From NCBI RefSeq assembly GCF_009707365.1, contig NZ_CP046122.1, positions 3,410,001 through 3,474,000 on the forward strand: DNA of 64,000 bases, in the 5' to 3' direction. The notes under the pieces were generated by a model. That model saw nothing but the letters and a program-made list of their open reading frames with translations. It had not been told where the DNA came from and did not search any database. Position numbers and translations under genes: made by a program. Shown here piece after piece: positions 1 to 64,000 of the stretch (the stretch's first letter is position 1; the number at the start of each line of letters is the position of its first letter). The DNA is from Microlunatus sp. Gsoil 973 (lineage in GTDB: Bacteria > Actinomycetota > Actinomycetes > Propionibacteriales > Propionibacteriaceae).

Positions 1-595
1 CTGGCGAAAGCCAACTGTGCCATCGCCAACGGACTGGGTGCCACGTTCATCCGGGCCTTCGGCGGACCGGTCCCCTGCGGGCAGCGATCCGTTCGATCAC
101 GTCGCCAGGATCGCCGACGGTCTGGGTACGGTCGCCGAGGACACCTGGGCCGAGGGTGTACAAACCCTGCTGGAAACCCACGACGATTTCAGCACTTCCG
201 ACAAGGTCAACCTGATCCTCGACCAAAGCAGCCGTCGGCTCGGCGTGCTCTGGGACTTGCTGCACAGCTGGCGGCACGGCGAGCCCGTCGAGCAGACCCA
301 TGCCAGGCTCGGCGACCGGATCCGGCAGGTGCACGTCAAGGACTCGAGCACGGCCACAGCCGAGGGCTTCGACCTGGTGTTGACCGGGACGGGCATCGCC
401 CCGCTGGGTGACCTGGTGGCGACGCTGCTCGCCGCGGACTTCACCGGCTACGTCGACTTCGAGTGGGAGAAGGCCTGGCATCCCGAGATCGAGGAGCCGG
501 AGGTTGCCATTCCGCATTTCCGGCGCGCGTTCGCCGAGATCGTGGAGCAGGTCGAGAAGGAAGCGGCCTCCGGCAGCCCGGTGCCGAACGGCTGA
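1..595 (+). pseudogene. Sugar-phosphate isomerase/epimerase, cut by window edge and frameshifted
   Basis: A TIM-barrel sugar-phosphate isomerase/epimerase (xylose-isomerase-like fold) whose beginning lies outside the window. Bases 1-75 read in frame 1 and end in FIRAFGGPVP. From base 77 the family match continues in frame 2 as AGSDPFDHVARIADG, through ILDQ, the metal-site-like HVKDSS and YVDFEWEKAWHPEIEEPE near the C-terminus. Dropping T76 joins the two parts into one smooth family-like protein, so a single inserted base breaks the gene. A GTG at 17 in the second frame gives a 192-residue ORF, but its first ~20 residues are unlike the family. The break may be a real mutation or a sequencing error. 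The substrate is unknown; relatives act on inositol or rare sugars. Confidence 0.75.
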
Positions 596-599
596 CTCG

Positions 600-1544
600 T
601 CAGGCGGCCTTCTCGACGGAGGCCGCGATCGCCACCAGGTCCCGGCCCGGACCCTGACTCGGATACCGGCCGGTGCGCCAGATCGCCGCCAGCGGCCGGG
701 TCAGGTCATGATCGCGGACGCGGACGGCCGACAACCGCCCCAGGGCAAGATCATCAGCCACCGACAGCCGGCTCAACACTCCCGGCGCCAGCCCGCCGCC
801 GATGGCGGCCGTGATGGCGCTCTCGGTGCTCAGCTCCACAGCCGGTGTCGCGCGCTCCAGACCGGGCAGGGCATCGGCCAGGATCAGTTCAAGCGCGCGA
901 CGGGTGCCCGAGCCCGGCTCGCGGGCGATTAACGGTGTCCGGGCGAGTTGTTCCAGGGTGATCCCGGAGCGACGCCGGGCCCAGGGGTGTTCCGGGGAGA
1001 CCACGACGACGAGTTCGTCGTAGCCGATCACCCGGTGCTTGAGATCCTTGGGCAGCTCCGGTGTCTCGATGAACCCGATGGCCGCCTTCTCGCTGCGTAC
1101 GGCACTGATCACCTTCTCGCTGTTGCCGGTGATCAGCTCCACATCGGTGGGACGCTGGTTGATCCGAAGCTGAGAGCGGTGCAACTCGACCAGCCAGCCG
1201 GGCACCAGATGCGCCGATGTGGTCAGGCTGGCGGCCACCCGGAGCCGGGCCGCGCGGCGTTCGTGCAGTGCCGTGATCCCGAAATCCATCCGTTCCGCCG
1301 CTCCCAGCACATCCTTGGCCCAGCCGGCGACCAGGCGTCCCGTCTGCGTCAACTGGGAACCGGTCGGGCTGCGGCGGACCAGCTCTGCGCCGATCTGCGA
1401 CTCCAGTGAGCGCATCCGCGAGGACGCCGCCTGCTGGGAATAGCCCATCTCGTGCGCGGCCGCAGACAGACTGCCGGTGCGGTCCACCGCACACAGCAGC
1501 AACATGGCAGACAGATCGGGTACGCGCCCACTCAGCACGGTCAC
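600..1544 (-). CDS. LysR-family transcriptional regulator
   Basis: A 314-residue DNA-binding regulator of normal LysR length. The N-terminal winged helix-turn-helix covers about residues 10-67 and contains GSLSAAAHEMGYSQQAASSR. The effector-binding domain follows at about 95-300. LysR proteins bind as tetramers and usually control a divergent neighbour. Here the gene upstream is an LCP gene on the same strand, 154 bp away, and the gene downstream is convergent, so no target is obvious. Relatives with this HTH style often sit beside sulfite/sulfate-type or TDT exporters. The YeiH-type exporter at 8.6 kb is a remote candidate only. Start: ATG/GTG-class codon at 1544 directly preceding the conserved helix region. 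Confidence 0.88.
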   Translation of the reverse strand: MTVLSGRVPDLSAMLLLCAVDRTGSLSAAAHEMGYSQQAASSRMRSLESQIGAELVRRSPTGSQLTQTGRLVAGWAKDVLGAAERMDFGITALHERRAARLRVAASLTTSAHLVPGWLVELHRSQLRINQRPTDVELITGNSEKVISAVRSEKAAIGFIETPELPKDLKHRVIGYDELVVVVSPEHPWARRRSGITLEQLARTPLIAREPGSGTRRALELILADALPGLERATPAVELSTESAITAAIGGGLAPGVLSRLSVADDLALGRLSAVRVRDHDLTRPLAAIWRTGRYPSQGPGRDLVAIAASVEKAA

Positions 1545-1698
1545 TCCTCATGATCATTTCCAGTGCGGCGTGACCGAGCCTCCCCGGGATTGCCGCGTAC
1601 AACCAGCGGTTGTGCCAGGACAAGAGTAAGCCGCATCCACTGAGATGACGCTTAGAGGAGTTTCCGTAACAGAGGAACCGACGGCCGGTCGTGACCGA

Positions 1699-2751
1699 TC
1701 ACCGGCCGGGATGGGCTTCCGCGTAACCGGCAAGATCATCGGAGCGGATCGCGTCGGCCAGCTCCCCCAGGGCCGCCTGGTCCACGACGTCGACAGCGCC
1801 GACGCCCGGAACGTCGGCGAATCCGGAGATCGGCGCCTGCAGTTGCCTGATGTCGTCCGGCGACATCCGAAGGGACAGCGCGAGCCGGCGCATCTCCGCG
1901 TTGGTGAAACCGTTGTCGACGGTGATGCTGCCGGCCAGATCACCGACGAACCGGGTGAACCGGGATGGGTTGCGGATCGCACCCGGGCTCAGGCCCTTGG
2001 CCAGCACCGCCTCTACGACCTGCCGGTTGTTGGCTGCCCGATCAAGATCGCCGTGCGGAAGAGCGAAGCGCTCCCTGACGTACCACATCGCGCGGTCACC
2101 GGAAATGGTGATCTTGCCTGCCGGGTAGCGGTAACCATGGCTGAAGAAGTCGTAGCGGTTGGTGATCGTCACGCCGCCCAGGTCGTCGGTCAGGTCGACC
2201 AGTCCGGTGAAATCCACCACGGCCGCGTGGTTGATCTTGATCTGCAGCAGGTCCTGGACCGACCGTACGGCCAGTTCTGGTCCGCCGAGCGCGTACGCGG
2301 CGTTGATCTTGTTCTTCCCCTTTCCCGGGATGGGAACATACATGTCGCGGGGGAAGGAGATCAGGTATCCGGCATGCCGATCGGCGTCGAGATGCAGCAC
2401 CATGAGTGTGTCGCTGCGGCCGTGCTGCGCATTCCTCCCGTCGATGCCCATCAAGAGCAGGTTGATCGGTGCATCCGATGCGTCCTTGCCGGTGCCGTCG
2501 CCGCTGCGGTTGAACTTGCCGTCGTCGGACTCGATCGCCCCGCCGGCATCCTCTGACGGCATCAAGCGGGCATGTTTGACATGCTCGGTCGCGGCCCGCG
2601 TTGCGCTGTAGAGATACGCGCCGATCGCGCTCAGGGCCACCACCGCGAAGGCGAGACCCAGCGCGATCGACAGCACCACCTTCCGCCGACGTGGCCGTAG
2701 CGCGCGACGCGGTCGTGCCCGACGCTGGCGCAAGTCGGTTGCCACCTCCAT
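1699..2751 (-). CDS. LytR-CpsA-Psr (LCP) family cell-wall ligase
   Basis: A 350-residue membrane-anchored LCP protein. This family transfers undecaprenyl-linked glycopolymers to peptidoglycan outside the membrane. An Arg-rich cytoplasmic tail (residues ~8-23) is followed by one transmembrane helix (~24-47), a low-complexity linker, and the LCP domain from about residue 95: INLLLMGIDGR, then RSDTLMVLHLD, FPRDMYVPIPG, and GDLDRAANNRQ. These carry the Arg and Asp residues expected to hold the pyrophosphate lipid. ATG at 2751 is preferred over upstream in-frame codons because it places the basic tail and helix at the N-terminus. The start faces the DapA-like gene across a divergent region holding an 11-bp-period direct repeat (2818-2837). 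Confidence 0.9.
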   Translation of the reverse strand: MEVATDLRQRRARPRRALRPRRRKVVLSIALGLAFAVVALSAIGAYLYSATRAATEHVKHARLMPSEDAGGAIESDDGKFNRSGDGTGKDASDAPINLLLMGIDGRNAQHGRSDTLMVLHLDADRHAGYLISFPRDMYVPIPGKGKNKINAAYALGGPELAVRSVQDLLQIKINHAAVVDFTGLVDLTDDLGGVTITNRYDFFSHGYRYPAGKITISGDRAMWYVRERFALPHGDLDRAANNRQVVEAVLAKGLSPGAIRNPSRFTRFVGDLAGSITVDNGFTNAEMRRLALSLRMSPDDIRQLQAPISGFADVPGVGAVDVVDQAALGELADAIRSDDLAGYAEAHPGR

Positions 2752-2815
2752 GCTGGAGACCCCTTCCAGACATCGATGTGCTCTCGACGCTAGGAGGAGT
2801 GACGCGAGGTCGCGC

Positions 2816-2838
2816 AAGATAACGGTGAGATAACGGTA
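2816..2838 (-). promoter_or_regulatory. Tandem 11-bp direct repeat, response-regulator-like site
   Basis: GATAACGGT occurs at 2818-2826 and again at 2829-2837, exactly 11 bp apart. On the minus strand this reads as two head-to-tail TNACCGTTATC units. Tandem 11-bp repeats are the usual arrangement for OmpR/PhoB-type response regulators. The site lies in the divergent region between the LCP gene (minus strand) and the DapA-like gene (plus strand). Which regulator binds is unknown. Confidence 0.5.
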
Positions 2839-2918
2839 AGGTTCGGCGCACCGCAATATCTTTCGCGGATGGGCTCGAGGTGAGCCAGGAACAGGACACA
2901 GTCAGCGGAGGAGACACC

Positions 2919-3878
2919 GTGGCACAGCCGATCACCGGGGTGATCCCGCCGATCGTCACGCCGTTGACCGACGGTGGCGACGTCGACAGCGGATCACTTC
3001 GCCGACTGATCGATCACGTCCTCGCCGAAGGCGCACGCGGAGTCTTCGTGCTCGGGAGCACCGGCGAAGGGACCTCGTTCACCGCCGCCCAGCGCACCCG
3101 GGTGATCGAACTCGCCGCCGACCATCTCGACGGCCGCGGGCAACTGCTGGCGGGCGTACTGGCGCCGAGTACGGCCCAGACCGCCGAGCTGATCCCCGGG
3201 GCGGTGGCCGCCGGCGCCGATGCGGTCGTCGCCGCAGCACCGTTCTACGTCGCCACACATGCCGCCGAGGTCGACCGGCACTACCGTCGGCTGGCGGAGG
3301 TCGCCGGACCCGTTCCGTTGGTGGCGTACGACATTCCTCCGCGGGTGCACAGCAAACTCGGCGCCCAGGTGGTGATCGGACTGGCAGCCGACGGCGTGAT
3401 CGCCGCGGTCAAGGACTCCAGCGGCGATCTGCCCGGCCTCCGCGGGCTGCTGACCGAGCGGGAGAACCACGGCATCACAGGATTCACGATCCTCACCGGT
3501 GCGGAGCCGACCGCCGACGTTGCCACGGCGCTCGGCGTTGACGGCATCATCCCCGGGCTGGGGAACCTGACCGTGTCACCGTTCGTGACGATCCTCGACG
3601 TGGTTAGCGGCGGCGACCTCAAGGCCGCCGCCGCTGCCCAGGCCAAGATCCTGGATCTGATGGCGGTCTTCGATGTCGGCGATCGCGGCCGGATCAGCGA
3701 CAGTTCGGCCACCACGGGTGGGATCAAGTCCGCCCTGGTGATGATGGGCGTCATCGACTCCGCCGCGGTGGCCGAACCGTTGAGCAGGCTCGACGACTCC
3801 GAGACTGCCCGGATCCGCGACCTGCTGGTCGCGGCCGGACTGCTCAGCCCTCGCGGACCGGCACCGGCTCGGGCTTGA
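2919..3878 (+). CDS. Dihydrodipicolinate synthase/N-acetylneuraminate lyase family aldolase
   Basis: A 319-residue class I aldolase of the DapA/NanA superfamily, forming a Schiff base with a keto-acid. Visible features are the substrate loop GSTGEG near residue 46, the catalytic Tyr in VAYDIPPR (~138), and the Schiff-base Lys in AVKDSSGD (~164). The family length is about 290-310. GTG at 2919 is chosen because a strong Shine-Dalgarno GGAGGAG lies at 2907-2913; an upstream GTG at 2880 lacks one. Lysine-pathway neighbours are absent, so the true substrate may be another 2-keto acid such as a sugar acid (inference). The 3' end overlaps the convergent MFS gene by 35 bp. Confidence 0.9.
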   Translation: MAQPITGVIPPIVTPLTDGGDVDSGSLRRLIDHVLAEGARGVFVLGSTGEGTSFTAAQRTRVIELAADHLDGRGQLLAGVLAPSTAQTAELIPGAVAAGADAVVAAAPFYVATHAAEVDRHYRRLAEVAGPVPLVAYDIPPRVHSKLGAQVVIGLAADGVIAAVKDSSGDLPGLRGLLTERENHGITGFTILTGAEPTADVATALGVDGIIPGLGNLTVSPFVTILDVVSGGDLKAAAAAQAKILDLMAVFDVGDRGRISDSSATTGGIKSALVMMGVIDSAAVAEPLSRLDDSETARIRDLLVAAGLLSPRGPAPARA

Positions 3879-5346
3879 CCTCGCCGTGCGCGCCGAGAGC
3901 GGGATCGGCCGGAACTGCCCGGGTCACGAACAGCGACAGGGTGAACGCGCCCACCGCAGCGACCGCCGCCGCCCCGAAGGCCAGGTGGAAGCCGCCGAGC
4001 TGCGCCTGCAGCGGGGTGGCGCCGGCCCTGACCAGCATGCCTGCCCGCAGCGACAGCAACGCGATCAGCAGGGCGGTGCCGGCCGCGCCGGCGACCTGCT
4101 GCAGGGTCATCAGCGTTGCACTCCCGTGGGAGTAGAGGTGCGGCGGCAGCGGGTTCAGCCCGTTGGTCATGGCCGGCGTCATCAGCAGACCCATACCGGC
4201 GCCGATCATGACCGCGTACTGGGCGGCCAGCAGCCAGACCGGGGAATGGGTCGTGGTGAAGATCATCGTCGACAACATGACGGCGAGCAGTCCGGTTCCG
4301 CTCAGCATCAGGCCGCGCGGACCGTACCGGTCGTAGAGCCGCCCGGTGATCGGCGACAGGATCGCCATCACCACGCCACCCGGCAGCAGGACCAGGCCGG
4401 TGGTCAGTGTGTCGAGCCCGCGGACCTGTTGCAGGTACAGCGGCAGCACCAGGATCATGCCGAACAACGAGACCATCGCCAGCAGGGTGATGACCAGGCT
4501 CTGCCGGAACGCCGTGAAGCTGAAGACGCGCAGATCCAGGAGCGGGTTGCCGGCCCGCTGCAGGCGCAACTGGCGGGTGCTGAAGATCGCCAGGAAGACG
4601 ATGCCGATCAGCAGCGACGCGATCCCGGTCACCGGGACCTTGCCGGCTCCGGCCTGGCCGAACTGGTTCAGGCCGTACACGAACAGGCCGAACGCCGGGA
4701 TGGTCAGCGCGACCGAGACCAGATCGATCGGGTGATTGTCCTCCTCACCGACGTTGACCAGGCGCAGCGCGCCGATGACCAGTGCGGTGAGCGCGATCGG
4801 TAGCACGATGAAGAACATGAACCGCCACGACAGGTACTGCAGGATCAGGCCGGAGATGGTCGGGCCGATGGCGGGGGCGACGGCGATCACGATGCTGACG
4901 GTGCCCATGAACGAACCCCGGCGCTGAGGCGGCACCAGGTTCAGCACGGTAGTCATCAGTAGCGGGATCATCACCGAGGTGCCTGAGGCCTGGACGATCC
5001 GGGCGAGCAGCAACACCGGGAACCCGGGCGCCAGCCCGGCCAACAGGGTGCCGGTGCTGAACAGGCCCATCGCCATGATGAAAACGGTGCGTGTGGTCAG
5101 CCGCTGCAGCACGAATCCGGTGGTCGGGATCAGCACCGCCATGGTGAGCATGAACGCGGTGGTGAGCCACTGACCGGTGCTGGCCGAGATGTCAAGATCT
5201 GCCATCAACCGCGGCAGCGCGACACTCATCACCGTCTCGTTGAAGATGACCACGAACGCTGCGATCAGCAGGATGCCGATCACCGTACGGTCGCGCGTGG
5301 ACATCTTCTGGGTCGCCGGCATCGGCGCAGTGTCAGGGATTGTCAC
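3844..5346 (-). CDS. DHA2-type MFS multidrug efflux transporter (EmrB/QacA-like)
   Basis: A proton-driven drug exporter of about 500 residues with roughly 14 hydrophobic segments, as expected for the DHA2 family. Recognisable family sequence includes FNETVMSVALPRLMADL in the first helix (family motif D1), the QWLTTAFMLTMAVLIP stretch, and RIVQASGTSVMIPLLMT (motif C-like region). GTG at 5346 is preferred because GGAAAGG (5357-5363) lies 10 nt upstream; longer in-frame starts add a polar tail. A short palindrome at 5397-5409 upstream may bind a repressor, but no regulator gene is adjacent. The substrate cannot be read from sequence. Confidence 0.9.
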   Translation of the reverse strand: MTIPDTAPMPATQKMSTRDRTVIGILLIAAFVVIFNETVMSVALPRLMADLDISASTGQWLTTAFMLTMAVLIPTTGFVLQRLTTRTVFIMAMGLFSTGTLLAGLAPGFPVLLLARIVQASGTSVMIPLLMTTVLNLVPPQRRGSFMGTVSIVIAVAPAIGPTISGLILQYLSWRFMFFIVLPIALTALVIGALRLVNVGEEDNHPIDLVSVALTIPAFGLFVYGLNQFGQAGAGKVPVTGIASLLIGIVFLAIFSTRQLRLQRAGNPLLDLRVFSFTAFRQSLVITLLAMVSLFGMILVLPLYLQQVRGLDTLTTGLVLLPGGVVMAILSPITGRLYDRYGPRGLMLSGTGLLAVMLSTMIFTTTHSPVWLLAAQYAVMIGAGMGLLMTPAMTNGLNPLPPHLYSHGSATLMTLQQVAGAAGTALLIALLSLRAGMLVRAGATPLQAQLGGFHLAFGAAAVAAVGAFTLSLFVTRAVPADPALGAHGEVKPEPVPVREG

Positions 5347-5653
5347 GGTTTGGTGACCTTTCCGTGCGTCGCGATCCTCAAGCTGAAGAGTTTTCACGAC
5401 CATTGGTCGATCCGGTTCGCTGGATATCGACAACTGTCGCCAATGAGATTGACCAACAGCTTCTAGCCTGTCCCCCGGGCCGCTGGCCTAGAACGGTCAA
5501 CGCCGACCGCAGCAATGTCAGCAACTCTAGAGCGCCGGGGTATTCCCCGACATCAGGTTTTCTCCCGATCCCGGCGGCATTCTGCTCCGGGCAGACCGGG
5601 CCGGGCGTGGACCGGCCCGCGGGCCCGTGGCACGGCCGTGATCGACTTGATCC
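5347..5653. other. Divergent intergenic region between MFS exporter and GH36-like gene
   Basis: No gene is visible in these 307 bp. It must carry the promoters of both flanking genes. Apart from the palindrome at 5397-5409, TTGGTC at 5403-5408 recurs as its complement GACCAA at 5451-5456. Nothing else stands out. Confidence 0.5.
5397..5409. promoter_or_regulatory. Possible repressor operator upstream of MFS exporter
   Basis: CGACCA-T-TGGTCG is a perfect inverted repeat with a one-base centre, about 50 bp upstream of the exporter start. Short palindromes at this position are typical of TetR or MarR operators controlling drug exporters. No cognate regulator is encoded next door, so this is a suggestion only. 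Confidence 0.35.
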
Positions 5654-7276
5654 GTGCCCGACAACTTCCAGACCACAACCATCGACGTCGCGCTTCCCGA
5701 TGCCGCCTTCGTCGTACGCGATTACGCCGGCGCGCCGGAGTCGGCGACGCCTGTACCGGACGGTTTCGCTGCGGGAGCGACCCGGATCGAGCTGACCGCA
5801 CGGCCGGAGGGACTGGCTGTGTCGATCGAATCGCGCGGGACACCGCTGGTGACGGTCGCGCTGCGGTGGCGCAACCCGCAACCGGACTCGGCGCTGATCC
5901 TCGGTGACGCCTGGGAGCGGTCGTACGGCGACCTGCAGTGGCGGCACAGGCAGCCGGAACGAGTGTTGCCGTGGTACTGGCTCGGTCACGATCCAGCCAG
6001 CGGCGAGACGGTCGGCATGGGCGTACGGGTCCGGCCGGCGGCCTTCTGTTCCTGGTCGGTGGACGAGGACGGAACAACCCTGTGGCTGGATGTCAGCAGC
6101 GGCGGCGTACCTGTTGAACTCGGAGATCGGCGGATCGAGGCCGCGACGATCGTGGAGGTCAAGCAGACGTCATCGGCGTACGAGTCCCAGGCCGCGCTCT
6201 GTCGGGCCATGTGCGACGACCCCTTGCTCCCCGACGGTCCGCTGGTCGGCGCCAACAACTGGTACTACGCGTACGGCGCCGACTTCGGCCCTGCGGAGGT
6301 TCTCACGGATGCCCGGACCATCGTCGAGCTGGCCGACGGGCATCCGGTCCGGCCATTCAGCGTCGTCGACGCCGGCTGGAGCGTCGGCGGCGGTGCACCG
6401 GGCGGACCCTGGACCGAAGGCATCCCCGGATTGTTCGATGACATGCCCGGATTGGCGTCCGGGATCCGGGCCGAGGGCGCCCGACCGGGCATCTGGATCC
6501 GCCCCGCGGCATTGACCACCGTCGACGATCCGACCCGGCTACGCCGCGGTCCCAGGCCGGCCAAGGAAGAGCCGCTGGATCTCAGCCGACCCGAGAACCT
6601 GGAGCAGATCGGTGCCGACATCGCCCGGCTGACTGGTTGGGGATTCGAGTTGATCAAGCACGACTTCTCCACCTTCGACCACTTCGCCCGGTGGGGGTTC
6701 CAGATGGGTCCGCGACTGACCGAGCCGGGCTGGGCGCCTGCGGACCGTTCGCTGACCAACGCCGAGATCCTGCTCGGCCTCTATCGGACCATCCGGCAGC
6801 ACGCCGGCGACGCCATGATCCTGGGCTGCAACGTGGTCGGGCATCTCGCCGCCGGGCTGGTGCATGCCCAGCGCACCGGGGACGACACGTCCGGCCGTGC
6901 CTGGGAACGCACCCGGCAGATGGGCGTCAACACGCTGGCCTTCCGGCTGGCCCAGCATCGACGGTTCTTCGTCATCGACGCGGACTGCGTGCCGGTCACC
7001 GCGGCGACGCCATGGCGGCGGAACCGGGAATTCCTGGATCTGGTCGCGCGGTCCGGCACCGCACTGTTCGTGTCCGTCGACCCCGGTCAACGCACCCCGG
7101 CGATCGATGCGGATCTGAAGGCGGCTGTACGGATCGCTCTGGACGGCGGGGAGCCCGGCGGGATCGAGCCGCTCGACTGGCTGACCTCAACCAGCCCGCG
7201 GGACTGGCGGACCGGTTCGTCCGAACGCAGCTATCACTGGCTCGAGCCGTACGGCGTCGGCAGCCACTCGGACTAG
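5654..7276 (+). CDS. GH36/clan GH-D-like glycoside hydrolase (alpha-galactosidase-like)
   Basis: A 540-residue putative glycosidase. The central TIM barrel shows FSVVDAGWSVGGGAPG (the aromatic/Asp start of GH27/36 barrels), GIWIRPAALT, the candidate nucleophile Asp in ELIKHDFSTFDHFARWGF, and the candidate acid/base Asp in HAQRTGDDTSGRAWE. An N-terminal beta-rich part (to ~residue 190) precedes the barrel, as in GH36. There is no signal peptide, so it is probably cytoplasmic. It starts at GTG 5654 with no clear ribosome-binding site, so the start is uncertain. No sugar transporter or sugar regulator is adjacent. A 38-nt hairpin follows the stop. Activity may be on an alpha-galactoside or related substrate (inference). 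Confidence 0.75.
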   Translation: MPDNFQTTTIDVALPDAAFVVRDYAGAPESATPVPDGFAAGATRIELTARPEGLAVSIESRGTPLVTVALRWRNPQPDSALILGDAWERSYGDLQWRHRQPERVLPWYWLGHDPASGETVGMGVRVRPAAFCSWSVDEDGTTLWLDVSSGGVPVELGDRRIEAATIVEVKQTSSAYESQAALCRAMCDDPLLPDGPLVGANNWYYAYGADFGPAEVLTDARTIVELADGHPVRPFSVVDAGWSVGGGAPGGPWTEGIPGLFDDMPGLASGIRAEGARPGIWIRPAALTTVDDPTRLRRGPRPAKEEPLDLSRPENLEQIGADIARLTGWGFELIKHDFSTFDHFARWGFQMGPRLTEPGWAPADRSLTNAEILLGLYRTIRQHAGDAMILGCNVVGHLAAGLVHAQRTGDDTSGRAWERTRQMGVNTLAFRLAQHRRFFVIDADCVPVTAATPWRRNREFLDLVARSGTALFVSVDPGQRTPAIDADLKAAVRIALDGGEPGGIEPLDWLTSTSPRDWRTGSSERSYHWLEPYGVGSHSD

Positions 7277-7298
7277 CTGTGGCCGACGGCCGCGATCG

Positions 7299-7336
7299 GA
7301 TGATCTGTGGCAGGGACGTCCCTGCCGCAGATCATC
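7299..7336 (+). terminator. Long near-perfect hairpin after GH36-like gene
   Basis: Arms 7299-7316 and 7319-7336 form an 18-bp stem with one G-U pair and a two-base CG centre, starting GATGATCTG. It sits 23 bp after the glycosidase stop and 72 bp before the methyltransferase start. There is no U-tract. It may be a terminator or, given its symmetry, an operator. Confidence 0.55.
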
Positions 7337-7408
7337 CACTCCTGCCGGCGATAGGGTGGAGGTGATGATGCAGTCCTGAGCGCGTACGACCCGGCCGCAG
7401 CGTGATCG

Positions 7409-8506
7409 TTGCGGCTGCTTCGGCGCGCCGGCTTCGTTCCCGTCCGTTCGGAACAAGCTCAGGGGCACATCATCACCACCCATCACGCGGCGACCCGGCT
7501 CGCCGAATTCGTCATCCCCGTCCACCACGTCGTCGACGACCTCGTGCTGACCACGATCGTCGGCGCGGCCGATCTGCTGGCCGACGACCTGCAACACGTC
7601 GGGTCCCACATACTGCGGACCGATGGTGATGCCGTTTGGTGCCGAATCGCCGGTGATCTAGGTGACCTCTGGGCCGTCCGCACGTACCGCAGCGCGGCGG
7701 TCCAACTCGGCGTCGACGCGCTCCCGGACCTTGACGCACTGCACCGCTCGATACGCAGCGGGGTCCTGGTCCCGCTGGCGTCCACGAACTCCATCGGTTT
7801 CCGGGTCGGACACCCGGATACTGCCCGGCGTCGGCAGGTGATCGACGCCGTCGAGGGCCGTACGCCCTGGACCAATCGACCGGCCGGCTGGGACGTCAAC
7901 CTCACCCAACATCACGGAACGTGGTTGGCCGAGGTCGGATATCTGCACAGCTCCCGGCGGTTCGGCAGACTGGCACGCCGGCCGTGGTCGACCAACCCGG
8001 TGCTGGCCGCAGTGCTGGTGCGCATGGCAAAGATCACCGACAACCAGCAGGTGCATGATCCCTTCTGCGGCACGGCGACCCTGCTGATCGCCGCCGACGC
8101 CGCCGCTCGATCCGTACGGCTCAGCGGCTCCGACATCGACCCGCCCGGTCTGGCGATGGCCCGGCAGAACCTGCACGATCATCAGCTCGATGCCGAACTG
8201 CGGCACGCGGATGCGATCCCGTTCCCGCATCCCGACGGCAGTCTGGATCGCATCGTGTCGAATCTGCCGTTCGGCAAGCGGGTCGGCAGCCACGTCGCGA
8301 ACACCCGGCTCTATCCCGCAGTCCTGCAGGAGATCGCCCGGACCCTGCGGCCGAACGGGCGGGCGGTTCTGCTCACCGAGGACAAGCGCCTGTTCGTCGA
8401 CGCCGTTGCGCGGACCAGGGGCATCAAGATCATCCGCGACCGCCTGCTCGGCTACAACGGGGCGACGCCCAGCGCGTACGTCCTGACCCGGACCCGGCGA
8501 CGGTGA
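7409..8506 (+). CDS. THUMP-type/UPF0020 N2-guanosine RNA methyltransferase
   Basis: A SAM-dependent RNA methyltransferase of about 365 residues resembling the Trm14/TrmN and RlmL class that modifies guanosine N2 in tRNA or rRNA. The C-terminal Rossmann domain shows HDPFCGTATLLIAAD (SAM motif I, with the preceding FCG signature), SGSDIDPPGLAMARQN (acidic ribose-binding loop) and the catalytic SNLPFGKRVG motif (the NPPY/NLPFG motif IV). The N-terminal ~150 residues would hold the THUMP-like RNA-binding part, which is poorly conserved here. The start is uncertain: TTG at 7409 is the first possible codon after an in-frame stop. Confidence 0.85.
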   Translation: MRLLRRAGFVPVRSEQAQGHIITTHHAATRLAEFVIPVHHVVDDLVLTTIVGAADLLADDLQHVGSHILRTDGDAVWCRIAGDLGDLWAVRTYRSAAVQLGVDALPDLDALHRSIRSGVLVPLASTNSIGFRVGHPDTARRRQVIDAVEGRTPWTNRPAGWDVNLTQHHGTWLAEVGYLHSSRRFGRLARRPWSTNPVLAAVLVRMAKITDNQQVHDPFCGTATLLIAADAAARSVRLSGSDIDPPGLAMARQNLHDHQLDAELRHADAIPFPHPDGSLDRIVSNLPFGKRVGSHVANTRLYPAVLQEIARTLRPNGRAVLLTEDKRLFVDAVARTRGIKIIRDRLLGYNGATPSAYVLTRTRRR

Positions 8507-8538
8507 CACAAGCCCAGCTTGTGTCGCGACAAGCTTGT
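8505..8538 (+). terminator. Hairpin overlapping methyltransferase stop, plus short palindrome
   Basis: GACACAAGC (8505-8513) pairs perfectly with GCTTGTGTC (8517-8525) across a three-base loop, starting inside the TGA stop codon. A separate 10-bp palindrome ACAAGCTTGT (8529-8538) follows. Together they look like a compact transcription terminator between the two plus-strand genes. Confidence 0.5.
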
Positions 8539-8582
8539 TGGGTCTACTCCGGCGGTCGGGTCTGACGGACCATCGAGTCAAC

Positions 8583-9611
8583 ATGACCGCCATCGCCCCT
8601 CCGTTGCCGCGCCGAACGCTGGACGTGTTGCCCGGCGTGGTGCTCTGTGGGGTGATTGCCGCCGTCGCGGTGTTGATCGGCACGATGGTGCCCGTCCTGG
8701 GCAGTGCCGTGCCGGCGATCCTTCTCGGCGTCCTCATCAGGTTGGTGCGGCGCCCTGACCACACCCTCGTGCCGGGAGTCCGCTTCGCCGGCAAGACTCT
8801 GCTCCAGGTTGCGGTTGTGCTGCTGGGGAGCCAGTTGTCCATCGGCGAGGTCGCCGGCGTCGGCCTGAGCTCCCTGCCGGTCATGCTCGGCACGCTGGCC
8901 GGCTGTCTGTTGGGCGCCTGGTTGGTCGGCCGTGCACTCGGCGTGGTCGGCGATCTGCGCACCCTGATCGGCGTCGGCACCGGCGTCTGCGGCGCCTCCG
9001 CGATCGCCGCGGTATCGCCGGTGATCGTGGCCGCCGACGCAACGATCGCGTACGCCATCTCGACCGTGTTCGTCTTCAACATCGCCGCGGTGCTGACGTT
9101 CCCGCTGGTCGGCCACCTGCTCGGGTTGAGTCAACAGGCGTTCGGCCTGTTCGCCGGTACCGCGGTCAACGACACCTCGTCGGTGATCGCGGCGGCATCG
9201 GCGTACGGCCCGGAGGCGATGCGGCACGCCGTCGTCGTCAAGTTGGTCCGGTCGTTGATGATCATCCCGATCTGCCTGGCGCTCGGCGCATGGGTGAATC
9301 GGCGCACGCCTCCGGCGTCCGACGCCGGCTCGCGCAAGCGCCGCGTTCGGATCGTACGACTGGTGCCCGGCTTCCTGGTCGGCTTCCTGGTGATGGCTGT
9401 CGCCCGTTCGGTCGGCGTGGTCCCGACACCGATCGCGTACCGGCTGGCCCCGGTGGCGGCCTACCTCATCGCCGTTGCGATGGCGGGCATCGGCCTGTCG
9501 ACCGACCTGCCCGCGCTACGCCGCACCGGCCCACGACCGCTGCTGCTCGGCGGTGCGCTCTGGTTGATCGTCGGTGGGACCAGCCTCGGCATCCAGCACC
9601 TCGTCGGCTGA
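8583..9611 (+). CDS. YeiH/UPF0324-family putative sulfate exporter
   Basis: A 342-residue integral membrane protein with about 10 hydrophobic segments. The signature loops of the YeiH (UPF0324) family are visible: GKTLLQVAVVLLGSQLS, GVGTGVCGASAIAAVSPVI, and GLFAGTAVNDTSSVIAAAS. The family is predicted to export sulfate or sulfite-like anions from taurine or sulfonate breakdown; this is family knowledge and nothing here confirms the substrate. ATG 8583 is preferred because it removes a polar stretch that would precede the first helix. The gene starts 45 bp after the hairpin at 8505-8538. It is followed by a repeat-rich non-coding stretch. Confidence 0.87.
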   Translation: MTAIAPPLPRRTLDVLPGVVLCGVIAAVAVLIGTMVPVLGSAVPAILLGVLIRLVRRPDHTLVPGVRFAGKTLLQVAVVLLGSQLSIGEVAGVGLSSLPVMLGTLAGCLLGAWLVGRALGVVGDLRTLIGVGTGVCGASAIAAVSPVIVAADATIAYAISTVFVFNIAAVLTFPLVGHLLGLSQQAFGLFAGTAVNDTSSVIAAASAYGPEAMRHAVVVKLVRSLMIIPICLALGAWVNRRTPPASDAGSRKRRVRIVRLVPGFLVGFLVMAVARSVGVVPTPIAYRLAPVAAYLIAVAMAGIGLSTDLPALRRTGPRPLLLGGALWLIVGGTSLGIQHLVG

Positions 9612-9725
9612 GCCGGTGGCGCCGGCGAGTTCGGCATAGCGTCCGGGCCCGGGCGCGCAACTCGGACTCGGTTGCCCAGCTCGATGAGCCGTCCATGATC
9701 GAGACCACCTATCTCAACCTGGCCC
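9612..9725 (-). pseudogene. Possible decayed C-terminus of an ABC transporter ATPase
   Basis: On the minus strand three reading frames successively spell parts of a typical ABC exporter C-terminus: LDHGRLIELGN, then SELRAR in another frame, then GRYAELAGATGSA in the third. A working exporter normally ends as LDxGRxxExGxxxELLxxGGRYAxL in one frame. No upstream ABC motifs survive. This looks like a remnant with at least two frameshifts, but the match is short and could be chance in GC-rich DNA. Confidence 0.35.
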
Positions 9726-9821
9726 GGCCGAAGCCGATCGGACCGTCCCGGCGGGTTCGCGCCGGGCCTCTCCTGGGCTTCCCGCCCCAGTTGGCCGACA
9801 TCGCCACCCCTGCTCGGCGGC

Positions 9822-9898
9822 GCACCGGCTGCATCGGGTGCGCGGACAGGCGGCCGGTACGGGATCGAGCAAGTGGTGCGCCGTCGAGCAAGCGGTGC
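9822..9898 (+). repeat. CTGCA-centred 19-bp-phase repeat element, copy A
   Basis: GCACCGGCTGCATCGGGTGC at 9822-9841 is followed in 19-bp steps by a degenerate unit (about 9848-9860), GAGCAAGTGGTGC (9867-9879) and GAGCAAGCGGTGC (9886-9898). The same layout occurs at 54541-54598 and 55765-55860, with the palindrome edge and unit ends in identical 19-bp phase. The function is unknown. Confidence 0.75.
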
Positions 9899-9914
9899 GC
9901 CGCACGCGCCCCCT

Positions 9915-10113
9915 GTACGCAAGCTCAAAGTTTGACCCTCCGGCGCGTTCGGCGCCCGAAATCCCGCCACACCATCAACGTTTGACCTTCCGGGTCACCG
10001 CCGCCGACGGGGCCAACGGGCCGCCCGGCTCCGGTACGCAAGCTCAAAGTTTGACCCTCCGGCGCGTTCGGCGCCCGAAATCCCGCCACTGGGTCAACGT
10101 TTGACCTTCCGGC
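9915..10113 (+). repeat. Duplicated 56-bp repeat with TCAAAGTTTGA motif
   Basis: A 56-bp sequence starting GTACGCAAGCTCAAAG occurs identically at 9915-9970 and 10034-10089 (119-bp period). Each copy is followed by TCAACGTTTGACCTTCCGG after a 4-5 bp variable stretch. The core TCAA(A/C)GTTTGA therefore appears at 9925, 9975, 10044 and 10094, in pairs 50 bp apart. The same core, again with a 50-bp pair, recurs at 32971-33075. The rest of 9726-9914 and 10114-10170 shows no gene. Confidence 0.8.
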
Positions 10114-10170
10114 GGCCCCGCCGATTGGGGCGGGCGGGTGATCGCCCGAATGCCTGGGCGAGAGGCGGAT

Positions 10171-10623
10171 TCAGCGGCGAGCGCGCAGGGCCCGCAGTTG
10201 CAGATACGTGGGAGCGTACGGCTTGACGCGGAGTTTCATGCCGGCCTCGGCCGGCGTCCGGTTGCCCTTGCGCTCGTTGCACCGAGCGCAGGCGGAGACC
10301 AGATTGGTCCAGGTCGAGCCACCGCCCCGGGATCGGGGGATGACGTGGTCGACGGTCGTCGCCTTGCCGCCGCAGTAGGCGCACACCCGATCGCGGGCGT
10401 GGATCCCGACCTTGGTACACGGAGGCGTACCGCGATGCACCCACTTCATCACCACGTACCGAACCAGGCGGAGGACCCGAGGCATCGGGTACGGACCGAA
10501 CCGGGAGCCGTCGACCTCCTCCTCGACGACGGCGACCTGCCGGTACAGCATGCCGATGGCATGCCGCACGCTCACCCGCTGCAGCGGCTCGTAGCTCGCG
10601 TTCAGCACCAGCACGTCGGTCAT
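10171..10623 (-). CDS. HNH endonuclease family protein
   Basis: A 150-residue HNH protein. The metal/zinc framework is clear: CAYCGG, then TTVDHVIPRSRGG (the D-H of the HNH site), then CARCNERKG. A N-terminal segment MTDVLVLNASYEPLQRV is typical of the actinobacterial housekeeping HNH family, found as a stand-alone chromosomal gene and not a homing endonuclease. ATG 10623 is chosen because AGGAGG lies six bases upstream, and the longer in-frame extension has no family-like sequence. It is divergent from the glycosyltransferase fusion. The cellular role of this family is not established. Confidence 0.88.
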   Translation of the reverse strand: MTDVLVLNASYEPLQRVSVRHAIGMLYRQVAVVEEEVDGSRFGPYPMPRVLRLVRYVVMKWVHRGTPPCTKVGIHARDRVCAYCGGKATTVDHVIPRSRGGGSTWTNLVSACARCNERKGNRTPAEAGMKLRVKPYAPTYLQLRALRARR

Positions 10624-10822
10624 CCGCGCCTCCTGCGCAGATAGTAGACGCCTCAACCGCAAGAACCATCGAATAAACGGGCGCCGATCCGAAGATTCGC
10701 CCCGCGAATGTCGCCCAACCGACCTTCCGGGCGACTCGGCCGGGTTCCAGGGCCAGGAGACACGCTGAGGGCTCAGGCCGCCAATGTGAATCAGTGGCCA
10801 CGGTCCGGATACGGTTGTCCGC

Positions 10823-13327
10823 ATGACAGACCGGGGAACTCTTGTGCGCATCCCCGGGCCGTCGGAGGAAGCGCAGCCGGACGAGGCGCGGGCCGAGCAG
10901 ACCGAACCAGCACTCAGTCGGCGGGCAACGTTGCGGACCAGGTGGCAGACCAGCTGGCGGCCGGCGTTGCGGGCGAACTGGCTCTTCGTGGTGTTCCTCG
11001 GCATCGGCACCGTGCTGCGCGTGATCACGTGGCTGGCCTACCAGCCGGCGATGCTCTACATCGACAGCTTCCGCTATCTCATCATGTTGAGCGATCCGGC
11101 CGTCGACGGACTGGATCCGATCGGCTACACGATCGTCCTCTATCCGCTGATCTTCGTCGGCAAGTTCTTCGGCGCCGGGCTGGCCCTGACGGCCGCGGTC
11201 CAGCATCTCGTCGGGCTGGCGATCGCGGTCCTCATGTACCAGATCTGCCGGGGCCTCGGCGCTGCCCGCTGGCTCTCCGCGCTGATCACCACGCCGATCC
11301 TGATGGACGCCTACCAGCTGCAGATCGAGCAGAACATCATGGCCGAGATCTGGTCCGATGCCTTCCTGCTCGTCGCCGTCTGGTTGCTGATCGCATGGCG
11401 GCTGCGCCGGCCCGGCAGTCCCGGGAACGACGCCGACGCCGAGACAGGCTCCGGCAGGCACGCGCCCGGCGCGGGGCCGATGTGGCACCAGGCCGCCATC
11501 GCCGGAGCGCTCCTCGCGGCCAACGTGCCGATCCGGATCATCGGCATCGTCGCGGTGGTCCCCTTCGTGCTGTATCTGGTGTTCGTCGGTGCCCGCTGGC
11601 GCAACCGGCACTGGTGGCGGACCATGCTCACCCGGCTGACCGCCGGCCTGGCCGGGTTCGCGATCGTTCTCGGCGGCTACCTGGTCGTCTACCGGGTCGC
11701 GACCGGGCACTTCGGGCTGAGCGGCGCCACCGGCTCGGTGCTGTACGGCCGGGCTGCCACCATCGCCCACTGTGACGAACTTCCGCTGACCCGCTACCAA
11801 CGGATGGTCTGCCCGAAGGAGCCGCTCGGACAGCGTCTCGGCGTGGACGCGTACGCGCACAATCCGATGGAACGCCCGCCCGGGTTCCCGCCGGGCAAGT
11901 CGCTGCACAGCGTGCGGTCGGAGTTCGGCAAGGTGGTGCTGCGCCATCAGCCGCTGGATCTGATTGTCGCCGTCACGCGGGACTTCCTCAAGGGTTTCGA
12001 ATGGTCGAAGGTCGACCACCCCGGCGACACTCCGCTGAAGCGCTGGCAGTTCCAGATCGACTATCCGCGCTGGGAGGCCACCGACGCTGACAAGTGGACG
12101 CTCTACTTCGACGGCACGGTGCCGCACGTGATCACCCCGCTGACCACCTTCCTGCGCGGCTATCAGCTGCATCATGGCTACGTACCCGGCACGCTGCTCG
12201 GGATTGCCGGCCTGTTCGGCGTCGCGGGCGTGGTGCGCCGCCGTCGGGGCGGTGAGTCACTGCGGTCGGAGTCGCTGCTCACCGTGGGCATGGCCCTTGC
12301 GCTGCTCGGTGGCGCGGCCGGTTTCGAGTTCTCCTTCCGCTACCAGCTGCCGGGACTGGTCTTCCTGCCTCTGGCCGGCGCGATCGGATTCACAGCTTTG
12401 ATTTCACGAGAAAGGGGCCCGATGGAGGCCTACCCCGACGATGTCGACGCGATGGCGGTCCGAGGATTCGAGGATCGCTACGGTGACGTCGAATTCCCCG
12501 ATCTCGTTGTGGTCATTGCCGCCTACAACGAGGAACGCGGCATCGGCCGGGTGCTCGACCGGATGCCGACGACCTGCCCGACACCCGACGGCGGCAGCCT
12601 GACCATCGCCACCCTGGTGGTCGTCGACGGGTCGGTCGACAACACGGCCGAGATCGCCGACCAGCACGGGGCGTACGTCTGCGTCGCCCCGGTCAACCGC
12701 GGCCAGGGTGGTGCGCTGCGATTGGGCTACCACCTGGCCGCCGAGCACGGCGCGACCTACGTCGTCACCACCGACGCCGACGGACAGTACGAGATCGACG
12801 AGTTGCCGCAGTTGATTGAGCCGATCCTCACCGATCGAGCCGACTTCAGCACCGGTTCGCGTCGGCTCGGGACCGGGGAGTACGACAGCAACGTCCGCTG
12901 GGTCGGCGTGCGGGTCTTCGCCGCACTGGCGTCCATCCTGACCCGTACGAAGATCACCGACACCTCCTTCGGGTTCCGGGCGATGCGGGCCGAGGTGGCG
13001 CAAGGCGCGGTGCTCACCGAACCCCAGTACCAGGCCTCGGAACTGCTGCTGGGCGTGATGGCCCGCGGTGCCCGGATGGTCGAGGTGCCGTTGACCATGC
13101 GGCTACGCAACAACGGCGCGTCCAAGAAGGGCGGCAGCATCACCTACGGCGCCAACTACGCCAGGGTCATGCTGACCACCTGGGCGCGGGAATGGGTCGG
13201 CAGCAGCGAGAACCGCCGGCTGCGGAAACTGGCCAGGACCGACCGTCAGCAGTGGACCGACCGTCAGCGGTGGCGGAAGACCAGCCGGTCCAGCAACGTG
13301 AACTTGAAGAAGAACACCACGCCGTAG
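10823..13327 (+). CDS. GT-C membrane glycosyltransferase fused to GtrB-like (DPM1-like) GT2
   Basis: An 834-residue two-part protein. Residues ~50-530 are multi-helical with a large outside loop, as in GT-C polyprenyl-phosphate-sugar-dependent transferases. Residues ~555-800 are a GT2 domain like GtrB/dolichyl-phosphate-mannose synthase: VVIAAYNEERGIGRVLDRM (~563) and the metal-binding DADGQYEIDEL (~651). The GT2 would charge polyprenyl phosphate with a sugar inside, and the GT-C part would transfer it outside. GtrA, the flippase-like third member, overlaps the 3' end on the other strand by 64 bp. Inside the ORF, AAAGGGG (12411-12417) precedes ATG 12422 exactly at the domain boundary, so a separate GT2 product may also be made. 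No strong ribosome-binding site is seen before 10823. Confidence 0.85.
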   Translation: MTDRGTLVRIPGPSEEAQPDEARAEQTEPALSRRATLRTRWQTSWRPALRANWLFVVFLGIGTVLRVITWLAYQPAMLYIDSFRYLIMLSDPAVDGLDPIGYTIVLYPLIFVGKFFGAGLALTAAVQHLVGLAIAVLMYQICRGLGAARWLSALITTPILMDAYQLQIEQNIMAEIWSDAFLLVAVWLLIAWRLRRPGSPGNDADAETGSGRHAPGAGPMWHQAAIAGALLAANVPIRIIGIVAVVPFVLYLVFVGARWRNRHWWRTMLTRLTAGLAGFAIVLGGYLVVYRVATGHFGLSGATGSVLYGRAATIAHCDELPLTRYQRMVCPKEPLGQRLGVDAYAHNPMERPPGFPPGKSLHSVRSEFGKVVLRHQPLDLIVAVTRDFLKGFEWSKVDHPGDTPLKRWQFQIDYPRWEATDADKWTLYFDGTVPHVITPLTTFLRGYQLHHGYVPGTLLGIAGLFGVAGVVRRRRGGESLRSESLLTVGMALALLGGAAGFEFSFRYQLPGLVFLPLAGAIGFTALISRERGPMEAYPDDVDAMAVRGFEDRYGDVEFPDLVVVIAAYNEERGIGRVLDRMPTTCPTPDGGSLTIATLVVVDGSVDNTAEIADQHGAYVCVAPVNRGQGGALRLGYHLAAEHGATYVVTTDADGQYEIDELPQLIEPILTDRADFSTGSRRLGTGEYDSNVRWVGVRVFAALASILTRTKITDTSFGFRAMRAEVAQGAVLTEPQYQASELLLGVMARGARMVEVPLTMRLRNNGASKKGGSITYGANYARVMLTTWAREWVGSSENRRLRKLARTDRQQWTDRQRWRKTSRSSNVNLKKNTTP
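12411..12424 (+). promoter_or_regulatory. Internal ribosome-binding site and ATG at domain junction
   Basis: AAAGGGG at 12411-12417 lies four bases before an in-frame ATG at 12422 (codon 534 of the fusion). The site falls between the last GT-C helix and the GT2 domain. It suggests a free GT2 protein of about 300 residues in addition to the fusion, or a former gene boundary whose stop codon has been lost. Confidence 0.5.
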
Positions 13328-13761
13328 CTGGCGATGTTGGCGGCTTCCAGCACGATCGTCCGGCCGGCTGTGCTGAGCTGCATCGGCCGGATCACGTGGT
13401 CGGTGAGAGTCGCGACACCGATCGACAGCATGCCGCTGGCGGCAATCACCGCGATGTACGGCAACATCTCGCGGATCGGATGCGGCCGGTTCGTCCGGCC
13501 CCAGGTGATCCGGCGGCCGACGAAGTAGTTGAAGCTCGCGCCGACGAACCAGGCGATCGAACTGGCGAGGGTGGCCGAGGAGTGCGCGGCTGCCAGCAGT
13601 CCGATGTAGGTGCCGTGGGACAACACGGTCGCCACCACAGAGGTCGCCCCGGCCCGGACGAACCGGTTGATGACCCCGGGTCTGGCGACCGGTTCGGCGG
13701 TGTCCGCGGTCGCCACAGAGGCCCCGGGGGCCGGCTCGGTGGCGTCAGTAGAGGCAGACAC
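13264..13761 (-). CDS. GtrA-like small membrane protein
   Basis: A 165-residue GtrA-family protein with four predicted helices after a ~28-residue polar tail. Family hallmarks are RFVRAGATSVVATVLSHGTY near the first helix, SIAWFVGASFNYFVGRRITW, and the C-terminal FKFTLLDRLVF. GtrA proteins are proposed to move polyprenyl-phosphate sugars across the membrane for an outward-facing glycosyltransferase. It overlaps the 3' end of the convergent GT-C/GT2 fusion, so the three functions of a Gtr set lie together although on opposite strands. It is 72 bp downstream of the M20 peptidase gene on the same strand. Confidence 0.88.
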   Translation of the reverse strand: MSASTDATEPAPGASVATADTAEPVARPGVINRFVRAGATSVVATVLSHGTYIGLLAAAHSSATLASSIAWFVGASFNYFVGRRITWGRTNRPHPIREMLPYIAVIAASGMLSIGVATLTDHVIRPMQLSTAGRTIVLEAANIASYGVVFFFKFTLLDRLVFRHR

Positions 13762-13833
13762 AGTCTCAAATGTCTACCCGGTCAGATCGCCGACAAGCAA
13801 ATCGCCGCGCCGGGTCACTCAGATCCGGGTCTG

Positions 13834-15195
13834 TCAGCCAGGTCCCAGAACAGTCCGGTCATCAGCTGCAGCGCCCTGCCGGGCCAGGCTGCCGAGCAGG
13901 TGTTCGTCGGCAGCGTGCTGGCCACAGGCCGGGTAGGAGTGCGGCACCCAGATGGTCGGCAGTCCGAGGGTGCGGGCGAACGCCGCGTTGGGCAGGGTGC
14001 CGCCGAGATTGGGCAGCCGGACCGGGGCGACACCAGCGGACCGTTGAATGGAGTCTGCGACCCAGTCGACCAGCGGATGATGCGGATCCGGCCGGGTCGC
14101 CCGGACCCGGTGCCCGACCGTCAGCCCGACATCGGTGAACCCGTTCGCGTCCAGGTGCCGGCGCAGGATCTCTTCGATGTGGTCCTCGTCGGTGCCGACC
14201 ACGAACCGCAGCTGGCAGTGGGCGGTCGCGCTCGCCGGGATGGCGTTGACCGGCGCCTCCGGACTCCCGGCGGTGAACGCGAGGACCTCCAGAGTGTTCC
14301 AGGCATAGAGCCGCTCGGCGGGTGTCAGACCCGGCTCGCCCCAGTTCGGATCGACCGCCGGCCCGTCGCCGGGATCGACGGTCACCCCGTCCAAGGCCGA
14401 CCGGACCGATTCCTCGATGGTCGGCGGGCGCAGTCCGTCGATCCTCAACACACCGTTCGCGTCCACCAGGCTGGCCACCGCGTTGGCGATCCGGGTTCCG
14501 GGGTTGGCGATCAACCCGCCCCAGTTGCCCGAGTGATAGCCGTTGCCGTACGGCGACAGGTGCAGCGAGAAGTTGATCACCCCGCGGGAGCCCAGGAAGA
14601 CCGTCGGCAGGTCGGCGGCGACCCGGCACCCGTCGGATCCGATCAGCAGGTCGGCGCCGAGCTCGTCGGCCAGCTCCGCACAGACCTCCTCCAGCCCGGG
14701 GGATCCGGTCTCCTCACCCATGTCGAGGATGATCTTGAGGTTGAAACCGAGCCGGCCGCGGACCGCAAGTACCTGCTCCAGGGCGGCGAAGTTGATCGTG
14801 TGCTGGCCCTTGTTGTCCGCGGTACCACGCCCGTACCACCGGTCGCCGTCGACGACCATCCGGAACGGTTCGAGATCGGAACGCCACAACTCGGGATGTC
14901 CGAGGACCACGTCGCCGTGACCGTAGACGAGCACCGTCGGACCAGCCGGGTCCTCCTGCCGTTCGGCGATCAGGAACGGGCTCCAAGACTGCACCGGATT
15001 GTCCACGATGCGTGACCGGCAACCCAGGCGTTGCAGTTGCGGGATGATCTCCTGCCCGAGGTAGGCCAGCTGCAGATCGAGGCTCGACGGGTCGGCGCTC
15101 TCGGTGGGGATTCTGACCCGCCGACCAAGATCATCCGCAAACCCGCCGGTGTCGAAATAGCGGGTTGCGGCCTCGATTGCCGTCTCTCGGGTCAC
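13834..15195 (-). CDS. M20-family metallopeptidase (dipeptidase/deacylase type)
   Basis: A 453-residue zinc amidohydrolase of the M20 family, which cleaves dipeptides or N-acyl amino acids. Visible are the first metal motif VYGHGDVVLG (His and catalytic Asp), the bridging GRGTADNKGQHT (metal Asp), the catalytic/metal pair EETGSPGLEEV, and a late metal His in TIWVPHSYPACGQHAADEH. The dimerisation lid domain lies between about residues 215 and 340. GTG 15195 follows GGGAGG. It is divergent from the class III transaminase, and a joint amino-acid or peptide catabolic role is plausible but only inferred. Confidence 0.9.
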   Translation of the reverse strand: MTRETAIEAATRYFDTGGFADDLGRRVRIPTESADPSSLDLQLAYLGQEIIPQLQRLGCRSRIVDNPVQSWSPFLIAERQEDPAGPTVLVYGHGDVVLGHPELWRSDLEPFRMVVDGDRWYGRGTADNKGQHTINFAALEQVLAVRGRLGFNLKIILDMGEETGSPGLEEVCAELADELGADLLIGSDGCRVAADLPTVFLGSRGVINFSLHLSPYGNGYHSGNWGGLIANPGTRIANAVASLVDANGVLRIDGLRPPTIEESVRSALDGVTVDPGDGPAVDPNWGEPGLTPAERLYAWNTLEVLAFTAGSPEAPVNAIPASATAHCQLRFVVGTDEDHIEEILRRHLDANGFTDVGLTVGHRVRATRPDPHHPLVDWVADSIQRSAGVAPVRLPNLGGTLPNAAFARTLGLPTIWVPHSYPACGQHAADEHLLGSLARQGAAADDRTVLGPG

Positions 15196-15329
15196 GGTCC
15201 TCCCTCAGCCCCTCGGGTGCGGGGTTGTCCGGCACCCTATCCGGCCCGGTTCGTCACGGCCACCCGGTGGACGGCCGGACAGCGCGGGGCGGATGATGGT
15301 TGGCGTACACCGTGCTACCCGGAGGCGAC

Positions 15330-16715
15330 ATGACCCATCAGACCCCTGAGGAGATCCGCGCACTGGCCAGGAGGAACCTGGTACCGCACTTCACCCGGGC
15401 CGAGGCCTGGCGATCACCCGAGCTTCCGGTAATCGACCACGGCGAGGGCTGCTATGTCTACGACGACAGCGGCCGACGCTATCTCGACGGGCTGTCGGGA
15501 CTGTTCTGCGTCAACATCGGGCACGGCCGGACCGACATCGTTGCCGCCGCCATGAAGCAGATGGAGAAGCTGGCCTATTGGCCGAACTGGGGCGCTGCGC
15601 ATCCGTCGGTGATCGAGGCCGCGGCCAAGATCGCCGAACTCACGCCCGGTGATCTTGATCGGATCTTCTTCACCAACTCCGGTTCCGAGGCCGTCGAGTC
15701 GGCGTTGAAGTTCGCCCGCCAGTATCACCGCAGCCAGGGACAGCCGGAGCGGACAGTGATCATTGCCCGGGATTTCGCCTACCACGGCGTCACGATGGGT
15801 GCCCTGGCGTTGACCGGAATCCCTTGGTACAAAGAACCGTTCGAGCCGGTGATGCCCGACGTCCGGCACTTCCCCAACACCTTCGGCGAGGTGGTCCCCG
15901 CCGGTGGCAGTGCCGCCGACCTGCCGTCGATCACCAAGCTGAGGTCGATCATCGACGAGGTCGGTGGGGACAAGGTTGCGGCGATCTTCGCCGAACCGGT
16001 GCAGAACTCCCGCGGCGCGCTGGTGCCGCCGGACGGCTACTGGCAGGAACTGCGGAAGATCTGCGACGACAACGGAATCCTGCTGGTCGCGGACGAGGTG
16101 ATCTGCGGTTTCGGTCGGCTCGGCGAGTGGTTCGGCACAGGACGCTTCGGCGTCGTACCGGATGTGATCACCTTCGCCAAGGCCGCAACGTCGGGCTATG
16201 CCCCGTTGGGTGGCATGGCGATCCGGACGCCGCTCGTCGAGCGGCTGTGGGATTCACCGGACGGCGGGTCGTTCTTCCACGGCAGCACGTGGGGCGGCCA
16301 TCCGGTCGCCACGGCTGCGGCGATCGCGAACATCGACGCCATGATCGAGATGAACGCTGTCGGCAACGCCCGGTCCCTGGAAGATCATTTCCGGTCCGGA
16401 CTCGACGGGTTGATCGCAAGCCACCCGACGCTGTCCGAGGTCCGCGGCACCGGCTACTTCTATGCGCTGGAGTTCGTTGCGGATCGGGAGTCCGGCACCG
16501 CACTGACGACCACACAGGCACAACAACTGGTCCGCACGGTGATGCCGGCCGCGATGCGCGAATCCGGGCTGCTCACCCGGCCGGACGATCGCGGTGCGAC
16601 GATGTTGATCTTGTCTCCGCCGCTGATCGCCGACGCCGCCGTACTCGACGAACTGATCGGCCACGTGGACCACGTGCTCGCCGCCGTCGACGCCCACGTC
16701 GCCGGCACCGCCTGA
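15330..16715 (+). CDS. Class III PLP-dependent aminotransferase (omega-amino acid type)
   Basis: A 461-residue aminotransferase that moves amino groups from an amine or omega-amino acid to a keto acid, usually pyruvate or 2-oxoglutarate. It shows the cofactor phosphate loop FTNSGSEAVESALK, the Asp that binds the pyridine nitrogen in LVADEVICGFGRLG, and the PLP lysine in ITFAKAATSGYAPLGG (~residue 283). ATG 15330 is chosen because GGAGG lies five bases upstream; an in-frame start at 15300 has none. It is divergent from the M20 peptidase and convergent with the amidase, a grouping that suggests nitrogen-compound catabolism. Confidence 0.92.
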   Translation: MTHQTPEEIRALARRNLVPHFTRAEAWRSPELPVIDHGEGCYVYDDSGRRYLDGLSGLFCVNIGHGRTDIVAAAMKQMEKLAYWPNWGAAHPSVIEAAAKIAELTPGDLDRIFFTNSGSEAVESALKFARQYHRSQGQPERTVIIARDFAYHGVTMGALALTGIPWYKEPFEPVMPDVRHFPNTFGEVVPAGGSAADLPSITKLRSIIDEVGGDKVAAIFAEPVQNSRGALVPPDGYWQELRKICDDNGILLVADEVICGFGRLGEWFGTGRFGVVPDVITFAKAATSGYAPLGGMAIRTPLVERLWDSPDGGSFFHGSTWGGHPVATAAAIANIDAMIEMNAVGNARSLEDHFRSGLDGLIASHPTLSEVRGTGYFYALEFVADRESGTALTTTQAQQLVRTVMPAAMRESGLLTRPDDRGATMLILSPPLIADAAVLDELIGHVDHVLAAVDAHVAGTA

Positions 16716-16738
16716 ACCCGCGCTTCCCTTCCACCCCG

Positions 16739-17926
16739 CTAGGCCGAGGTCATGCGCTCGGCGAGTTCGACCAGGTCCACGTCGGTGCCGGGAGCACCGA
16801 CGAAACAGATGTTGTACGGCAGCGGCCCGGTCCCCAGTCCTGGGACCGAGACCGACGGGAGGCCGCCGAGTCCCGCGAGGCAGGTCTGCCGGAGGTTGCC
16901 TGCCCGGACGCCGGTGATCCGGTCGGCATCGTCCGCTCGCGGCGGCACCGAGGCCGCTGCCGGCTGGACCAGCACGGCATCGCTGAGCAGGTCCTGGACA
17001 GTCGCCCGCGCCTCCCCGGCCACCCCACGAGCCCGCTCGACCTGTTCGGCCGCGCCATCACGACCGGCGGTGAAGCGCGCCTCGATCTCCGACTCGAGCG
17101 CACCGGGATGGGCCATGATCCACTCGCCGCGGATCTGCCAGGCCTCGTACGCCTGGATCGTCCGGAACGCGTCCAGCCAGCCGTCCAACCGGCCGGCATC
17201 GATGTCCCACTCCTCCAGCGGCACCCCGAGGTGTTCGGCGGTGCGATCCGCAACCCGGGTTGTCGTGTCGGCGATGTCCTGCTCGGCGGAGGTCTGCAGC
17301 TCGGGAATGATCAAGACCCGGTTGACCGCCAGCGAGCGCCGCCGCGGCTCGGGGATCAGCAGCCGGCCGACGGTGGACAGCAGCGCGGCCTCCCGGGTGA
17401 ACCAGCCGACCGTGTCGAAACTCGGTGCCAGATCGAGCAGGCCGCTGCGATCCACGAGGTCATGAGTGGTGCGGATGCCGAAGATTGCCTGGTAGGACGC
17501 CGGCACGCGCACCGAGCCGCCGGTGTCGGTGCCCAGCGCAACATCAACCTGGCCAAGGGCGACCGCCGATGCCGAGCCGCTGGACGACCCGCCCGGTATG
17601 CGGCCGGGCGCGGCACCGTTGGGTGGCGTGCCATAATCGGCGTTCCGGCCGGCCATGCTGAAGGCGAACTGGTCGGTCCGGGTGATTCCCGTGATATCGA
17701 TCCCGGCGGCCAGCAGTGTCTCGACCACGCCCGCGCTGCGCTGCACCGGTTGCTGCTCGGCCAGCCAGGCCGCTACCCCGGCACCGACCCGTTGTCCCGC
17801 GACGGCGTACAGGTCCTTCACCGCCACGGTCCGACCGTGCAGCGGCCCGGCCGGATCTCCGGGCACCAGGGGGTCGCCCAGCACACGCCAGATCGAGCGG
17901 TCGAACGGATGCTGGGACTCGGGCAT
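16739..17926 (-). CDS. Amidase-signature family hydrolase
   Basis: A ~395-residue Ser-cisSer-Lys amidase. The catalytic Lys is in TVAVKDLYAVAG, and the Gly/Ser-rich amidase signature GGSSSGSASAVALG carries the cis-Ser, followed by GTDTGGSVRVPASY with the nucleophilic Ser. It is shorter than GatA (about 480) and resembles AtzF/allophanate-hydrolase-like or general amidases. ATG 17926 is used; an in-frame ATG at 17953 is also possible and neither has a clear ribosome-binding site. It lies 72 bp downstream of the UraD-like gene on the same strand. That suggests a ureide or amide breakdown pair, although no other purine-degradation gene is present. Confidence 0.87.
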   Translation of the reverse strand: MPESQHPFDRSIWRVLGDPLVPGDPAGPLHGRTVAVKDLYAVAGQRVGAGVAAWLAEQQPVQRSAGVVETLLAAGIDITGITRTDQFAFSMAGRNADYGTPPNGAAPGRIPGGSSSGSASAVALGQVDVALGTDTGGSVRVPASYQAIFGIRTTHDLVDRSGLLDLAPSFDTVGWFTREAALLSTVGRLLIPEPRRRSLAVNRVLIIPELQTSAEQDIADTTTRVADRTAEHLGVPLEEWDIDAGRLDGWLDAFRTIQAYEAWQIRGEWIMAHPGALESEIEARFTAGRDGAAEQVERARGVAGEARATVQDLLSDAVLVQPAAASVPPRADDADRITGVRAGNLRQTCLAGLGGLPSVSVPGLGTGPLPYNICFVGAPGTDVDLVELAERMTSA

Positions 17927-17998
17927 GATCAGACCGTATCGTCCCTCAGGCATCCAGCCGCCGCGGAGCCGTTCATACCATGATCAATCCGGGGAGGG

Positions 17999-18367
17999 TC
18001 AGCCGTCCTCGGTGAAGCTCTGCTCCATGCGCAGCAGCGCGACCTCCCGCAGTTCGTCGGCGATGACCTTCAGTTCCTCGGGGTTGTCGTCGAGGCGCTT
18101 CCGCAGGTCCCTCAGCAGCTCCGACCCCGGTCGGGCGATGTCGTCGCCGACGCCGGCGCCGGAGGGTCGGGTGCCGATCCGTGCGTGATGGGACAACGCG
18201 CGCTCGACCTCCTCCCGGGTCAGCGGGTCCGCCGCGGTCCGCGCAACGTCCAGCAACTCGTCCAACGACCCGTAGGGCGCCCGTTCGACGATCGAATCGA
18301 TCCACCGGGGCACATCAAGACAGGTGGACAACCGTCCACGAAGGACGGCTTCCTGCAGATTGATCAT
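17999..18367 (-). CDS. Shortened OHCU decarboxylase (UraD)-like protein
   Basis: A 122-residue protein matching both ends of 2-oxo-4-hydroxy-4-carboxy-5-ureidoimidazoline decarboxylase, the last enzyme of urate-to-allantoin conversion. The N-terminal part has CLDVPRWIDSIVERAPYGSL and the active-site-like HHARIG (HPRIG in the family). The C-terminal helix part has LRKRLDDNPEELKVIADELR. The middle section, which in the usual ~165-residue enzyme carries a conserved Glu-Gln and the RFGxxF strand, is missing without loss of frame. Activity is therefore doubtful. ATG 18367 follows GTGAGG. It is probably cotranscribed with the amidase. Confidence 0.65.
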   Translation of the reverse strand: MINLQEAVLRGRLSTCLDVPRWIDSIVERAPYGSLDELLDVARTAADPLTREEVERALSHHARIGTRPSGAGVGDDIARPGSELLRDLRKRLDDNPEELKVIADELREVALLRMEQSFTEDG

Positions 18368-18478
18368 GTAGGCGGCCTCACCCCAACAACGACTTCCTCC
18401 GGTCGGTGACCAGTACGATCTCCCGGCTCGGACGGCTTCTGGACATCCTGTCCAGCATCCTTGCATCTTTGCCGATGG

Positions 18479-19000
18479 TTACCCGGAATGTGCCGTTCCC
18501 CACAGCTTCGGCCCGGTCGGGGATCGTCGTTGGGAAGCAAGCAGGTAGACCGGATCGACCCGATGGGAGACCAGCCTCACCCGGCCGGGCTGCTGGTAGG
18601 CGAGCACGTCGATCCTGACCGGCCGCGTGGCCGCAAGGTCAACCGGTAAGGACAGGTGCCGGGTGGACTGTTCCGGCACGACGTCGACGATTGCATCCTC
18701 CGGCGGCTGCACGGGCCGCAGGATGGTCTTGCGGGTCGTCGGTTGGCCGGCCAGCCACACCGGCCGCGACGAACGGCCGGTCCGGACAGCGGTCACGACC
18801 GGACGCTCCCCCGGATTGCTGAGCGTCACCAACGCGACAGCGGCGCCGGGCTGCTCACTGGACTCGACCCGGACGTCGATGCCGAGGTCTCCGAGTCGAT
18901 CACCATCGCGGACGCCGAGCCAGGTCATCGCACCCACGGCCGCGAACGCCGTGACCGAGAACACCACAATCGCAGCTGCCACCAGACCCATGGTCGTCAC
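18479..19000 (-). CDS. Membrane-anchored protein of unknown function
   Basis: A 173-residue protein that is not recognised. Residues ~4-28 form one hydrophobic helix, followed by an extracytoplasmic-looking beta-rich region (VAVALVTLSNPGERPVVTAV resembles a DUF11-like or Ig-like strand pair, a weak impression). No catalytic motif is visible. Its ATG overlaps the stop of the upstream 71-residue gene in an ATGA junction, so the two are likely translated together. Confidence 0.7.
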   Translation of the reverse strand: MTTMGLVAAAIVVFSVTAFAAVGAMTWLGVRDGDRLGDLGIDVRVESSEQPGAAVALVTLSNPGERPVVTAVRTGRSSRPVWLAGQPTTRKTILRPVQPPEDAIVDVVPEQSTRHLSLPVDLAATRPVRIDVLAYQQPGRVRLVSHRVDPVYLLASQRRSPTGPKLWGTAHSG

Positions 19001-19212
19001 GCCGTTTCGAGCTGGCTGCGGACGGCGCGTACCGCAGCGGCTGCTCGCTGCGGGTCAGCCTCGGCGACCCGGCCACAGGCGGTGAAATGATCTTCGCCGC
19101 ACGGGCACTCCCACCACATGACCATGACTCCGGGTTCGAGGTTGAACAACGAACGGACCGACTCGTATCCGATGAGAAGCCGACCCTTGGTCGGACAGAC
19201 ACCCAGCAACAT
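18997..19212 (-). CDS. Small cysteine-containing protein, translationally coupled
   Basis: A 71-residue protein starting MLLGVCPTKG at ATG 19212, with GAGGGG seven bases upstream. The centre reads WWECPCGEDHFTACG: a CxC-type Cys pair, a His and another Cys, with a further Cys near the N-terminus. These could bind zinc, but the arrangement does not match a family I can name. It overlaps the downstream membrane-protein gene by ATGA and is therefore probably in an operon with it. A hairpin at 19295-19318 separates it from the MocR gene upstream. Confidence 0.7.
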   Translation of the reverse strand: MLLGVCPTKGRLLIGYESVRSLFNLEPGVMVMWWECPCGEDHFTACGRVAEADPQRAAAAVRAVRSQLETA

Positions 19213-19294
19213 CGTCGTACCCCTCAACCAGTCGTACGCGTCCCGATGGACACCGCCTACCGGTGATCCTGCGGTGGAGAGGAGGACCGCTGAA

Positions 19295-19318
19295 GAGCCA
19301 ATCGGCCGAGATTGGCTC
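19295..19318 (-). terminator. Hairpin between MocR gene and 71-aa gene
   Basis: GAGCCAATC (19295-19303) and GATTGGCTC (19310-19318) form a perfect 9-bp stem with a six-base loop, 12 bp beyond the MocR stop codon. There is no clear U-tract, but its position fits a terminator for the MocR transcript. Confidence 0.5.
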
Positions 19319-19330
19319 GTTCTCCGCGGC

Positions 19331-20764
19331 TCAGACGGCGAGGACGGGGCTGCTCTGGGTTGCGCGCCTCGGAGCCGCGTAGTCCGACCAGGCGTCGGCC
19401 AGTCTGCCGACGGCCTCGGACAGCAGTTGTTCCGATGCCGAGAAGTGCACCCGGATCCGATCACGACTCTGCCGGGACGGGTCGAGCCCGTCGCCGGGGA
19501 CGACGGCGACACCGTGCCGGACGGCAGCCTGGGCGAAGGACGTGCCGTCCCCGCGCGGCAGCCGGATCCATAACGTCTGCCCACCCCCGGCTGCGGGCAC
19601 CGACCATTCCGGGAGCGCCGCGCACAACTCGGCGCGCAGTTGATCATGTCGGGACTTGAGGAAGGCAGCCCTGCGCCGACAAAGCTCGTCCATGATCGGG
19701 AGCAGTTCGGCGGTGGCCATCTGAGCGGGGAGGTTGCCGCCGAGATCATGGATCGCGCGGATCCGCGCGGCACGATTGATGATCGACTCGGGCGCCCTGA
19801 TCCAGCCGACCCGCAGCCCGGCCCAGACCGACTTTGACAACGAGCCCACGGAGATGACACAGCCACGCCGATCGGTCGCGATGGCCGGCGGCACCCGACG
19901 GCCCGGGAAGCTCAGATCGGCGACGACCTCGTCCTCGATCAGCGGGATCCCTGCCGCGGCGGCGATTCCGGCGAGCCGACTCCGGTGCAGCCCCGGCAAA
20001 GTCGTGCCGGTCGGGTTGTGATTGGTGGCGATCACGTACGCCATCGCCGGCGGGTGGTCGCGGAACACCCGGGTGAACTCCTCCAGTCCGATGCCGCACG
20101 GAACCGGAATCGCGCCCGCCTCGCGGATCACCTCCAGTGCTCCGGGATAGGTCGGTGACTCGACCGCCACCGCATCTCCCGGCCGGAGCAGGCTCATCGC
20201 CAGCAGGGAAAGGGCCTGCTGGCCGCCACTGGTGATCATGATCTGTTCCGCCGAGGTGGGAATGCCGCGGTCGGTGAAGCGGCGGGCCAGTCCTGCCCGC
20301 AACCGGTGATAGCCAAACGGGTGATAGCCCAGGTCTTCCTTCAACGAGGCCAGTTCGGTCGCTGCGGACCGGTAGGCATCCACCAGTTCGGCTGGGGGCC
20401 CGGCAGGTGCGGCGCAGGCGAGACCGATCACCTCCTCGTCCGGCTCGAGCAGCGCCAGGAACATCGGCTGCGTGGTCACCGGCACGCCGTCCGCGTGCGG
20501 CTCGGTGCTGCCGGCGATCCTCGTCCCGCTGCCCTGTCGACGGACCACCCGGCCGTCCGCTCGCAGCTGTTCGTACGCATTGACCACGGTTCCCCGGCCG
20601 ACCGCCAGTTCCCGCGCCAGCCGGCGTTCGGGCGGCAGTCGGGCTCCCGGCTCGAGCTCACCGTCGTCGATGAGCTGGCGCAGCCGGGCGGCGAGCAGGA
20701 GATAGAGAGGTCCGCGTCCTGCGGACCAGCGCCCCAGCTGCTCGACCAGTCGCCGTGTATCCAT
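19331..20764 (-). CDS. MocR-type GntR/aminotransferase transcriptional regulator
   Basis: A 477-residue regulator that fuses an N-terminal GntR winged helix (residues ~12-80, with LEPGARLPPERRLARELAVG) to a class I aminotransferase-like domain (~115-465). The PLP lysine is in ISVGSLSKSVWAGLRVGW (~310) and a cofactor-binding Asn/Pro region is in ATNHNPTGTTLPG. MocR proteins sense PLP or amino compounds and often control a divergent gene. Here that gene is the aldo-keto reductase, 143 bp away, with a 7-5-7 palindrome between them (20787-20805). PdxR, a MocR member, controls pyridoxal synthesis, and pyridoxal reductases are aldo-keto reductases, so a vitamin B6 link is possible but unproven. ATG 20764 is chosen to begin at the family N-terminus. 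Confidence 0.9.
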   Translation of the reverse strand: MDTRRLVEQLGRWSAGRGPLYLLLAARLRQLIDDGELEPGARLPPERRLARELAVGRGTVVNAYEQLRADGRVVRRQGSGTRIAGSTEPHADGVPVTTQPMFLALLEPDEEVIGLACAAPAGPPAELVDAYRSAATELASLKEDLGYHPFGYHRLRAGLARRFTDRGIPTSAEQIMITSGGQQALSLLAMSLLRPGDAVAVESPTYPGALEVIREAGAIPVPCGIGLEEFTRVFRDHPPAMAYVIATNHNPTGTTLPGLHRSRLAGIAAAAGIPLIEDEVVADLSFPGRRVPPAIATDRRGCVISVGSLSKSVWAGLRVGWIRAPESIINRAARIRAIHDLGGNLPAQMATAELLPIMDELCRRRAAFLKSRHDQLRAELCAALPEWSVPAAGGGQTLWIRLPRGDGTSFAQAAVRHGVAVVPGDGLDPSRQSRDRIRVHFSASEQLLSEAVGRLADAWSDYAAPRRATQSSPVLAV

Positions 20765-20786
20765 GGTGTCTTCACCGTAGCCGGAT

Positions 20787-20805
20787 TGGATCGGCGCGCG
20801 ATCCA
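20787..20805. promoter_or_regulatory. Palindrome in MocR/AKR divergent promoter
   Basis: TGGATCG and CGATCCA are perfect inverted arms separated by GCGCG, 22 bp upstream of the MocR start. Its place between a MocR gene and its divergent neighbour makes it a candidate operator. Known MocR sites are often direct repeats, so this is tentative. Confidence 0.45.
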
Positions 20806-20907
20806 TTTTTCGCAGTGGACGGGTGGCCCGGTGGCGGCCCCGGACGACCCGGGCAGACAATGGTGCCGAACACGTTGTGAGCCCCAACTGCGACGAAGCG
20901 AGGACGG

Positions 20908-21837
20908 ATGAGCGAAACGACCGGGGCGGCGAGTCTGCCGACGAACGAGCTGGGTCGGACCGGGCTGCAGGTCACCAAACTGGGCTACGGCGCCATGGAG
21001 ATCCGCGGTTCACGGATCTGGGGTGGCCGGGCGGTCGAGGACGGCCAGGCCGAAACGATCTTGAACGCCGTGCTGGACAACGGCATCACCTTCATCGACA
21101 CGGCCAACGACTACGGCCGGAGCGAGGAGTACATCGGGCGATACATCGCCGGGCGCCGGGACGAGTACGTGCTGGCCACCAAATGCGGTTGCCAGGTGGT
21201 CCGCCGCGACGACGAGACCGATGACACTCCACACGTGTGGACCAAGGAGAACCTGTTCCGCGGCTTGCACGAGAGCCTGGAGCGGATGAAGACCGACTAC
21301 GTCGACATCATCCAGTTGCACAACCCGACCGTCGAACAGACCGAGCAGGGTGACCTGGTCGCCGCGCTGCAGGAGATGAAGGACCAGGGCAAGGTCCGCT
21401 GGATCGGCATCTCCTCGACCGACCCGCACCTGCAGACCTACATCGAGCAGGGCGTGTTCGACACATTCCAGATCCCGTACTCCGCTCTGGAGCGGCAGCA
21501 TGAACAGCTGATCCAGGCAGCCTCCGATGCGGGTGCCGGGGTGATCATCCGCGGCGGAGTCGCCCGTGGCGAGCCCGGTGCCGGGCTCGGCGACGCCGAT
21601 CGTTGGGACGTCTGGGAGGAAGCCAAGCTCGACGCACTGCTCGACCCGGGTGAGAAGCGGACCCAGTTCCTGCTCCGTTTCACCAACGCCCACCCGGGGA
21701 TGAACACCAACATCGTCGGGACACTCAACCCCGAGCACCTCGTGGAGAACATCGCGGCGGCAGCCAAGCCACTTCCGGCGGACACCTACGCCGAGGCGAA
21801 GCGGCGGCTCGACGCCGTGACGAAACCGGCCGCATAG
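20908..21837 (+). CDS. Aldo-keto reductase
   Basis: A 309-residue NADPH-dependent oxidoreductase with a TIM barrel. The tetrad is visible: Asp and Tyr in FIDTANDYGRSEEYIGRY, Lys in VLATKCG and His in IIQLHNP. It starts at ATG 20908 with GAGGACGG upstream. The sequence fits a large group annotated as general aldo/keto reductases, some of which reduce pyridoxal. Its divergent MocR neighbour is probably its regulator. The C-terminal NIVGTLNPEHLVENI is a normal cofactor-binding end, so the enzyme appears intact. Confidence 0.92.
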   Translation: MSETTGAASLPTNELGRTGLQVTKLGYGAMEIRGSRIWGGRAVEDGQAETILNAVLDNGITFIDTANDYGRSEEYIGRYIAGRRDEYVLATKCGCQVVRRDDETDDTPHVWTKENLFRGLHESLERMKTDYVDIIQLHNPTVEQTEQGDLVAALQEMKDQGKVRWIGISSTDPHLQTYIEQGVFDTFQIPYSALERQHEQLIQAASDAGAGVIIRGGVARGEPGAGLGDADRWDVWEEAKLDALLDPGEKRTQFLLRFTNAHPGMNTNIVGTLNPEHLVENIAAAAKPLPADTYAEAKRRLDAVTKPAA

Positions 21838-22085
21838 GACGCCGAGTAAGGAATCGCGGAGCAGAACTGCGTCTGCCCGCCCCAGACGGGATCACGGTCG
21901 GGGGTCCGTGTGTCGCCGGGGGCGGGCACGCAACGTCGAAGGCCCCAAAAGCACTGCTGGGGGAGGTTGACGCGGAGCGTCCTGCCTCGACGTACAGGCT
22001 GCGTCGCCTGCACGTCAGAAATTACCAACAGAACTGTCCGCGCACCGGGCTTTGACAAAAATGGTCGCAAAAGGGACTTTGGTCC

Positions 22086-23049
22086 CTATCTCCGCAGGTC
22101 GGCGCCGAGCCGACCGTCGGCGCGCAGCCGGTCGACCGCCTCGGTGACGGCCTGCAACGAGCTGTGCCGCGGGTGATACCCGAGCCGATTGCGGGCCTTG
22201 TCGATGCTCACCACGTGGCTGCGGGTGATGTGCTCGCGGGCCGACGCCGACTCCGGCTCGGGCAGCGCCGCAAAGAACTCCTCGTACGGGACGAAGCGCA
22301 GCACCGCCTCCCGTCCGAACCAGCCGGCCATGGCCTCGGCGAAGCCACGAAGCGTCAGCGCCTGCGCCGACACCGCGTGGAATGCCTCATGATCAGCCTG
22401 TTCGGGGTGGTCGATGCACAGCCGTACGATCTGCGCGACGTCCTCGGCGTGGACGTGATGCAGGGTGTCCAGTCCGAGCCCCGGCAGCAGCAACTCCTCG
22501 CCGAGGGCCAGCGTCCGCCAGGCGTCGGTGTTCACCGTCCCCCTGCGGGTTGATCACCGGCCATCCCGGTCCGGAAATGTGTCCGGGATGCACGATCGCC
22601 GTCGGTACTCCGGTGCGGGACTGGCTGAGCAGGTATTGTTCGATGGCATTCTTCTGGGTGCCGTATTCGCCCCACGGATGGCGTACCGCATCCTCGGTCA
22701 CCGGCACCTCGGTCAGGCGGCCGTGCACCCAGATGGTCCCGATATGCACCAATCGCCGCACGCGACCGGTCAGGCCCGCGACCAGCGCACGCGCCGAATC
22801 CTCGGTGAAGCAGATCATGTCGACGACCACGTCCGGACCAAGATCGGCGATCTTCCCGGCGAAGGTACCCGCCGCATCTTCCGCGGTTCGGTCGAGCGCG
22901 ACCTTGTCGACCTGCTGCCAGGCGGGATCGTCCCGATACTTCGGTGAACCGTCGCGGGAGACGACGGTCACCCGGTGCCCGTCCTCGACCAGCATCGGAA
23001 CGAGGTAGCCGCCGATGTGGCCGGTGCCACCGATCACCACGATCTTCAT
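22086..23049 (-). pseudogene. NAD-dependent epimerase/dehydratase, broken by frameshift in a G-run
   Basis: A ~320-residue short-chain sugar epimerase/dehydratase split between two frames. The N-terminal part begins at ATG 23049 with a textbook AAAGGAGGT ribosome-binding site, shows the NAD loop VIGGTGHIGGYL, the catalytic-type YGTQKNAIEQYL, and runs to HPGHISGPGWPVINPQG. The C-terminal part continues as TVNTDAWRTLALGEELLLPG in the next frame to a stop at 22086. The switch falls in five C residues (22539-22543; GGGGG on the coding strand). Removing one base restores a continuous protein. This may be phase variation, decay or a homopolymer read error. It is divergent from the acyltransferase. 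Confidence 0.8.
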
Positions 23050-23169
23050 CAGACCTCCTTTGAACTTCGTGTATACGCCCGAGCCTGTCGGCGCGTGCGG
23101 ACGGGTCGGACCACAGCTGGCCGACGACCTGGACCTTCTAGGACGTTTGCCCCTCCCGATCGCCCCCGG

Positions 23170-24405
23170 ATGCGAGATGCTGATGCTGTGAGCTTCGGCA
23201 CGCAGCCAGACGATTCCGACCGGTTGCAGCACCTGGACAGGCTCAGGACCGCGCTGGTCGCCTGGGTCATCGCCTGCCATGCGCTCCTTGGCTACTCCGC
23301 GGTGGGCGGGTGGCCCTATGACGAGGTCAACGAGGTCACTTTCGCACCCGGGACCGAGTTGTTGTTGATGATCATCGTCGGTCCGTCGGGTCTAGTGATC
23401 ATCGGCCTCTTCTTCTTCATCGCCGGTCTGCTCACCGAGCGGTCCTACCGTCGGCACGGCTGGCTGCGCTACATCGGCGGACGGGTGCAACGACTTGGCC
23501 TGCCCTGGTTGGTTTCCGCACTCGCACTCTGGCCGGTCGCCGTATGGATCGCCTATCGGGGTGCCGGCCGGCATGTCTCGTTGTGGTGGATCTTCCGACA
23601 TCGCGACCCGTTCCTCGACTCAGGGGCGTTGTGGTTCGCGTTGGTCCTGATGATCTTCTCCGCTGTGTTCGCGACGGGAACCAGCCTCGAGCGGATAGCG
23701 GCCCGCTTCGGCTCGTCGAGATCAGGCGCTCGCCGTCGAGGACCGGGCCCGCTCACGGTGACCCGGCTCGGCGGGGTGGTCGGCGCGATCAGCCTGGCAT
23801 CGTTCGTCGTCCGGATCGGGGTCCCGGTACACAGCGGACAGGTAGGCGACCTGCACATCTGGTGGTGGCCGCAGTGTTTGGGAATGTTCCTGCTCGGCAT
23901 AGCGGCCGCGCGCCGCGGCTGGGACACCCACCTTCCGCCTCGGGTGCGGCGCGGCTGCGGCGTCGCGGCTCTGGTGACGTTGGCGGTGGCGCCGGTGCTG
24001 GCAGTGGCGAGCGGCCTGCGCGACGACCTGCACGGTGTCGGACCGTTCCTCGGCGGATGGCACTGGCAGTCGCTGGTCGCCGGCACCATCGAGGCGACTC
24101 TGTTGGTCACCAGCTCGATCTGGCTGGTGGGCGCCGCCGAACGTCACCTCGCCGGCACCGGGCGACGGGTCAGCGTCTGGACCGGGGCTGCGTTCGCCGC
24201 GTTCGTCATCCAAGGTCCGGTGTTGATGGTGCTGAGCACGGTGGCGCGGCTCCTCCAGGTTCCGGCCGAGGTGAAGGCGCCGCTGGTCGCGGTAGCGGCG
24301 ATCGTGCTGAGTTTCTGGCTCGGAGGACTGATCGCGGCGTTCTTCCGCTCGCGGGCCAAGGTGGGTTCAGGTGACGGACGGCCGGCCACCGCGCTGGGCT
24401 CTTGA
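23170..24405 (+). CDS. Acyltransferase 3 family membrane protein
   Basis: A ~411-residue integral membrane protein with about ten helices and the acyltransferase-3 opening: LQHLDRLRTALVAWVIACHA, in which the Arg and His are the family's catalytic-region residues. Members O-acylate surface sugars, lipids or small molecules using acyl-CoA. The C-terminal ~25 residues are polar and cytoplasmic. Start codons at ATG 23170 and GTG 23188 are both possible, and neither has a good ribosome-binding site. The gene is divergent from the frameshifted epimerase and 52 bp upstream of the hydrolase. The substrate is unknown. Confidence 0.85.
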   Translation: MRDADAVSFGTQPDDSDRLQHLDRLRTALVAWVIACHALLGYSAVGGWPYDEVNEVTFAPGTELLLMIIVGPSGLVIIGLFFFIAGLLTERSYRRHGWLRYIGGRVQRLGLPWLVSALALWPVAVWIAYRGAGRHVSLWWIFRHRDPFLDSGALWFALVLMIFSAVFATGTSLERIAARFGSSRSGARRRGPGPLTVTRLGGVVGAISLASFVVRIGVPVHSGQVGDLHIWWWPQCLGMFLLGIAAARRGWDTHLPPRVRRGCGVAALVTLAVAPVLAVASGLRDDLHGVGPFLGGWHWQSLVAGTIEATLLVTSSIWLVGAAERHLAGTGRRVSVWTGAAFAAFVIQGPVLMVLSTVARLLQVPAEVKAPLVAVAAIVLSFWLGGLIAAFFRSRAKVGSGDGRPATALGS

Positions 24406-24457
24406 CGCACTTTCGAGAAACGATTCCTGATCCAACACCGAATTGACGGGAGGAGTG

Positions 24458-25366
24458 GTGGGCGACCCGGACATCGGCAGCAGCCGCACCGTCGACCTGA
24501 CGGGCCGGATACTGCACTATGTCGACTTCGGAGGATTACCTTCTGGCCCGACCGTGCTGCTGGTGCACGGACTGGGCGGGTCGCACCTGAACTGGGATCT
24601 GCTGGCGCCCAGGCTGACCGAAGCCGGGCGGGTGTACGCGTTGGATCTGCCGGGCTTCGGTCTGAGTGCGCCGACCGGACGGCCGGCAACGGTGAGGAGC
24701 AACCTGCAGGTCCTCACCGAATTCATCGAGCAGGTTTGCCGGGCCCCGGTGATACTGGTCGGCAACTCCATGGGCGGGTTGGTGGCGATCCTGTTGACGG
24801 CCGCTCGGCCCGAGCTGGTACGCAGTCTTGTGCTGCTGGATCCGGCGCTGCCGGCCCCGAGCCGGGTCTTGGGCTCGCCGTCGGATGCCTGGACTCTTGC
24901 CGTCCACGCTGTTCCGGGGGTCGGCGAGCGCTTGCGCCGGTCACGACGGGACAGGATCGGCGCTCTCGCGACCCTGCGTGAGACTTTGCAGCGCTGTGGT
25001 GTCGACGAGGCGGCGCTGCCGGCCGGGCTGGTCGAGCGGTCGATCGCCCTGATCGAGCGGCAGTCCGATGTCGCCGGTGTGGACCGGGCGCATCTGTCCG
25101 CCTCGCGCTCGCTGGCCTGGACCCTGATCCGGTCCAGGCGCTATTACGCGACGATGGCGTCGATCAGCGTGCCGGTGCTACTGATCCACGGGTCACGTGA
25201 CGGGATGGTTCCCGTCGCTGCCGCGCGCAGTACGGCCCGGCGCTATCCCGGCTGGCACTACCTGGAACTCGAGGGTGCCGGTCATCTGCCCCAACTGCAG
25301 GTCCCGGACACGGTCGCGGTACGCATCCTCGACTGGCTGGGCGGGCAGCTGCCCCCGTCCTCATGA
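24458..25366 (+). CDS. Alpha/beta hydrolase
   Basis: A ~302-residue alpha/beta-fold hydrolase. It shows the oxyanion HG loop LLVHGLGGSHLNW, the nucleophile elbow VGNSMGG, the acid residue in GSRDGMVPV and the catalytic His in GAGHLPQL. These positions fit esterases, lactonases and meta-cleavage hydrolases, and the substrate cannot be told. GTG 24458 follows GGGAGGA closely; GTG 24455 and TTG 24443 are alternatives. It follows the acyltransferase gene by 52 bp and may share its transcript. Confidence 0.9.
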   Translation: MGDPDIGSSRTVDLTGRILHYVDFGGLPSGPTVLLVHGLGGSHLNWDLLAPRLTEAGRVYALDLPGFGLSAPTGRPATVRSNLQVLTEFIEQVCRAPVILVGNSMGGLVAILLTAARPELVRSLVLLDPALPAPSRVLGSPSDAWTLAVHAVPGVGERLRRSRRDRIGALATLRETLQRCGVDEAALPAGLVERSIALIERQSDVAGVDRAHLSASRSLAWTLIRSRRYYATMASISVPVLLIHGSRDGMVPVAAARSTARRYPGWHYLELEGAGHLPQLQVPDTVAVRILDWLGGQLPPSS

Positions 25367-25541
25367 TCAACTCGTCCAGGGCACGAGCGGTGACCGCGAC
25401 CGCGGAACGCCGGGTACCGGAGGCCGTGCGGCGAATTCGGTCGCCTTCCGTTTGTCAAAAGTTTCCCCGCCGGTGAAGGTTCTATCAATCCGCAACTTCT
25501 AGCGTCCCTGTCGAGGTTCACAACCCCAGGAGCGCACATTC

Positions 25542-26498
25542 ATGGATCAGATCCCGGCGATACGGGCTCGCGGCATCAGCAAGTGGTTCGGCGATGTGCT
25601 CGCGCTGGACAATGTTGATCTTGAGGTGGCGGCCGGGCAGGTTCATGGACTGCTCGGGCCGAACGGGGCAGGCAAGACCACCCTGCTCGGCCTTCTTCTC
25701 GGCCTCGCCGTCGCCGACCGCGGACGGCTGGAGATCCTCGGCTCAACCGTCACCGGGACGTTGGCCGTTCCGGATGGTGTCGCCGGTTTCGTGGACGGTC
25801 CCGGGCTCTACCCGTCGCTGACCGCGTGGCAGAACCTGCGTGCGCTGGCGGCCCTGCGCGGTTCCGGTGCGGAACGGGTCGACGATTCGTTGCAGCAGGT
25901 CGGCCTCGGCGAGGTCGCCGATGATCCGGTGCGCGGCTTCTCACTCGGAATGCGCCAACGGCTCGGCCTGGCCGCCGCGCTCCTCACCCGCCCCCGGCTG
26001 TTGGTGCTGGACGAGCCTGCGAACGGGCTCGATCCAGCCGGCACGCGGCACGTCCACAGGGTGCTGACGACGCTGGCCGCAGGCGGTGCCGCTGTCGTGC
26101 TGTCCAGCCATCGGATGGATGATCTCGCCACACTGTGCGCCGAGGTGACCATCCTGAACACCGGCCGGCTGGTGTTCAGCGGCCCGGTCGGCAAGCTGGC
26201 GGCGGAGAGCGGTGAACTGGACTACCGGTTGCAGGTGACCCAAGCCGACGTCGCCCGACGCATTGCGTCCGAGGCTCCCGGCGTGCGGCTGCGGCCCGCA
26301 GCCCGGCAGACGCTTGCCCCAGACCCGGAAACGATCATCGTCGCAGGACCCGTCCCCGCCCTGGACGAACTGGTGGTCCGGCTGGTTGCAGGCGGTGTCG
26401 CGATCCGCGAACTTGCTCCGGTCGTCGCGCCGCTCGAGGCGGCTTTCCTGGCACTGACCGGGGACGGTTCCCCATCGGTGCAGGAGGGCTCCTGGTGA
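25542..26498 (+). CDS. ABC transporter ATPase (ABC-2/Nod-type)
   Basis: A 318-residue ATP-binding protein. The Walker A GPNGAGKTT (~39-47), the signature FSLGMRQR (~132), the Walker B LLVLDEPANGLDP (~153) and a switch His in SSHRMDD are all intact. A C-terminal ~90-residue extension is typical of drug or bacteriocin-type ABC-2 ATPases. Its stop overlaps the GTG of the permease gene (GTGA junction). The next gene encodes a propeller/phosphoesterase, so this ATPase probably powers a transporter working with that extracellular protein. The 175-bp region upstream probably contains the operon promoter. Confidence 0.93.
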   Translation: MDQIPAIRARGISKWFGDVLALDNVDLEVAAGQVHGLLGPNGAGKTTLLGLLLGLAVADRGRLEILGSTVTGTLAVPDGVAGFVDGPGLYPSLTAWQNLRALAALRGSGAERVDDSLQQVGLGEVADDPVRGFSLGMRQRLGLAAALLTRPRLLVLDEPANGLDPAGTRHVHRVLTTLAAGGAAVVLSSHRMDDLATLCAEVTILNTGRLVFSGPVGKLAAESGELDYRLQVTQADVARRIASEAPGVRLRPAARQTLAPDPETIIVAGPVPALDELVVRLVAGGVAIRELAPVVAPLEAAFLALTGDGSPSVQEGSW

Positions 26499-27844
26499 CG
26501 ACCTTCGTGCTGTCCGGACATGCCGCGCGGACGGCGCCGCTGTTGTCCGGCTGTCGGTTCGAGTTGATCAAGCTGCTGGCCCAGTGGCGGGTACGCCTCC
26601 TGTTACTGGCCTGTTGGATCGCCCCCGGTGGCTTCGTTGCCGTCGTGGGCACCCAGAGCTCATTGCCGTCCGACACGGTGTTCGGCCGGTGGATGCACGC
26701 GACCGGCTGGTCGGGTGCGTTGGTGATCTTGGCCTTCTCCTGCGAATGGGCGCTGCCGTTGGTGGTGTCCCTCGTGGCCGGTGATGTGTTCGCCGTCGAG
26801 GACCGGCTCGGCACCTGGCGGCATCTGATGATCGCCGCGCGGTCGCCCCGCCGCATCTTCGTCGCCAAGGCGTTGGCCAGCGGCTCAGTGATTGTGCTGT
26901 CGACGGCAGGGCTGTTGCTCTCGGGCATCGTCGGCGGTCTGCTGTCGTCCGGAAACCGGCCGCTGGTCGGTCTTGACGGCCACACGTTCTCACCGGCGGA
27001 GACCGTCGCCCGGCTGCTGCTGGCCTGGTTGTGCGTGCTGGCGCCGACGCTGGCGTTCGCCGGTGTCGGCCTGCTGGGCTCGGTTGCGCTGGGCCGCTCA
27101 CCGACGGGGCTGGCGTTGCCGGCCGTTCTCGCGGTCGCCCTGGCCCTGCTGCAGCTGCTGCCCCTGCCGGTGGCCGTACGGCTCGCGCTGCCGAGCCAGG
27201 CGTTCGTCACCTGGCGCGGGCTCTTCACCGATCCGGCACAGGTCGGCCCGATGATCATCGGCATCGTGGTGGGCCTGGTGTGGGCCTGCGTCGCGACTGC
27301 GGGTGCGTACCTGCTGTTCCTGCGCCGCGACTTCACCGACCTGGCCAACGACGGGTCCGGTCGCCGAATCGTCTCGGGTCTGTTGCCGCTGGTCGCCGTC
27401 ACGATCTTGTCGGTGCTGGTCATCGGATTCGCCGGCGGAGGGACCGGTTCGGGGATCGGCAGGGCGAAGATCGAACGGTCGCTGGAAACCTCCTTCGCTC
27501 ACCTGTACGTGCTGCAGACCACAGAGTTGCACCGACCCGCGGTCACCGAGGAACAGCTCCGGGCGAAGGCTCACTGCGACAAGGGCGGCAGCCTGGTGGC
27601 CGACGAAGGCGCCGGCAACGACTGGCGTTGCGTCGTGTCCTGGCACCTGCCCGGTGCCACCGCGGTCGGCCAGGCGATCTATCAGCTCGACCTGACTCCC
27701 GACGGCCGGTACGTCGCCGACGGCGACGGGCCGAAAGAGGTCAACGGCTTCTTCCAACTCAGGGCGCCGTACGGAGACGCCCCAAACCCCCTATGGCAGT
27801 TCGACGGCACTGTCGATCTGCTCGCAACGTCCGGAAAGGGATGA
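26495..27844 (+). CDS. ABC-2 type permease with extracytoplasmic C-terminal domain
   Basis: A 449-residue membrane protein with about six to seven hydrophobic segments up to residue ~325, followed by a ~115-residue soluble region (KIERSLETSFAHLYVLQTTE to the C-terminus) containing two Cys that may form a disulphide. It starts at GTG 26495 inside the ATPase stop and ends one base before a TTG codon of the next gene, so the three genes are tightly coupled. The soluble tail after the last helix is unusual for ABC-2 permeases, and may contact the exported or anchored substrate. The substrate is not known. Confidence 0.85.
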   Translation: MTTFVLSGHAARTAPLLSGCRFELIKLLAQWRVRLLLLACWIAPGGFVAVVGTQSSLPSDTVFGRWMHATGWSGALVILAFSCEWALPLVVSLVAGDVFAVEDRLGTWRHLMIAARSPRRIFVAKALASGSVIVLSTAGLLLSGIVGGLLSSGNRPLVGLDGHTFSPAETVARLLLAWLCVLAPTLAFAGVGLLGSVALGRSPTGLALPAVLAVALALLQLLPLPVAVRLALPSQAFVTWRGLFTDPAQVGPMIIGIVVGLVWACVATAGAYLLFLRRDFTDLANDGSGRRIVSGLLPLVAVTILSVLVIGFAGGGTGSGIGRAKIERSLETSFAHLYVLQTTELHRPAVTEEQLRAKAHCDKGGSLVADEGAGNDWRCVVSWHLPGATAVGQAIYQLDLTPDGRYVADGDGPKEVNGFFQLRAPYGDAPNPLWQFDGTVDLLATSGKG

Positions 27845-27847
27845 TTG

Positions 27848-30652
27848 ATGCACGTCAAACGCCAACGCCGGCAGGCCACCGGGAGCCGATTCTCCTGGCG
27901 CGGTCGGCCGGTCCGGATCGCACTCGCCGGCCTTGCCACCATGGCGGTGACCGGTGGAGGTCTCGCGTACGCGACCAGCGCGGTCTTCGGCACCAACCAG
28001 GTCGGTACGACCTATCGCAGCGGAATCCAGGTCTCCGACGATCAGATCATCAAACCGCTCGGTGATCGACTGGAGACTCCGTACGGAAAGTTCATGAGCT
28101 CCACGGTCAGCCCCGACGGCCGGTTCCTCGCGGCGACCAGCACCGACAGATCGGTAGTCCTGCAGATCTTCGACCTACAGACGTACAGGCTGATCTGGAC
28201 CGTCGGCTCAGCATCGACCGTTGATCAGAAGTTGTCCGACGGCAGCGTCGGGCAGGAAGGTCCGACGTACTCACCCAACGGCCGGTACCTCTGGCTGCCC
28301 GAGACCAACGGCCTGACCAGATTCGCCGTGAACGACGACGGCACACTCGGTGCAGCGACCAAGATCACGATCCCGACGGTCGACGGCCACTCGGCCCTGG
28401 TGGGTGCCGCCGCCTACTCACCGGACGGAACGACCCTGTACGCGGCGGTCAACGGCCAGAACACCGTCGCCGCTCTCGATCCGTCGACCGGGACGATCAA
28501 GCAGACCTGGGACGTCGGCATCGCGCCCCGGGGACTGCAGTTCGTCGGCAACAGGCTGTACGTCAGCAACGAGGGCGGCCGACAATCGAAGCCGGGCGAG
28601 ACCACGATGACGTCCTACGGGAGCGACGTGCCGTCCGATCCGGTGAAGGGCACGTCGACGACGGGTACGGTCAGCGTGATCGACACCGCGCATCCATCGG
28701 CAACGATCCGATCCATTGCGGTCGGGCTGCACCCCACCGCGATGTACCTGGCCGGGAACGCGCTGTTCGTCGCCAACACCTTCGACGACAGCATCTCGGT
28801 GATCGACACCAACACCGACAACGTCGTCCAGACGATCTCCAGCAAGCCATGGGCGTCGTCAACAGTCGGGTACGCACCCACCAGCATCACCCTGAGCCGG
28901 GACAACCACCTGTTGGTCACCCTCGGACGGGCGAACGCAGTCGCGGTCTACAAGTATCACGGCGACCCCCGCGAACCGGTCAACTACCTCGGCCTGCTGC
29001 CCACCGACTACTACCCGTCCCAGATCGCCACCGTGGGCAACCAGATCGTGGTCACCAACACTCGGGGAATCGATGCCCGCGGCCCGGAACTGACCTACAA
29101 CGAAGGCGCCGGGACGGTTCCGGCGACCGGACACGGGACACACAGCACCACCGCGAGCCTGACCCGGTTCGTGCTGCCGAGTGATCAACGGATCGCGGGC
29201 TACACCTCACAGGTGTTCGCCCAGAACGGCTGGAGCGGTTCCGATGTCAAGCGGGCCGCGCACGGCAAGGCCAAGCCGGTCCCGGTGCCGGCCCGCATCG
29301 GTGACCCGTCGACGATCAAGCACGTGTTCCTGATCGTCAAGGAGAACCGCAGCTACGACCAGGTGTTCGGTGACATGCCCGAGGGAAACGGTGATCCGCA
29401 GCTGGCCCAGTTCGGGGCGAAAGTGACGCCGAACGAGCATGCGCTGGCCAGGCAGTTCGGGCTGTACGACAACTTCTACGACGTCGGCACCAACTCCGCC
29501 GAGGGCCACAACTGGATGATGCAGGGCGACAACCCGGAGTACACCGAATCCAGTGCAGGCGAGTACATCCGCAGCTACGACACCGAGGAGGACGTGCTCG
29601 GCCACCAACGGTCCGGCTTTCTGTGGACGGCTGTCCAGGCCGCGGGTGGGACCGCCAGGAACTACGGGGAATTTGAATACACCGAGGGCAAACCGGCGGG
29701 CTCGACCTGGCAGCAGTACTACTGCGCGGCAACCAGCGTGGCGAAGGGCGGTGATCCGGCTCAGCTCACGACGCCTGAGCTGAAGGGTGACTACGGTTCG
29801 GTGATCCCATCACTGAACGCCATCGCCGATCACGCCTCCCCGCCGTTCGACACCTCGATCCCCGACGTGTACCGCGCCCGGCTCTGGAAGCAGGACTTCG
29901 AGAAGAACGGGCCGGCCAATCTGAACATGTTCTGGCTGTCCAGTGATCACACCGGCGGCACGGCCGATCCGGAGGCACAGAACGCCGACAACGACCTGGC
30001 GGTGGGCCAGATCGTCGACGAGATCAGCCACAGCAGGTACTGGAAGGACTCCGCGATCTTCGTGGTCGAGGACGACAGCCAGAACGGAGCTGATCATGTC
30101 GACGGCCACCGTGCCCCGATCCAGGTGATCAGCCCGTGGGCGCAGCACGGCAAAGTGATCAACACCTTCTACAGTCAGATCACCCTGGTCCGGACCATCG
30201 AGCAGATCCTCGGTGCCCAACCACTGAACCAGAAGGTGGCTGCGGCCACACCGATGTATGGGGCGTTCACCGGTCGACCGGACTACCGGCCGTACGACGC
30301 GGTATCCAACCAGGTGCCGTTGACCGAGGGCGTGGTCACCGAGCCGTCCTGCGGTTGGGACACCCTCGGCAAGACCGGTGCCGCCGCCAAGGAGCTCAAC
30401 GCGGCAGTCGCGAAGAAGACGGCGATCTCGGCTTCGCAGCTGAGCACCGCCACGAAGTGGGAGAAGTGGACCCAGAGCCAGCATCTGATCGGCAACGGCG
30501 CCGTGCCGGACTACGCGCACCCCGAACAGCTCAACCGCTACATCTGGTACCAGACCCACCAGTGGAAGGTGCCGTACCCGGGTGATTCGAGGATCTACGC
30601 TCCGGTCGACGTACCCGGAGCCAACATCCCTGGCGTCGACGGTGATCACTGA
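27848..30652 (+). CDS. YncE-like beta-propeller fused to PF04185-type phosphoesterase
   Basis: A 934-residue secreted or membrane-tethered enzyme. The N-terminus is basic, then a hydrophobic segment (RIALAGLATMAVTGGGLAYA) acts as signal or anchor. Residues ~60-450 are a beta-propeller with YVTN-type repeats such as SVIDTNTDNVVQTI and AALDPSTGTIKQTW. From ~485 a phosphoesterase domain of the phospholipase C/acid phosphatase superfamily begins: FLIVKENRSYDQVFGDM (~497, the ENRSxDxxFG metal motif) and EDDSQNGADHVDGHRAP (~740). Such fusions act on phospho-diesters outside the cell. ATG 27848 is preferred over TTG 27845, with AAAGGG upstream. It is the last gene of the ABC operon. Confidence 0.88.
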   Translation: MHVKRQRRQATGSRFSWRGRPVRIALAGLATMAVTGGGLAYATSAVFGTNQVGTTYRSGIQVSDDQIIKPLGDRLETPYGKFMSSTVSPDGRFLAATSTDRSVVLQIFDLQTYRLIWTVGSASTVDQKLSDGSVGQEGPTYSPNGRYLWLPETNGLTRFAVNDDGTLGAATKITIPTVDGHSALVGAAAYSPDGTTLYAAVNGQNTVAALDPSTGTIKQTWDVGIAPRGLQFVGNRLYVSNEGGRQSKPGETTMTSYGSDVPSDPVKGTSTTGTVSVIDTAHPSATIRSIAVGLHPTAMYLAGNALFVANTFDDSISVIDTNTDNVVQTISSKPWASSTVGYAPTSITLSRDNHLLVTLGRANAVAVYKYHGDPREPVNYLGLLPTDYYPSQIATVGNQIVVTNTRGIDARGPELTYNEGAGTVPATGHGTHSTTASLTRFVLPSDQRIAGYTSQVFAQNGWSGSDVKRAAHGKAKPVPVPARIGDPSTIKHVFLIVKENRSYDQVFGDMPEGNGDPQLAQFGAKVTPNEHALARQFGLYDNFYDVGTNSAEGHNWMMQGDNPEYTESSAGEYIRSYDTEEDVLGHQRSGFLWTAVQAAGGTARNYGEFEYTEGKPAGSTWQQYYCAATSVAKGGDPAQLTTPELKGDYGSVIPSLNAIADHASPPFDTSIPDVYRARLWKQDFEKNGPANLNMFWLSSDHTGGTADPEAQNADNDLAVGQIVDEISHSRYWKDSAIFVVEDDSQNGADHVDGHRAPIQVISPWAQHGKVINTFYSQITLVRTIEQILGAQPLNQKVAAATPMYGAFTGRPDYRPYDAVSNQVPLTEGVVTEPSCGWDTLGKTGAAAKELNAAVAKKTAISASQLSTATKWEKWTQSQHLIGNGAVPDYAHPEQLNRYIWYQTHQWKVPYPGDSRIYAPVDVPGANIPGVDGDH

Positions 30653-30690
30653 GCTCCAATTTGATCATCTCAAAGGCGAGACAACGGATA

Positions 30691-30721
30691 TTCGATCACT
30701 GCTGATCAGCATGTGATCGAA
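30691..30721 (+). terminator. 31-nt near-perfect palindrome after phosphoesterase gene
   Basis: TTCGATCAC (30691-30699) and GTGATCGAA (30713-30721) flank TGCTGATCAGCA, itself a 12-bp palindrome, with one extra T. The whole can form a 15-bp hairpin 38 bp after the phosphoesterase stop. Its complete symmetry also permits a protein-binding role. Confidence 0.55.
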
Positions 30722-30737
30722 CGCGATCGCCATGCTT

Positions 30738-30763
30738 CGGCCCGCCGGACCACCGGCGGGCCG
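30738..30763 (+). terminator. Strong GC-rich terminator hairpin
   Basis: CGGCCCGCCGG pairs perfectly with CCGGCGGGCCG around an ACCA loop. This is an 11-bp GC stem following the palindrome at 30691-30721, before the antiporter gene. The next bases are TTCGTGG, so the U-tract is weak, as usual in high-GC genomes. Confidence 0.65.
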
Positions 30764-30897
30764 TTCGTGGCTTCCGGCGCCGACGGGCCGGATGGTGCCG
30801 CAGCGACCATCAATCGGGTTGTTAGCCTTGCGACCGAACATGGGGTGTGCCGGGAAGTCTGGTCGGCGATCTACTGTCGCGACTCCGGAGGCGTCTC

Positions 30898-32358
30898 GTG
30901 TCTGATGCGGTTGGGTTCGGCGTCGCCGTGCTGGTTGTTTCGGGCGCGATCATCGCCGCGATCTTCGGCGGCAAGGTCAGCGCCTGGCTGCGAGTACCGG
31001 CGCCGGCACTGTTCCTGATCGCTGCAGCGGCTGTCGCCCTGCTGTTGCCGCCGGTCGGGCAGACCGGTCGGCAGTGGGGCGAGTCCATCGTCTCGGTCGC
31101 CCTGGTGTTCATCCTGTTCGACGGCGGGATGCACATCGGCTGGCGGCGGTTCCGGTCCGCGGCGGGTTCGATCGCCTGGATCGGAGTCGCTGGAACGGCA
31201 GTCTCTGCGGCTGCCCTGGCGACCTGCGCACACTTTCTGTTCGGCCTGGGCTGGCAGCCGTCACTCCTGCTCGGTGCCGCCTTGTCACCGACCGACCCTG
31301 CCGTGGTGTTCTCCGTTCTGGGCGGCAGTGAGATCGCCGGTCGTACCGGCACCATCCTGGAGGGTGAGTCCGGCGCGAATGATCCGGTGGGCATCGCGCT
31401 GTTGACGAGCCTGGTCGCGGCCACAGGTTCCGGGCTGGACGCGCTCGGTTCCGGCCTTCTCGAGTTCGCGCTGCAGATGGTGGTCGGCGCCGCGGTCGGG
31501 CTGGTCGGCGGCTTCGGCCTGACCGTTCTGGCCCGCCGGGTCCGGCTGGGCAATCAGGCCATGCACGCGGTGTTGATCGCCGCGAGCGCGGCCGCGCTGT
31601 ACGGGATCGGCTCGGCATTGCACGGTTCGGGATTCTTGGCGGTGTTCATCGCCGGCATCCTGCTGGGTGATGTCCGGGTGCCGTACAAGCGGGAGATCGA
31701 ACAGTTCAGTTCCGGACTGGCCGGTCTTGCCGAGATCGTCGCCTTCATCGTGCTCGGCCTCAACATCGACCTCCGCGAAGCAGTGCATCCCCGGGATCTG
31801 TTGGTCGGTCTGTCCATCGGGCTGATCCTGATCTTCCTGATCAGACCGATACTCGTCGGACTGCTGACGTTGCCGATCAAACTCGAACGCGGCGAGCGGG
31901 CGTTTGTGCTGTTCGCTGGTCTGAAGGGTGCTGTGCCGATTCTCCTCGGATTGTTCATCCTGGACAGCCGCCGGCCGGAGGACGACTTGGTCTTCGCGGT
32001 GATCTTCGTCGTCGTGCTGATGTCGGTGGTGCTGCAGGGCGGGCTCGTTCCGTTCCTGGCGGACCGGTTCGGCGTACCGATGCATCAGAACCCGCCCCGA
32101 CCCTGGTCTCTTGATGTTCGTTTCGCCGAAGAGCCGCAGGGCCTGCAGCGCCACGTGATCGCAGCGGGTTCGCGCGCCGACGGCCGCACGGTATCGGAGC
32201 TGGGCATCGGTGACCGCGGTTGGATCAGCATGATCAGCCGGGCCGGCCGACACCTCCCGATCCGCAACTCGACGCGGTTGCAGGCCGGTGACGTCGTCTT
32301 GACCCAGGTCGACGAGGACGTTTCGCTCGCCGATCTGCTGGATCCGCCCGATTCGTGA
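30898..32358 (+). CDS. CPA1-type cation/proton antiporter with TrkA-C domain
   Basis: A 486-residue NhaP2/CvrA-like antiporter. About 12 helices include the ion-site motifs GAALSPTDPAVVFSVLG and LEGESGANDPVGIALL. The C-terminal ~90 residues (from RHVIAAGSRADGRTVSEL) match a TrkA-C-type regulatory domain that senses nucleotides. Such proteins exchange K+ or Na+ for H+. GTG 30898 is preferred because GGAGG (30887-30891) lies six bases upstream; a longer in-frame start at 30847 has no ribosome-binding site and adds a polar tail. It stands alone after the phosphoesterase terminators. Confidence 0.9.
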   Translation: MSDAVGFGVAVLVVSGAIIAAIFGGKVSAWLRVPAPALFLIAAAAVALLLPPVGQTGRQWGESIVSVALVFILFDGGMHIGWRRFRSAAGSIAWIGVAGTAVSAAALATCAHFLFGLGWQPSLLLGAALSPTDPAVVFSVLGGSEIAGRTGTILEGESGANDPVGIALLTSLVAATGSGLDALGSGLLEFALQMVVGAAVGLVGGFGLTVLARRVRLGNQAMHAVLIAASAAALYGIGSALHGSGFLAVFIAGILLGDVRVPYKREIEQFSSGLAGLAEIVAFIVLGLNIDLREAVHPRDLLVGLSIGLILIFLIRPILVGLLTLPIKLERGERAFVLFAGLKGAVPILLGLFILDSRRPEDDLVFAVIFVVVLMSVVLQGGLVPFLADRFGVPMHQNPPRPWSLDVRFAEEPQGLQRHVIAAGSRADGRTVSELGIGDRGWISMISRAGRHLPIRNSTRLQAGDVVLTQVDEDVSLADLLDPPDS

Positions 32359-32415
32359 TCATGGCCGGATGGGCGACTCCCAGCGCTGGTCAGAGTCGTA
32401 AGAGATGATCAACGA

Positions 32416-32838
32416 TCATGCGGCGTCGGATCGCGCCGCTTCCAGCTGGGCCATCATCTCCCGGAGTGGAATGTAGGCGCGTAGTGCGCTGATGCCGGCG
32501 TCGTCCAGGTCGTAGAAGATGCTGTACGGCAATCTCACCTCGGCGCCGGTGGGCGGAATACCGGCGAGCTCTCTGACGTGGACGCCGACGAAGTCGGCCT
32601 CAAGAGCCGCCCGACCATCGGTGATGGTCAGCGATCGCAGTTCCGGATGTGCGTCGAACGATTGGGTGTGGAAGCCGGCGATGAAGTCCCGGACCGCTTC
32701 CCGTCCGCGGACCTCCTGTCCGTTCTCCATCGTCGTCCACACCACATCGTCGGTGAAGTACTGACCGAAGTCTCCGCCTGTGAGGAGTGCGTCCATGTAG
32801 GCGTCCATGGTCTGCTGGGTGCTCTCGAGTGACATCAT
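32416..32838 (-). CDS. SnoaL/NTF2-like family protein
   Basis: A ~140-residue protein with the NTF2-like cone fold of SnoaL/ester-cyclase relatives: STQQTMDAYMDALLTGGDFG, FTDDVVWTTMENGQEVRGRE and the strand VRLPYSIFYDLDDAGISALR. Members may be cyclases, isomerases or catalytically silent binding proteins, and no active-site set is recognisable. Two adjacent ATG codons (32838 and 32835) follow GGGGGAA. Upstream lies the 388-bp region holding the TCAAAGTTTGA repeat pair. The convergent CPA1 gene ends 57 bp away. Confidence 0.8.
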   Translation of the reverse strand: MMSLESTQQTMDAYMDALLTGGDFGQYFTDDVVWTTMENGQEVRGREAVRDFIAGFHTQSFDAHPELRSLTITDGRAALEADFVGVHVRELAGIPPTGAEVRLPYSIFYDLDDAGISALRAYIPLREMMAQLEAARSDAA

Positions 32839-33226
32839 TTCCCCCGTTCGTCTGTCCGAACTCGAGGCGGCACCCGAAGATGGAACCGGCGATCGCCAGG
32901 CTTGAGAATCCGCGCGCGCCGCACTTTCGACGTTAGCACCGAACTGCGCCGCCGTTCCTCCCAACGAAGTTCAAAGTTTGAGTCAGGGGCTCCCGCGACC
33001 GCCGATTTCGAGCCGCACCGTCGAAGTTTGAGTTTGCGTTGATCGGCGACTCCGGGCCGCGCGATCAAAGTTTGACCTTGCGAAGAGGATCGGGGCGGAT
33101 CCATGGGTCGCTCGAGACCGACACGGCGGGTTCAACGCCAAGTGGCGGCGACTCCGCGCCTGTCCGGCCTAGCATCGCTTTGCCACCTCGGTGGCATCGG
33201 GTACGCGTCGGAGGTGCTCTTTGCCC
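32839..33226. other. Divergent non-coding region with repeat motifs
   Basis: No gene is visible in these 388 bp between the SnoaL-like gene (minus strand) and the DUF3048 gene (plus strand). The middle holds the repeat at 32971-33075. The rest is plain GC-rich sequence that must include both promoters. Confidence 0.5.
32971..33075 (+). repeat. TCAAAGTTTGA-type repeat, second locus
   Basis: TCAAAGTTTGA at 32971-32981, TCGAAGTTTGA at 33021-33031 and TCAAAGTTTGA at 33065-33075. The first pair is 50 bp apart, the same spacing as the pairs at 9925/9975 and 10044/10094. The intervening sequence differs from the first locus, so the core and spacing are shared but not the filler. Confidence 0.65.
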
Positions 33227-34327
33227 GTGAATCGCAAGCGTCGCATGGTGATCGGCGGCATCACCGTGGGCGCACTGGCACTCGCCGTTGTTCTCGGCAT
33301 CGTGATAACGGGCCGGCATCGCGCGACCACCCCCGTCGCCGGACCCACACCGACAGAATCCTCTCCGCCGCCGCGGACGACCTCCTCGCCACCACCGACG
33401 CGCCGGGCGGTCAAGCACACGGAACCCCTGACCGGACTCCCGGTGACCAAGGGCATGGACCTCGACCATCCTGCGGTGGCGATCAAGATCTCCGATGTGC
33501 GCCAGGCGCATCCCCAGATCGGCGTCGACAAGGCGGACATCGTCTTCACCGAGCCCATCGGAGTCGCGTACACCCGGCTGCTCGCGGTGTTCCACTCCCA
33601 ACTGCCCGCCGAAGTCGGACCGGTGCGGTCCGTGCGCCCGCCGGATGTTCCGCTGTTGTCACCGATCGTGCCCGTCTTCGGCAACACGATGGGCGCCCGA
33701 TGGGTGGTCAAATACGTGGATTCGGTCGGCCGCCTGGACGACCTCGGCACGCTCCGGGTGCCCGATTCCGGTGCGTACGCGCCGAAGTACGGCCGGCCGC
33801 AACCCGACAACATCTTCGTCAAGCCCCGGAAGCTGATGGGTCTGTCGAAGCTGCGGGAACCGCCGGCCGGCTACTTCGACTACGCCGGCGACCTGGCTGC
33901 GTCGTCGGCGGCACGGGGCAGCGGTGTGGCATCGTCCGCGGTCGTTCCGTACGGGGCCGGATACGACATGACCTGGACCTACGACCGCTCTCGGAAGCGA
34001 TACCTGCGGTCCGAGCCGTGGGGACCTCATCGAATGGCCGACGGCACCCGGATCAGTGCCGCCAACGTCCTCGTCCTGAAGGTGTCCTCGTCGGTGAGCA
34101 AGATCGGAAAGGGCTCGGGTGCTCCGGTTCCGATCTTGAAGCTGACCAACGGTTCGGGTCGCTTCGTGGCACTGGCCGGCGGACATTCGGTCAAGGGCAC
34201 CTGGACCAAGGCAGGCGTCTCCGACAGGTTCATGCTCCGCACCGACGACGGGAAACCACTGCTCCTCGCGCCCGGCAACACGTGGGTCGAACTGCCGGCT
34301 GCCGATGCCTTGGTGAAACTTCGCTGA
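33227..34327 (+). CDS. DUF3048 domain protein (YerB-like), membrane-anchored
   Basis: A 366-residue protein. A basic N-terminus and one hydrophobic helix (GGITVGALALAVVLGIVITG) are followed by a Pro/Thr/Ser linker and a DUF3048 region: PLTGLPVTKGMDLDHPAVAI, DKADIVFTEPIGVAYTRLLAV and EVGPVRSVRPPDVPLL, which are hallmark stretches. The family has no settled function; it is extracytoplasmic and commonly found in Gram-positive bacteria. GTG 33227 is the best start although GGAGG lies 12 bases upstream, a little far. It stands alone between the repeat-bearing region and the kinase gene on the other strand. Confidence 0.85.
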   Translation: MNRKRRMVIGGITVGALALAVVLGIVITGRHRATTPVAGPTPTESSPPPRTTSSPPPTRRAVKHTEPLTGLPVTKGMDLDHPAVAIKISDVRQAHPQIGVDKADIVFTEPIGVAYTRLLAVFHSQLPAEVGPVRSVRPPDVPLLSPIVPVFGNTMGARWVVKYVDSVGRLDDLGTLRVPDSGAYAPKYGRPQPDNIFVKPRKLMGLSKLREPPAGYFDYAGDLAASSAARGSGVASSAVVPYGAGYDMTWTYDRSRKRYLRSEPWGPHRMADGTRISAANVLVLKVSSSVSKIGKGSGAPVPILKLTNGSGRFVALAGGHSVKGTWTKAGVSDRFMLRTDDGKPLLLAPGNTWVELPAADALVKLR

Positions 34328-34412
34328 CGCGACGCCCGGACCCAGCTGGCCCCGGGCGTCGCCCAGTGAACCGGCGCAACCGCCACTCCGCGTCCGCGCG
34401 CCTTCGGGTCAA

Positions 34413-34919
34413 TCAAATCCGTAACCACGCGGCGCGGACGGCAGCGATCTGCGCGTGCAGCGTCAAGCCCGAAACGTCGAGGTCGGAATCGGTGTCCAGC
34501 GGCGCGAGTTGCTGACGGTGGAGCGACTCGAACTCCTGATCCGTGAGATGGACGCGGCGGGTCCGGGCCCGAGCGCGCGCCATCTCCACAGTGATCACCA
34601 GGCGAATGACCGCCACGTCCGGGACCAGGTCCCGGTACAGCCGGAGGAGCTCGGCGTCGATCACGTCGCTCATCGTGACGTCGAAGCCGTCGGCTCTGAG
34701 GTTCGCCGCCAACGCGGCGGCGTTGCGGACGCCGAGTCTGTGTTGCGCGCGCCCTTCGGCTCCGTCCCACGGGGCGGCGTGCCCGGACTTCACGAGCTGG
34801 CGTACGTCGTCGACATCGATGTAGGCGCATCGCACCGTCGATTCCGCCAAGGCTCGTGCGGTTGCGGTCTTCCCGACGGCAGGGCCGCCGGTGAGAAGGA
34901 GCGGGCGAATCGCGGACAT
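34413..34919 (-). CDS. Small P-loop ATPase/kinase
   Basis: A 168-residue nucleoside-kinase-like P-loop protein. Walker A is GGPAVGKTATARALA, preceded by a hydrophobic strand (RPLLLTGG), and an Asp pair follows in YIDVDDVRQL. Arg-rich RARARTRRVHLTDQEF resembles a kinase lid region. It resembles chloramphenicol-phosphotransferase-like or gluconate-kinase-like AAA_33 proteins. The substrate is unknown. No partner gene is adjacent: the upstream 331 bp lead to tRNA-Arg, and the downstream neighbour is convergent. Confidence 0.82.
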   Translation of the reverse strand: MSAIRPLLLTGGPAVGKTATARALAESTVRCAYIDVDDVRQLVKSGHAAPWDGAEGRAQHRLGVRNAAALAANLRADGFDVTMSDVIDAELLRLYRDLVPDVAVIRLVITVEMARARARTRRVHLTDQEFESLHRQQLAPLDTDSDLDVSGLTLHAQIAAVRAAWLRI

Positions 34920-35250
34920 GTGCTCGAGGCTAATTCAGGAGTACGCGCGGATACACGACTGACCTTCGTGCACATCTGCCGTCCAAACAGGCGGCGGAGG
35001 CCGGATCAGTGACGCTCGCCTCGTCTGGACGGCGAAACTACTCGCGGCGGCAGAGGCGAGGTCGTAGTTGTCGAAGAAGTCGGTGGTGTCGCGGGGTGGC
35101 GGTCAGCGGCCGGTGTCCCGGGCCGGGAAGTCGAGTCGTCGCGACCGAACGGTGCTGTGGTGGTTTGCAGCCGACCGGTTCCCGGCGGCCGTCAGTGCCG
35201 CACTTCTCAGCCAGTTTGGTGTTTGCCCTTGTCAGGGCCAGTTCGGGAAG
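34920..35250. other. Non-coding region between kinase gene and tRNA-Arg
   Basis: No convincing gene is visible in these 331 bp. GCCGTCCA (34978-34985) and TGGACGGC (35026-35033) form perfect inverted arms 40 bp apart. GCCCT-TGTC-AGGGC at 35225-35238 could be a short terminator for the tRNA transcript. A stretch TTDFFDNYDLASAAASSF on the minus strand has no start codon or ribosome-binding site and may be chance. Confidence 0.4.
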
Positions 35251-35323
35251 CGCGCCCGGAGGGATTCGAACCCCCAACCTTCTGATCCGTAGTCAGATGC
35301 TCTATCCGTTGAGCCACGGGCGC
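35251..35323 (-). tRNA. tRNA-Arg (anticodon ACG)
   Basis: A 73-nt cloverleaf. The acceptor arms GCGCCCG/CGGGCGC, D-stem GCTC/GAGC, anticodon stem TCTGA/TCAGA around CTACGGA (anticodon ACG), and T-arm with TTCGAAT all pair. The discriminator is G and CCA is not encoded. ACG would be edited to ICG and read CGU, CGC and CGA. Confidence 0.95.
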
Positions 35324-35522
35324 TCGTTGCCGGACAGGCCGGCAACGCCGACTCAGCTTAGCGGGCAGGTGCGGATGCGCCCAAATGCATGCCGCCACGA
35401 GTGGGGCCGACCCGCCCGAATCGTGCATGTCAGTCCTCGGTCACCTATTGTTCAGTCCAGCGGTTCGGTCCATGGCGGCCCGCGGCCGCACTGGTACGTC
35501 TACCCCAGTCCCAAGGGGAGCT

Positions 35523-36821
35523 GTGACTGTTGCGCTGTTCGTCGTGGTCTGCGTTGTCGCCGTCGCACTGATCTTCGACTTCACCAACGGCTTCCACGAC
35601 AGCGCCAACGCGATGGCAGGTCCGATCGCCACCGGCGCACTCACGCCTCGTACAGCCGTCATTCTCGCCGCCGTCCTGAACGTCGTCGGCGCCTGCCTTT
35701 CCACCGAGGTCGCCAAGACCATCTCCGGTGGATTCTTCGACGAGACGCTGGTCACTCCGGTCATCGTCCTGGCGGGACTCACCGGGGCGATCATCTGGAA
35801 CCTGATCACCTGGCTCTTCGGCCTGCCGTCCAGTTCCTCCCACGCCCTCTTCGGCGGCCTCATCGGAGCTGTGATCATCGGTGCAGGTGTCGGCACGGTG
35901 CATTTCGGCGTGGTGATCTCCAAGGTGTTCCTGCCGGCCGTTGCCGCTCCGGTGATAGCAGGGCTCGCTGCTGCCTCGGCGATCAAGATCTCCGATGCTG
36001 TCACCTCGAACCTGCCGAAGAAGAAGTCTGCCAAGAAGGGATTCCGTAACGCGCAGGCCTTCACCGCCGCACTGGTCGCCCTCGCCCACGGCACCTCCGA
36101 CGGGCAGAAGACGATGGGCGTCATCACCCTGGTGCTGGTCGCCGCCAATCTGCAGAGCCCCGACACCGGTCCGCACTGGTGGGTGATCGGATCGGCTGGA
36201 CTGGCGATCGGCCTGGGCACGTATTCCGGCGGCTGGCGGATCATGCGCACCCTGGGCAAGGGGATTGTCAAGATCGACACCGAGCAGGGCGCGGCCGCCG
36301 GGTCGGCCACGGCGGTAACCATCCTGGCGTCAGCACATCTTGGCTTCGGCCTGTCCACGACCCACGTCTCCACCGGAAGCATCATCGGCTCGGGCATCGG
36401 ACGGAAGGGATCCGACGTCCGGTGGGGCGTTGCCCGCAGAATGGTCTACGCCTGGCTGCTCACCCTGCCGGGTGCCGCAGTCGTCGGGGGTGCAGCCTCG
36501 CTGCTGGCCGATCAGGGGATCGCCGGCACGATCATCCTGCTGGCCAGCCTCGGCGTCGCCTGCCTGGTGATCTACCTCGTCTCCCGCCGAAACGCGGTCG
36601 ACCGCACCAACGTCACCGAGAGCCCGGAGGTGCTGGTGCTGAACGCGGCCAAGCCGAACAAGATCGCGAAGGCCCAACGCAAGTACGCCAAACGGCTCGC
36701 CAAACAAGCGGCACTGGACGCCGGTCGCGTACCGGCGCACGTCGGCGGAGTCTCGTCCGAGGTGACGGCAACCGAGGAAGAGCGTGCCCAGCATGCCAGT
36801 CGCGAAAGTGAAGCATCATGA
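35523..36821 (+). CDS. Pit-family low-affinity inorganic phosphate permease
   Basis: A 432-residue phosphate transporter with about ten helices in two homologous halves. Each half carries the PiT signature GxxxxD/NA region: FDFTNGFHDSANAMAGPIAT at the start and AHGTSDGQKTMGVITL in the second half. A loop with NLPKKKSAKKG separates the halves and the last ~65 residues are basic and cytoplasmic. GTG 35523 is chosen because AAGGGG lies just upstream and this places the first helix at the N-terminus. Its stop overlaps the small membrane protein by ATGA. No PhoU-like DUF47 partner is present, although many Pit genes have one. Confidence 0.93.
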   Translation: MTVALFVVVCVVAVALIFDFTNGFHDSANAMAGPIATGALTPRTAVILAAVLNVVGACLSTEVAKTISGGFFDETLVTPVIVLAGLTGAIIWNLITWLFGLPSSSSHALFGGLIGAVIIGAGVGTVHFGVVISKVFLPAVAAPVIAGLAAASAIKISDAVTSNLPKKKSAKKGFRNAQAFTAALVALAHGTSDGQKTMGVITLVLVAANLQSPDTGPHWWVIGSAGLAIGLGTYSGGWRIMRTLGKGIVKIDTEQGAAAGSATAVTILASAHLGFGLSTTHVSTGSIIGSGIGRKGSDVRWGVARRMVYAWLLTLPGAAVVGGAASLLADQGIAGTIILLASLGVACLVIYLVSRRNAVDRTNVTESPEVLVLNAAKPNKIAKAQRKYAKRLAKQAALDAGRVPAHVGGVSSEVTATEEERAQHASRESEAS

Positions 36822-37042
36822 TCGACTGGGTTTCGCTGATCATCGTCGGTGTCGTCTCGATCGGCGTCACGGCCCTCTTCGCGGTGCTGCTCTCGGTCGG
36901 CATCCGGCTGCTGTCGGTGGCTCGGGCGGCCGCCGACAGCCGGGCGGCGATGCCCGCCACCGTCGGAGCCTGGGTCCTGCTCGGGTTGATCGGCGTGATG
37001 CTGCTGCTCGGGCTCTATTTGATCATTCCGCAGTTCCACTGA
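36818..37042 (+). CDS. Small two-helix membrane protein
   Basis: A 74-residue protein almost entirely made of two hydrophobic helices (VSLIIVGVVSIGVTALFAVL and VGAWVLLGLIGVMLLLGLYL) separated by an Ala/Arg-rich loop. It starts in an ATGA overlap with the phosphate permease, so it is cotranslated with it. Its role may be to assist or regulate the permease; this is inference from position. The family is not recognised. Confidence 0.75.
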   Translation: MIDWVSLIIVGVVSIGVTALFAVLLSVGIRLLSVARAAADSRAAMPATVGAWVLLGLIGVMLLLGLYLIIPQFH

Positions 37043-37076
37043 GGCTTCGACCGGCACCCGCACAGGAGGACTCGGC

Positions 37077-37490
37077 ATGTGGTGGCACGCGCTCATCGGG
37101 ATCGCTGTAGGGCTGCTGGTCGCGTACCTGATCCTGCTCGGCCTGCTGTGGCTGGCCTCCCGCCGAGCCGGCGATCCGGTCCGGCTTCGCGAGGGCATGC
37201 GACTGTTGCCCGACCTGATCCGGCTGATCCGTCGCCTGGTCGCCGATCCCGACCTGCCCCGAGGCGTGCGCGTCCGGCTGGCACTGTTGCTGGGCTATCT
37301 GCTGCTACCCGTCGACCTGGTGCCGGACTTCATCCCGGTTCTCGGTTACGCCGATGACGCCATCATTCTCGTCATCGCCCTCCGTTCCATCACCCGCCGA
37401 GCCGGTCCGGAGGCTCTCACCCGACACTGGCCGGGAACGCCGGCCGGTCTCGCCGCGGTGCGCCGCTTCGCCGGCCTGCCGGCGGAGTAA
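37077..37490 (+). CDS. DUF1232 (YkvA-like) small membrane protein
   Basis: A 137-residue protein with one N-terminal helix (IAVGLLVAYLILLGLLWLA) and the DUF1232 core: RLALLLGYLLLPVDLVPDFI followed by PVLGYADDAIILVIALR. The LxxPxDLxPDFIPxxGYxDD pattern is diagnostic. The function of the family is not known. AGGAGG lies eight bases before ATG 37077. It is 34 bp after the two-helix protein, making a likely three-gene operon with the phosphate permease. Confidence 0.85.
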   Translation: MWWHALIGIAVGLLVAYLILLGLLWLASRRAGDPVRLREGMRLLPDLIRLIRRLVADPDLPRGVRVRLALLLGYLLLPVDLVPDFIPVLGYADDAIILVIALRSITRRAGPEALTRHWPGTPAGLAAVRRFAGLPAE

Positions 37491-37505
37491 CACGACGACG
37501 GCCGG

Positions 37506-38294
37506 TCAGGAGAAGTCACCGACACAGATCGCGTAGTCGGCGACCCGCTCGAATCCGACCCGCTCAGCGACGGCGATCGACGGCAGGTTCGTCGCCCACG
37601 CATCCCAGTACGCGACCAGCCCGCGCCGTACGCACTCCGCGACGAACGCGCTCGCGGTCAGCGTCGCCAGTCCGCGCCGACGGTATCCGGGCTGGGTCTC
37701 GATGCCGGTCCCGCAGTGCCGCGCACTGCGGTACTCGGCGGTGCACCAACAGGCGATCGTCGATGCGGTGTGCGCGACGTAGCCGAAGCCCCTGTGCTGG
37801 AACTCCCGCACTGACGGCCATCCCGATTCAATCTCGGCGACGACGTCGGAGAATCCGGACAGGGCGGACAGGTCGCCGAATCGCTCGGTGATCGACGCTA
37901 TGCCGAAACCCTCCGGCAGTCGCTCCGAGCGATCCTGCGGGTTCGGCCGGGCCAGCCGGTAAAGGACCCGATCGCGTCGCTCCAGGTCCCGGTCGGGGAA
38001 GACCGCGGCTGCGGTGGCTTCGGAAAGGTACAACTTCAGGAATCCCGGACGGGAGGGCGCGACCACTTCGTCGAACAGCTGCCGCCAGGCTCGAGCCTCG
38101 TCACCGACCGCACCGGCCAGGTAGACGGTATGGCTGCCGTCCCAGATGAGTGAAGCCGCGGGGACGGCGACGTCGTCGACCCAGACCCGGGCCGGCGTGG
38201 CACCGGCGACCATCGCATCGACGACGAAGCCCAGATACTCGGCATCGAACAGCCGACGGATGCCGAGAGCTTCATCGGTGGGCACCAAGATCAC
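37506..38294 (-). CDS. GNAT-family acetyltransferase
   Basis: A 262-residue protein whose C-terminal half is a GCN5-related N-acetyltransferase: the acetyl-CoA pyrophosphate loop appears as GTGIETQPGYRRRGLATLTA, followed by FVAECVRRGLVAYWDAWATN and the closing VAERVGFERVADY. The N-terminal half (about 130 residues) is a separate domain of the kind seen in PF12746-type acetyltransferases. The acceptor is unknown. It is convergent with the DUF1232 gene, with only 15 bp between stops. Confidence 0.88.
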   Translation of the reverse strand: MILVPTDEALGIRRLFDAEYLGFVVDAMVAGATPARVWVDDVAVPAASLIWDGSHTVYLAGAVGDEARAWRQLFDEVVAPSRPGFLKLYLSEATAAAVFPDRDLERRDRVLYRLARPNPQDRSERLPEGFGIASITERFGDLSALSGFSDVVAEIESGWPSVREFQHRGFGYVAHTASTIACWCTAEYRSARHCGTGIETQPGYRRRGLATLTASAFVAECVRRGLVAYWDAWATNLPSIAVAERVGFERVADYAICVGDFS

Positions 38295-38371
38295 GACGCG
38301 AGCGTAGCGGGGTGCGGCTTCGCCGGGAGACTCCTGGAGCGGAGTCCCCCGGCACTCGGCCTGGTCAGGGG

Positions 38372-38462
38372 CGGAGGCGGCGGGATTTGAACCCGCGATG
38401 GGCTTTAAGACCCAAACCCGCTTAGCAGGCGGGCGCCATAGACCGGACTAGGCGACGCCTCC
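38372..38462 (-). tRNA. tRNA-Ser (anticodon GCT)
   Basis: A 91-nt class II tRNA. The acceptor arms GGAGGCG/CGCCTCC, anticodon stem CCCGC/GCGGG around CTGCTAA (anticodon GCT), a long variable arm, and T-stem GCGGG/CCCGC with TTCAAAT are all present. The discriminator is G, as required by seryl-tRNA synthetase. It reads AGC and AGU. Confidence 0.95.
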
Positions 38463-38727
38463 CGACCGATTCGGCCCCATGGCCAACACCGCAACCACTC
38501 AGGGCAGTCACAGACGGTGGTGCATGGAACGCCCGGCAAGACTACCGATTGGACCCGCACCTGAGCAAAAATGGGCCGACTGACGGCTGGGTCAGCTCTC
38601 CGGTAAGGTCCGCGAGGTACGGAACTCTCCCACCGTGCACCTAAAGTTGAGACGGCCCTGCCGCGACCAGGCACCGGCCGGCTGACTGACTGAACTCAAA
38701 ACTGGCGCCAACCGGCGAGGAGAGTAC

Positions 38728-40335
38728 GTGGCCGAGGACGACTGGAACTGGGAGTTGCCCAGGCGCGCCCTGGAGCCACAGCACGGTCCCGACCGCCCCC
38801 GCCCGCGCCGGGCACGCCGGGCCGCGCCCGAGGAGGGCATTGCGGGCGGCTTCCGTCGCAGCGTCCTCTTCACCATCCTAGGCTCCTTCCTTCCCGGTCT
38901 CGGTCTGATCGCAGCCCGCCGGCGACTGGTCGGCGGCATCATCCTCGCGGCGTTCCTCACCCTGGTGCTCGGCGGCCTGATCTGGGCACTTGCGGATCCG
39001 CGGTCACTGCTGGCCACCGCTGTCGATCCCGGCCTACTCAAGTTGATCACAGTCGGACTGATCGTGCTCGGCGTGGTCTGGGTGCTGGTGATCATCGCCA
39101 GCCATCTCAGCCTGACCCGGGGACCGTTGCGGCGCGGTCAGCGGGTCGGCGCCAGCATCCTGGTCGGTGCACTGACCTTCGTGATCGCCGCACCGGTGGC
39201 CGTCGGCGCCCGCTACAGCTATGACCAGGCCAGCCTGGTGTCGACCGTCTTCCACCAGCAGAAGCACTCCGAGAGCGCGACGCGGCCGAGTGCTGAGCCG
39301 ACCGCCAAGTCCGACCCGTGGAAGAACAAGCCGCGTGTCAACATCCTGCTCCTCGGCGGTGACGCTGGTCCGGACCGCACCGGGACGCGGACCGATACCG
39401 TGATGATCGCCAGCATCGATACCAAGACCGGCGACACGACCTTGATCAGTCTGCCGCGCAACACCGCGCGGATGCCGTTCCCGCCGAAGTCCCCGCTGGC
39501 CAAGTACTACCCGAATGGATTCACCAACGGTGACGGCAACAATGCCGAGTACTTCCTGAACGCGATGTACGACAACGTGCCCGCGACGGTGCCCAAGAAC
39601 ATCCTCGGCAAGACCGACAATCTCGGCGCCGACGTGCTCAAGCTGTCGGTCGGCGAGGCGATCGGGCTCAAGATCGACTACTACGTGTTGATCGATCTTG
39701 CCGGGTTCAAGAAGTTGATCGACGCACTCGGCGGGATCACAGTCAACATCAACACCTACGTCGCGATCGGTGGGAGCACCGACGAGCACCGGCCGCCGAA
39801 CTCCTGGCTGCACCCGGGTGCCAACCAGCACCTCAACGGCGCCAAGGCGCTCTGGTTCGCCCGCGGCCGCTACGGTGCCGACGACTTCCAGCGGATGGAC
39901 CGACAACGCTGCGTGGTGGACGCGATCATCCAGCAGGCCAATCCGGCCAACGTGCTGACCCGCTACGAGGCGATCGCCCGAGCGGGCAAGGAGATCGTCA
40001 AGACCGACATCCCCCAGGAAGCTCTGCCCGCCTTCGTCGAACTGAGCATGCGGGCCAAGAAGGGCAACGTACGCAGCCTGGTCTTCAAGCACGGTGTCAA
40101 CGGATTCTCCAGTCCCGACCCGGATTTCGATCTGGTACGCCACCAGGTCGCCAAGGCGATCGACGAAACGGTCCATCCCCCCAAGAAGGCCAAGAAGCCG
40201 GGCAAGTCCGGTTCGGCCAAGGGCTCCGGCGGATCGTCATCATCCCGGACGTCGCCCTCGCCGCAGAGTGAGTCGGCCGCAGACGCCTGTGCGTTCGATC
40301 CGCAGATGGCCGCGAACGCCCAGCCTCCGGGCTGA
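38728..40335 (+). CDS. LytR-CpsA-Psr (LCP) family cell-wall ligase, large form
   Basis: A 535-residue LCP protein. Its N-terminus is acidic then Arg-rich. Several hydrophobic segments (about residues 45-155) precede the outside domain, more than the single helix usual in the family. The LCP domain begins with RVNILLLGGDAG, TRTDTVMIASIDTKTGDTTL, SLPRNTARMPFP, and later has FARGRYGADDFQRMDRQRCV. The C-terminal tail is Lys/Ser-rich. It is predicted to attach wall teichoic-acid-like or polysaccharide polymers to peptidoglycan. GTG 38728 follows GGAGAG. It is the second LCP gene in the window; the first is at 1.7 kb. Confidence 0.92.
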   Translation: MAEDDWNWELPRRALEPQHGPDRPRPRRARRAAPEEGIAGGFRRSVLFTILGSFLPGLGLIAARRRLVGGIILAAFLTLVLGGLIWALADPRSLLATAVDPGLLKLITVGLIVLGVVWVLVIIASHLSLTRGPLRRGQRVGASILVGALTFVIAAPVAVGARYSYDQASLVSTVFHQQKHSESATRPSAEPTAKSDPWKNKPRVNILLLGGDAGPDRTGTRTDTVMIASIDTKTGDTTLISLPRNTARMPFPPKSPLAKYYPNGFTNGDGNNAEYFLNAMYDNVPATVPKNILGKTDNLGADVLKLSVGEAIGLKIDYYVLIDLAGFKKLIDALGGITVNINTYVAIGGSTDEHRPPNSWLHPGANQHLNGAKALWFARGRYGADDFQRMDRQRCVVDAIIQQANPANVLTRYEAIARAGKEIVKTDIPQEALPAFVELSMRAKKGNVRSLVFKHGVNGFSSPDPDFDLVRHQVAKAIDETVHPPKKAKKPGKSGSAKGSGGSSSSRTSPSPQSESAADACAFDPQMAANAQPPG

Positions 40336-40379
40336 TCCTGTGCTGTCTGAGTCCTTCGAACAGCGGTCGCGGTCTGTGC

Positions 40380-40826
40380 TCAGAGGTCGCGGTAGCCGCG
40401 GCTCTGGTCGAGCCGGGCGACCAGCGCGCCCGACAGCCGCTGGAGCACCGGGTCTCCGGCACCCCGCGGACTGTCGATCTTGAGCGCTGCCTGCCGATCC
40501 CGCCGATTGAGATAGATCGTCTGACCCGCAGCCGAGACGTCGTCGATCTCCGACCAGGCCGCTGACGCCGACCGCCCACCACTGGTGATCATGATGTGCT
40601 CCCGGTCCAGGACGACCCTGGTGGTCACCCGTCTCCCGACGGCCATCGTGGCCACGATCACTCCGGCGCCGACCAGCATGACGGCGACACCGGCGATGAT
40701 CAGATAGGACTTCCCGAACGCCAGACCGAGGCCGAGGAGGACTGCGCCGAGCCCGTCGACCACGGCAACGTTGCGAAACGTCTTCACCGGCGGAGCCGGC
40801 GCCAGGACGTAGGACTCCTCGGTCAC
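40380..40826 (-). CDS. Membrane protein with bacterial PH-like domain
   Basis: A 148-residue protein with two adjacent helices (VAVVDGLGAVLLGLGLAFGK and YLIIAGVAVMLVGAGVIVAT) and a C-terminal PH-like beta domain: TRVVLDREHIMITSGGRSAS, then AWSEIDDVSAAGQTIYL. This two-helix plus bPH2-type layout is common in actinobacterial membrane proteins of unknown role. The tRNA-Ser (TGA) gene is 27 bp upstream of its start. Confidence 0.72.
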   Translation of the reverse strand: MTEESYVLAPAPPVKTFRNVAVVDGLGAVLLGLGLAFGKSYLIIAGVAVMLVGAGVIVATMAVGRRVTTRVVLDREHIMITSGGRSASAAWSEIDDVSAAGQTIYLNRRDRQAALKIDSPRGAGDPVLQRLSGALVARLDQSRGYRDL

Positions 40827-40853
40827 GTGTCCCCTCTTCCAAGCTGTCGACTG

Positions 40854-40942
40854 CGGCGAGGGTGGGATTCGAACCCACGGAACGGTTTGAGCCGCTCGGC
40901 CGCTTTCAAGGCGGCTGCACTAGTCCACTATGCGACCTCGCC
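40854..40942 (-). tRNA. tRNA-Ser (anticodon TGA)
   Basis: An 89-nt class II tRNA. The acceptor arms GGCGAGG/CCTCGCC, anticodon stem GCCGC/GCGGC around CTTGAAA (anticodon TGA), a long variable arm, and T-stem GTGGG/CCCAC with TTCGAAT are present. The discriminator is G. It reads UCN codons. Together with tRNA-Ser (GCT) at 38.4 kb it supplies most serine decoding close to serS at 51.2 kb. Confidence 0.95.
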
Positions 40943-40980
40943 GGGTGGCCCATCGCCGGTGATGGAACCAGTGGGTGATC

Positions 40981-41949
40981 CTACGGGAGAAGCAGGATCT
41001 TGCCGACATTCTCCCCGGACTCCAGCCTGGAATGAGCCTGGGCGGCGTCGGCCAGACCGAACCGCGTCTCCGGCGCCGCCCTGATCCGGCCGGCGGCGTA
41101 CATCGGCCACACCGTGTCGGCCACCCGAGCGACGATCGCGGCCTTCTGTTCCACCGGGCGTCCGCGCAGTGAGGTGGCGGTCACCGAGCACCGCCGACTG
41201 AGCAGCCGTCCGAGGTCGAGCTCGGCACGCGACCCGCCCTGCAGGCCGATGATCACCAGCCGGCCGTCGGGTGCCAGGGCAGCGGTGTTGGCGTCGAGAT
41301 ACTTCGCGCCCATGTTGTCCAGGATCACGTCGACGCCGCGGCCGGTGAAGTCGGCGATCGCCGCAGACCAGTCGTCGCGATAGCTGACCGCAAGATCGGC
41401 GCCGAGTGCGCGGCAGTGATCCAACTTCTTCGGGCTGCCGGCGGTGGCGATGACGGTCGCGCCGAGTTGCTTGGCGTACTGGATGGCGAAGGAACCGATA
41501 CCGCCCGCGCCGCCGTGCACCAGAAACGTCTCACCGTCATCGAGCCCGACCAGGTCGGCATTGGAGACGACGGTCGCGGCGACCTCCAGCAACCCACCCG
41601 CGGTGACCAGATCGATTCCGTCCGGCGGCCGGACGACCTGACCTGCCGGCACGGCAACGCGTTCCGCATAGCCGCCGCCGGCCAGCAGCGCGACGCACGG
41701 GTCCCCGACCTGCCAACCGTCGACCTCCCCGCCGACGGCCGCGATCCTCCCCGAGCACTCCAGGCCGATGATGCCGGAGGCACCCGGCGGCGGCGGGTAG
41801 ACCCCGATCCGCTGCTGCAGATCGGCCCGGTTGACCCCCGCAGCGACGACCTCGACCAGCAGTTCGCCCGGCCCGGGGACGGGATCGGCCACCTCGTCGA
41901 GCTGCAACACCTCAGGGCCGCCGGGCTGATCCACCGTGATTGCACGCAT
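40981..41949 (-). CDS. NADPH:quinone oxidoreductase-type MDR protein
   Basis: A 322-residue medium-chain dehydrogenase of the zinc-free quinone oxidoreductase class (PIG3-like). The GroES-like domain shows GELLVEVVAAGVNRADLQQR and PGASGIIGLECSGRIAAVG, and the Rossmann domain the NADPH loop HGGAGGIGSFAIQYAK. No zinc ligands are visible. It reduces quinones or alkenals with NADPH. Start ATG 41949. It is divergent from the LacI regulator, 284 bp away, and may be unrelated to it. Confidence 0.9.
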   Translation of the reverse strand: MRAITVDQPGGPEVLQLDEVADPVPGPGELLVEVVAAGVNRADLQQRIGVYPPPPGASGIIGLECSGRIAAVGGEVDGWQVGDPCVALLAGGGYAERVAVPAGQVVRPPDGIDLVTAGGLLEVAATVVSNADLVGLDDGETFLVHGGAGGIGSFAIQYAKQLGATVIATAGSPKKLDHCRALGADLAVSYRDDWSAAIADFTGRGVDVILDNMGAKYLDANTAALAPDGRLVIIGLQGGSRAELDLGRLLSRRCSVTATSLRGRPVEQKAAIVARVADTVWPMYAAGRIRAAPETRFGLADAAQAHSRLESGENVGKILLLP

Positions 41950-42083
41950 GTCCGCAGTCTGCCCGGCGGGCAGCGGGCGTGCTCGTCAGGGTCGCCCGGT
42001 CGGCCCGGTTCGGCGGGATGACGGTGCGCTGAGGCCAGACTTTGATGGAACGCCTTTGCGAAATGCTGCGCAGGCCGTAGGTT

Positions 42084-42105
42084 GTTAAACCATTAATCGT
42101 TTGAC
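42084..42105. promoter_or_regulatory. LacI-family operator upstream of LacI/Gfo-Idh-MocA operon
   Basis: Arms GTTAAAC (42084-42090) and GTTTGAC (42099-42105) are inverted with one mismatch around the palindromic centre ATTAAT, flanked by C residues. This AAAC-ATTAAT-GTTT layout is the symmetric A+T-centred site typical of LacI-family repressors. It lies 128 bp upstream of the LacI gene, so autoregulation is likely. Confidence 0.65.
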
Positions 42106-42233
42106 GGGCGGCCGCGGATCTGCAGGGCACCTGCGGCGCCCCGGTCACCGGGGAACAGTGTGGCTTGCCGACAGGAGACTTGCCGATCAGACGGATCGAA
42201 CCGGCGCAGGGCGCGGTCGGGCAGGAGGTGACG

Positions 42234-43316
42234 ATGCGGGACAAGGCTGGGAAGCCCGCTCGCACCACCTTGCGCATGGTCGCCGAGCTCGCCGGCGTCT
42301 CCACTGCGACAGTCTCCTACGTGCTGTCCGGCCGGACGGGCGGACGCACCGGAGTCTCCGAGGCGACGATGGCCCGCGTCCGGCTGGCTGCGCAGGAGCT
42401 CAACTATCACCCCAACCAGGCCGCAAGGGCGATCCGTACCGGCAAGACCAATCTGGTGCTGCTCTCCCTGACGATGCTGTCCGATCCGTGGGCCCAGGAG
42501 GTCGGCCGGGCGGTCAGCGCGGCGGTGACACCTGCCGGTCTGACGGCGCTGATCCTGGCCGACGGTGACTGGGCGACTGCGATCACCCGTCAACCTTGCG
42601 ACGTTGCCTTCATCGACAGCGCAAGGACCGCCGACCAGCGGGAAGTGCTCCGCCGACTCGCTCGCAGCGGTTACCGGCTGGTCGTGTTCGATGACGAGTT
42701 GGAACCGGACGGATTCGATGTCATCCGGTCCGAGGCGACCGAGGGCTGCCGGCTGGCTGTCCGCCACCTGCTCGAGTCCCATGATCGGATCGGTTGTCTG
42801 ACCACCAGGATGGGTCGCAACCTGGAGCACCGCCGCTATGCGGTCTATCTCGAGGAACTCGAGGCGGCCGGGATCGCTCACCGCGAGGACTACGTCGAGA
42901 CCATCGATCTCGACCCGACCAGCGCGTACGCCGCGGCGGTACGGATGCTCAGCAGTCCGGATCGGCCAACGGCCATCTATGCGATCTCCGACTTCGCAGC
43001 GATGAGCGCCGTCCAGGCCGCCCTTCGATTGCGACTGCGGGTTCCCGAGGACGTCGCGATCATCGGAGTCGGCAACACTGTGGAGGGTGAACGGATGGAG
43101 CCGTCGCTGTCCAGCGTCGGCCCGACCGACTTCTTCACGCGGCTTGCCGAGATCCTGCGGGACCGGGCCACCGGCGAACAACCCGGTTCGGGCACGCTGT
43201 ACGACTTCAGCTGGTCACTGTTCGCCCGCGAGACGACGCTCGGCCAGCCCGTCGGATCGGCCCTGCCGTCCAACAGCACCACCAATCACTCCCGATCACA
43301 TCGAACAGAAAGTTGA
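42234..43316 (+). CDS. LacI-family transcriptional repressor
   Basis: A 360-residue sugar-responsive repressor. The N-terminal helix-turn-helix and hinge read TLRMVAELAGVSTATVSYVL and LNYHPNQAARAIRTGKT, the typical LacI headpiece. The rest is a periplasmic-binding-protein-like domain ending at about residue 330, followed by an unusual short Ser/Asn-rich tail. ATG 42234 follows AGGAGGTGA; an earlier in-frame ATG at 42165 has no such site. The next gene starts two bases after its stop, so the operon is LacI then dehydrogenase. A matching operator lies at 42084-42105. Confidence 0.93.
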   Translation: MRDKAGKPARTTLRMVAELAGVSTATVSYVLSGRTGGRTGVSEATMARVRLAAQELNYHPNQAARAIRTGKTNLVLLSLTMLSDPWAQEVGRAVSAAVTPAGLTALILADGDWATAITRQPCDVAFIDSARTADQREVLRRLARSGYRLVVFDDELEPDGFDVIRSEATEGCRLAVRHLLESHDRIGCLTTRMGRNLEHRRYAVYLEELEAAGIAHREDYVETIDLDPTSAYAAAVRMLSSPDRPTAIYAISDFAAMSAVQAALRLRLRVPEDVAIIGVGNTVEGERMEPSLSSVGPTDFFTRLAEILRDRATGEQPGSGTLYDFSWSLFARETTLGQPVGSALPSNSTTNHSRSHRTES

Positions 43317-43318
43317 CC

Positions 43319-44527
43319 ATGAGCCAACAAGCGACATCGGTTGGTACCCGTGAACTGTCCATCGGCCTTGTCGGCTTCGGCATGCGCGCCGGACTCTGGC
43401 GCTATGCCCACCGGCCGGACGATCCGACGCTGCCCAGCCGCGTCACGATCGTCTGTGATGTCGGCGAACGCGGGCGGGCGGACGCCCGCAAGGCGCTACC
43501 GGAGGCCGAGATCACCGACGATCTTGATCGGCTTCTTGCCTCAGGCATCGACGCGGTGCTGGTGACCACTCCGGATGATCAACATTTCCCGGTGGCGCTG
43601 AAAGCGTTGCAGGCCGGGGTTGCGGTCTTCTGCGAGAAGCCGCTGGCGATCACCATCGAGGACTGTGACTCCCTGCTGCAGACCGCGATGCAGACCGGGA
43701 CCCGGCTCTACGTCGGCCACAACATGCGTCACATGCCCATGGTCCGCCAGATGCGCGAGCTGATCACCAGTGGTCGGATCGGGGAGGTCAAGGCGATCTG
43801 GTGCCGGCACTTCGTGGGCAACGGCGGCGACTTCTACTTCAAGGACTGGCACGCCGATCGCAGCCGGTCCACCGGTCTGTTGCTGCAGAAGGGCGCCCAT
43901 GATCTTGATGTGATCCACTGGCTGGCCGGAGGCTACAGCGAGACGGTGACGGCGATGGGCGACCTGATGGTCTACGGCAACATCGCCGATCGTGCCGATC
44001 ACAGCGAGGAGCGGATGCCGGAGTGGTACAGCCTGGACAACTGGCCGCCGACCGAGCTCACCGGGCTGAACGAGGTGGTCGACGTCGAGGATGTGTCGAT
44101 GATGCAGATGCGGCTGGACAACGGGGTGCTCGCGTCGTACGAGCAGTGTCATTTCACCCCGGACTACTGGCGCAACTACACGGTGATCGGCACCAGGGGC
44201 CGGATCGAGAATCTCGGTGACGGACCGGGCGACAAGATCGTGATCTGGGACCGCCGCCACGACGGCAGTGCCGAACCGGACGAGACGGTGATCATCGGTG
44301 CCGCCGACGGTGGCAGCCATGGTGGCGCCGATCCCCGGCTGATGGAGGAGTTCCTGCGGTTCGCGGCCGACGGTGGCATCACCGACACCTCGCCGGTGGC
44401 CGCCCGCCAGGCCGTGGCTGCGGGTGTCATCGCCACCCAGTCACTGCGCTCGGACAGCTCTGCCCGTCGAGTCCCGCCGCTCCCCCAGGAGTTGATCGAC
44501 TACTTCGAGAACGGCCAGTCCCGCTGA
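43319..44527 (+). CDS. Gfo/Idh/MocA-family oxidoreductase
   Basis: A 402-residue NAD(P)-dependent sugar or inositol dehydrogenase. The Rossmann domain shows IGLVGFGMRAGLW (slightly unusual loop), LVTTPDDQHFPVALKALQAG and the cofactor/catalytic motif FCEKPLAI. The C-terminal beta-sheet domain contains GLLLQKGAHDLDVIHWLAGG, which carries the catalytic His/Lys region seen in the family. The substrate is unknown; the LacI partner suggests a sugar or polyol signal. ATG 43319 is chosen, with GAAAG upstream. It is followed by a long hairpin. Confidence 0.92.
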   Translation: MSQQATSVGTRELSIGLVGFGMRAGLWRYAHRPDDPTLPSRVTIVCDVGERGRADARKALPEAEITDDLDRLLASGIDAVLVTTPDDQHFPVALKALQAGVAVFCEKPLAITIEDCDSLLQTAMQTGTRLYVGHNMRHMPMVRQMRELITSGRIGEVKAIWCRHFVGNGGDFYFKDWHADRSRSTGLLLQKGAHDLDVIHWLAGGYSETVTAMGDLMVYGNIADRADHSEERMPEWYSLDNWPPTELTGLNEVVDVEDVSMMQMRLDNGVLASYEQCHFTPDYWRNYTVIGTRGRIENLGDGPGDKIVIWDRRHDGSAEPDETVIIGAADGGSHGGADPRLMEEFLRFAADGGITDTSPVAARQAVAAGVIATQSLRSDSSARRVPPLPQELIDYFENGQSR

Positions 44528-44534
44528 CACCCGC

Positions 44535-44634
44535 CGAGGGGTCACAAAATCCCTCATCTGGGCGGAGTGTCGCCGGGCGCGCTGCGCGCTGTCCGGCGAC
44601 ACGCCGCCCAGATTGAGGATTTTGTGACCCCTCG
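44535..44634. terminator. 100-bp near-perfect inverted repeat between convergent genes
   Basis: Arms start CGAGGGGTCACAAAATCC at 44535 and end with the complement at 44634. The outer 18 bases pair exactly, then three mismatches, ten more pairs, one mismatch and ten more pairs, leaving a short GC-rich apex. It lies 8 bp after the dehydrogenase stop and 12 bp before the exporter stop, so it can end both transcripts. Its length is far beyond a normal terminator, and a small MITE-like origin is possible. Confidence 0.65.
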
Positions 44635-44646
44635 CCGTCTGGGGCG

Positions 44647-46629
44647 TCAGGAGGTCCAGGCGCGCCAGAGAGCCGCGTACTCACCGTCGGCCTCGAGCAG
44701 CTCGTGATGACTGCCCAGCTCGGCGATCCGACCATCGATCACCACCGCGATCCGATCGGCATCGTGCGCGGTGTGCAACCGGTGCGCGATCGCAACGACG
44801 GTCCGGTCCTCCAACAGCGCCGCCATCGAACCCTCCAGATGACGGGCGGTCCGCGGATCGATCAACGACGTCGCCTCGTCCAGTACCAGAGTGTGCGGAT
44901 CCGCGACCACCAACCTGGCCAGCGCGATCTGCTGCGCCTGGGCCGGAGTCAGCGCCGCGTTGCCGGAGCCGATCATGGTGTCCAGACCGTTGGGCAGCCG
45001 TTCCACCCAGTCCCACGCGTCGACCGTCCTCAGTGCGTTGATCACCACCTCGTCGGGCGAGTCCTCCCGGGCCAGCACGATGTTGTCCCGGATGGTGCCC
45101 ACGAACACGTGGTGTTCCTGGGTGACCAGTGACACCTCGGTCCGCAGTTGATCAAGCGGCAGCTTCACCAGATCCACGCCGCCGACGGTCACTCGGCCGG
45201 TGCGCGGCCCGTTGATGCCGGACAACAAGCGGCCGAGCGTCGACTTGCCCGAACCACTCGGGCCGACGATCGCCAACCGCTCACCCGGCTGCAGATCAAG
45301 ATCAACACCGTGCAGGACGTCGTGCCCCTCGCGGTAGGCGAACCGCAGATCATCACCGTGCAGATGTGAATCGGCCGGCTGTTCTGCTCCCGGCTCCCGG
45401 TCCTGCGGCACCGCAGCGATACCCAGCAGACGGGTCGTCGAGGCGACCCCCACCTGCAACCGGTCGATGTTGTAGATCAACTGATCCAGCGGCCCGACGA
45501 CGGCCTGGATGTACAGCGTCGCGGCCGTGATCTGGCCCAGGGTGACCCAGCCGTTGGCGTAACCGAGGCCGCCGAGCAGGATCGTCCAGACCAGTGGCGA
45601 GTTGTAGGCGACATCGATCACGCCGAACAACAGGTTCCGCAACGACATCGTGTAGCGCTCGGCCTGGGCGGACTCCTCGATGTCCTCGTCGGTCAACTCG
45701 ATCCGCTTCTGTTGCAGGCCGAGAGCCTCGACGGTCCGGGCCCCTTCGACGGTCTCGGTCAGTGACGTGTTGATCTTGGAGTAGGTGCCACCTTCGGTGA
45801 TGTACCCCATCGGCGCCCGCTTGAAGTAGCGCCGCACCGACATCCACAACGGCACCGCCGAGACCAGGATGGGCAGCGCCAGGAGCGGGGAGTTCAGCAC
45901 CATCGCGACGATGGTCAGCACCGTGGTGATCAAGGCGATGACGGCCTGCGGCAGACCCCAGCGGACCGATTCGCTCATCGTCCCGACGTCTCTGGTCACC
46001 CGGGTGACCAGGTCGCCGCTGCTGGCACTTTCCACCCGGCTCAGCGGCAACCGCAGGACGGTGCGGACGATGTACTCGCGCGCCGCGGCCAGCAGGTCCT
46101 GTCCGAAGATCGCCGCGGAGCAGCTGGCGCCGAAGGTGAAGACGGCCTGCACGACGATGACTCCGATCACCACGACCGCCAGGCCGTCGATGGTCGCCGT
46201 CACTGTGCCCTCGGCCCGTGCCACGTCGACCAACCGGCCGAGGATCCTCGGCACCACCAGGCCGGCGATCGCAGCCAGCCCGTTCATGATCAGCAACAGC
46301 ACCGCCAGGGCGCGCCGCCTGGTGAGCAGGGTCTTGATGAAATCGGCAACCGCCGGCCAACCGGCGACCGGCAGCCCGCGGACCGGATTCCGCGACTGGG
46401 CGTAGAACTCCTGGGCACGACGCTCCCGCAACAGGTGTCGGCGTCTCCACGCCCGCAACCGCTCGCGCACCGTCGCGGTCTCCGGCGGTCGCAGTTCGTC
46501 CGGTACCCGGCGTGGCAGGCTGCCGGCGGCCGACCGCTTGGTCCGGTCGTAGTCCCAGGTGGCCGCCGAGTCCGCCATCGGAGCGAACACGGTATCGGCC
46601 GTCCCCACGGCCGAGCCGGTCCGGTTCAT
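44647..46629 (-). CDS. ABC exporter half, catalytic subunit of a heterodimer
   Basis: A 660-residue exporter with an N-terminal six-helix domain (about 105-390) and a C-terminal nucleotide-binding domain. Walker A GPSGSGKST (~455), Walker B TLVLDEATS (~575) and switch His AIAHRL are intact. Its signature is ALTPAQAQQ (~558) instead of LSGGQ. In the upstream partner the pattern is reversed, so the pair can form exactly one normal ATP site: Walker A/B and His from this chain with LSGGQ from the partner. The ATG overlaps the partner's stop (ATGA). The substrate is unknown; peptide, lipid or drug export are all possible. Confidence 0.93.
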   Translation of the reverse strand: MNRTGSAVGTADTVFAPMADSAATWDYDRTKRSAAGSLPRRVPDELRPPETATVRERLRAWRRRHLLRERRAQEFYAQSRNPVRGLPVAGWPAVADFIKTLLTRRRALAVLLLIMNGLAAIAGLVVPRILGRLVDVARAEGTVTATIDGLAVVVIGVIVVQAVFTFGASCSAAIFGQDLLAAAREYIVRTVLRLPLSRVESASSGDLVTRVTRDVGTMSESVRWGLPQAVIALITTVLTIVAMVLNSPLLALPILVSAVPLWMSVRRYFKRAPMGYITEGGTYSKINTSLTETVEGARTVEALGLQQKRIELTDEDIEESAQAERYTMSLRNLLFGVIDVAYNSPLVWTILLGGLGYANGWVTLGQITAATLYIQAVVGPLDQLIYNIDRLQVGVASTTRLLGIAAVPQDREPGAEQPADSHLHGDDLRFAYREGHDVLHGVDLDLQPGERLAIVGPSGSGKSTLGRLLSGINGPRTGRVTVGGVDLVKLPLDQLRTEVSLVTQEHHVFVGTIRDNIVLAREDSPDEVVINALRTVDAWDWVERLPNGLDTMIGSGNAALTPAQAQQIALARLVVADPHTLVLDEATSLIDPRTARHLEGSMAALLEDRTVVAIAHRLHTAHDADRIAVVIDGRIAELGSHHELLEADGEYAALWRAWTS

Positions 46630-48674
46630 CGTTGTCCTCCGTCGAATTCGGTCTCGAGGTGTCCGGTGGTTGCGCCGGTCAACTGCGGGGCGCTGATCTC
46701 ATCCGTTTCGTCGTCCAGTGCGCGGGTGACGACCCGGCCGTATCGCGGATCACCGGCCAGAAGCTGATCATGGGTGCCGACGGCGGCGATCTTGCCGTCG
46801 CTCAAGAGGGCGACCCGGTCGGCATAGTGCAGCAACAACGGCGAGGCGGTCACCACGATCGTCGTCCGGCCCTTCCGGTGTTCGGTCAACCGCTCCGCGA
46901 TCATCGCCTCGGTGTGCGCATCGACGGCCGACGTCGGCTCGACCAGCACGAGCACCTCAGCATCGACAGCCAGGGCCCTGGCCAGAACGAGCCGCTGGCG
47001 CTGCCCGCCGGACAGGCCACGACCCCGCTCGTCCAACCGGCCCTGCCAGCCACCGGGCATCGCCTCGTACACGTCCTCGGCCGCGGCCGTGCGCATCGCC
47101 CGTTCCGCCTGCTCCAGGTTGAGCCGGCCGTGCGGATCGATCGCCTCCTGCAACGTTCCGGCGAACACCATGCTGTTGGTGTCGCTGACCAGGACCGTCC
47201 GTCGGACGGCTTCGAGTGACGCATCGGCCAGATCGACGTCGCCGATCCGTACGCCCCAGCGGCCGCTGGCTGCCTCGCGGTCGGCGATCATCAGCTCACG
47301 CCGCTGACGCTCACGATCGGCACGGGCCCGGCGGGCGGCACGGCCCTTCAGCGTTTCCGGAACCTCCATGCTGACCGGTTCCCGATCGACGACCAGATAC
47401 CGGCCGAGCCGGTCGGCCAGCGCTGCGGACGCGTCGGGCACGGCCGAGACGACCATGGTCAACTCACCCGGCTCGGCACGAAAACCGGTCTGCTCATCGA
47501 CGATCGGAGCACCGAGTGGCAGCGGTGCCGGGTCGGCGGGTTCGGACCACGGCGGCTCCTGTTCCAGGACGGCGACCGTCTTGGTCGCCGAGACCAGCGC
47601 GCGGACGGCCTTCTGGGCCAGCTCGAAGAAGGTGCGGATCGGCGAGACCATGAACAGGGCGTACCCGAAGAAGCTGACCAGCTGTCCGACGGTCAGCTCC
47701 CCGGCAAGCACCTCCCGCGCACCCAGCCAGGTCAGGCCGATCAGGAACAACCCGGAGAACAGCACACTGGTGGACTCGGTCACCGCCTGCCAGACACCGG
47801 CGGCGACGCCGGCGCGACGGACACTCTGGGACTGCTCGGCGTAATTCTCGCCGAAGGTCCGCTCGCCGCCGACGCCGCGCAGGATCCGCAGGCCGGCAAC
47901 GATGTCGGTTGCCATCGAGGTCAGCTTCGACGACCGGTTCCGCTCGATCGCCTGGCGCCGCTGCAACGGCCGCAGCAGAGGAAGCGCGATCAACAACAAC
48001 ACCGGGGCGGCGATCAGGACCAGCACACCCAGCAACGGCGAGGTCGACAACACGATGCCGGCGACGATCAGGAAGGCCACCAGCGATCCGACCGCTCGGG
48101 AGAAGACCTCGGTCAGCGCGCCGAACTGATCACTGTCGGAGGACGAGACGCTGAGCACCTCACCGGTCGGTGTCCGCTGTGGCAGTACGTGTCCGAGGTG
48201 GCCGGTCTTGCGCGCAACCAGCTTGGTCGTCCGGTACAGCGCGAGTAGCCAGCTGCGTACGACCCAGGTATGACCCAGGATGCCGAAGCCCGCCCCGATG
48301 ATGATCACCGCCAGCAGCAGGACTGCCCAGAACACCAGCGAACCGGCGGAGTGAGCCGAGATCCCCTGATCGACGGCGCGGCCGATCAGGAACGGGCCGA
48401 GCGTGCCGGGCATCATCCACAGCACCGCCACGCCCGCCCCGGCCAGCACGACATCCGCCTGCTGCCGGATCAACCAGAACAGGAACCGGAACGGGCCGCG
48501 GGTATCGGGTTGGCCTGCCGATCCTCGGGTCCGACGGCTCGTCCGGCGATCCGGATCTCCGGTGCGTCGGATGGACCCGGTACTGGTGGTCCGGGCCTCC
48601 TCGAGAGCTGGCTGGTCCGCAGGCTGTCGGACCGCTGTTGTGAAACCGGGAACAGCCGGCGGGAAGTCGTGCAT
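46626..48674 (-). CDS. ABC exporter half with degenerate nucleotide-binding motifs
   Basis: A 682-residue exporter, paired with the next gene by an ATGA overlap. A polar ~65-residue tail is followed by a six-helix domain. Its nucleotide-binding domain has lost nearly all catalytic elements: the Walker A position reads SAVPDASA (~407) with no Lys, the Q-loop reads SDTN, Walker B reads VLVLVEPTSAVD with Val for the metal Asp (Glu kept), and the switch His is replaced by TASP. The signature LSGGQRQR (~554) is intact. It can therefore only complement the partner's ATP site. A long insert (MEVPETLKGRAARRARADRE) after the Walker A region is unusual. Confidence 0.93.
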   Translation of the reverse strand: MHDFPPAVPGFTTAVRQPADQPALEEARTTSTGSIRRTGDPDRRTSRRTRGSAGQPDTRGPFRFLFWLIRQQADVVLAGAGVAVLWMMPGTLGPFLIGRAVDQGISAHSAGSLVFWAVLLLAVIIIGAGFGILGHTWVVRSWLLALYRTTKLVARKTGHLGHVLPQRTPTGEVLSVSSSDSDQFGALTEVFSRAVGSLVAFLIVAGIVLSTSPLLGVLVLIAAPVLLLIALPLLRPLQRRQAIERNRSSKLTSMATDIVAGLRILRGVGGERTFGENYAEQSQSVRRAGVAAGVWQAVTESTSVLFSGLFLIGLTWLGAREVLAGELTVGQLVSFFGYALFMVSPIRTFFELAQKAVRALVSATKTVAVLEQEPPWSEPADPAPLPLGAPIVDEQTGFRAEPGELTMVVSAVPDASAALADRLGRYLVVDREPVSMEVPETLKGRAARRARADRERQRRELMIADREAASGRWGVRIGDVDLADASLEAVRRTVLVSDTNSMVFAGTLQEAIDPHGRLNLEQAERAMRTAAAEDVYEAMPGGWQGRLDERGRGLSGGQRQRLVLARALAVDAEVLVLVEPTSAVDAHTEAMIAERLTEHRKGRTTIVVTASPLLLHYADRVALLSDGKIAAVGTHDQLLAGDPRYGRVVTRALDDETDEISAPQLTGATTGHLETEFDGGQR

Positions 48675-48804
48675 AGCCGGACAAGCGTATGCGGATTTTC
48701 CCAGAACCTGCCATTGGTTTTGCCGTTTCCGCGATCGGGTATTCGCTGACTTTGCCCGCCGGGTGCGGTGAACGAATCCGGGCTTCCACTCCTAGGATCG
48801 AATC

Positions 48805-49407
48805 ATGACCGAACAGCAGCAACCTCAAAGCAACGAGCAGTCGACCGGGACGCCGCCGGTGGCAGGTCAGACCGAGGACGGCCGGGTCTTCGTGGTCGCG
48901 CCGCAGGCGATGGCCGTCGAGCGGGCCCCTGAGGTGGATGAGGGCACGAACGAGGAGCGCGAGTCGTCGGTCACGGACATGGTCGAGCAGCCGGCCAAGG
49001 TGATGCGGATCGGCAATATGATCAGGCAATTGTTGGACGAAGTGAAGTCGGCTCCATTGGACGAGGCTTCACGGCAACGCCTGCGTGATATCCATTCCGC
49101 ATCCATTGCGGAGTTGAAAGACGGTTTGGCCCCGGAACTCGTTGAGGAATTGGACCGACTGGCACTTCCGTTCGCCAGTGATCAAGCCCCCAGTGATGCC
49201 GAGTTGCGGATTGCACAAGCCCAATTGGTGGGCTGGCTCGAGGGCCTTTTCCATGGAATCCAGACTGCGCTGTTCGCCCAGCAGATGGCTGCCCGGGCGC
49301 AGTTGGAGCAGATGCGCCGCGCCCTGCCGCCGGGCGTGATGCCCGGCCAGGGGCAGCCACTGCAGCAGCCGGATCCCCGCGGGCGTGCCGACGGCATGTA
49401 CCTGTAG
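48805..49407 (+). CDS. bpa: Bacterial proteasome activator Bpa
   Basis: A 200-residue ring-forming activator of the 20S proteasome, ATP-independent. The four-helix core is clear: VTDMVEQPAKVMRIGNMIRQ, LDEASRQRLRDIHSASIAEL and QLVGWLEGLFHGIQTALFAQ. The C-terminus is GMYL, close to the GQYL motif whose Tyr-Leu end docks into the proteasome pockets. A poorly conserved N-terminal tail is rich in Gln. It implies that 20S proteasome genes (prcBA) lie elsewhere. It is divergent from the ABC exporter pair. Confidence 0.93.
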   Translation: MTEQQQPQSNEQSTGTPPVAGQTEDGRVFVVAPQAMAVERAPEVDEGTNEERESSVTDMVEQPAKVMRIGNMIRQLLDEVKSAPLDEASRQRLRDIHSASIAELKDGLAPELVEELDRLALPFASDQAPSDAELRIAQAQLVGWLEGLFHGIQTALFAQQMAARAQLEQMRRALPPGVMPGQGQPLQQPDPRGRADGMYL

Positions 49408-49833
49408 CACCCCGGTCCGGGGCGAGAACAGTTGCGTTTTTGATTAGTACGTTTCAGGCCACCTGTCAACCATTGGAAATACGCAACTCCCCTACATTTA
49501 TGGTCGCCGGTTATGCAACGCCATTCCGTCCCGGGAATGACATAGATCCTTCTCTGGACTGATTCCCCCGCACCGAGTATTCCGGTTAACTGACATTGCG
49601 CGCTCGGGATGAGCCCGCGGACGTTTGATCCCCGGTCGGGGTGGTTCTCGCCCAGCCAGGTCGAGGCCGAGTCCGGCCAGTCCGCCGGAACGGGTGATCG
49701 CACGTCCGTCCATGTCAGTTTGGGAACGGCAGCCGATCCCGACTCTCCCAGATCCACGGGAACCGGCCTGTCGACCCGCACGTCTCAGGGCAACAACACG
49801 TCCTGCCTGAGAGACCACAAGGGGATGTCAGTA
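49408..49833. other. Long leader between bpa and the WhiB gene
   Basis: No gene is visible in these 426 bp, and the first ~170 are more A+T-rich than the surroundings. CCCCGG-T-CCGGGG (49410-49422) followed by TTTTT at 49437-49441 could terminate bpa. GTTGCGTTTTT (49431-49441) and AAATACGCAAC (49477-49487) are inverted arms matching at 10 of 11 positions, 35 bp apart. The rest probably includes the WhiB promoter and a long untranslated leader, a usual feature of WhiB genes. Confidence 0.45.
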
Positions 49834-50421
49834 ATGACTACGTTCGACGATCGCAGTACGCAGGCAGCAACCGGCTGCGTACAGTTCGCTGATCTGTTCC
49901 AGGACAGCCTGCTGGAGGAGCCGCCGACCAGCAGCGCGCCGGCCGCTGTCCGGCATCGTTACGCGGGACTGGCCGAGCGCGCAGGTGAGATCTGCGCCGA
50001 GTGCCCGATAGTCCGCAGCTGTCTGTACGACGCCGTCGTCCGGCACGATGTGTCCGGCTACGTCGCCGGCACCACTCAGCGGCAGCGCATCGATATCCGC
50101 CGCCGCCTCGGAATCGTCGTCGATCCGGAGGACTTCGACACCTTCGCCGGCGCCACCGCACGCAATCGTCCGGTCGATCATGAAGAGGTCATCCGCCTCC
50201 GTCGCGCCAATCCGGACGAGACACTCGAATCGATCGCCCAACGGCTGGGGTGTTCGTTGTCCACGGTGAAGCGGCATCTGCGTCGGGAACGCGCCGCACG
50301 CACCACAAGGAGCGGGATCACGCCGATCCGTCGGTCACTGCCGACGATGTCGCAGGTGCTGGCCGCGGCCGCACAGGTGATCTCTCCGCTGCGCAGCCGC
50401 TCCGAGCGTCGCGCCGCCTGA
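49834..50421 (+). CDS. WhiB-family iron-sulfur regulator with added C-terminal HTH
   Basis: A 195-residue WhiB-like protein. The four cluster ligands are Cys15, Cys54, Cys57 and Cys63 (ATGCVQF and EICAECPIVRSC, the C-x2-C-x5-C spacing of the family). The usual G(V/I)WGG turn is GYVAGTTQRQR here. WhiB proteins are normally 80-140 residues; this one has a further ~95, including EETLxxIA-like DETLESIAQRLGCSLSTVKR that looks like a second helix-turn-helix. ATG 49834 follows AAGGGG at nine bases; ATG 49825 is an alternative. Targets are unknown. Convergent with the HAD gene, sharing a hairpin. Confidence 0.88.
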   Translation: MTTFDDRSTQAATGCVQFADLFQDSLLEEPPTSSAPAAVRHRYAGLAERAGEICAECPIVRSCLYDAVVRHDVSGYVAGTTQRQRIDIRRRLGIVVDPEDFDTFAGATARNRPVDHEEVIRLRRANPDETLESIAQRLGCSLSTVKRHLRRERAARTTRSGITPIRRSLPTMSQVLAAAAQVISPLRSRSERRAA

Positions 50422-50457
50422 CCCGGTGGGTGTGAGCGACCGCTCACACCCACCGGG
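50422..50457. terminator. Perfect 17-bp hairpin shared by convergent genes
   Basis: CCCGGTGGGTGTGAGCG (50422-50438) pairs perfectly with 50441-50457 around an AC centre. It starts directly after the WhiB stop and includes the last codons (Arg-Trp-Val-stop) of the convergent HAD gene in its right arm. It should terminate both transcripts. Confidence 0.8.
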
Positions 50458-51226
50458 ACAGCTCTTCGACAGTGCCGCCGTCGTCGAACCGGCCGGTCAC
50501 GTGATCGGCGATGTCCTTCACCTCGTCGGGGGCATCGCCCAGCGCCACGCCACGACCGGCCCAGCTGAGCATCTCCAGGTCGTTGCGGCCGTCGCCCATC
50601 GCCAACACCTCGGACGGATCGATCGAGAGGCCCGCGGCAACATCGGCCAGTGCAGTCCCCTTGTTCACGCCCTCCGGGACAATGTCCAGCCAGGCGCTCC
50701 AGCCGATGAAGTAGCTACATCCGGTCAGGCCGAGACTGTTCGCCATGTCGACGAACTCCTGGTCGGTGCTGCTCGGATCACGCAGGATCACCCGGGTCAC
50801 CGGCTTGGCGATCATGTCGGCGACATCACTGATGATCATCTCGCCGGTCAGGTCGCCGTCGGGGAACGTCCCGCTCACCCGGTATCCGCGCCCGACCTCC
50901 TCGACCGCGACCAACGTGTTCGGCTTGTGGGCCAGCACCCGGCGGACCACCTCCGAGGCATCGAACGTGACCGATCGCAGCACCTCGGTCGGCGGATAGC
51001 GCACCTCGACCGCACCGTTGGAGCACACCACAGGACCGGCCGGCAGCTGCAGGTCGTCGACGATCGGCCGGGTGCCCTGCCAGGACCGGCCGGTGGCCAG
51101 CACGACACGGATGTCGTTCTTGATCAACTTCCCGACCACGTCGCGAATGGGGTCGGGAAGCTTGCCGTCCCGGTCGACGACGGTGCCGTCGACGTCGAGC
51201 GCGACGAGTTTGGGGCGCCAGTTCAT
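50444..51226 (-). CDS. HAD-superfamily (Cof-type) phosphatase
   Basis: A 260-residue haloacid-dehalogenase phosphatase. Motif I is [14 protein letters not shown] with the nucleophilic Asp, motif II is [10 protein letters not shown], and motif III/IV is [10 protein letters not shown] and [13 protein letters not shown], where the Asp pair binds Mg. The cap domain lies between motifs II and III, as in Cof-type sugar-phosphate phosphatases. ATG 51226 overlaps the serS stop as ATGA, so it is translated together with serS; longer in-frame starts are unlikely. Its 3' end lies inside a terminator hairpin. The substrate is unknown. Confidence 0.9.
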
Positions 51227-52527
51227 CGAGCCTGACTGCCTGATGCTCGCGCATCGGTGAGCGGCACCAGTCGATCCCGTCCGGCGAGGAAGGGCCGCAG
51301 CGCAACCGGCACGTACACACTCCCGTCGGCCTGCTGATGGTTTTCCAGCAGGGCGATGATCGTCCGGGTGATCGCGCACAGTGTCCCGTTCAACGTCGCC
51401 ACCGGCGCCGTACCGTTGCCGAAGCGCGCCCGGATGTTCAGCCGACGCGCCTGGAACTCGGTGCAGTTGGAGGTCGAAGTGATCTCCCGATACCGCTGCT
51501 GGCTGGGGATCCAGGCGTAACAGTCGAACTTTCGGGCGGCGCTCAGACCAAGATCACCGGCAGCCAGCTCGAGGACCTGGAACGGCAGCTCCAACATGCT
51601 GATGAAGTCCTTCTCGAATCCCAGCAGACGTTGGTGTTCTGCCTCCGAATCCGCCGGGTCGCAGTAGGAGAACATCTCGACCTTGTCGAACCAATGCACC
51701 CGGAAGATGCCGCGAGTGTCCTTGCCGTACGAACCCGCCTCACGCCGGAAGCTCGGGCTGTAGCCGGCGTAGCGCAGCGGCAGCTTCGCGGCGTCCAGGA
51801 TCTCGTCGGAATGGTACGCGGCCAACGGCACCTCGGCCGTTCCGACCAGGTAGAGGTCATCGGCTTCCAGCCGGTAGACGTCCTCGGCCGCCTGGCCGAG
51901 GAATCCGGTCCCCTCCATCGCTTGCGGCTTGACCAGGGCAGGCGGGATCATCGGGGTGAACCCGTTGCCGATCGCCGTCTGCATGGCCAGGTTGATCAGC
52001 GCAAGTTCCAGTTCGGCGCCGACGCCGGTCAGGTAGTAGAACCGGGATCCGGAGACCTTGGCGCCACGGGGCACGTCGATCGCACCGAGCGCTTCGCCGA
52101 GGTCGAGATGATCACGAACGGTGATGCCTTCGGCGGCGAAGTCCCGCGGCGCGCCGACGGTCTCCTTGACGACGTAGTCGTCCTCACCGCCCTCGGGGAC
52201 GTCGTCGAAGACCAGATTCCCGACGCCGAGCAACAGCTCGTTGAACTCGGCCTCCAGTTCCTTGGCCGTGGCCTCGTTGGTCTTGACCTGCTCGGAGAGT
52301 TCCTTGGTCTTGGCCAGCAGCGCGGTCTTCTCCTCACCCTGTGCCTTGGGAATCTGCTTGCCCAGGTCCTTCTGCTCGGCTCGCGCGGATTCGTACGCCG
52401 CAATCGCCTGCCGCCTCGACTCGTCGACTCCGACCAGCTTGTCGACCAGGTCGACCGACTCGCCACGGGCGAGTTGGGACCGGCGGATGCGGTCAGGATC
52501 GGTACGAAGCAAGCGAGCGTCAATCAC
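51223..52527 (-). CDS. serS: Seryl-tRNA synthetase
   Basis: A 434-residue class II synthetase that charges tRNA-Ser. The N-terminal ~110 residues form the long coiled coil ([20 protein letters not shown]) that recognises the long variable arm. The catalytic domain has motif 2 [20 protein letters not shown] and motif 3 [19 protein letters not shown], with Ser-specific [17 protein letters not shown] between them. It starts at ATG 52527 and couples to the HAD phosphatase. Its two substrate tRNAs (GCT and TGA) are both within the window. Confidence 0.97.
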
Positions 52528-52673
52528 GCGTCCAGCCTACTTGGCGGCCCGGCAGGGTCGACGAGCCCTTTTCTGCCCGTCGTCTGGTGCCCAGCACGCC
52601 CGCTCGGCCGGCATTGCCTGCAGATGCTCGACTCCGCCGGATGCGGGCAGCTGCATGCGATGATGGCTGCACC

Positions 52674-54272
52674 ATGGTACGCAAGCCGCCGTCTGCCGGA
52701 TCTCTCGGCGTCACTGCTGTGCTGGTCGCCGCCACGGTCGTCTGGACCATGTTGGTGATGCATTCCGATCTCATCGCACCGCTGGACGAATGGGCCGGAC
52801 ACTCTCCGGTGGCGCCGCTGTCGGTACTGGGTCAACTGGCCGCCGCGTTCGCCTTGATCACCGAGCCGCTGTTGATCTACTTCAGCCTGCTGGTGATGGC
52901 GGTCTGGGCGTTCCGCAACCGGATGCGGCATCTTGCCGGGGCGCTGGCGTTGATGGTGGTGATCGGCTGGGGTGGCGGAGGCTTGCTGCGGTTGCTGCTG
53001 GGCAGGCCGCGGCCGGCGGACGCGCTGCACTTGATCAGCACGTCGGGCTATTCGTTCCCGAGCAGTCACATGTGCGCGGTGACGATCGGGGTGATCGCGA
53101 TCGGGACGGTGCTGGTGATCACCCGCAGGCGCCGGGTGGCGCAGCTTCAGTGGGCGCTGCTCGGCTTGGTGATCTTGGTCGCGGTCGGTCTGAACCGCTG
53201 GCTTCTGGCCGCGCACTACCTGTCGGATCTGATCGGCGGCGTGCTGTTCGGATCCGCCGCCGCTGCCGTCTGTCTGCTGCTGGCGGGCGTGTCGGTGTTG
53301 CCACCGTTCGTCACCCAGCAGGCGGCCGGTCGTGTGGCCCGGCACGCGGTGGAGTCGCCCGGTCCGCAACCGACGTCGCGCCGGTGTGCGGTGATCTACA
53401 ACCCGGCCAGAGTGTCGGACTGGCCCGGCTTCCGGCGGTCGATCGCGTACGAACTCCGGACCCGGGGCTGGGACGAAGCAATCTGGCTGGAGACGACTGC
53501 CGAGGACCCCGGCCGTGGCCCCGCCCGCCGGGCGATCGAGAGCAAGGTCGATCTGGTGATCACCGCCGGAGGCGACGGAACCGTACGGCTGGTGGCCGCC
53601 GAGCTGGCCGAGTCGGGGATCCCGTTCGGTGTCATCCCGGCCGGCACGGGCAACCTGCTGGCCAAGAACCTCGGCATCCCGCTGGACGAGCGGGCCGCGA
53701 TGGAGGTTGCGTTCAGCGGCCGCACCAGGCCGGTCGACGTCGTACGGGTGACCATCGACGACGACCGTGTTGATCATTTCGTCGTGCTCGCCGGGATCGG
53801 CATCGATGCGACGATCATGCAGGACACCAATCCCGACCTGAAGCGCGCGGTCGGATCGGTCGCCTACTTCCTGGCGGCTGCCCGGAACGCCAACCATCCG
53901 GCACTGCACGCGACCATCACCATCGATGACGGCGAGCCGATCAGGAGGCGGGCGCACGTGCTGGTGCTGGGCAACGTGGGGTATCTCCAGGCCAACATTC
54001 CGTTGATCCCCGACGCGAAACCCGATGACGGACTGCTCGACCTGTTGATCGCATCACCCCGCCGGCCGTCGGACTGGCCGCGGCTGATCGCCCGAGTCCT
54101 CACCCGACGCGACCGTGGTGTCGAAGAGCTGGAGCGGATGATCGGGAGCAAGATCAGGATCGAGGTCGCCGAAGGTGACCACTTCGAGCTGGACGGCGAC
54201 CCCTCCGGCGAACTGCACACGATGACTGCCGAAGTCCTCCCCGGCGCCCTGCCCATCCGCGTACCAGGCTGA
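52674..54272 (+). CDS. PAP2 phosphatase fused to diacylglycerol-kinase-type lipid kinase
   Basis: A 532-residue fusion. The N-terminal half is a membrane PAP2 phosphatase: LLRLLLGRPRPADALHL, SGYSFPSSHMCAVTIG (PSSH in place of PSGH) and NRWLLAAHYLSDLIGG carry the three motifs with His. The C-terminal half from ~235 is a DagK/LCB5-type kinase: CAVIYNPARVSDWPG, the nucleotide loop TAGGDGTVRLVAAEL (~298) and IPAGTGNLLAKNLGIPL. Joining a phosphatase with a kinase suggests phosphatidate/diacylglycerol or undecaprenyl lipid recycling (inference). ATG 52674 has no clear ribosome-binding site and a longer in-frame start at 52641 is possible. The repeat array follows its stop. Confidence 0.9.
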   Translation: MVRKPPSAGSLGVTAVLVAATVVWTMLVMHSDLIAPLDEWAGHSPVAPLSVLGQLAAAFALITEPLLIYFSLLVMAVWAFRNRMRHLAGALALMVVIGWGGGGLLRLLLGRPRPADALHLISTSGYSFPSSHMCAVTIGVIAIGTVLVITRRRRVAQLQWALLGLVILVAVGLNRWLLAAHYLSDLIGGVLFGSAAAAVCLLLAGVSVLPPFVTQQAAGRVARHAVESPGPQPTSRRCAVIYNPARVSDWPGFRRSIAYELRTRGWDEAIWLETTAEDPGRGPARRAIESKVDLVITAGGDGTVRLVAAELAESGIPFGVIPAGTGNLLAKNLGIPLDERAAMEVAFSGRTRPVDVVRVTIDDDRVDHFVVLAGIGIDATIMQDTNPDLKRAVGSVAYFLAAARNANHPALHATITIDDGEPIRRRAHVLVLGNVGYLQANIPLIPDAKPDDGLLDLLIASPRRPSDWPRLIARVLTRRDRGVEELERMIGSKIRIEVAEGDHFELDGDPSGELHTMTAEVLPGALPIRVPG

Positions 54273-54698
54273 CCCGCCGGACCCGGCGCCGAATCACCGC
54301 CCGGTCACCTTCCCGCACCAGTTAGTGCGCGGCGCACCAGTTCGTCGACAGCGCTCCCACCGCCGGCCCCGTTCCCGCACCAGTTGGTCAGCGACGCACC
54401 AGTTCGCCGACGGCGCACCCACCGGGACGGCCCATTTCCGCACCAGTTGGTCAGCGACGCACCAGTTCGTCGGCGGCGCACCCACCGGGACGGCCCATTC
54501 CCGCACCAGTTCGTCGGCGGCGCACCAATTACTCGGCCGCGCACCAGCTGCAGGCGGTGCGACGTCGAGTTGCTGCCGCGGGAACGAGCAACTGGTGCGG
54601 GAAGGTGCGGCGTGGCGGTGTCGGGCGGGCGACTACCGGGCGGGCGACTACCCGACGGCAACCGACCTGACGGCAACTACCCGACGCGGGCGGCCGGC
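54273..54698. other. Repeat-filled region between convergent genes
   Basis: These 426 bp carry no credible gene. Short ORFs read through the repeat and spell TNWC-containing peptides because the period is a multiple of three; they have no start signals. Bases 54310-54598 are the repeat element. The remaining ~100 bp contain CGGGCGGGCGACTACC-type short runs only. Confidence 0.6.
54310..54598 (+). repeat. CTGCAG-centred 19-bp-phase element, copy B (largest)
   Basis: The left part is a tandem array with ~63-bp period (units starting 54310, 54372, 54435, 54498), each holding two GCACCAGTT motifs 19 bp apart (GCACC starts at 54315, 54334, 54377, 54396, 54440, 54459, 54503, 54522 and 54541). GCACCAGCTGCAGGCGGTGC at 54541-54560 is the centre. 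To its right, in opposite orientation, come a degenerate unit and GAGCAACTGGTGC (54586-54598) in the same 19-bp phase. The element points outward from the centre on both sides. Confidence 0.85.
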
Positions 54699-55607
54699 TC
54701 AGGGACGGAACGGCGTACCGCGCCGGAACGCACGGCGTACGCGCGCCACGAGGACCGTCCGGGTGAAGATCTCCTCCCACACCCACCGCGTCATCTGGAG
54801 TCCCAGATCGCGTACCGCATCCTCCCGGCGCTTCTCCCGGACCATGACGTCGGCGGGTGTCTCGCCGGGGCCCACCAAGCGGCCGTACTTGAACTCGCCG
54901 TCGAACTCGCCGACCGTCCCTTGTTCGGGCCAGAGAAAGTCCACCGTGGCGATCTTGGTCGCTCCGTCGAAGAGTTCGGCCTGCAGCTGAGGCATCGGCA
55001 GACGTTCCTCGAAGAACACCACCCTGCTCAGTGACTCGCCGGGGCTTTCGCTCAACGGGTCGAGCAGTCCTGCCGCCGCCCGTGCGCGACGCGATCCGTG
55101 GCGCCGACGGGCTCGCTCCAGCTGCGCGGCCACGTCGTCCTCCGTCATCCCGGCGCGGAGTCCCGCATCTCCCGCGGCTACGCCCCACCCCAGCGGAACA
55201 GTCCGTGCGAGGTCGACGAAGGTACGGGCCAGGCTGGTCACCGGCAGCCCGTCGATCATGCACACATCATCGGACCGCAGCGGTGCTACGTGCACGTGGA
55301 CGAGTGACCGGATCCGACCACTGTCCGCGCGGTTGCGGGTCAGATGAACCTTTCTCAAGGCCGACCACGGCACCGGAAGTCCGTGCATCACCGCGGCCGA
55401 TGCGAAGCTGATCACGGAGTCACCCAGGCCGAGCGCGACAGTCGACTCGATCATCAGTCGGTGCAGCTCGTCGGGCTCGCGGTCGCTGTTGAGGACGTAC
55501 GCCCCACGTCTGAGCCGGGTCAACGAACCGGCTCGTCGACGCCTGGCCAGCTCGTCATGGGTTGTGCCGATGGCTACGAGATCACGGGTCAGCCGGAGTT
55601 CGCTCAC
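54699..55607 (-). CDS. AbiEi-like wHTH protein with nuclease-like C-terminal domain
   Basis: A 302-residue protein. The N-terminal ~60 residues resemble the AbiEi antitoxin winged helix: HDELARRRRAGSLTRLRRGAYV. The middle resembles the AbiEi repeat (VISFASAAVMHGLPV, TSLARTFVDLARTV). The C-terminal ~110 residues show a restriction-endonuclease-like set of acidic residues: SPGESLSR, IATVDFLWPEQ and GEFDGEFKYGR. Such proteins are widespread in actinobacteria. No AbiEii toxin is adjacent, so a toxin-antitoxin role is unsupported. Both flanks are non-coding DNA with copies of the same repeat family. Confidence 0.8.
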   Translation of the reverse strand: MSELRLTRDLVAIGTTHDELARRRRAGSLTRLRRGAYVLNSDREPDELHRLMIESTVALGLGDSVISFASAAVMHGLPVPWSALRKVHLTRNRADSGRIRSLVHVHVAPLRSDDVCMIDGLPVTSLARTFVDLARTVPLGWGVAAGDAGLRAGMTEDDVAAQLERARRRHGSRRARAAAGLLDPLSESPGESLSRVVFFEERLPMPQLQAELFDGATKIATVDFLWPEQGTVGEFDGEFKYGRLVGPGETPADVMVREKRREDAVRDLGLQMTRWVWEEIFTRTVLVARVRRAFRRGTPFRP

Positions 55608-55909
55608 ATCCTTACATTGGGCAAATTCGTGTCGGGTGGTTCACCCGGACAGCCGATCTGTGGATATGTCGGCGTGTTCTGCGGCCTGTGGACAGCGCGA
55701 GGTCCGTACGACCACCGCAGGTGGCGCACCCTTTCCTCGATCACGCGACCTTTACTCGACTTCGCACCGGCTGCAGGCGGTGCGCGGCCGAGCAACTGGT
55801 GCGGCACCGAGCAACTGGTGCGGCACCGAGCAACCGGTGCGCGGCCGAGCAACTGGTGCGGCACCAGCGCCGGGGCAGGGCGCGAGCACGGGACGGGCTC
55901 GAGTGGCGG
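55608..55909. other. Non-coding region between pheA and AbiEi-like gene
   Basis: These 302 bp hold the AbiEi-like promoter (near 55608-55760, with nothing else identified) and then repeat copy C at 55765-55860. No gene is supported; ORFs through the repeat encode SNWC-type peptides and are spurious. Confidence 0.5.
55765..55860 (+). repeat. CTGCAG-centred 19-bp-phase element, copy C
   Basis: GCACCGGCTGCAGGCGGTGC at 55765-55784 is followed by GAGCAACTGGTGC (55791), the same at 55810, GAGCAACCGGTGC (55829) and GAGCAACTGGTGC (55848). The spacing is exactly 19 bp, with GGCACC or GCGGCC filling between units. Only the right half is present. Copies A and B share centre and phase. Confidence 0.85.
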
Positions 55910-56902
55910 TCAGTGCGGGTGGTGTCGCAGGGAGTCGAGCCACTCGCGGGCGGCACGGTAATCGGCGTTCGACGTGCCGGGGAGGACGTGCTGCTGGGTC
56001 GCATCGGCACGCGGGAAGCTGCCCAGGAAGATCACCCGGGCCGAAACCCGATGCAGACCCATCAGGGCCTCGGCGAGGCGATCATCGTCGATGTGGCCCT
56101 CCACGTCGATCGCGAAACAGTAGTTGCCGAAGACGGTCTTGGTGGGCCGGGACTCGATCCGGCACATGTTGACCCCACGACTGGCGAACTGGTCCAGCAG
56201 CTCCAGCAGCGCCCCGGCACGGTCGGCCCGCATGAACAGCACCAGGCTGGTCTTGTCCACTCCGGTCGCCGGTCCGACCGGACCGGGCCGGGCCAGCAGG
56301 ATGAATCGGGTGACGGCCGCCTCGTTGTCGGCGATCTCCGAGGCCAGCGGGGTCAGTCCGTACAGCTGTCCGGCTATCTCCGAGGAGACGGCTGCGTCGA
56401 AACCCGACGACGGGTCCGCCACGGTTGCGGCCGCCGCGGCTGTCGAGCCCTCGGTGGTGATCGTCGCCTGCGGCAGGTTGGCCGCCAGCCAGTCGCGGCA
56501 CTGGGCCGCGGCATGCGGATGGGTGATCACCCGGCGGACGTCTGCCAACGCCGTCCCGGCCCGGGCGAACAAGGTGAACTGCACCGGCAGCAGCACCTCA
56601 CGCGTGATCATCAGCGGTTCGCCGTAGGTCAGGTTGTCCAGCGTCGCCGAGACACCGCCTTCGACGGAGTTCTCGATCGGTACGAGCCCGGAGGACACCT
56701 CGCCCGCGCGGACCGCGTCAAGGCAGGCCGCCACCGTCGTGTACGGGATCAGCTCGCCGCGGTCGCTTCCGGGAATGCTCAGCAGGGCCTGGTGGGTGAA
56801 CGTCCCCTCCGGCCCGAAGTAGCCATACCGCTGCGGTGTGGTGGATTCCGGTCGATCGTCTGGCACCCGATCAGGGTAGCCATCGGCTGACCCCCGTCGC
56901 AT
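55910..56902 (-). CDS. pheA: Prephenate dehydratase
   Basis: A 330-residue monofunctional prephenate dehydratase that makes phenylpyruvate for phenylalanine. The catalytic domain has YGYFGPEGTFTHQAL, VPIENSVEGGVSATLDNL and the threonine motif AAVTRFILLAR (TRF). The C-terminal ACT domain with the ESRP motif (NMCRIESRPTKT) binds phenylalanine as feedback inhibitor. No chorismate mutase domain is present. An alternative GTG start at 56863 would shorten it by 13 residues; neither has a clear ribosome-binding site. Confidence 0.96.
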   Translation of the reverse strand: MRRGSADGYPDRVPDDRPESTTPQRYGYFGPEGTFTHQALLSIPGSDRGELIPYTTVAACLDAVRAGEVSSGLVPIENSVEGGVSATLDNLTYGEPLMITREVLLPVQFTLFARAGTALADVRRVITHPHAAAQCRDWLAANLPQATITTEGSTAAAAATVADPSSGFDAAVSSEIAGQLYGLTPLASEIADNEAAVTRFILLARPGPVGPATGVDKTSLVLFMRADRAGALLELLDQFASRGVNMCRIESRPTKTVFGNYCFAIDVEGHIDDDRLAEALMGLHRVSARVIFLGSFPRADATQQHVLPGTSNADYRAAREWLDSLRHHPH

Positions 56903-56966
56903 CCGGTCGAGCCCGGGCGCAGTAATGACGTCGGAGCCGGTGCGTGCGTCCGGCCAGGCCCGAAGG

Positions 56967-58028
56967 TCAGGTCAGATGGACGGTGTCGATGGAATCCTGC
57001 AACGCCTTCTTGGTCCGGGCATCGGCATCGTTCGGCCGGGACGAGATGAAGGCGACGTATTCACCCGACGGACCTTTGGCGACCAACACGCTGACGCGGT
57101 CATAACTGCTCTTCACGCCGTCGACCTTGTAGTGCAGGTCGGCCGTGACGATTCGCGCCGGGCGCGGCAGGTTCTTGGTGATCGTGCTCCTCTTCGCGTT
57201 CTTGACCGTCACCACCGTGTCGTTGAAGGCGTTCTGCTGCCACCACGCGATGATCTTGTCGGCAGTCTCGGCGATGTTCTTGCCCGCGTGTTCCGTCGGG
57301 ACACTGCCGACATCGAAGGCGGCAGTCCAGTCGCTGCCCGAGCCGTTGTAGTCCTCGTGCACCGGAGCACTCGCCGTCATCCCCGGCGAGCCACCAAGAT
57401 CATTGAACTCCGTGGACCGGACCACGTACGGCTTCGCCGGCAGAGTGATCTCCAGACCGTCGAAGGCGAACTTCCGCGACGCCGGGTCGTACCCGGCCGA
57501 CGGTTCGGCGGTCGGAGACGGTGCCGGCAGTGAACCGTCGGCGGCCGGCGGAGGTGGTTGGAGGCCGACCGGTGTCGGCCGGCCGAAGACGGCAACGGCC
57601 AGCACGATCAGGCCGACCAGTACGACGGCCCCGATCCCGAGCAGCGCGGGCCTCAACGAGAACGACCCGGACGACCCGGAACGGACCGGCCGCTCGTAGC
57701 CGGGCGGGCGCGACCCTCGCGACGCCTGCGACTCTGCGGCGACCACAGCCCCTGCGCGTTGCCACGGGCTCGGGTCGGTCGCCTGGTGCCGTCCGGCGCC
57801 CGAGATGTCGCGCGCGGATGCGCCGTCCGCAGGATCCTGTGTTCCGGCGGGTGCGGAGGATTCCAGGTCCTCCGGTTGGGGTCGCGGCGCCGCGGGATCG
57901 GCGGCCAGGAAGCGCGTCCAGGCCGAGCCGTCCCACCACCGGTAACGGGCAGGACGCCCGGCCGGGTCGGGATACCAACCGGCGCGCGCTGTCACGAGGC
58001 CGAAGCATACGAGACGAGCAGACCGCAT
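56967..58028 (-). CDS. DUF2510 membrane-anchored protein
   Basis: A 353-residue protein. A DUF2510 unit lies near the N-terminus (AGWYPDPAGRPARYRWWDGS), followed by a Pro/Ser linker, one helix (LLGIGAVVLVGLIVLAVAVF) at about 145-165, a Pro-rich linker and an extracytoplasmic domain of about 170 residues that I do not recognise. DUF2510 proteins are common in actinobacteria and unassigned. ATG 58028 is supported by GGAGGAG seven bases upstream; a shorter GTG at 57995 has no such site. It is divergent from the TetR regulator. Confidence 0.85.
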   Translation of the reverse strand: MRSARLVCFGLVTARAGWYPDPAGRPARYRWWDGSAWTRFLAADPAAPRPQPEDLESSAPAGTQDPADGASARDISGAGRHQATDPSPWQRAGAVVAAESQASRGSRPPGYERPVRSGSSGSFSLRPALLGIGAVVLVGLIVLAVAVFGRPTPVGLQPPPPAADGSLPAPSPTAEPSAGYDPASRKFAFDGLEITLPAKPYVVRSTEFNDLGGSPGMTASAPVHEDYNGSGSDWTAAFDVGSVPTEHAGKNIAETADKIIAWWQQNAFNDTVVTVKNAKRSTITKNLPRPARIVTADLHYKVDGVKSSYDRVSVLVAKGPSGEYVAFISSRPNDADARTKKALQDSIDTVHLT

Positions 58029-58066
58029 CAGCCACTCCTCCGAATCCACATTTCTCAGTACTTTGA

Positions 58067-58087
58067 GTATCGGATACCCTCGGTATC
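58067..58087. promoter_or_regulatory. TetR-type operator between DUF2510 and TetR genes
   Basis: GATACC-CTC-GGTATC (58073-58087) is a perfect inverted repeat, and GTATC-G-GATAC (58067-58077) overlaps it. Both lie in the 87-bp divergent region, 28 bp before the TetR start. This fits autoregulation of the TetR/ATPase/YhgE operon and possibly control of the DUF2510 gene. Confidence 0.6.
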
Positions 58088-58115
58088 GCCATTCAGCAGG
58101 AAAGAGGACGGGATC

Positions 58116-58742
58116 ATGGCAACAGCTGGAAAGGTTGATCCGCCGTCGGCGCAACCCCGGCCCAAGCGGGCGGACGTCCGTGCCCGGATTCTCGGCGCCG
58201 CCCGCGCGGCCTTCGTCCGGGAGGGATACCAGCGCACCAATCTCGGCGACATCGCAGCCTCCGCCGGGTTCTCCAAGGGCGCGGTGTACTCCAACTTCGG
58301 CGGCAAGGCCGATCTGTTCACCGCGGTGATCAACGAACACACCGCGATCTTGATTAACACGGCACTGAGTTCCTCGGAGCGGCTGGTTGCTGCCGTGACG
58401 GATCCGGCCGCGATCGACGAGGTCGCCGAGGACGTCGCCGGCATCATCGTCGCCAACGCACCCGCCCTGACGATGTTGACGGAATTCCGATCGTTGGCCG
58501 CCGGTCACCCCGAGTTGGCGGCGGTCTACGCCAGGCTCCGCACCGAGCAACGGCACAATCTGCTGACCGATCTGCGCCGGCGAACAGCCGGCACCGCAGT
58601 GACCATCGACGAGGCGGATGCAGTGTTGATCCTCTCCCTCGTGCAATCACTCTCCGCCGAACACGCGATTGCCCCGGATGCCATGCCCGGTGAGTTGATC
58701 AAGAAGACCGTTCGTGCTGCGATCAAGGGAATCCTGCAATGA
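58116..58742 (+). CDS. TetR-family transcriptional repressor
   Basis: A 208-residue repressor. The N-terminal helix-turn-helix is RADVRARILGAARAAFVREG then LGDIAASAGFSKGAVYSNFG, which is the TetR signature. The ligand domain is unassigned. ATG 58116 follows GAGGACGGG. Its stop overlaps the ATPase start (ATGA), so the regulator, ATPase and YhgE-like genes form one operon. A palindrome upstream (58067-58087) is its likely site. Confidence 0.93.
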   Translation: MATAGKVDPPSAQPRPKRADVRARILGAARAAFVREGYQRTNLGDIAASAGFSKGAVYSNFGGKADLFTAVINEHTAILINTALSSSERLVAAVTDPAAIDEVAEDVAGIIVANAPALTMLTEFRSLAAGHPELAAVYARLRTEQRHNLLTDLRRRTAGTAVTIDEADAVLILSLVQSLSAEHAIAPDAMPGELIKKTVRAAIKGILQ

Positions 58743-59488
58743 CCCAGCCGACTCCGCAGCGTGCCGCCGAACTCGATGACGACGATGTGATCAACAAAGG
58801 TGATCCGCAGGAGCGTCCGGCACCGTTGATCACCGCCGAGGGCCTCGATTTCGGGACCGGCGCCCTGCGGGTCTTCGGCGGCCTCGACTTCGAGATTCCG
58901 GCCGGGCGGCTCGCGGTGATCATCGGACCGGCCGGTACCGGGAAGTCGATCCTGCTGGCCGCGATGGTGGGCAGATTCGCAGGATTCCGCGGTCGACTCC
59001 AAGTCGCCGGCCTCGACGCACACTCCGCGTCCCGTCAGCTCCGGATGATCAGCACCGCTGCCCGGATCGGCAGCTACGTCGACCTGGAACCCAAGCACAC
59101 CATCGCCGACGCAGTCACCGAACGAGCCGCAATCGAGGGCCTGCGCGGACACCAGGCCGAGGCGAGGTTCGAGCGGTTTGCTCATCTCGTCGATCTTGAC
59201 CTTGATCCGGAAGATCTGATCGATGATCTCGACGGTTACCACCGGACAATGCTGACCGTCGGGCTGGCCATGCTCCGACCGTCCCGGGTGCTCGTCCTCG
59301 ACGACGCCCATCGCGATCTCAACACGGCCGACCAGCGCCGACTCCTCGGCGGCCTGGTGGACCTGGCCGCGAGCACAACGACGACCATCGTCACCTCATC
59401 CGTCGAATCGACAACGATCCCCTACGACGCGGTACGGATCACCCTCCCTTCCCCCGGCACCTCCGTCCGTACGACCCCCAGCAGGTGA
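58739..59488 (+). CDS. ABC-type ATPase of the YhgE-associated class
   Basis: A 249-residue ATP-binding protein. Walker A is GPAGTGKSILLAAMVG and Walker B is VLVLDDAHRDL, with a second Asp where most have Glu. The LSGGQ signature is replaced by LDGYHRTML, and the switch His seems absent (TIVTSSVESTT). A ~30-residue acidic tail precedes the domain. Such degenerate ATPases accompany YhgE/Pip proteins in actinobacteria, and this one overlaps the TetR stop and lies directly before the YhgE-like gene. Whether it hydrolyses ATP is doubtful. Confidence 0.85.
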   Translation: MTQPTPQRAAELDDDDVINKGDPQERPAPLITAEGLDFGTGALRVFGGLDFEIPAGRLAVIIGPAGTGKSILLAAMVGRFAGFRGRLQVAGLDAHSASRQLRMISTAARIGSYVDLEPKHTIADAVTERAAIEGLRGHQAEARFERFAHLVDLDLDPEDLIDDLDGYHRTMLTVGLAMLRPSRVLVLDDAHRDLNTADQRRLLGGLVDLAASTTTTIVTSSVESTTIPYDAVRITLPSPGTSVRTTPSR

Positions 59489-59490
59489 TC

Positions 59491-61653
59491 ATGAGCCAGC
59501 CCACACGCTTCGACCCGATCGGCATCGCGGTCGCCGAGTTCCGCCGGTTCCGCGGACCCGTCCCGAAGATCGCCCTGATCTTCGTTGCACTCGTACCGCT
59601 GATCTACGGCGCCATCTACCTGGCCGCGAACTGGGACCCGTACGGACGTCTCAGCGACCTGCCGGTCGCCGTCGTCAACCAGGACCAGCCCGCGAAGGCC
59701 GAAGGACGGACCATCACCGCCGGTGACGATTTCGTCGCCGAACTCGTCGCCGAGCAGGAGTTCGACTGGCACGAGGTGGACCAGCCCACAGCCGACCGCG
59801 GCCTGGCCGACGGCGACTTCTATCTCGTCGTCACCGTCCCGCCGACCTTCTCCACCGACCTGGTCAGCGGACAGACCACCGATCCGGTCCAGGCCCACAT
59901 CCAGGTACGCCGCAACGACGCCAACGGGTTCGTCATCGGCAGCATCACCAACACGGCGCAGACCAAGATCGAACAGGCGGTCGATCAGTCGGCCGTCCGA
60001 AGCTACTTCGAGGTCGTCTTCAAGAATCTCGCCACCATCAACAGAGGCCTGGACGACGCAGCCCAGGGGTCGGCCAAACTCCACGACGGCCTGGTCTCCG
60101 CCCACTCCGCCTCCGAAAAGATCGCCACCGGCGCGGCATCGCTGAGCGACGGCGCAGCTGATCTTGAAGCCGGATCGAAGAGCCTCTCCGACGGCTTGGC
60201 CGCCGCCGGCACCGGCGCCGACGACCTCTCCGACGGCCTGAACGCGATGACCACGAAGTCCGGTGATCTTGCCGACGGCGCAGACCAGGTCGCCACCGGA
60301 ACCCAGCAACTGCGCGACCGGGTCGTCCCGCCCCTGACCGCGCTGCAGAAGGCGCTGCCGCAGATGCAGAGGAACGGCGCTCGGGCCGGCGACGCGCTCA
60401 ACGACATCGCCGGCACCGCCGCCGGAGGAAGCCAGTCGATCACCGATGATCTTGACCGGGCCGGCTCCGACCTGGACCGGATCAGGCGTCGCTATCCCCA
60501 GCTCGCCGAAGATCCGGCGTTCCAGAGACTGTCCGGCCGGATCGACACGGCGTCCGGTCGCGCCACGACCATCGCCGGGGCCGCTCGGACCAATGCCGTG
60601 GTGATCTCCTCCCTCACCGCCGACGCCCGATCCGCCGGTGATGACCTGTCCGGGTCTCTGGCCGACAGCAGGAGGGACATCAACCAGCTCAACAACGGCG
60701 CCCATGACGTCGCTTCGGGCGCCCACGCGCTGAACGGCGCGATCAGCAGCGCATCCACCGGCGCCGAGTCACTGGCCACCGGGGTCTTTGATGCCGCCGA
60801 CGGCGCCGCGGCCCTCCACAACGGCGCCCGCCAGGTCTCCGACGGCGCCGACAGCCTGAAGACCGGCACCCACGACCTCGACTCTGCCCTCGGCCGACTG
60901 TCCGACGGGGCCGCCGCGCTCCATGATCAGCTTGCCGCCGCTGCCAAGAAGGTGCCGGCGATCACGGCCGATCAACAGCGCGACGCCGCGCAGGTGCTGT
61001 CCTCGCCGGCGTCGGTCGAGATGCACGTGGACAACCCGGCGACCTACTACGGACGAGGGCTGGCACCGATGTTCTTCTCCATCGCCCTGTGGGTGTTCGG
61101 AATCTCTGCCTTCCTGGTCATCCGCCCGCTGGTCGGCCGCACCCTGGTCGGCCGGGCGAATCCGACGGCCCGGCTGCTCGGCAGCTGGCTGCCGGCCGGC
61201 CTGCTGGCGATCATCGGCGGCTATCTGACGATCAGTACCGTCTGGCTGTTCCTCGGCCTCGATCCGGTGCGACCGCTGGCCCTGTACGGCGTCACCGCGC
61301 TCGGCGCCGTGGCCTTCTCGGCGATCGCCCATCTGCTCCGATCTGCCCTTGGCACACCCGGCTCGGCGCTGTTACTGATCTGGCTCATCCTGCAACTGGC
61401 ATCGGCCGGCGGCACCTACCCGCCGGCCGTTCTGCCGCGATTCTTCTCGGCGATCAGTCCGTACATGCCGATGACCTATCTGATCGACGCGTTCCGGGTC
61501 ACGATCTCCGGCGGCGAAACCGGCCACCTGATCAGGGACGTGGCGGTGTTGGCGTCGATCGCGGTCGCCGCCCTCGGGTTGGGCGTGCTGATACTGATCA
61601 GGAAGCAGCGACTTTCGATGAGGGATCTGCGCCCTCCGCTGGCTCCGGCATGA
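59491..61653 (+). CDS. YhgE/Pip-like membrane protein
   Basis: A 720-residue membrane protein of the YhgE/Pip family, related to phage-infection and type VII-associated proteins. The first helix (KIALIFVALVPLIYGAIYLA) is followed by a large outside region with many Gly/Asp/Ala-rich heptad-like repeats such as GAASLSDGAADLEAGSKSL and GADDLSDGLNAMTTKSG, a long alpha-helical rod. Five to six helices close the C-terminus (from ~520), like an ABC-2 permease. ATG 59491 follows AGGTGATC; GTG 59485 is an overlapping alternative. The 3' end overlaps the convergent MptB-like gene by 56 bp. Confidence 0.92.
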   Translation: MSQPTRFDPIGIAVAEFRRFRGPVPKIALIFVALVPLIYGAIYLAANWDPYGRLSDLPVAVVNQDQPAKAEGRTITAGDDFVAELVAEQEFDWHEVDQPTADRGLADGDFYLVVTVPPTFSTDLVSGQTTDPVQAHIQVRRNDANGFVIGSITNTAQTKIEQAVDQSAVRSYFEVVFKNLATINRGLDDAAQGSAKLHDGLVSAHSASEKIATGAASLSDGAADLEAGSKSLSDGLAAAGTGADDLSDGLNAMTTKSGDLADGADQVATGTQQLRDRVVPPLTALQKALPQMQRNGARAGDALNDIAGTAAGGSQSITDDLDRAGSDLDRIRRRYPQLAEDPAFQRLSGRIDTASGRATTIAGAARTNAVVISSLTADARSAGDDLSGSLADSRRDINQLNNGAHDVASGAHALNGAISSASTGAESLATGVFDAADGAAALHNGARQVSDGADSLKTGTHDLDSALGRLSDGAAALHDQLAAAAKKVPAITADQQRDAAQVLSSPASVEMHVDNPATYYGRGLAPMFFSIALWVFGISAFLVIRPLVGRTLVGRANPTARLLGSWLPAGLLAIIGGYLTISTVWLFLGLDPVRPLALYGVTALGAVAFSAIAHLLRSALGTPGSALLLIWLILQLASAGGTYPPAVLPRFFSAISPYMPMTYLIDAFRVTISGGETGHLIRDVAVLASIAVAALGLGVLILIRKQRLSMRDLRPPLAPA

Positions 61654-63268
61654 CCTCCGGCTCCGGCCCGTCGCCGTCGGGCGGGGACGCCTTGTCGCCG
61701 GCCTTGTCGCCGGCCTTGTCCCGCCAGATCATCCACAGCGACGTACGGTTCGGCCACTTCCACCACAGGAAGATCGCCACCAGCACCAGCATCTGGATGA
61801 TCGGGGAGACCGGATCGCGCACCCGGGCCGCCGTCCACTCCAGTGCAGCACCGAAGGCGATCGCACGGCCAGGGACGAAGGCCGCAGACAACACCGCGCC
61901 GCGCACCACCAGCAGCCGCTCGAGCTTGCCACCGGCCACCAGTGCCAGCGCCATCCAGACCTGGAGATCGTAGGAACTGAGGGTGTAGATCGACGTACAT
62001 ACCCAGGCCGTACCGATGATCATCGCGGTGCGCAGCGCCACGGTCATCGGATCCCGTTTCGGCTCGACCCCTGCTTCCGCGACGGGCGCGATCTGCCACG
62101 GGACCACCCGGGACAGCCAGAAGACGATCAGGGCAAGCAACACATAACTGACCACCCCGACGATGACCTTCGCGGTGTTCGTCCCGACGATCCCGACCAG
62201 CAGGGTGAAGAGCGGATTGACCCACCCTCCGGTCGAGATCAGCGCACCGTTGCGCACGGCCCGTTCCAAGGCGGCCGGCTCCCACAGCCCGTACGCGGCA
62301 ACCATCGGGATCGCCGCACCCAGGCAGATCAGGAACAGTTGCTTGGGCTGCCGACGGTACGCCCAGAGCATTCCGAGTCCCCAGATGCCGATGCTGATCT
62401 TGGCGCAGCCGGCGATGCCGACGCCGAGGCCGGCCAGGAACGGACTCTTCCGGATGAACATCATTCCGGCCACAGCGAAGACGACCGACAGCGCCTCGTT
62501 GTGGGCGCCCGCGACCACGGCCCAGATCAACACCGGGTTGGCGATGGTCAGCAGTGCGGCACGGGCTCGCCGTTCCGGATCGGCCGTGCGAGCGATGAGC
62601 AGGACGCCGAGACAGGCCAGCACGAACGGCACGGCGGAGAACAGCTGCAGCCAGAACACGATGTCGTGCATGTTGGTGCCGCCGAGCTTGTTCGCGGCGA
62701 GCTGCGTCCACGACGTGATCGGGCCGTACACGCTGGGCGTATCGGTCCACGGCCGCTCGGTCCAGTGCATCACCGGGTCGTACTGGCCGCGGAAGATGTC
62801 GGCCGGCGTGATCTGGTACGGATTCCGCCCGGTCACCTGCAACCGTCCGTAGGCCGCGTACATCAACACGTCGGCCGACGTCAGCGGTGGCACCAGCACT
62901 GTCGCGGTCACCAGGCCGACACCCAGCGCAGCCAGCCGGCGGGCCCGCGGTCGCCAGCCGTCGGCCAGTGCCCGCAGCGCGATCACCAGTCCGATCGCAC
63001 CGACCGCGATCGCTGCCCAGATCATCAGCGAGACCAGCCATTCGTTGGGCTCGACGACACCCTGCGGCAGATACCAGGGCGGCAGCGGATTGCGGCGCGG
63101 ACCCAGCGTGATCGTGATCACCGAAGGCCCGAGGACCCCGACGATCACCTCCAACAGCGTGGCACCGATGATCGCGGCCAGGGCGAACCGGTGGTCGCGG
63201 TGCCAACGGACCGGACGGTAGGCCGCCGGCCGCTGATCCTCGGCCGCCGGCAGCTCGGCTGCGCTCAT
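61598..63268 (-). CDS. MptB-like polyprenyl-phosphomannose-dependent mannosyltransferase
   Basis: A 556-residue GT-C type membrane transferase resembling alpha-1,6-mannosyltransferases MptA/MptB of actinobacteria, which extend lipomannan on the outer face. About twelve helices are present, with the first-loop acid region SADVLMYAAYGRLQVTGRNP (the Asp after the first outer helix is the typical GT-C catalytic spot). A Lys/Asp/Pro-rich tail carries GDKAGDKASP. Its 5' end overlaps the GT2 gene by ATGA, so the GT2 may supply its lipid-linked sugar. Confidence 0.85.
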   Translation of the reverse strand: MSAAELPAAEDQRPAAYRPVRWHRDHRFALAAIIGATLLEVIVGVLGPSVITITLGPRRNPLPPWYLPQGVVEPNEWLVSLMIWAAIAVGAIGLVIALRALADGWRPRARRLAALGVGLVTATVLVPPLTSADVLMYAAYGRLQVTGRNPYQITPADIFRGQYDPVMHWTERPWTDTPSVYGPITSWTQLAANKLGGTNMHDIVFWLQLFSAVPFVLACLGVLLIARTADPERRARAALLTIANPVLIWAVVAGAHNEALSVVFAVAGMMFIRKSPFLAGLGVGIAGCAKISIGIWGLGMLWAYRRQPKQLFLICLGAAIPMVAAYGLWEPAALERAVRNGALISTGGWVNPLFTLLVGIVGTNTAKVIVGVVSYVLLALIVFWLSRVVPWQIAPVAEAGVEPKRDPMTVALRTAMIIGTAWVCTSIYTLSSYDLQVWMALALVAGGKLERLLVVRGAVLSAAFVPGRAIAFGAALEWTAARVRDPVSPIIQMLVLVAIFLWWKWPNRTSLWMIWRDKAGDKAGDKASPPDGDGPEPEVMPEPAEGADPSSKVAAS

Positions 63269-64000
63269 CGTTGCCGGAAGCGTTGCAGCAGGTTGTTGAC
63301 CGCCGAGGAGTTGCGCAGCTCGTCGGTCGCCTTGGAAATCATTCCGCGGGCGGTCAGCGCCCGGGTGACGTCGGCGAGCTGACGGGCGCGGTGCAGCTGC
63401 CCGGCGAGATCGTTCGAAGTTGCCCGGTGGCCGAGATCGACGTCGATCTCGGTCACCGTGAGTCCGGCCCGGACGATGTCGATGGTCATTCCGGTCTCCA
63501 CACCCCAGCCGGCGGCCAGCGGGCTGGCCAGTTCGAAGGCGCGCCGGGTCAGGCAGCGCTGCCCCGAGAGCGGCGCCCGGGCCTGGAAGCCGGACAGCTC
63601 GGCGATGCCGCGCCGGGCGGTGTTGACGACGATGCCCATGCCTCCGGCCGGGGATCCGTCGTCGGTGGTCTGCTGCGGCAGCACGCCGATGGTCAGGTCG
63701 GCCTCGCCGGCCACCACCGGTGCGATCAGCGGTGCGGCGTTGGCGGCGGTTTCGCCCAGGTCGGCATCCAACAGCAGGATGATGCCTGCCTCGGGGCGTC
63801 CGTCCCGCTGCTCGATGACGCCGAGCGCGTTCACCCCGGACTCGATCGCGGCCGACTTGCCGCGATTCCGATCGTGCCGGACGACGATGGCGCCGGCTCC
63901 GGTCGCGTACTCACCCGTCCGGTCGGTGCTCCCGTCGTCGACGACGATCACGGTTGCCACGTGGGGCAGTTCCCGTACGGCCGTCACTGTGGCAGCGATG
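63265..64000 (-). CDS. GT2-family glycosyltransferase (5' end outside window)
   Basis: A GT2 transferase whose beginning lies past base 64000. It shows ATVIVVDDGSTDRTGEYATG (the nucleotide-sugar DDGS motif), NRGKSAAIESGV and the metal-binding LLLDADLGE (DAD). It ends with 'KATDELRNSSAVNNLLQRF' and no helix, so it is soluble or membrane-associated. The order GT2 then MptB-like on the same strand with an ATGA overlap suggests the pair make and use a polyprenyl-phosphate sugar. The substrate is not fixed by sequence. Confidence 0.87.
   Translation of the reverse strand, partial: IAATVTAVRELPHVATVIVVDDGSTDRTGEYATGAGAIVVRHDRNRGKSAAIESGVNALGVIEQRDGRPEAGIILLLDADLGETAANAAPLIAPVVAGEADLTIGVLPQQTTDDGSPAGGMGIVVNTARRGIAELSGFQARAPLSGQRCLTRRAFELASPLAAGWGVETGMTIDIVRAGLTVTEIDVDLGHRATSNDLAGQLHRARQLADVTRALTARGMISKATDELRNSSAVNNLLQRFRQR

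Follow-up and report, generated by a model that had tools for sequence, protein, structure and literature searches.

The stretch of DNA analysed here (the window) covers 64 kb, corresponding to positions 3,410,001-3,474,000 of the single contig of a high-GC genome of 4.91 Mb (G000). It contains three arrays of short repeats, referred to as copies A, B and C, each of which has a palindromic centre. Copies B and C flank a single gene located on the minus strand (54699-55607), and together with it they occupy the stretch between a DAGK/PAP2 gene and a prephenate dehydratase gene. That this gene is part of the element was not recognised in the preliminary description of this DNA. The features identified in the window are the following:

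9822-9898: copy A, solitary array without a gene; centre at 9822-9841, with right-hand units that end at 9879 and 9898
54273-55909: stretch of 1637 bp between the DAGK/PAP2 and prephenate dehydratase genes, holding copy B, the gene and copy C
54310-54540: left arm of copy B, GCACC units in 63-bp superunits, with the units at 54503 and 54522 in register
54541-54560: palindromic centre of copy B
54561-54598: right arm of copy B, one degenerate and one good 19-bp unit
54699-55607, minus strand: gene for a 302-aa protein that combines an AbiEi-like winged helix with a putative PD-(D/E)XK-like nuclease domain, the proposed driver of the repeats
55726-55763: left arm of copy C, two units, the inner one degenerate
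55764-55783: palindromic centre of copy C
55784-55859: right arm of copy C, four 19-bp units, all in phase

The core of copy B (54310-54598) is the palindrome GCACCAGCTGCAGGCGGTGC at 54541-54560, from which GCACC units extend to the left and GGTGC units to the right, in agreement with the outward-facing repeat around CTGCAG that had been reported at this place. On the right side, a degenerate unit (54561-54579) is followed by a good unit ending at 54598, both on the 19-bp step, and the earlier observation that even the weak unit keeps its phase is thus borne out. A superunit of 63 bp, previously estimated at about 3.5 copies on the left side, was recovered by TRF at 54310-54545 with 3.8 copies and 86% matches. 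In contrast, the claim that all the left units lie on one 19-bp grid did not hold: the phases of the GCACC starts relative to the centre (mod 19) are 0, 0; 13, 13, 13; 7, 7, 7; and 2, 2, drifting by 6 because each superunit equals 3x19+6 bp; the two units closest to the centre (54503 and 54522) are the only ones in register. The right-side units of copies A (9822) and C (55764; total extent 55726-55859) are in phase. Over the 64-kb window, CAACTGGTGC occurs 23 times with at most one mismatch, against 3.85 occurrences expected, a count that was reached in none of 100 shuffles. Two copies of a stretch starting GTACGCAAGCTCAAAGTTTGACCCTCCGGCGCGTTCGGCGCCCGAAATCCCGCCA, unrelated to the lattice, were noticed by eye at 9914-10110, next to copy A.

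Genome-wide distribution of the repeats

The preliminary description had proposed a scan of the genome and its relatives for the 19-bp spacing, and considered a functional lattice unlikely should the copies be confined to the loci first noticed. They are found throughout G000, in which 75 centres matched the pattern GCACCN3TGCAN3GGTGC (control 0) and 76 elements matched, with at most one mismatch, the 58-bp pattern GCACC-N14-GCACC-N10-GGTGC-N14-GGTGC (control 0); across the genus, GCACC on a 19-bp step was detected in eight of 20 genomes. The element has the architecture of a nested palindrome, GCACC N14 [GCACC N10 GGTGC] N14 GGTGC, with a step of 19 bp. Phase and arm statistics cover 72 of the 75 centres of G000. 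Within 100 bp of these, 159 of the 191 outward GCACC motifs on the left and 196 of the 212 outward GGTGC motifs on the right are exactly at phase 0, and the inward-facing motifs (28 and 18) show no phase-0 peak.

The G000 elements carry between 0 and 8 units in the left arm and between 0 and 11 in the right arm. The arms are often extended into longer arrays, with tandem growth occurring on top of the lattice. At several loci of G000 (L155, L156, L160, L172, L177 and others), there are two to four copies of the entire element, spacer included, about 140-300 bp apart, so local duplication affects complete elements besides single 19-bp units.

According to a simple gene caller based on codon usage, none of the centres in the fetched regions of G000, and one of 18 in G006 and G012, fell inside a called gene. 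Classified by the orientation of their neighbours, 46 loci of G000 comprised 13 convergent, 8 divergent and 25 codirectional cases, and convergent intergenic DNA accounts for 9.4 of 61.8 kb across the regions fetched; given a crude gene caller and inserts that themselves widen the gaps, this enrichment of arrays between convergent genes is no more than suggestive. In a wider contig collection, from which near relatives are possibly absent, the two-unit pattern gave two single matches in unrelated MAGs. A scan of a viral collection with the 14-base centre was unspecific (at least 120 stretches matched) and was not used as evidence.

Comparison with the sister genomes indicates how the arrays came to their positions. 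Among 15 other genomes with a matching pheA locus, the gap between the DAGK/PAP2 and prephenate dehydratase genes measures 40-219 bp in eight (83 bp in G012, whose pheA is the most similar, and 40 bp in G011) and 465-1374 bp in five, with two having no DAGK match in the fetched locus; the nuclease gene is absent from this locus in all 15. A solitary array at locus L197 sits where two convergent genes meet, in a gap of about 140 bp; in the sisters G012, G006 and G011 the corresponding gap measures 1, 24 and 26 bp, respectively, between the alignment ends. At the two sites tested, the insertions are thus missing from sister genomes and the arrays are inserted DNA. The site of copy A is not conserved in G012, G006 or G011. 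At the empty sites found, no target-site duplication was seen, the sisters being too diverged for one to be read.

The protein encoded between copies B and C

The N-terminus of the window protein matches the Pfam model AbiEi_4 with 21.5 bits, below its cut-off of 25 bits, and with PADLOC the AbiEi winged helix reached a best E of 9.4e-18. A total of 35 matches above 200 bits were identified in the genus, of which 32 were aligned, leaving out L249 and L266 (internal stops) and L218 (unclear start); AbiEi_4 was matched at E<=0.01 by 20 of the 32.

The C-terminus is putatively PD-(D/E)XK-like, as judged from profile matches, all weak in the close homologues, and from conserved residues. Among the close homologues, DUF559 was matched in one (E 0.023) and MTES_1575 in one of 32, while MTES_1575 is matched, with scores under its cut-off, by five of 10 remoter homologues, three of which also match DUF559; one of the 10 matches DUF559 above its cut-off. 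Residues E191, D223, E234, D236 and K240 are invariant in all 32 aligned homologues, and we take them to be the active site on the model of the PD-(D/E)XK fold family rather than of a structure.

No Y1/HUH transposase family was found among the Pfam matches of the 32 homologues at E<=0.01, nor any recognised transposase domain among the Pfam, NCBIfam and PHROGs matches; PHROG matches amounted to zero and NCBIfam matches to three stray ones. A profile search against solved structures gave two matches, both at E 0.95 and neither relevant, and a single-sequence fold of the window protein was unusable (mean pLDDT 34).

The gene is widespread. At least one match at E<=0.001 is present in each of the 20 genomes of the genus, and in a class-wide sample, where scoring was limited to the five top candidates of each genome, profile matches at E<=1e-30 were obtained in 217 of 394 genomes. 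Relatives of the window protein comprised none confirmed in the viral collection and four partial ones in the plasmid collection.

Palindromes flanking the homologues

The flanks of the homologues were scored for a palindrome with arms repeating a word at 19 or 20 bp, using a threshold met by none of 192 shuffled flanks. Lattice palindromes were detected on both flanks of 26 of the 32 genus homologues, on one flank of four (L235, the window's own, together with L248, L257 and L268) and on neither flank of two (L241 and L251), the arms at L235 being expanded and degenerate. A palindrome also lies on each side of L218, which had been left out of the alignment. Among the 26 copies flanked on both sides, 22 have a step of 19 bp and four a step of 20 bp.

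The repeated word consists of GC followed by three bases (GCNNN). Of the 104 inner words inspected by eye, 103 have GC in this position, and the triplets vary between gene copies (ACC, TTC, GAC, TCG, ACA, GGC and others). Inner-word identity is 0.82 between the two flanks of one copy versus 0.50 between copies, a value reached in none of 10000 permutations, and for 23 of the 26 copies the best inner-word match is found in the same copy. The divergence of the words does not track that of the proteins (Mantel r 0.10; 673 of 5000 permutations as high).

At 28 loci from other genera, scores above the highest of 56 shuffles were obtained on both flanks of eight, on one flank of four and on none of 16; among the eight, one upstream call falls within the gene. 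Many of these 16 loci share inverted ends. Comparison of each upstream flank with the reversed form of the downstream one gave 14 or more identical bases at 21 of the 28 loci from other genera and at 18 of the 32 genus loci, against a 95th percentile of 12 in 480 mismatched control pairs, some of which reach 91 because some loci appear orthologous. None of six remote homologues (L279-L284) met the palindrome threshold of 34, and the link to flanking and dispersed palindromes is seen in the close subfamily.

At 15 of the loci from other genera (L290-L304), both ends of the cassette start near ATGAYCAYGT in 12 cases, by eye. The outermost unit is there unlike the inner units, and the ends of the neighbouring genes look alike, as if the cassette had kept one conserved junction while the words changed.

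Dispersed arrays predicted from the gene flanks

For the words GCGAC and GCTCG, the occurrence of arrays in the 20 genomes of the genus was predicted from the gene flanks alone, whereas the comparison for GCACC was made after the fact; all the array counts include the palindromes that flank genes. GCGAC arrays, predicted for G008 and G004, numbered 65 and 73 in these genomes, and amounted to one in G011 and none in the remaining 17. GCTCG arrays (at most two mismatches), predicted for G019, G014 and G017, numbered 50, 13 and 11, respectively, with one each in G006, G012 and G003, and 25 in G005, where they were not predicted. Array number thus varies between species from none to dozens.

The assembly of G005 consists of 490 contigs, in which no cognate gene with the GCTCG word was found; a gene fragment on contig 52 has no adjoining lattice (best score 26), and the cognate gene may be absent or truncated where a contig ends. 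Of the eight genomes with GCACC on a 19-bp step, seven carry a GCACC-flanked gene or, in G012, a lattice palindrome adjoining a gene remnant with stops; the eighth is again G005, with one match and a gene whose flanks scored no lattice. The gene of G002 has words of the GCAC type on a 20-bp step, and this genome gave no match to the 19-bp pattern.

At the G012 locus (L316, G012:C12:77000-79000), a good GCACC palindrome, with its centre at 709, lies beside the remnant of the nuclease gene, and other GCACC palindromes are present in the same genome (15 by the 58-bp pattern). This is a possible case of an orphaned repeat family.

Proposed mechanism and alternative explanations

We consider it probable that these repeats belong to a REPtron-like system, constituted by a resident nuclease gene and non-autonomous palindromes, in which the protein is unrelated to the known REP transposases. 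In the mechanism we propose, each repeat word has, so far as observed, a single chromosomal gene of its own. This gene codes for a protein that joins an AbiEi-like winged helix to a PD-(D/E)XK-like nuclease domain, and it is enclosed by two nested palindromes, in each of which the word (GC followed by three bases specific to the copy) occurs four times, facing outward, at intervals of 19 or 20 bp. The winged helix would read the word at each step on double-stranded DNA, protein molecules would line up outward from the palindromic centre, and the nuclease domain would cut or nick at the array, leading at a low rate to the copying of the palindrome into new intergenic sites. Most copies, lacking the gene, would be non-autonomous, and their arms would lengthen later through local tandem duplication. 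The DNA binding, the cleavage and the active mobilisation by this protein are what we infer from the architecture and distribution described above. A more ambitious proposal is that of a new class of genome-wide palindromic repeats, driven by a nuclease unrelated to known transposases, in which the fusion protein reads a copy-specific, quickly changing GCNNN code on a 19-/20-bp lattice and spreads non-autonomous arrays in actinobacterial genomes; in our judgement this proposal stands at even balance.

Different scenarios might otherwise explain the association of the gene with the arrays. A domesticated host function, in which protein-bound arrays would organise or protect the chromosome after mobilisation had ceased, is unlikely. 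It would account for the presence of at least one gene match in all the 20 genus genomes, for the lack of confirmed relatives in viruses and the four partial matches in plasmids, for the maintenance of the putative catalytic residues, and for the cassette of one family, which, from neighbours compared by eye, seems fixed at the same gene junction. However, arrays have appeared at new places since the divergence of G000 and its sisters, and their number ranges from none to dozens between species.

We regard as quite unlikely that the arrays form a regulon, with the protein as an AbiEi-like autorepressor and the arrays as operators at many genes. Excerpts from PMC7319586 describe AbiEi proteins that bind inverted repeats at the promoters of their own genes, and the upstream palindromes are indeed near the gene start, but the gene is flanked downstream too, and 13 of the 46 G000 loci are located between convergent genes, where no promoter is expected. 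Moreover, the arrays are inserted DNA at the two sites tested, and a nuclease domain would be superfluous for a repressor.

A role of the palindromes as RNA or single-stranded DNA hairpins, as in REPs, is very unlikely. Co-variation of the arms was assessed in 23 elements of G006, 30 of G019 and 20 of G008. The arms of the same element resemble each other more than those of other elements in the outer segment of G006 (0.76 vs 0.61; 0/10000) and in one of three segments of G019 (0.73 vs 0.56; 9/10000), as hairpins would require, but no such effect exists in G008 (0.61 vs 0.68). Long one-sided tandem arms occur in G000, the word and the step persist even where pairing between the arms is lacking, and six loci gave no Rfam family at the gathering score. 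Across several species, the word and the step (19 bp, or 20 bp in some copies) are maintained while most of the intervening sequence changes. Since word and step are kept throughout and arm pairing is not general, a protein reading double-stranded DNA is favoured. The winged-helix gene between copies B and C and the tendency of the word to go with the gene copy, together with the mixed co-variation of the arms, likewise favour a protein over RNA as the probable reader. The preliminary description had argued for a structure read by protein or RNA, against an origin by random tandem growth. Conservation of word and step supports such a read lattice; strict phase on the left side of copy B is not supported, and tandem growth is present as well.

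Finally, it is also very unlikely that another enzyme moves the palindromes and that the gene is a passenger, caught between two copies or using them for its own regulation, a reading to which the arrays of G005 without a found gene and the fact that mobilisation by this protein is what we infer lend themselves, but against which stand the palindromes on both flanks of 26 of the 32 gene copies, their word being specific to each copy, and the dispersed words correctly predicted from the gene flanks.

Comparison with known systems

The REPtron-like organisation that we favour is best appreciated against REP/RAYT (TnpA-REP) systems, which, in excerpts from PMC3733652, PMC8049555 and PMC8266576, comprise a gene, its flanking palindromes and gene-less relatives (REP/REPIN-RAYT). 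Both have in common a palindrome-flanked gene with many gene-less intergenic relatives in the same genome, and a gene rarely found on plasmids or viruses. In contrast to REP/RAYT, the protein has no Y1/HUH match in Pfam, the repeat is a nested palindrome of 58-68 bp on a 19/20-bp lattice instead of a REP hairpin of 20-40 bp, and its arms can grow into arrays. The tag GTAG, searched up to 12 bp outside either end and including 4 bp inside, was present in one of 72 elements of G000 and none of 22 of G006 and G012; in the same zone CGTC was present in 14 and two, respectively, close to a rough chance value of 0.17 per element. Because there is neither a Y1/HUH match nor a GTAG tag, the system is not a member of the REP/RAYT family, and its organisation is convergent with it. 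By analogy, it may work like a REPtron.

The N-terminal winged helix matches the AbiEi models of AbiE type IV toxin-antitoxin systems, whose AbiEi-type proteins bind repeated inverted sites according to the excerpts from PMC7319586. Nevertheless, AbiE repeats are of 23 bp as opposed to the 19/20-bp step found here, and both the C-terminal nuclease-like domain and the genome-wide dispersed sites set the present system apart. An AbiEii (DUF1814) toxin gene is absent at the two loci inspected, beside the window gene, whose neighbours are DAGK/PAP2 and prephenate dehydratase, and beside its G006 homologue L203, whose neighbours are RNA polymerase Rpb1 domain 5 and MFS.

Inverted ends around one gene, short gene-less copies and empty sites in relatives are shared with MITEs and insertion sequences; the differences are that no transposase domain was recognised among the Pfam, NCBIfam and PHROGs matches and that each end is itself a large palindrome. 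No target-site duplication was seen, the sisters being too diverged to reveal one. As for the PD-(D/E)XK group of DUF559 and REase_MTES_1575, the likeness concerns the C-terminal domain, remote homologues matching these models, whereas the palindrome link is seen in the close subfamily and none of the six remote homologues reached the threshold.

The earlier remark that no described element of this layout was known agrees with our search of open-access full text, which yielded no description of such a system among the matches listed, subscription papers and preprints lying outside its scope. The enzyme type and the repeat architecture fit none of the families tested and no other that is known to us, while the organisation converges on that of REP/RAYT. 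If confirmed, a second, non-homologous REPtron-like system would imply that such repeat populations arose more than once, and would point to a role for a large set of proteins that at present carry the label hypothetical or AbiEi antitoxin-like, with profile matches in 217 of the 394 genomes of the class-wide sample. The gene copies and their words would furthermore provide naturally occurring pairs of protein and DNA that might allow a recognition code of the winged helix to be deduced. In G006, a second palindrome family, of the type GCACCCGAAATCGACCGCCGCACCCGAAATTTCGGGTGC, resembles the flanks of another gene copy (L236), which suggests that several gene-repeat pairs coexist in one genome.
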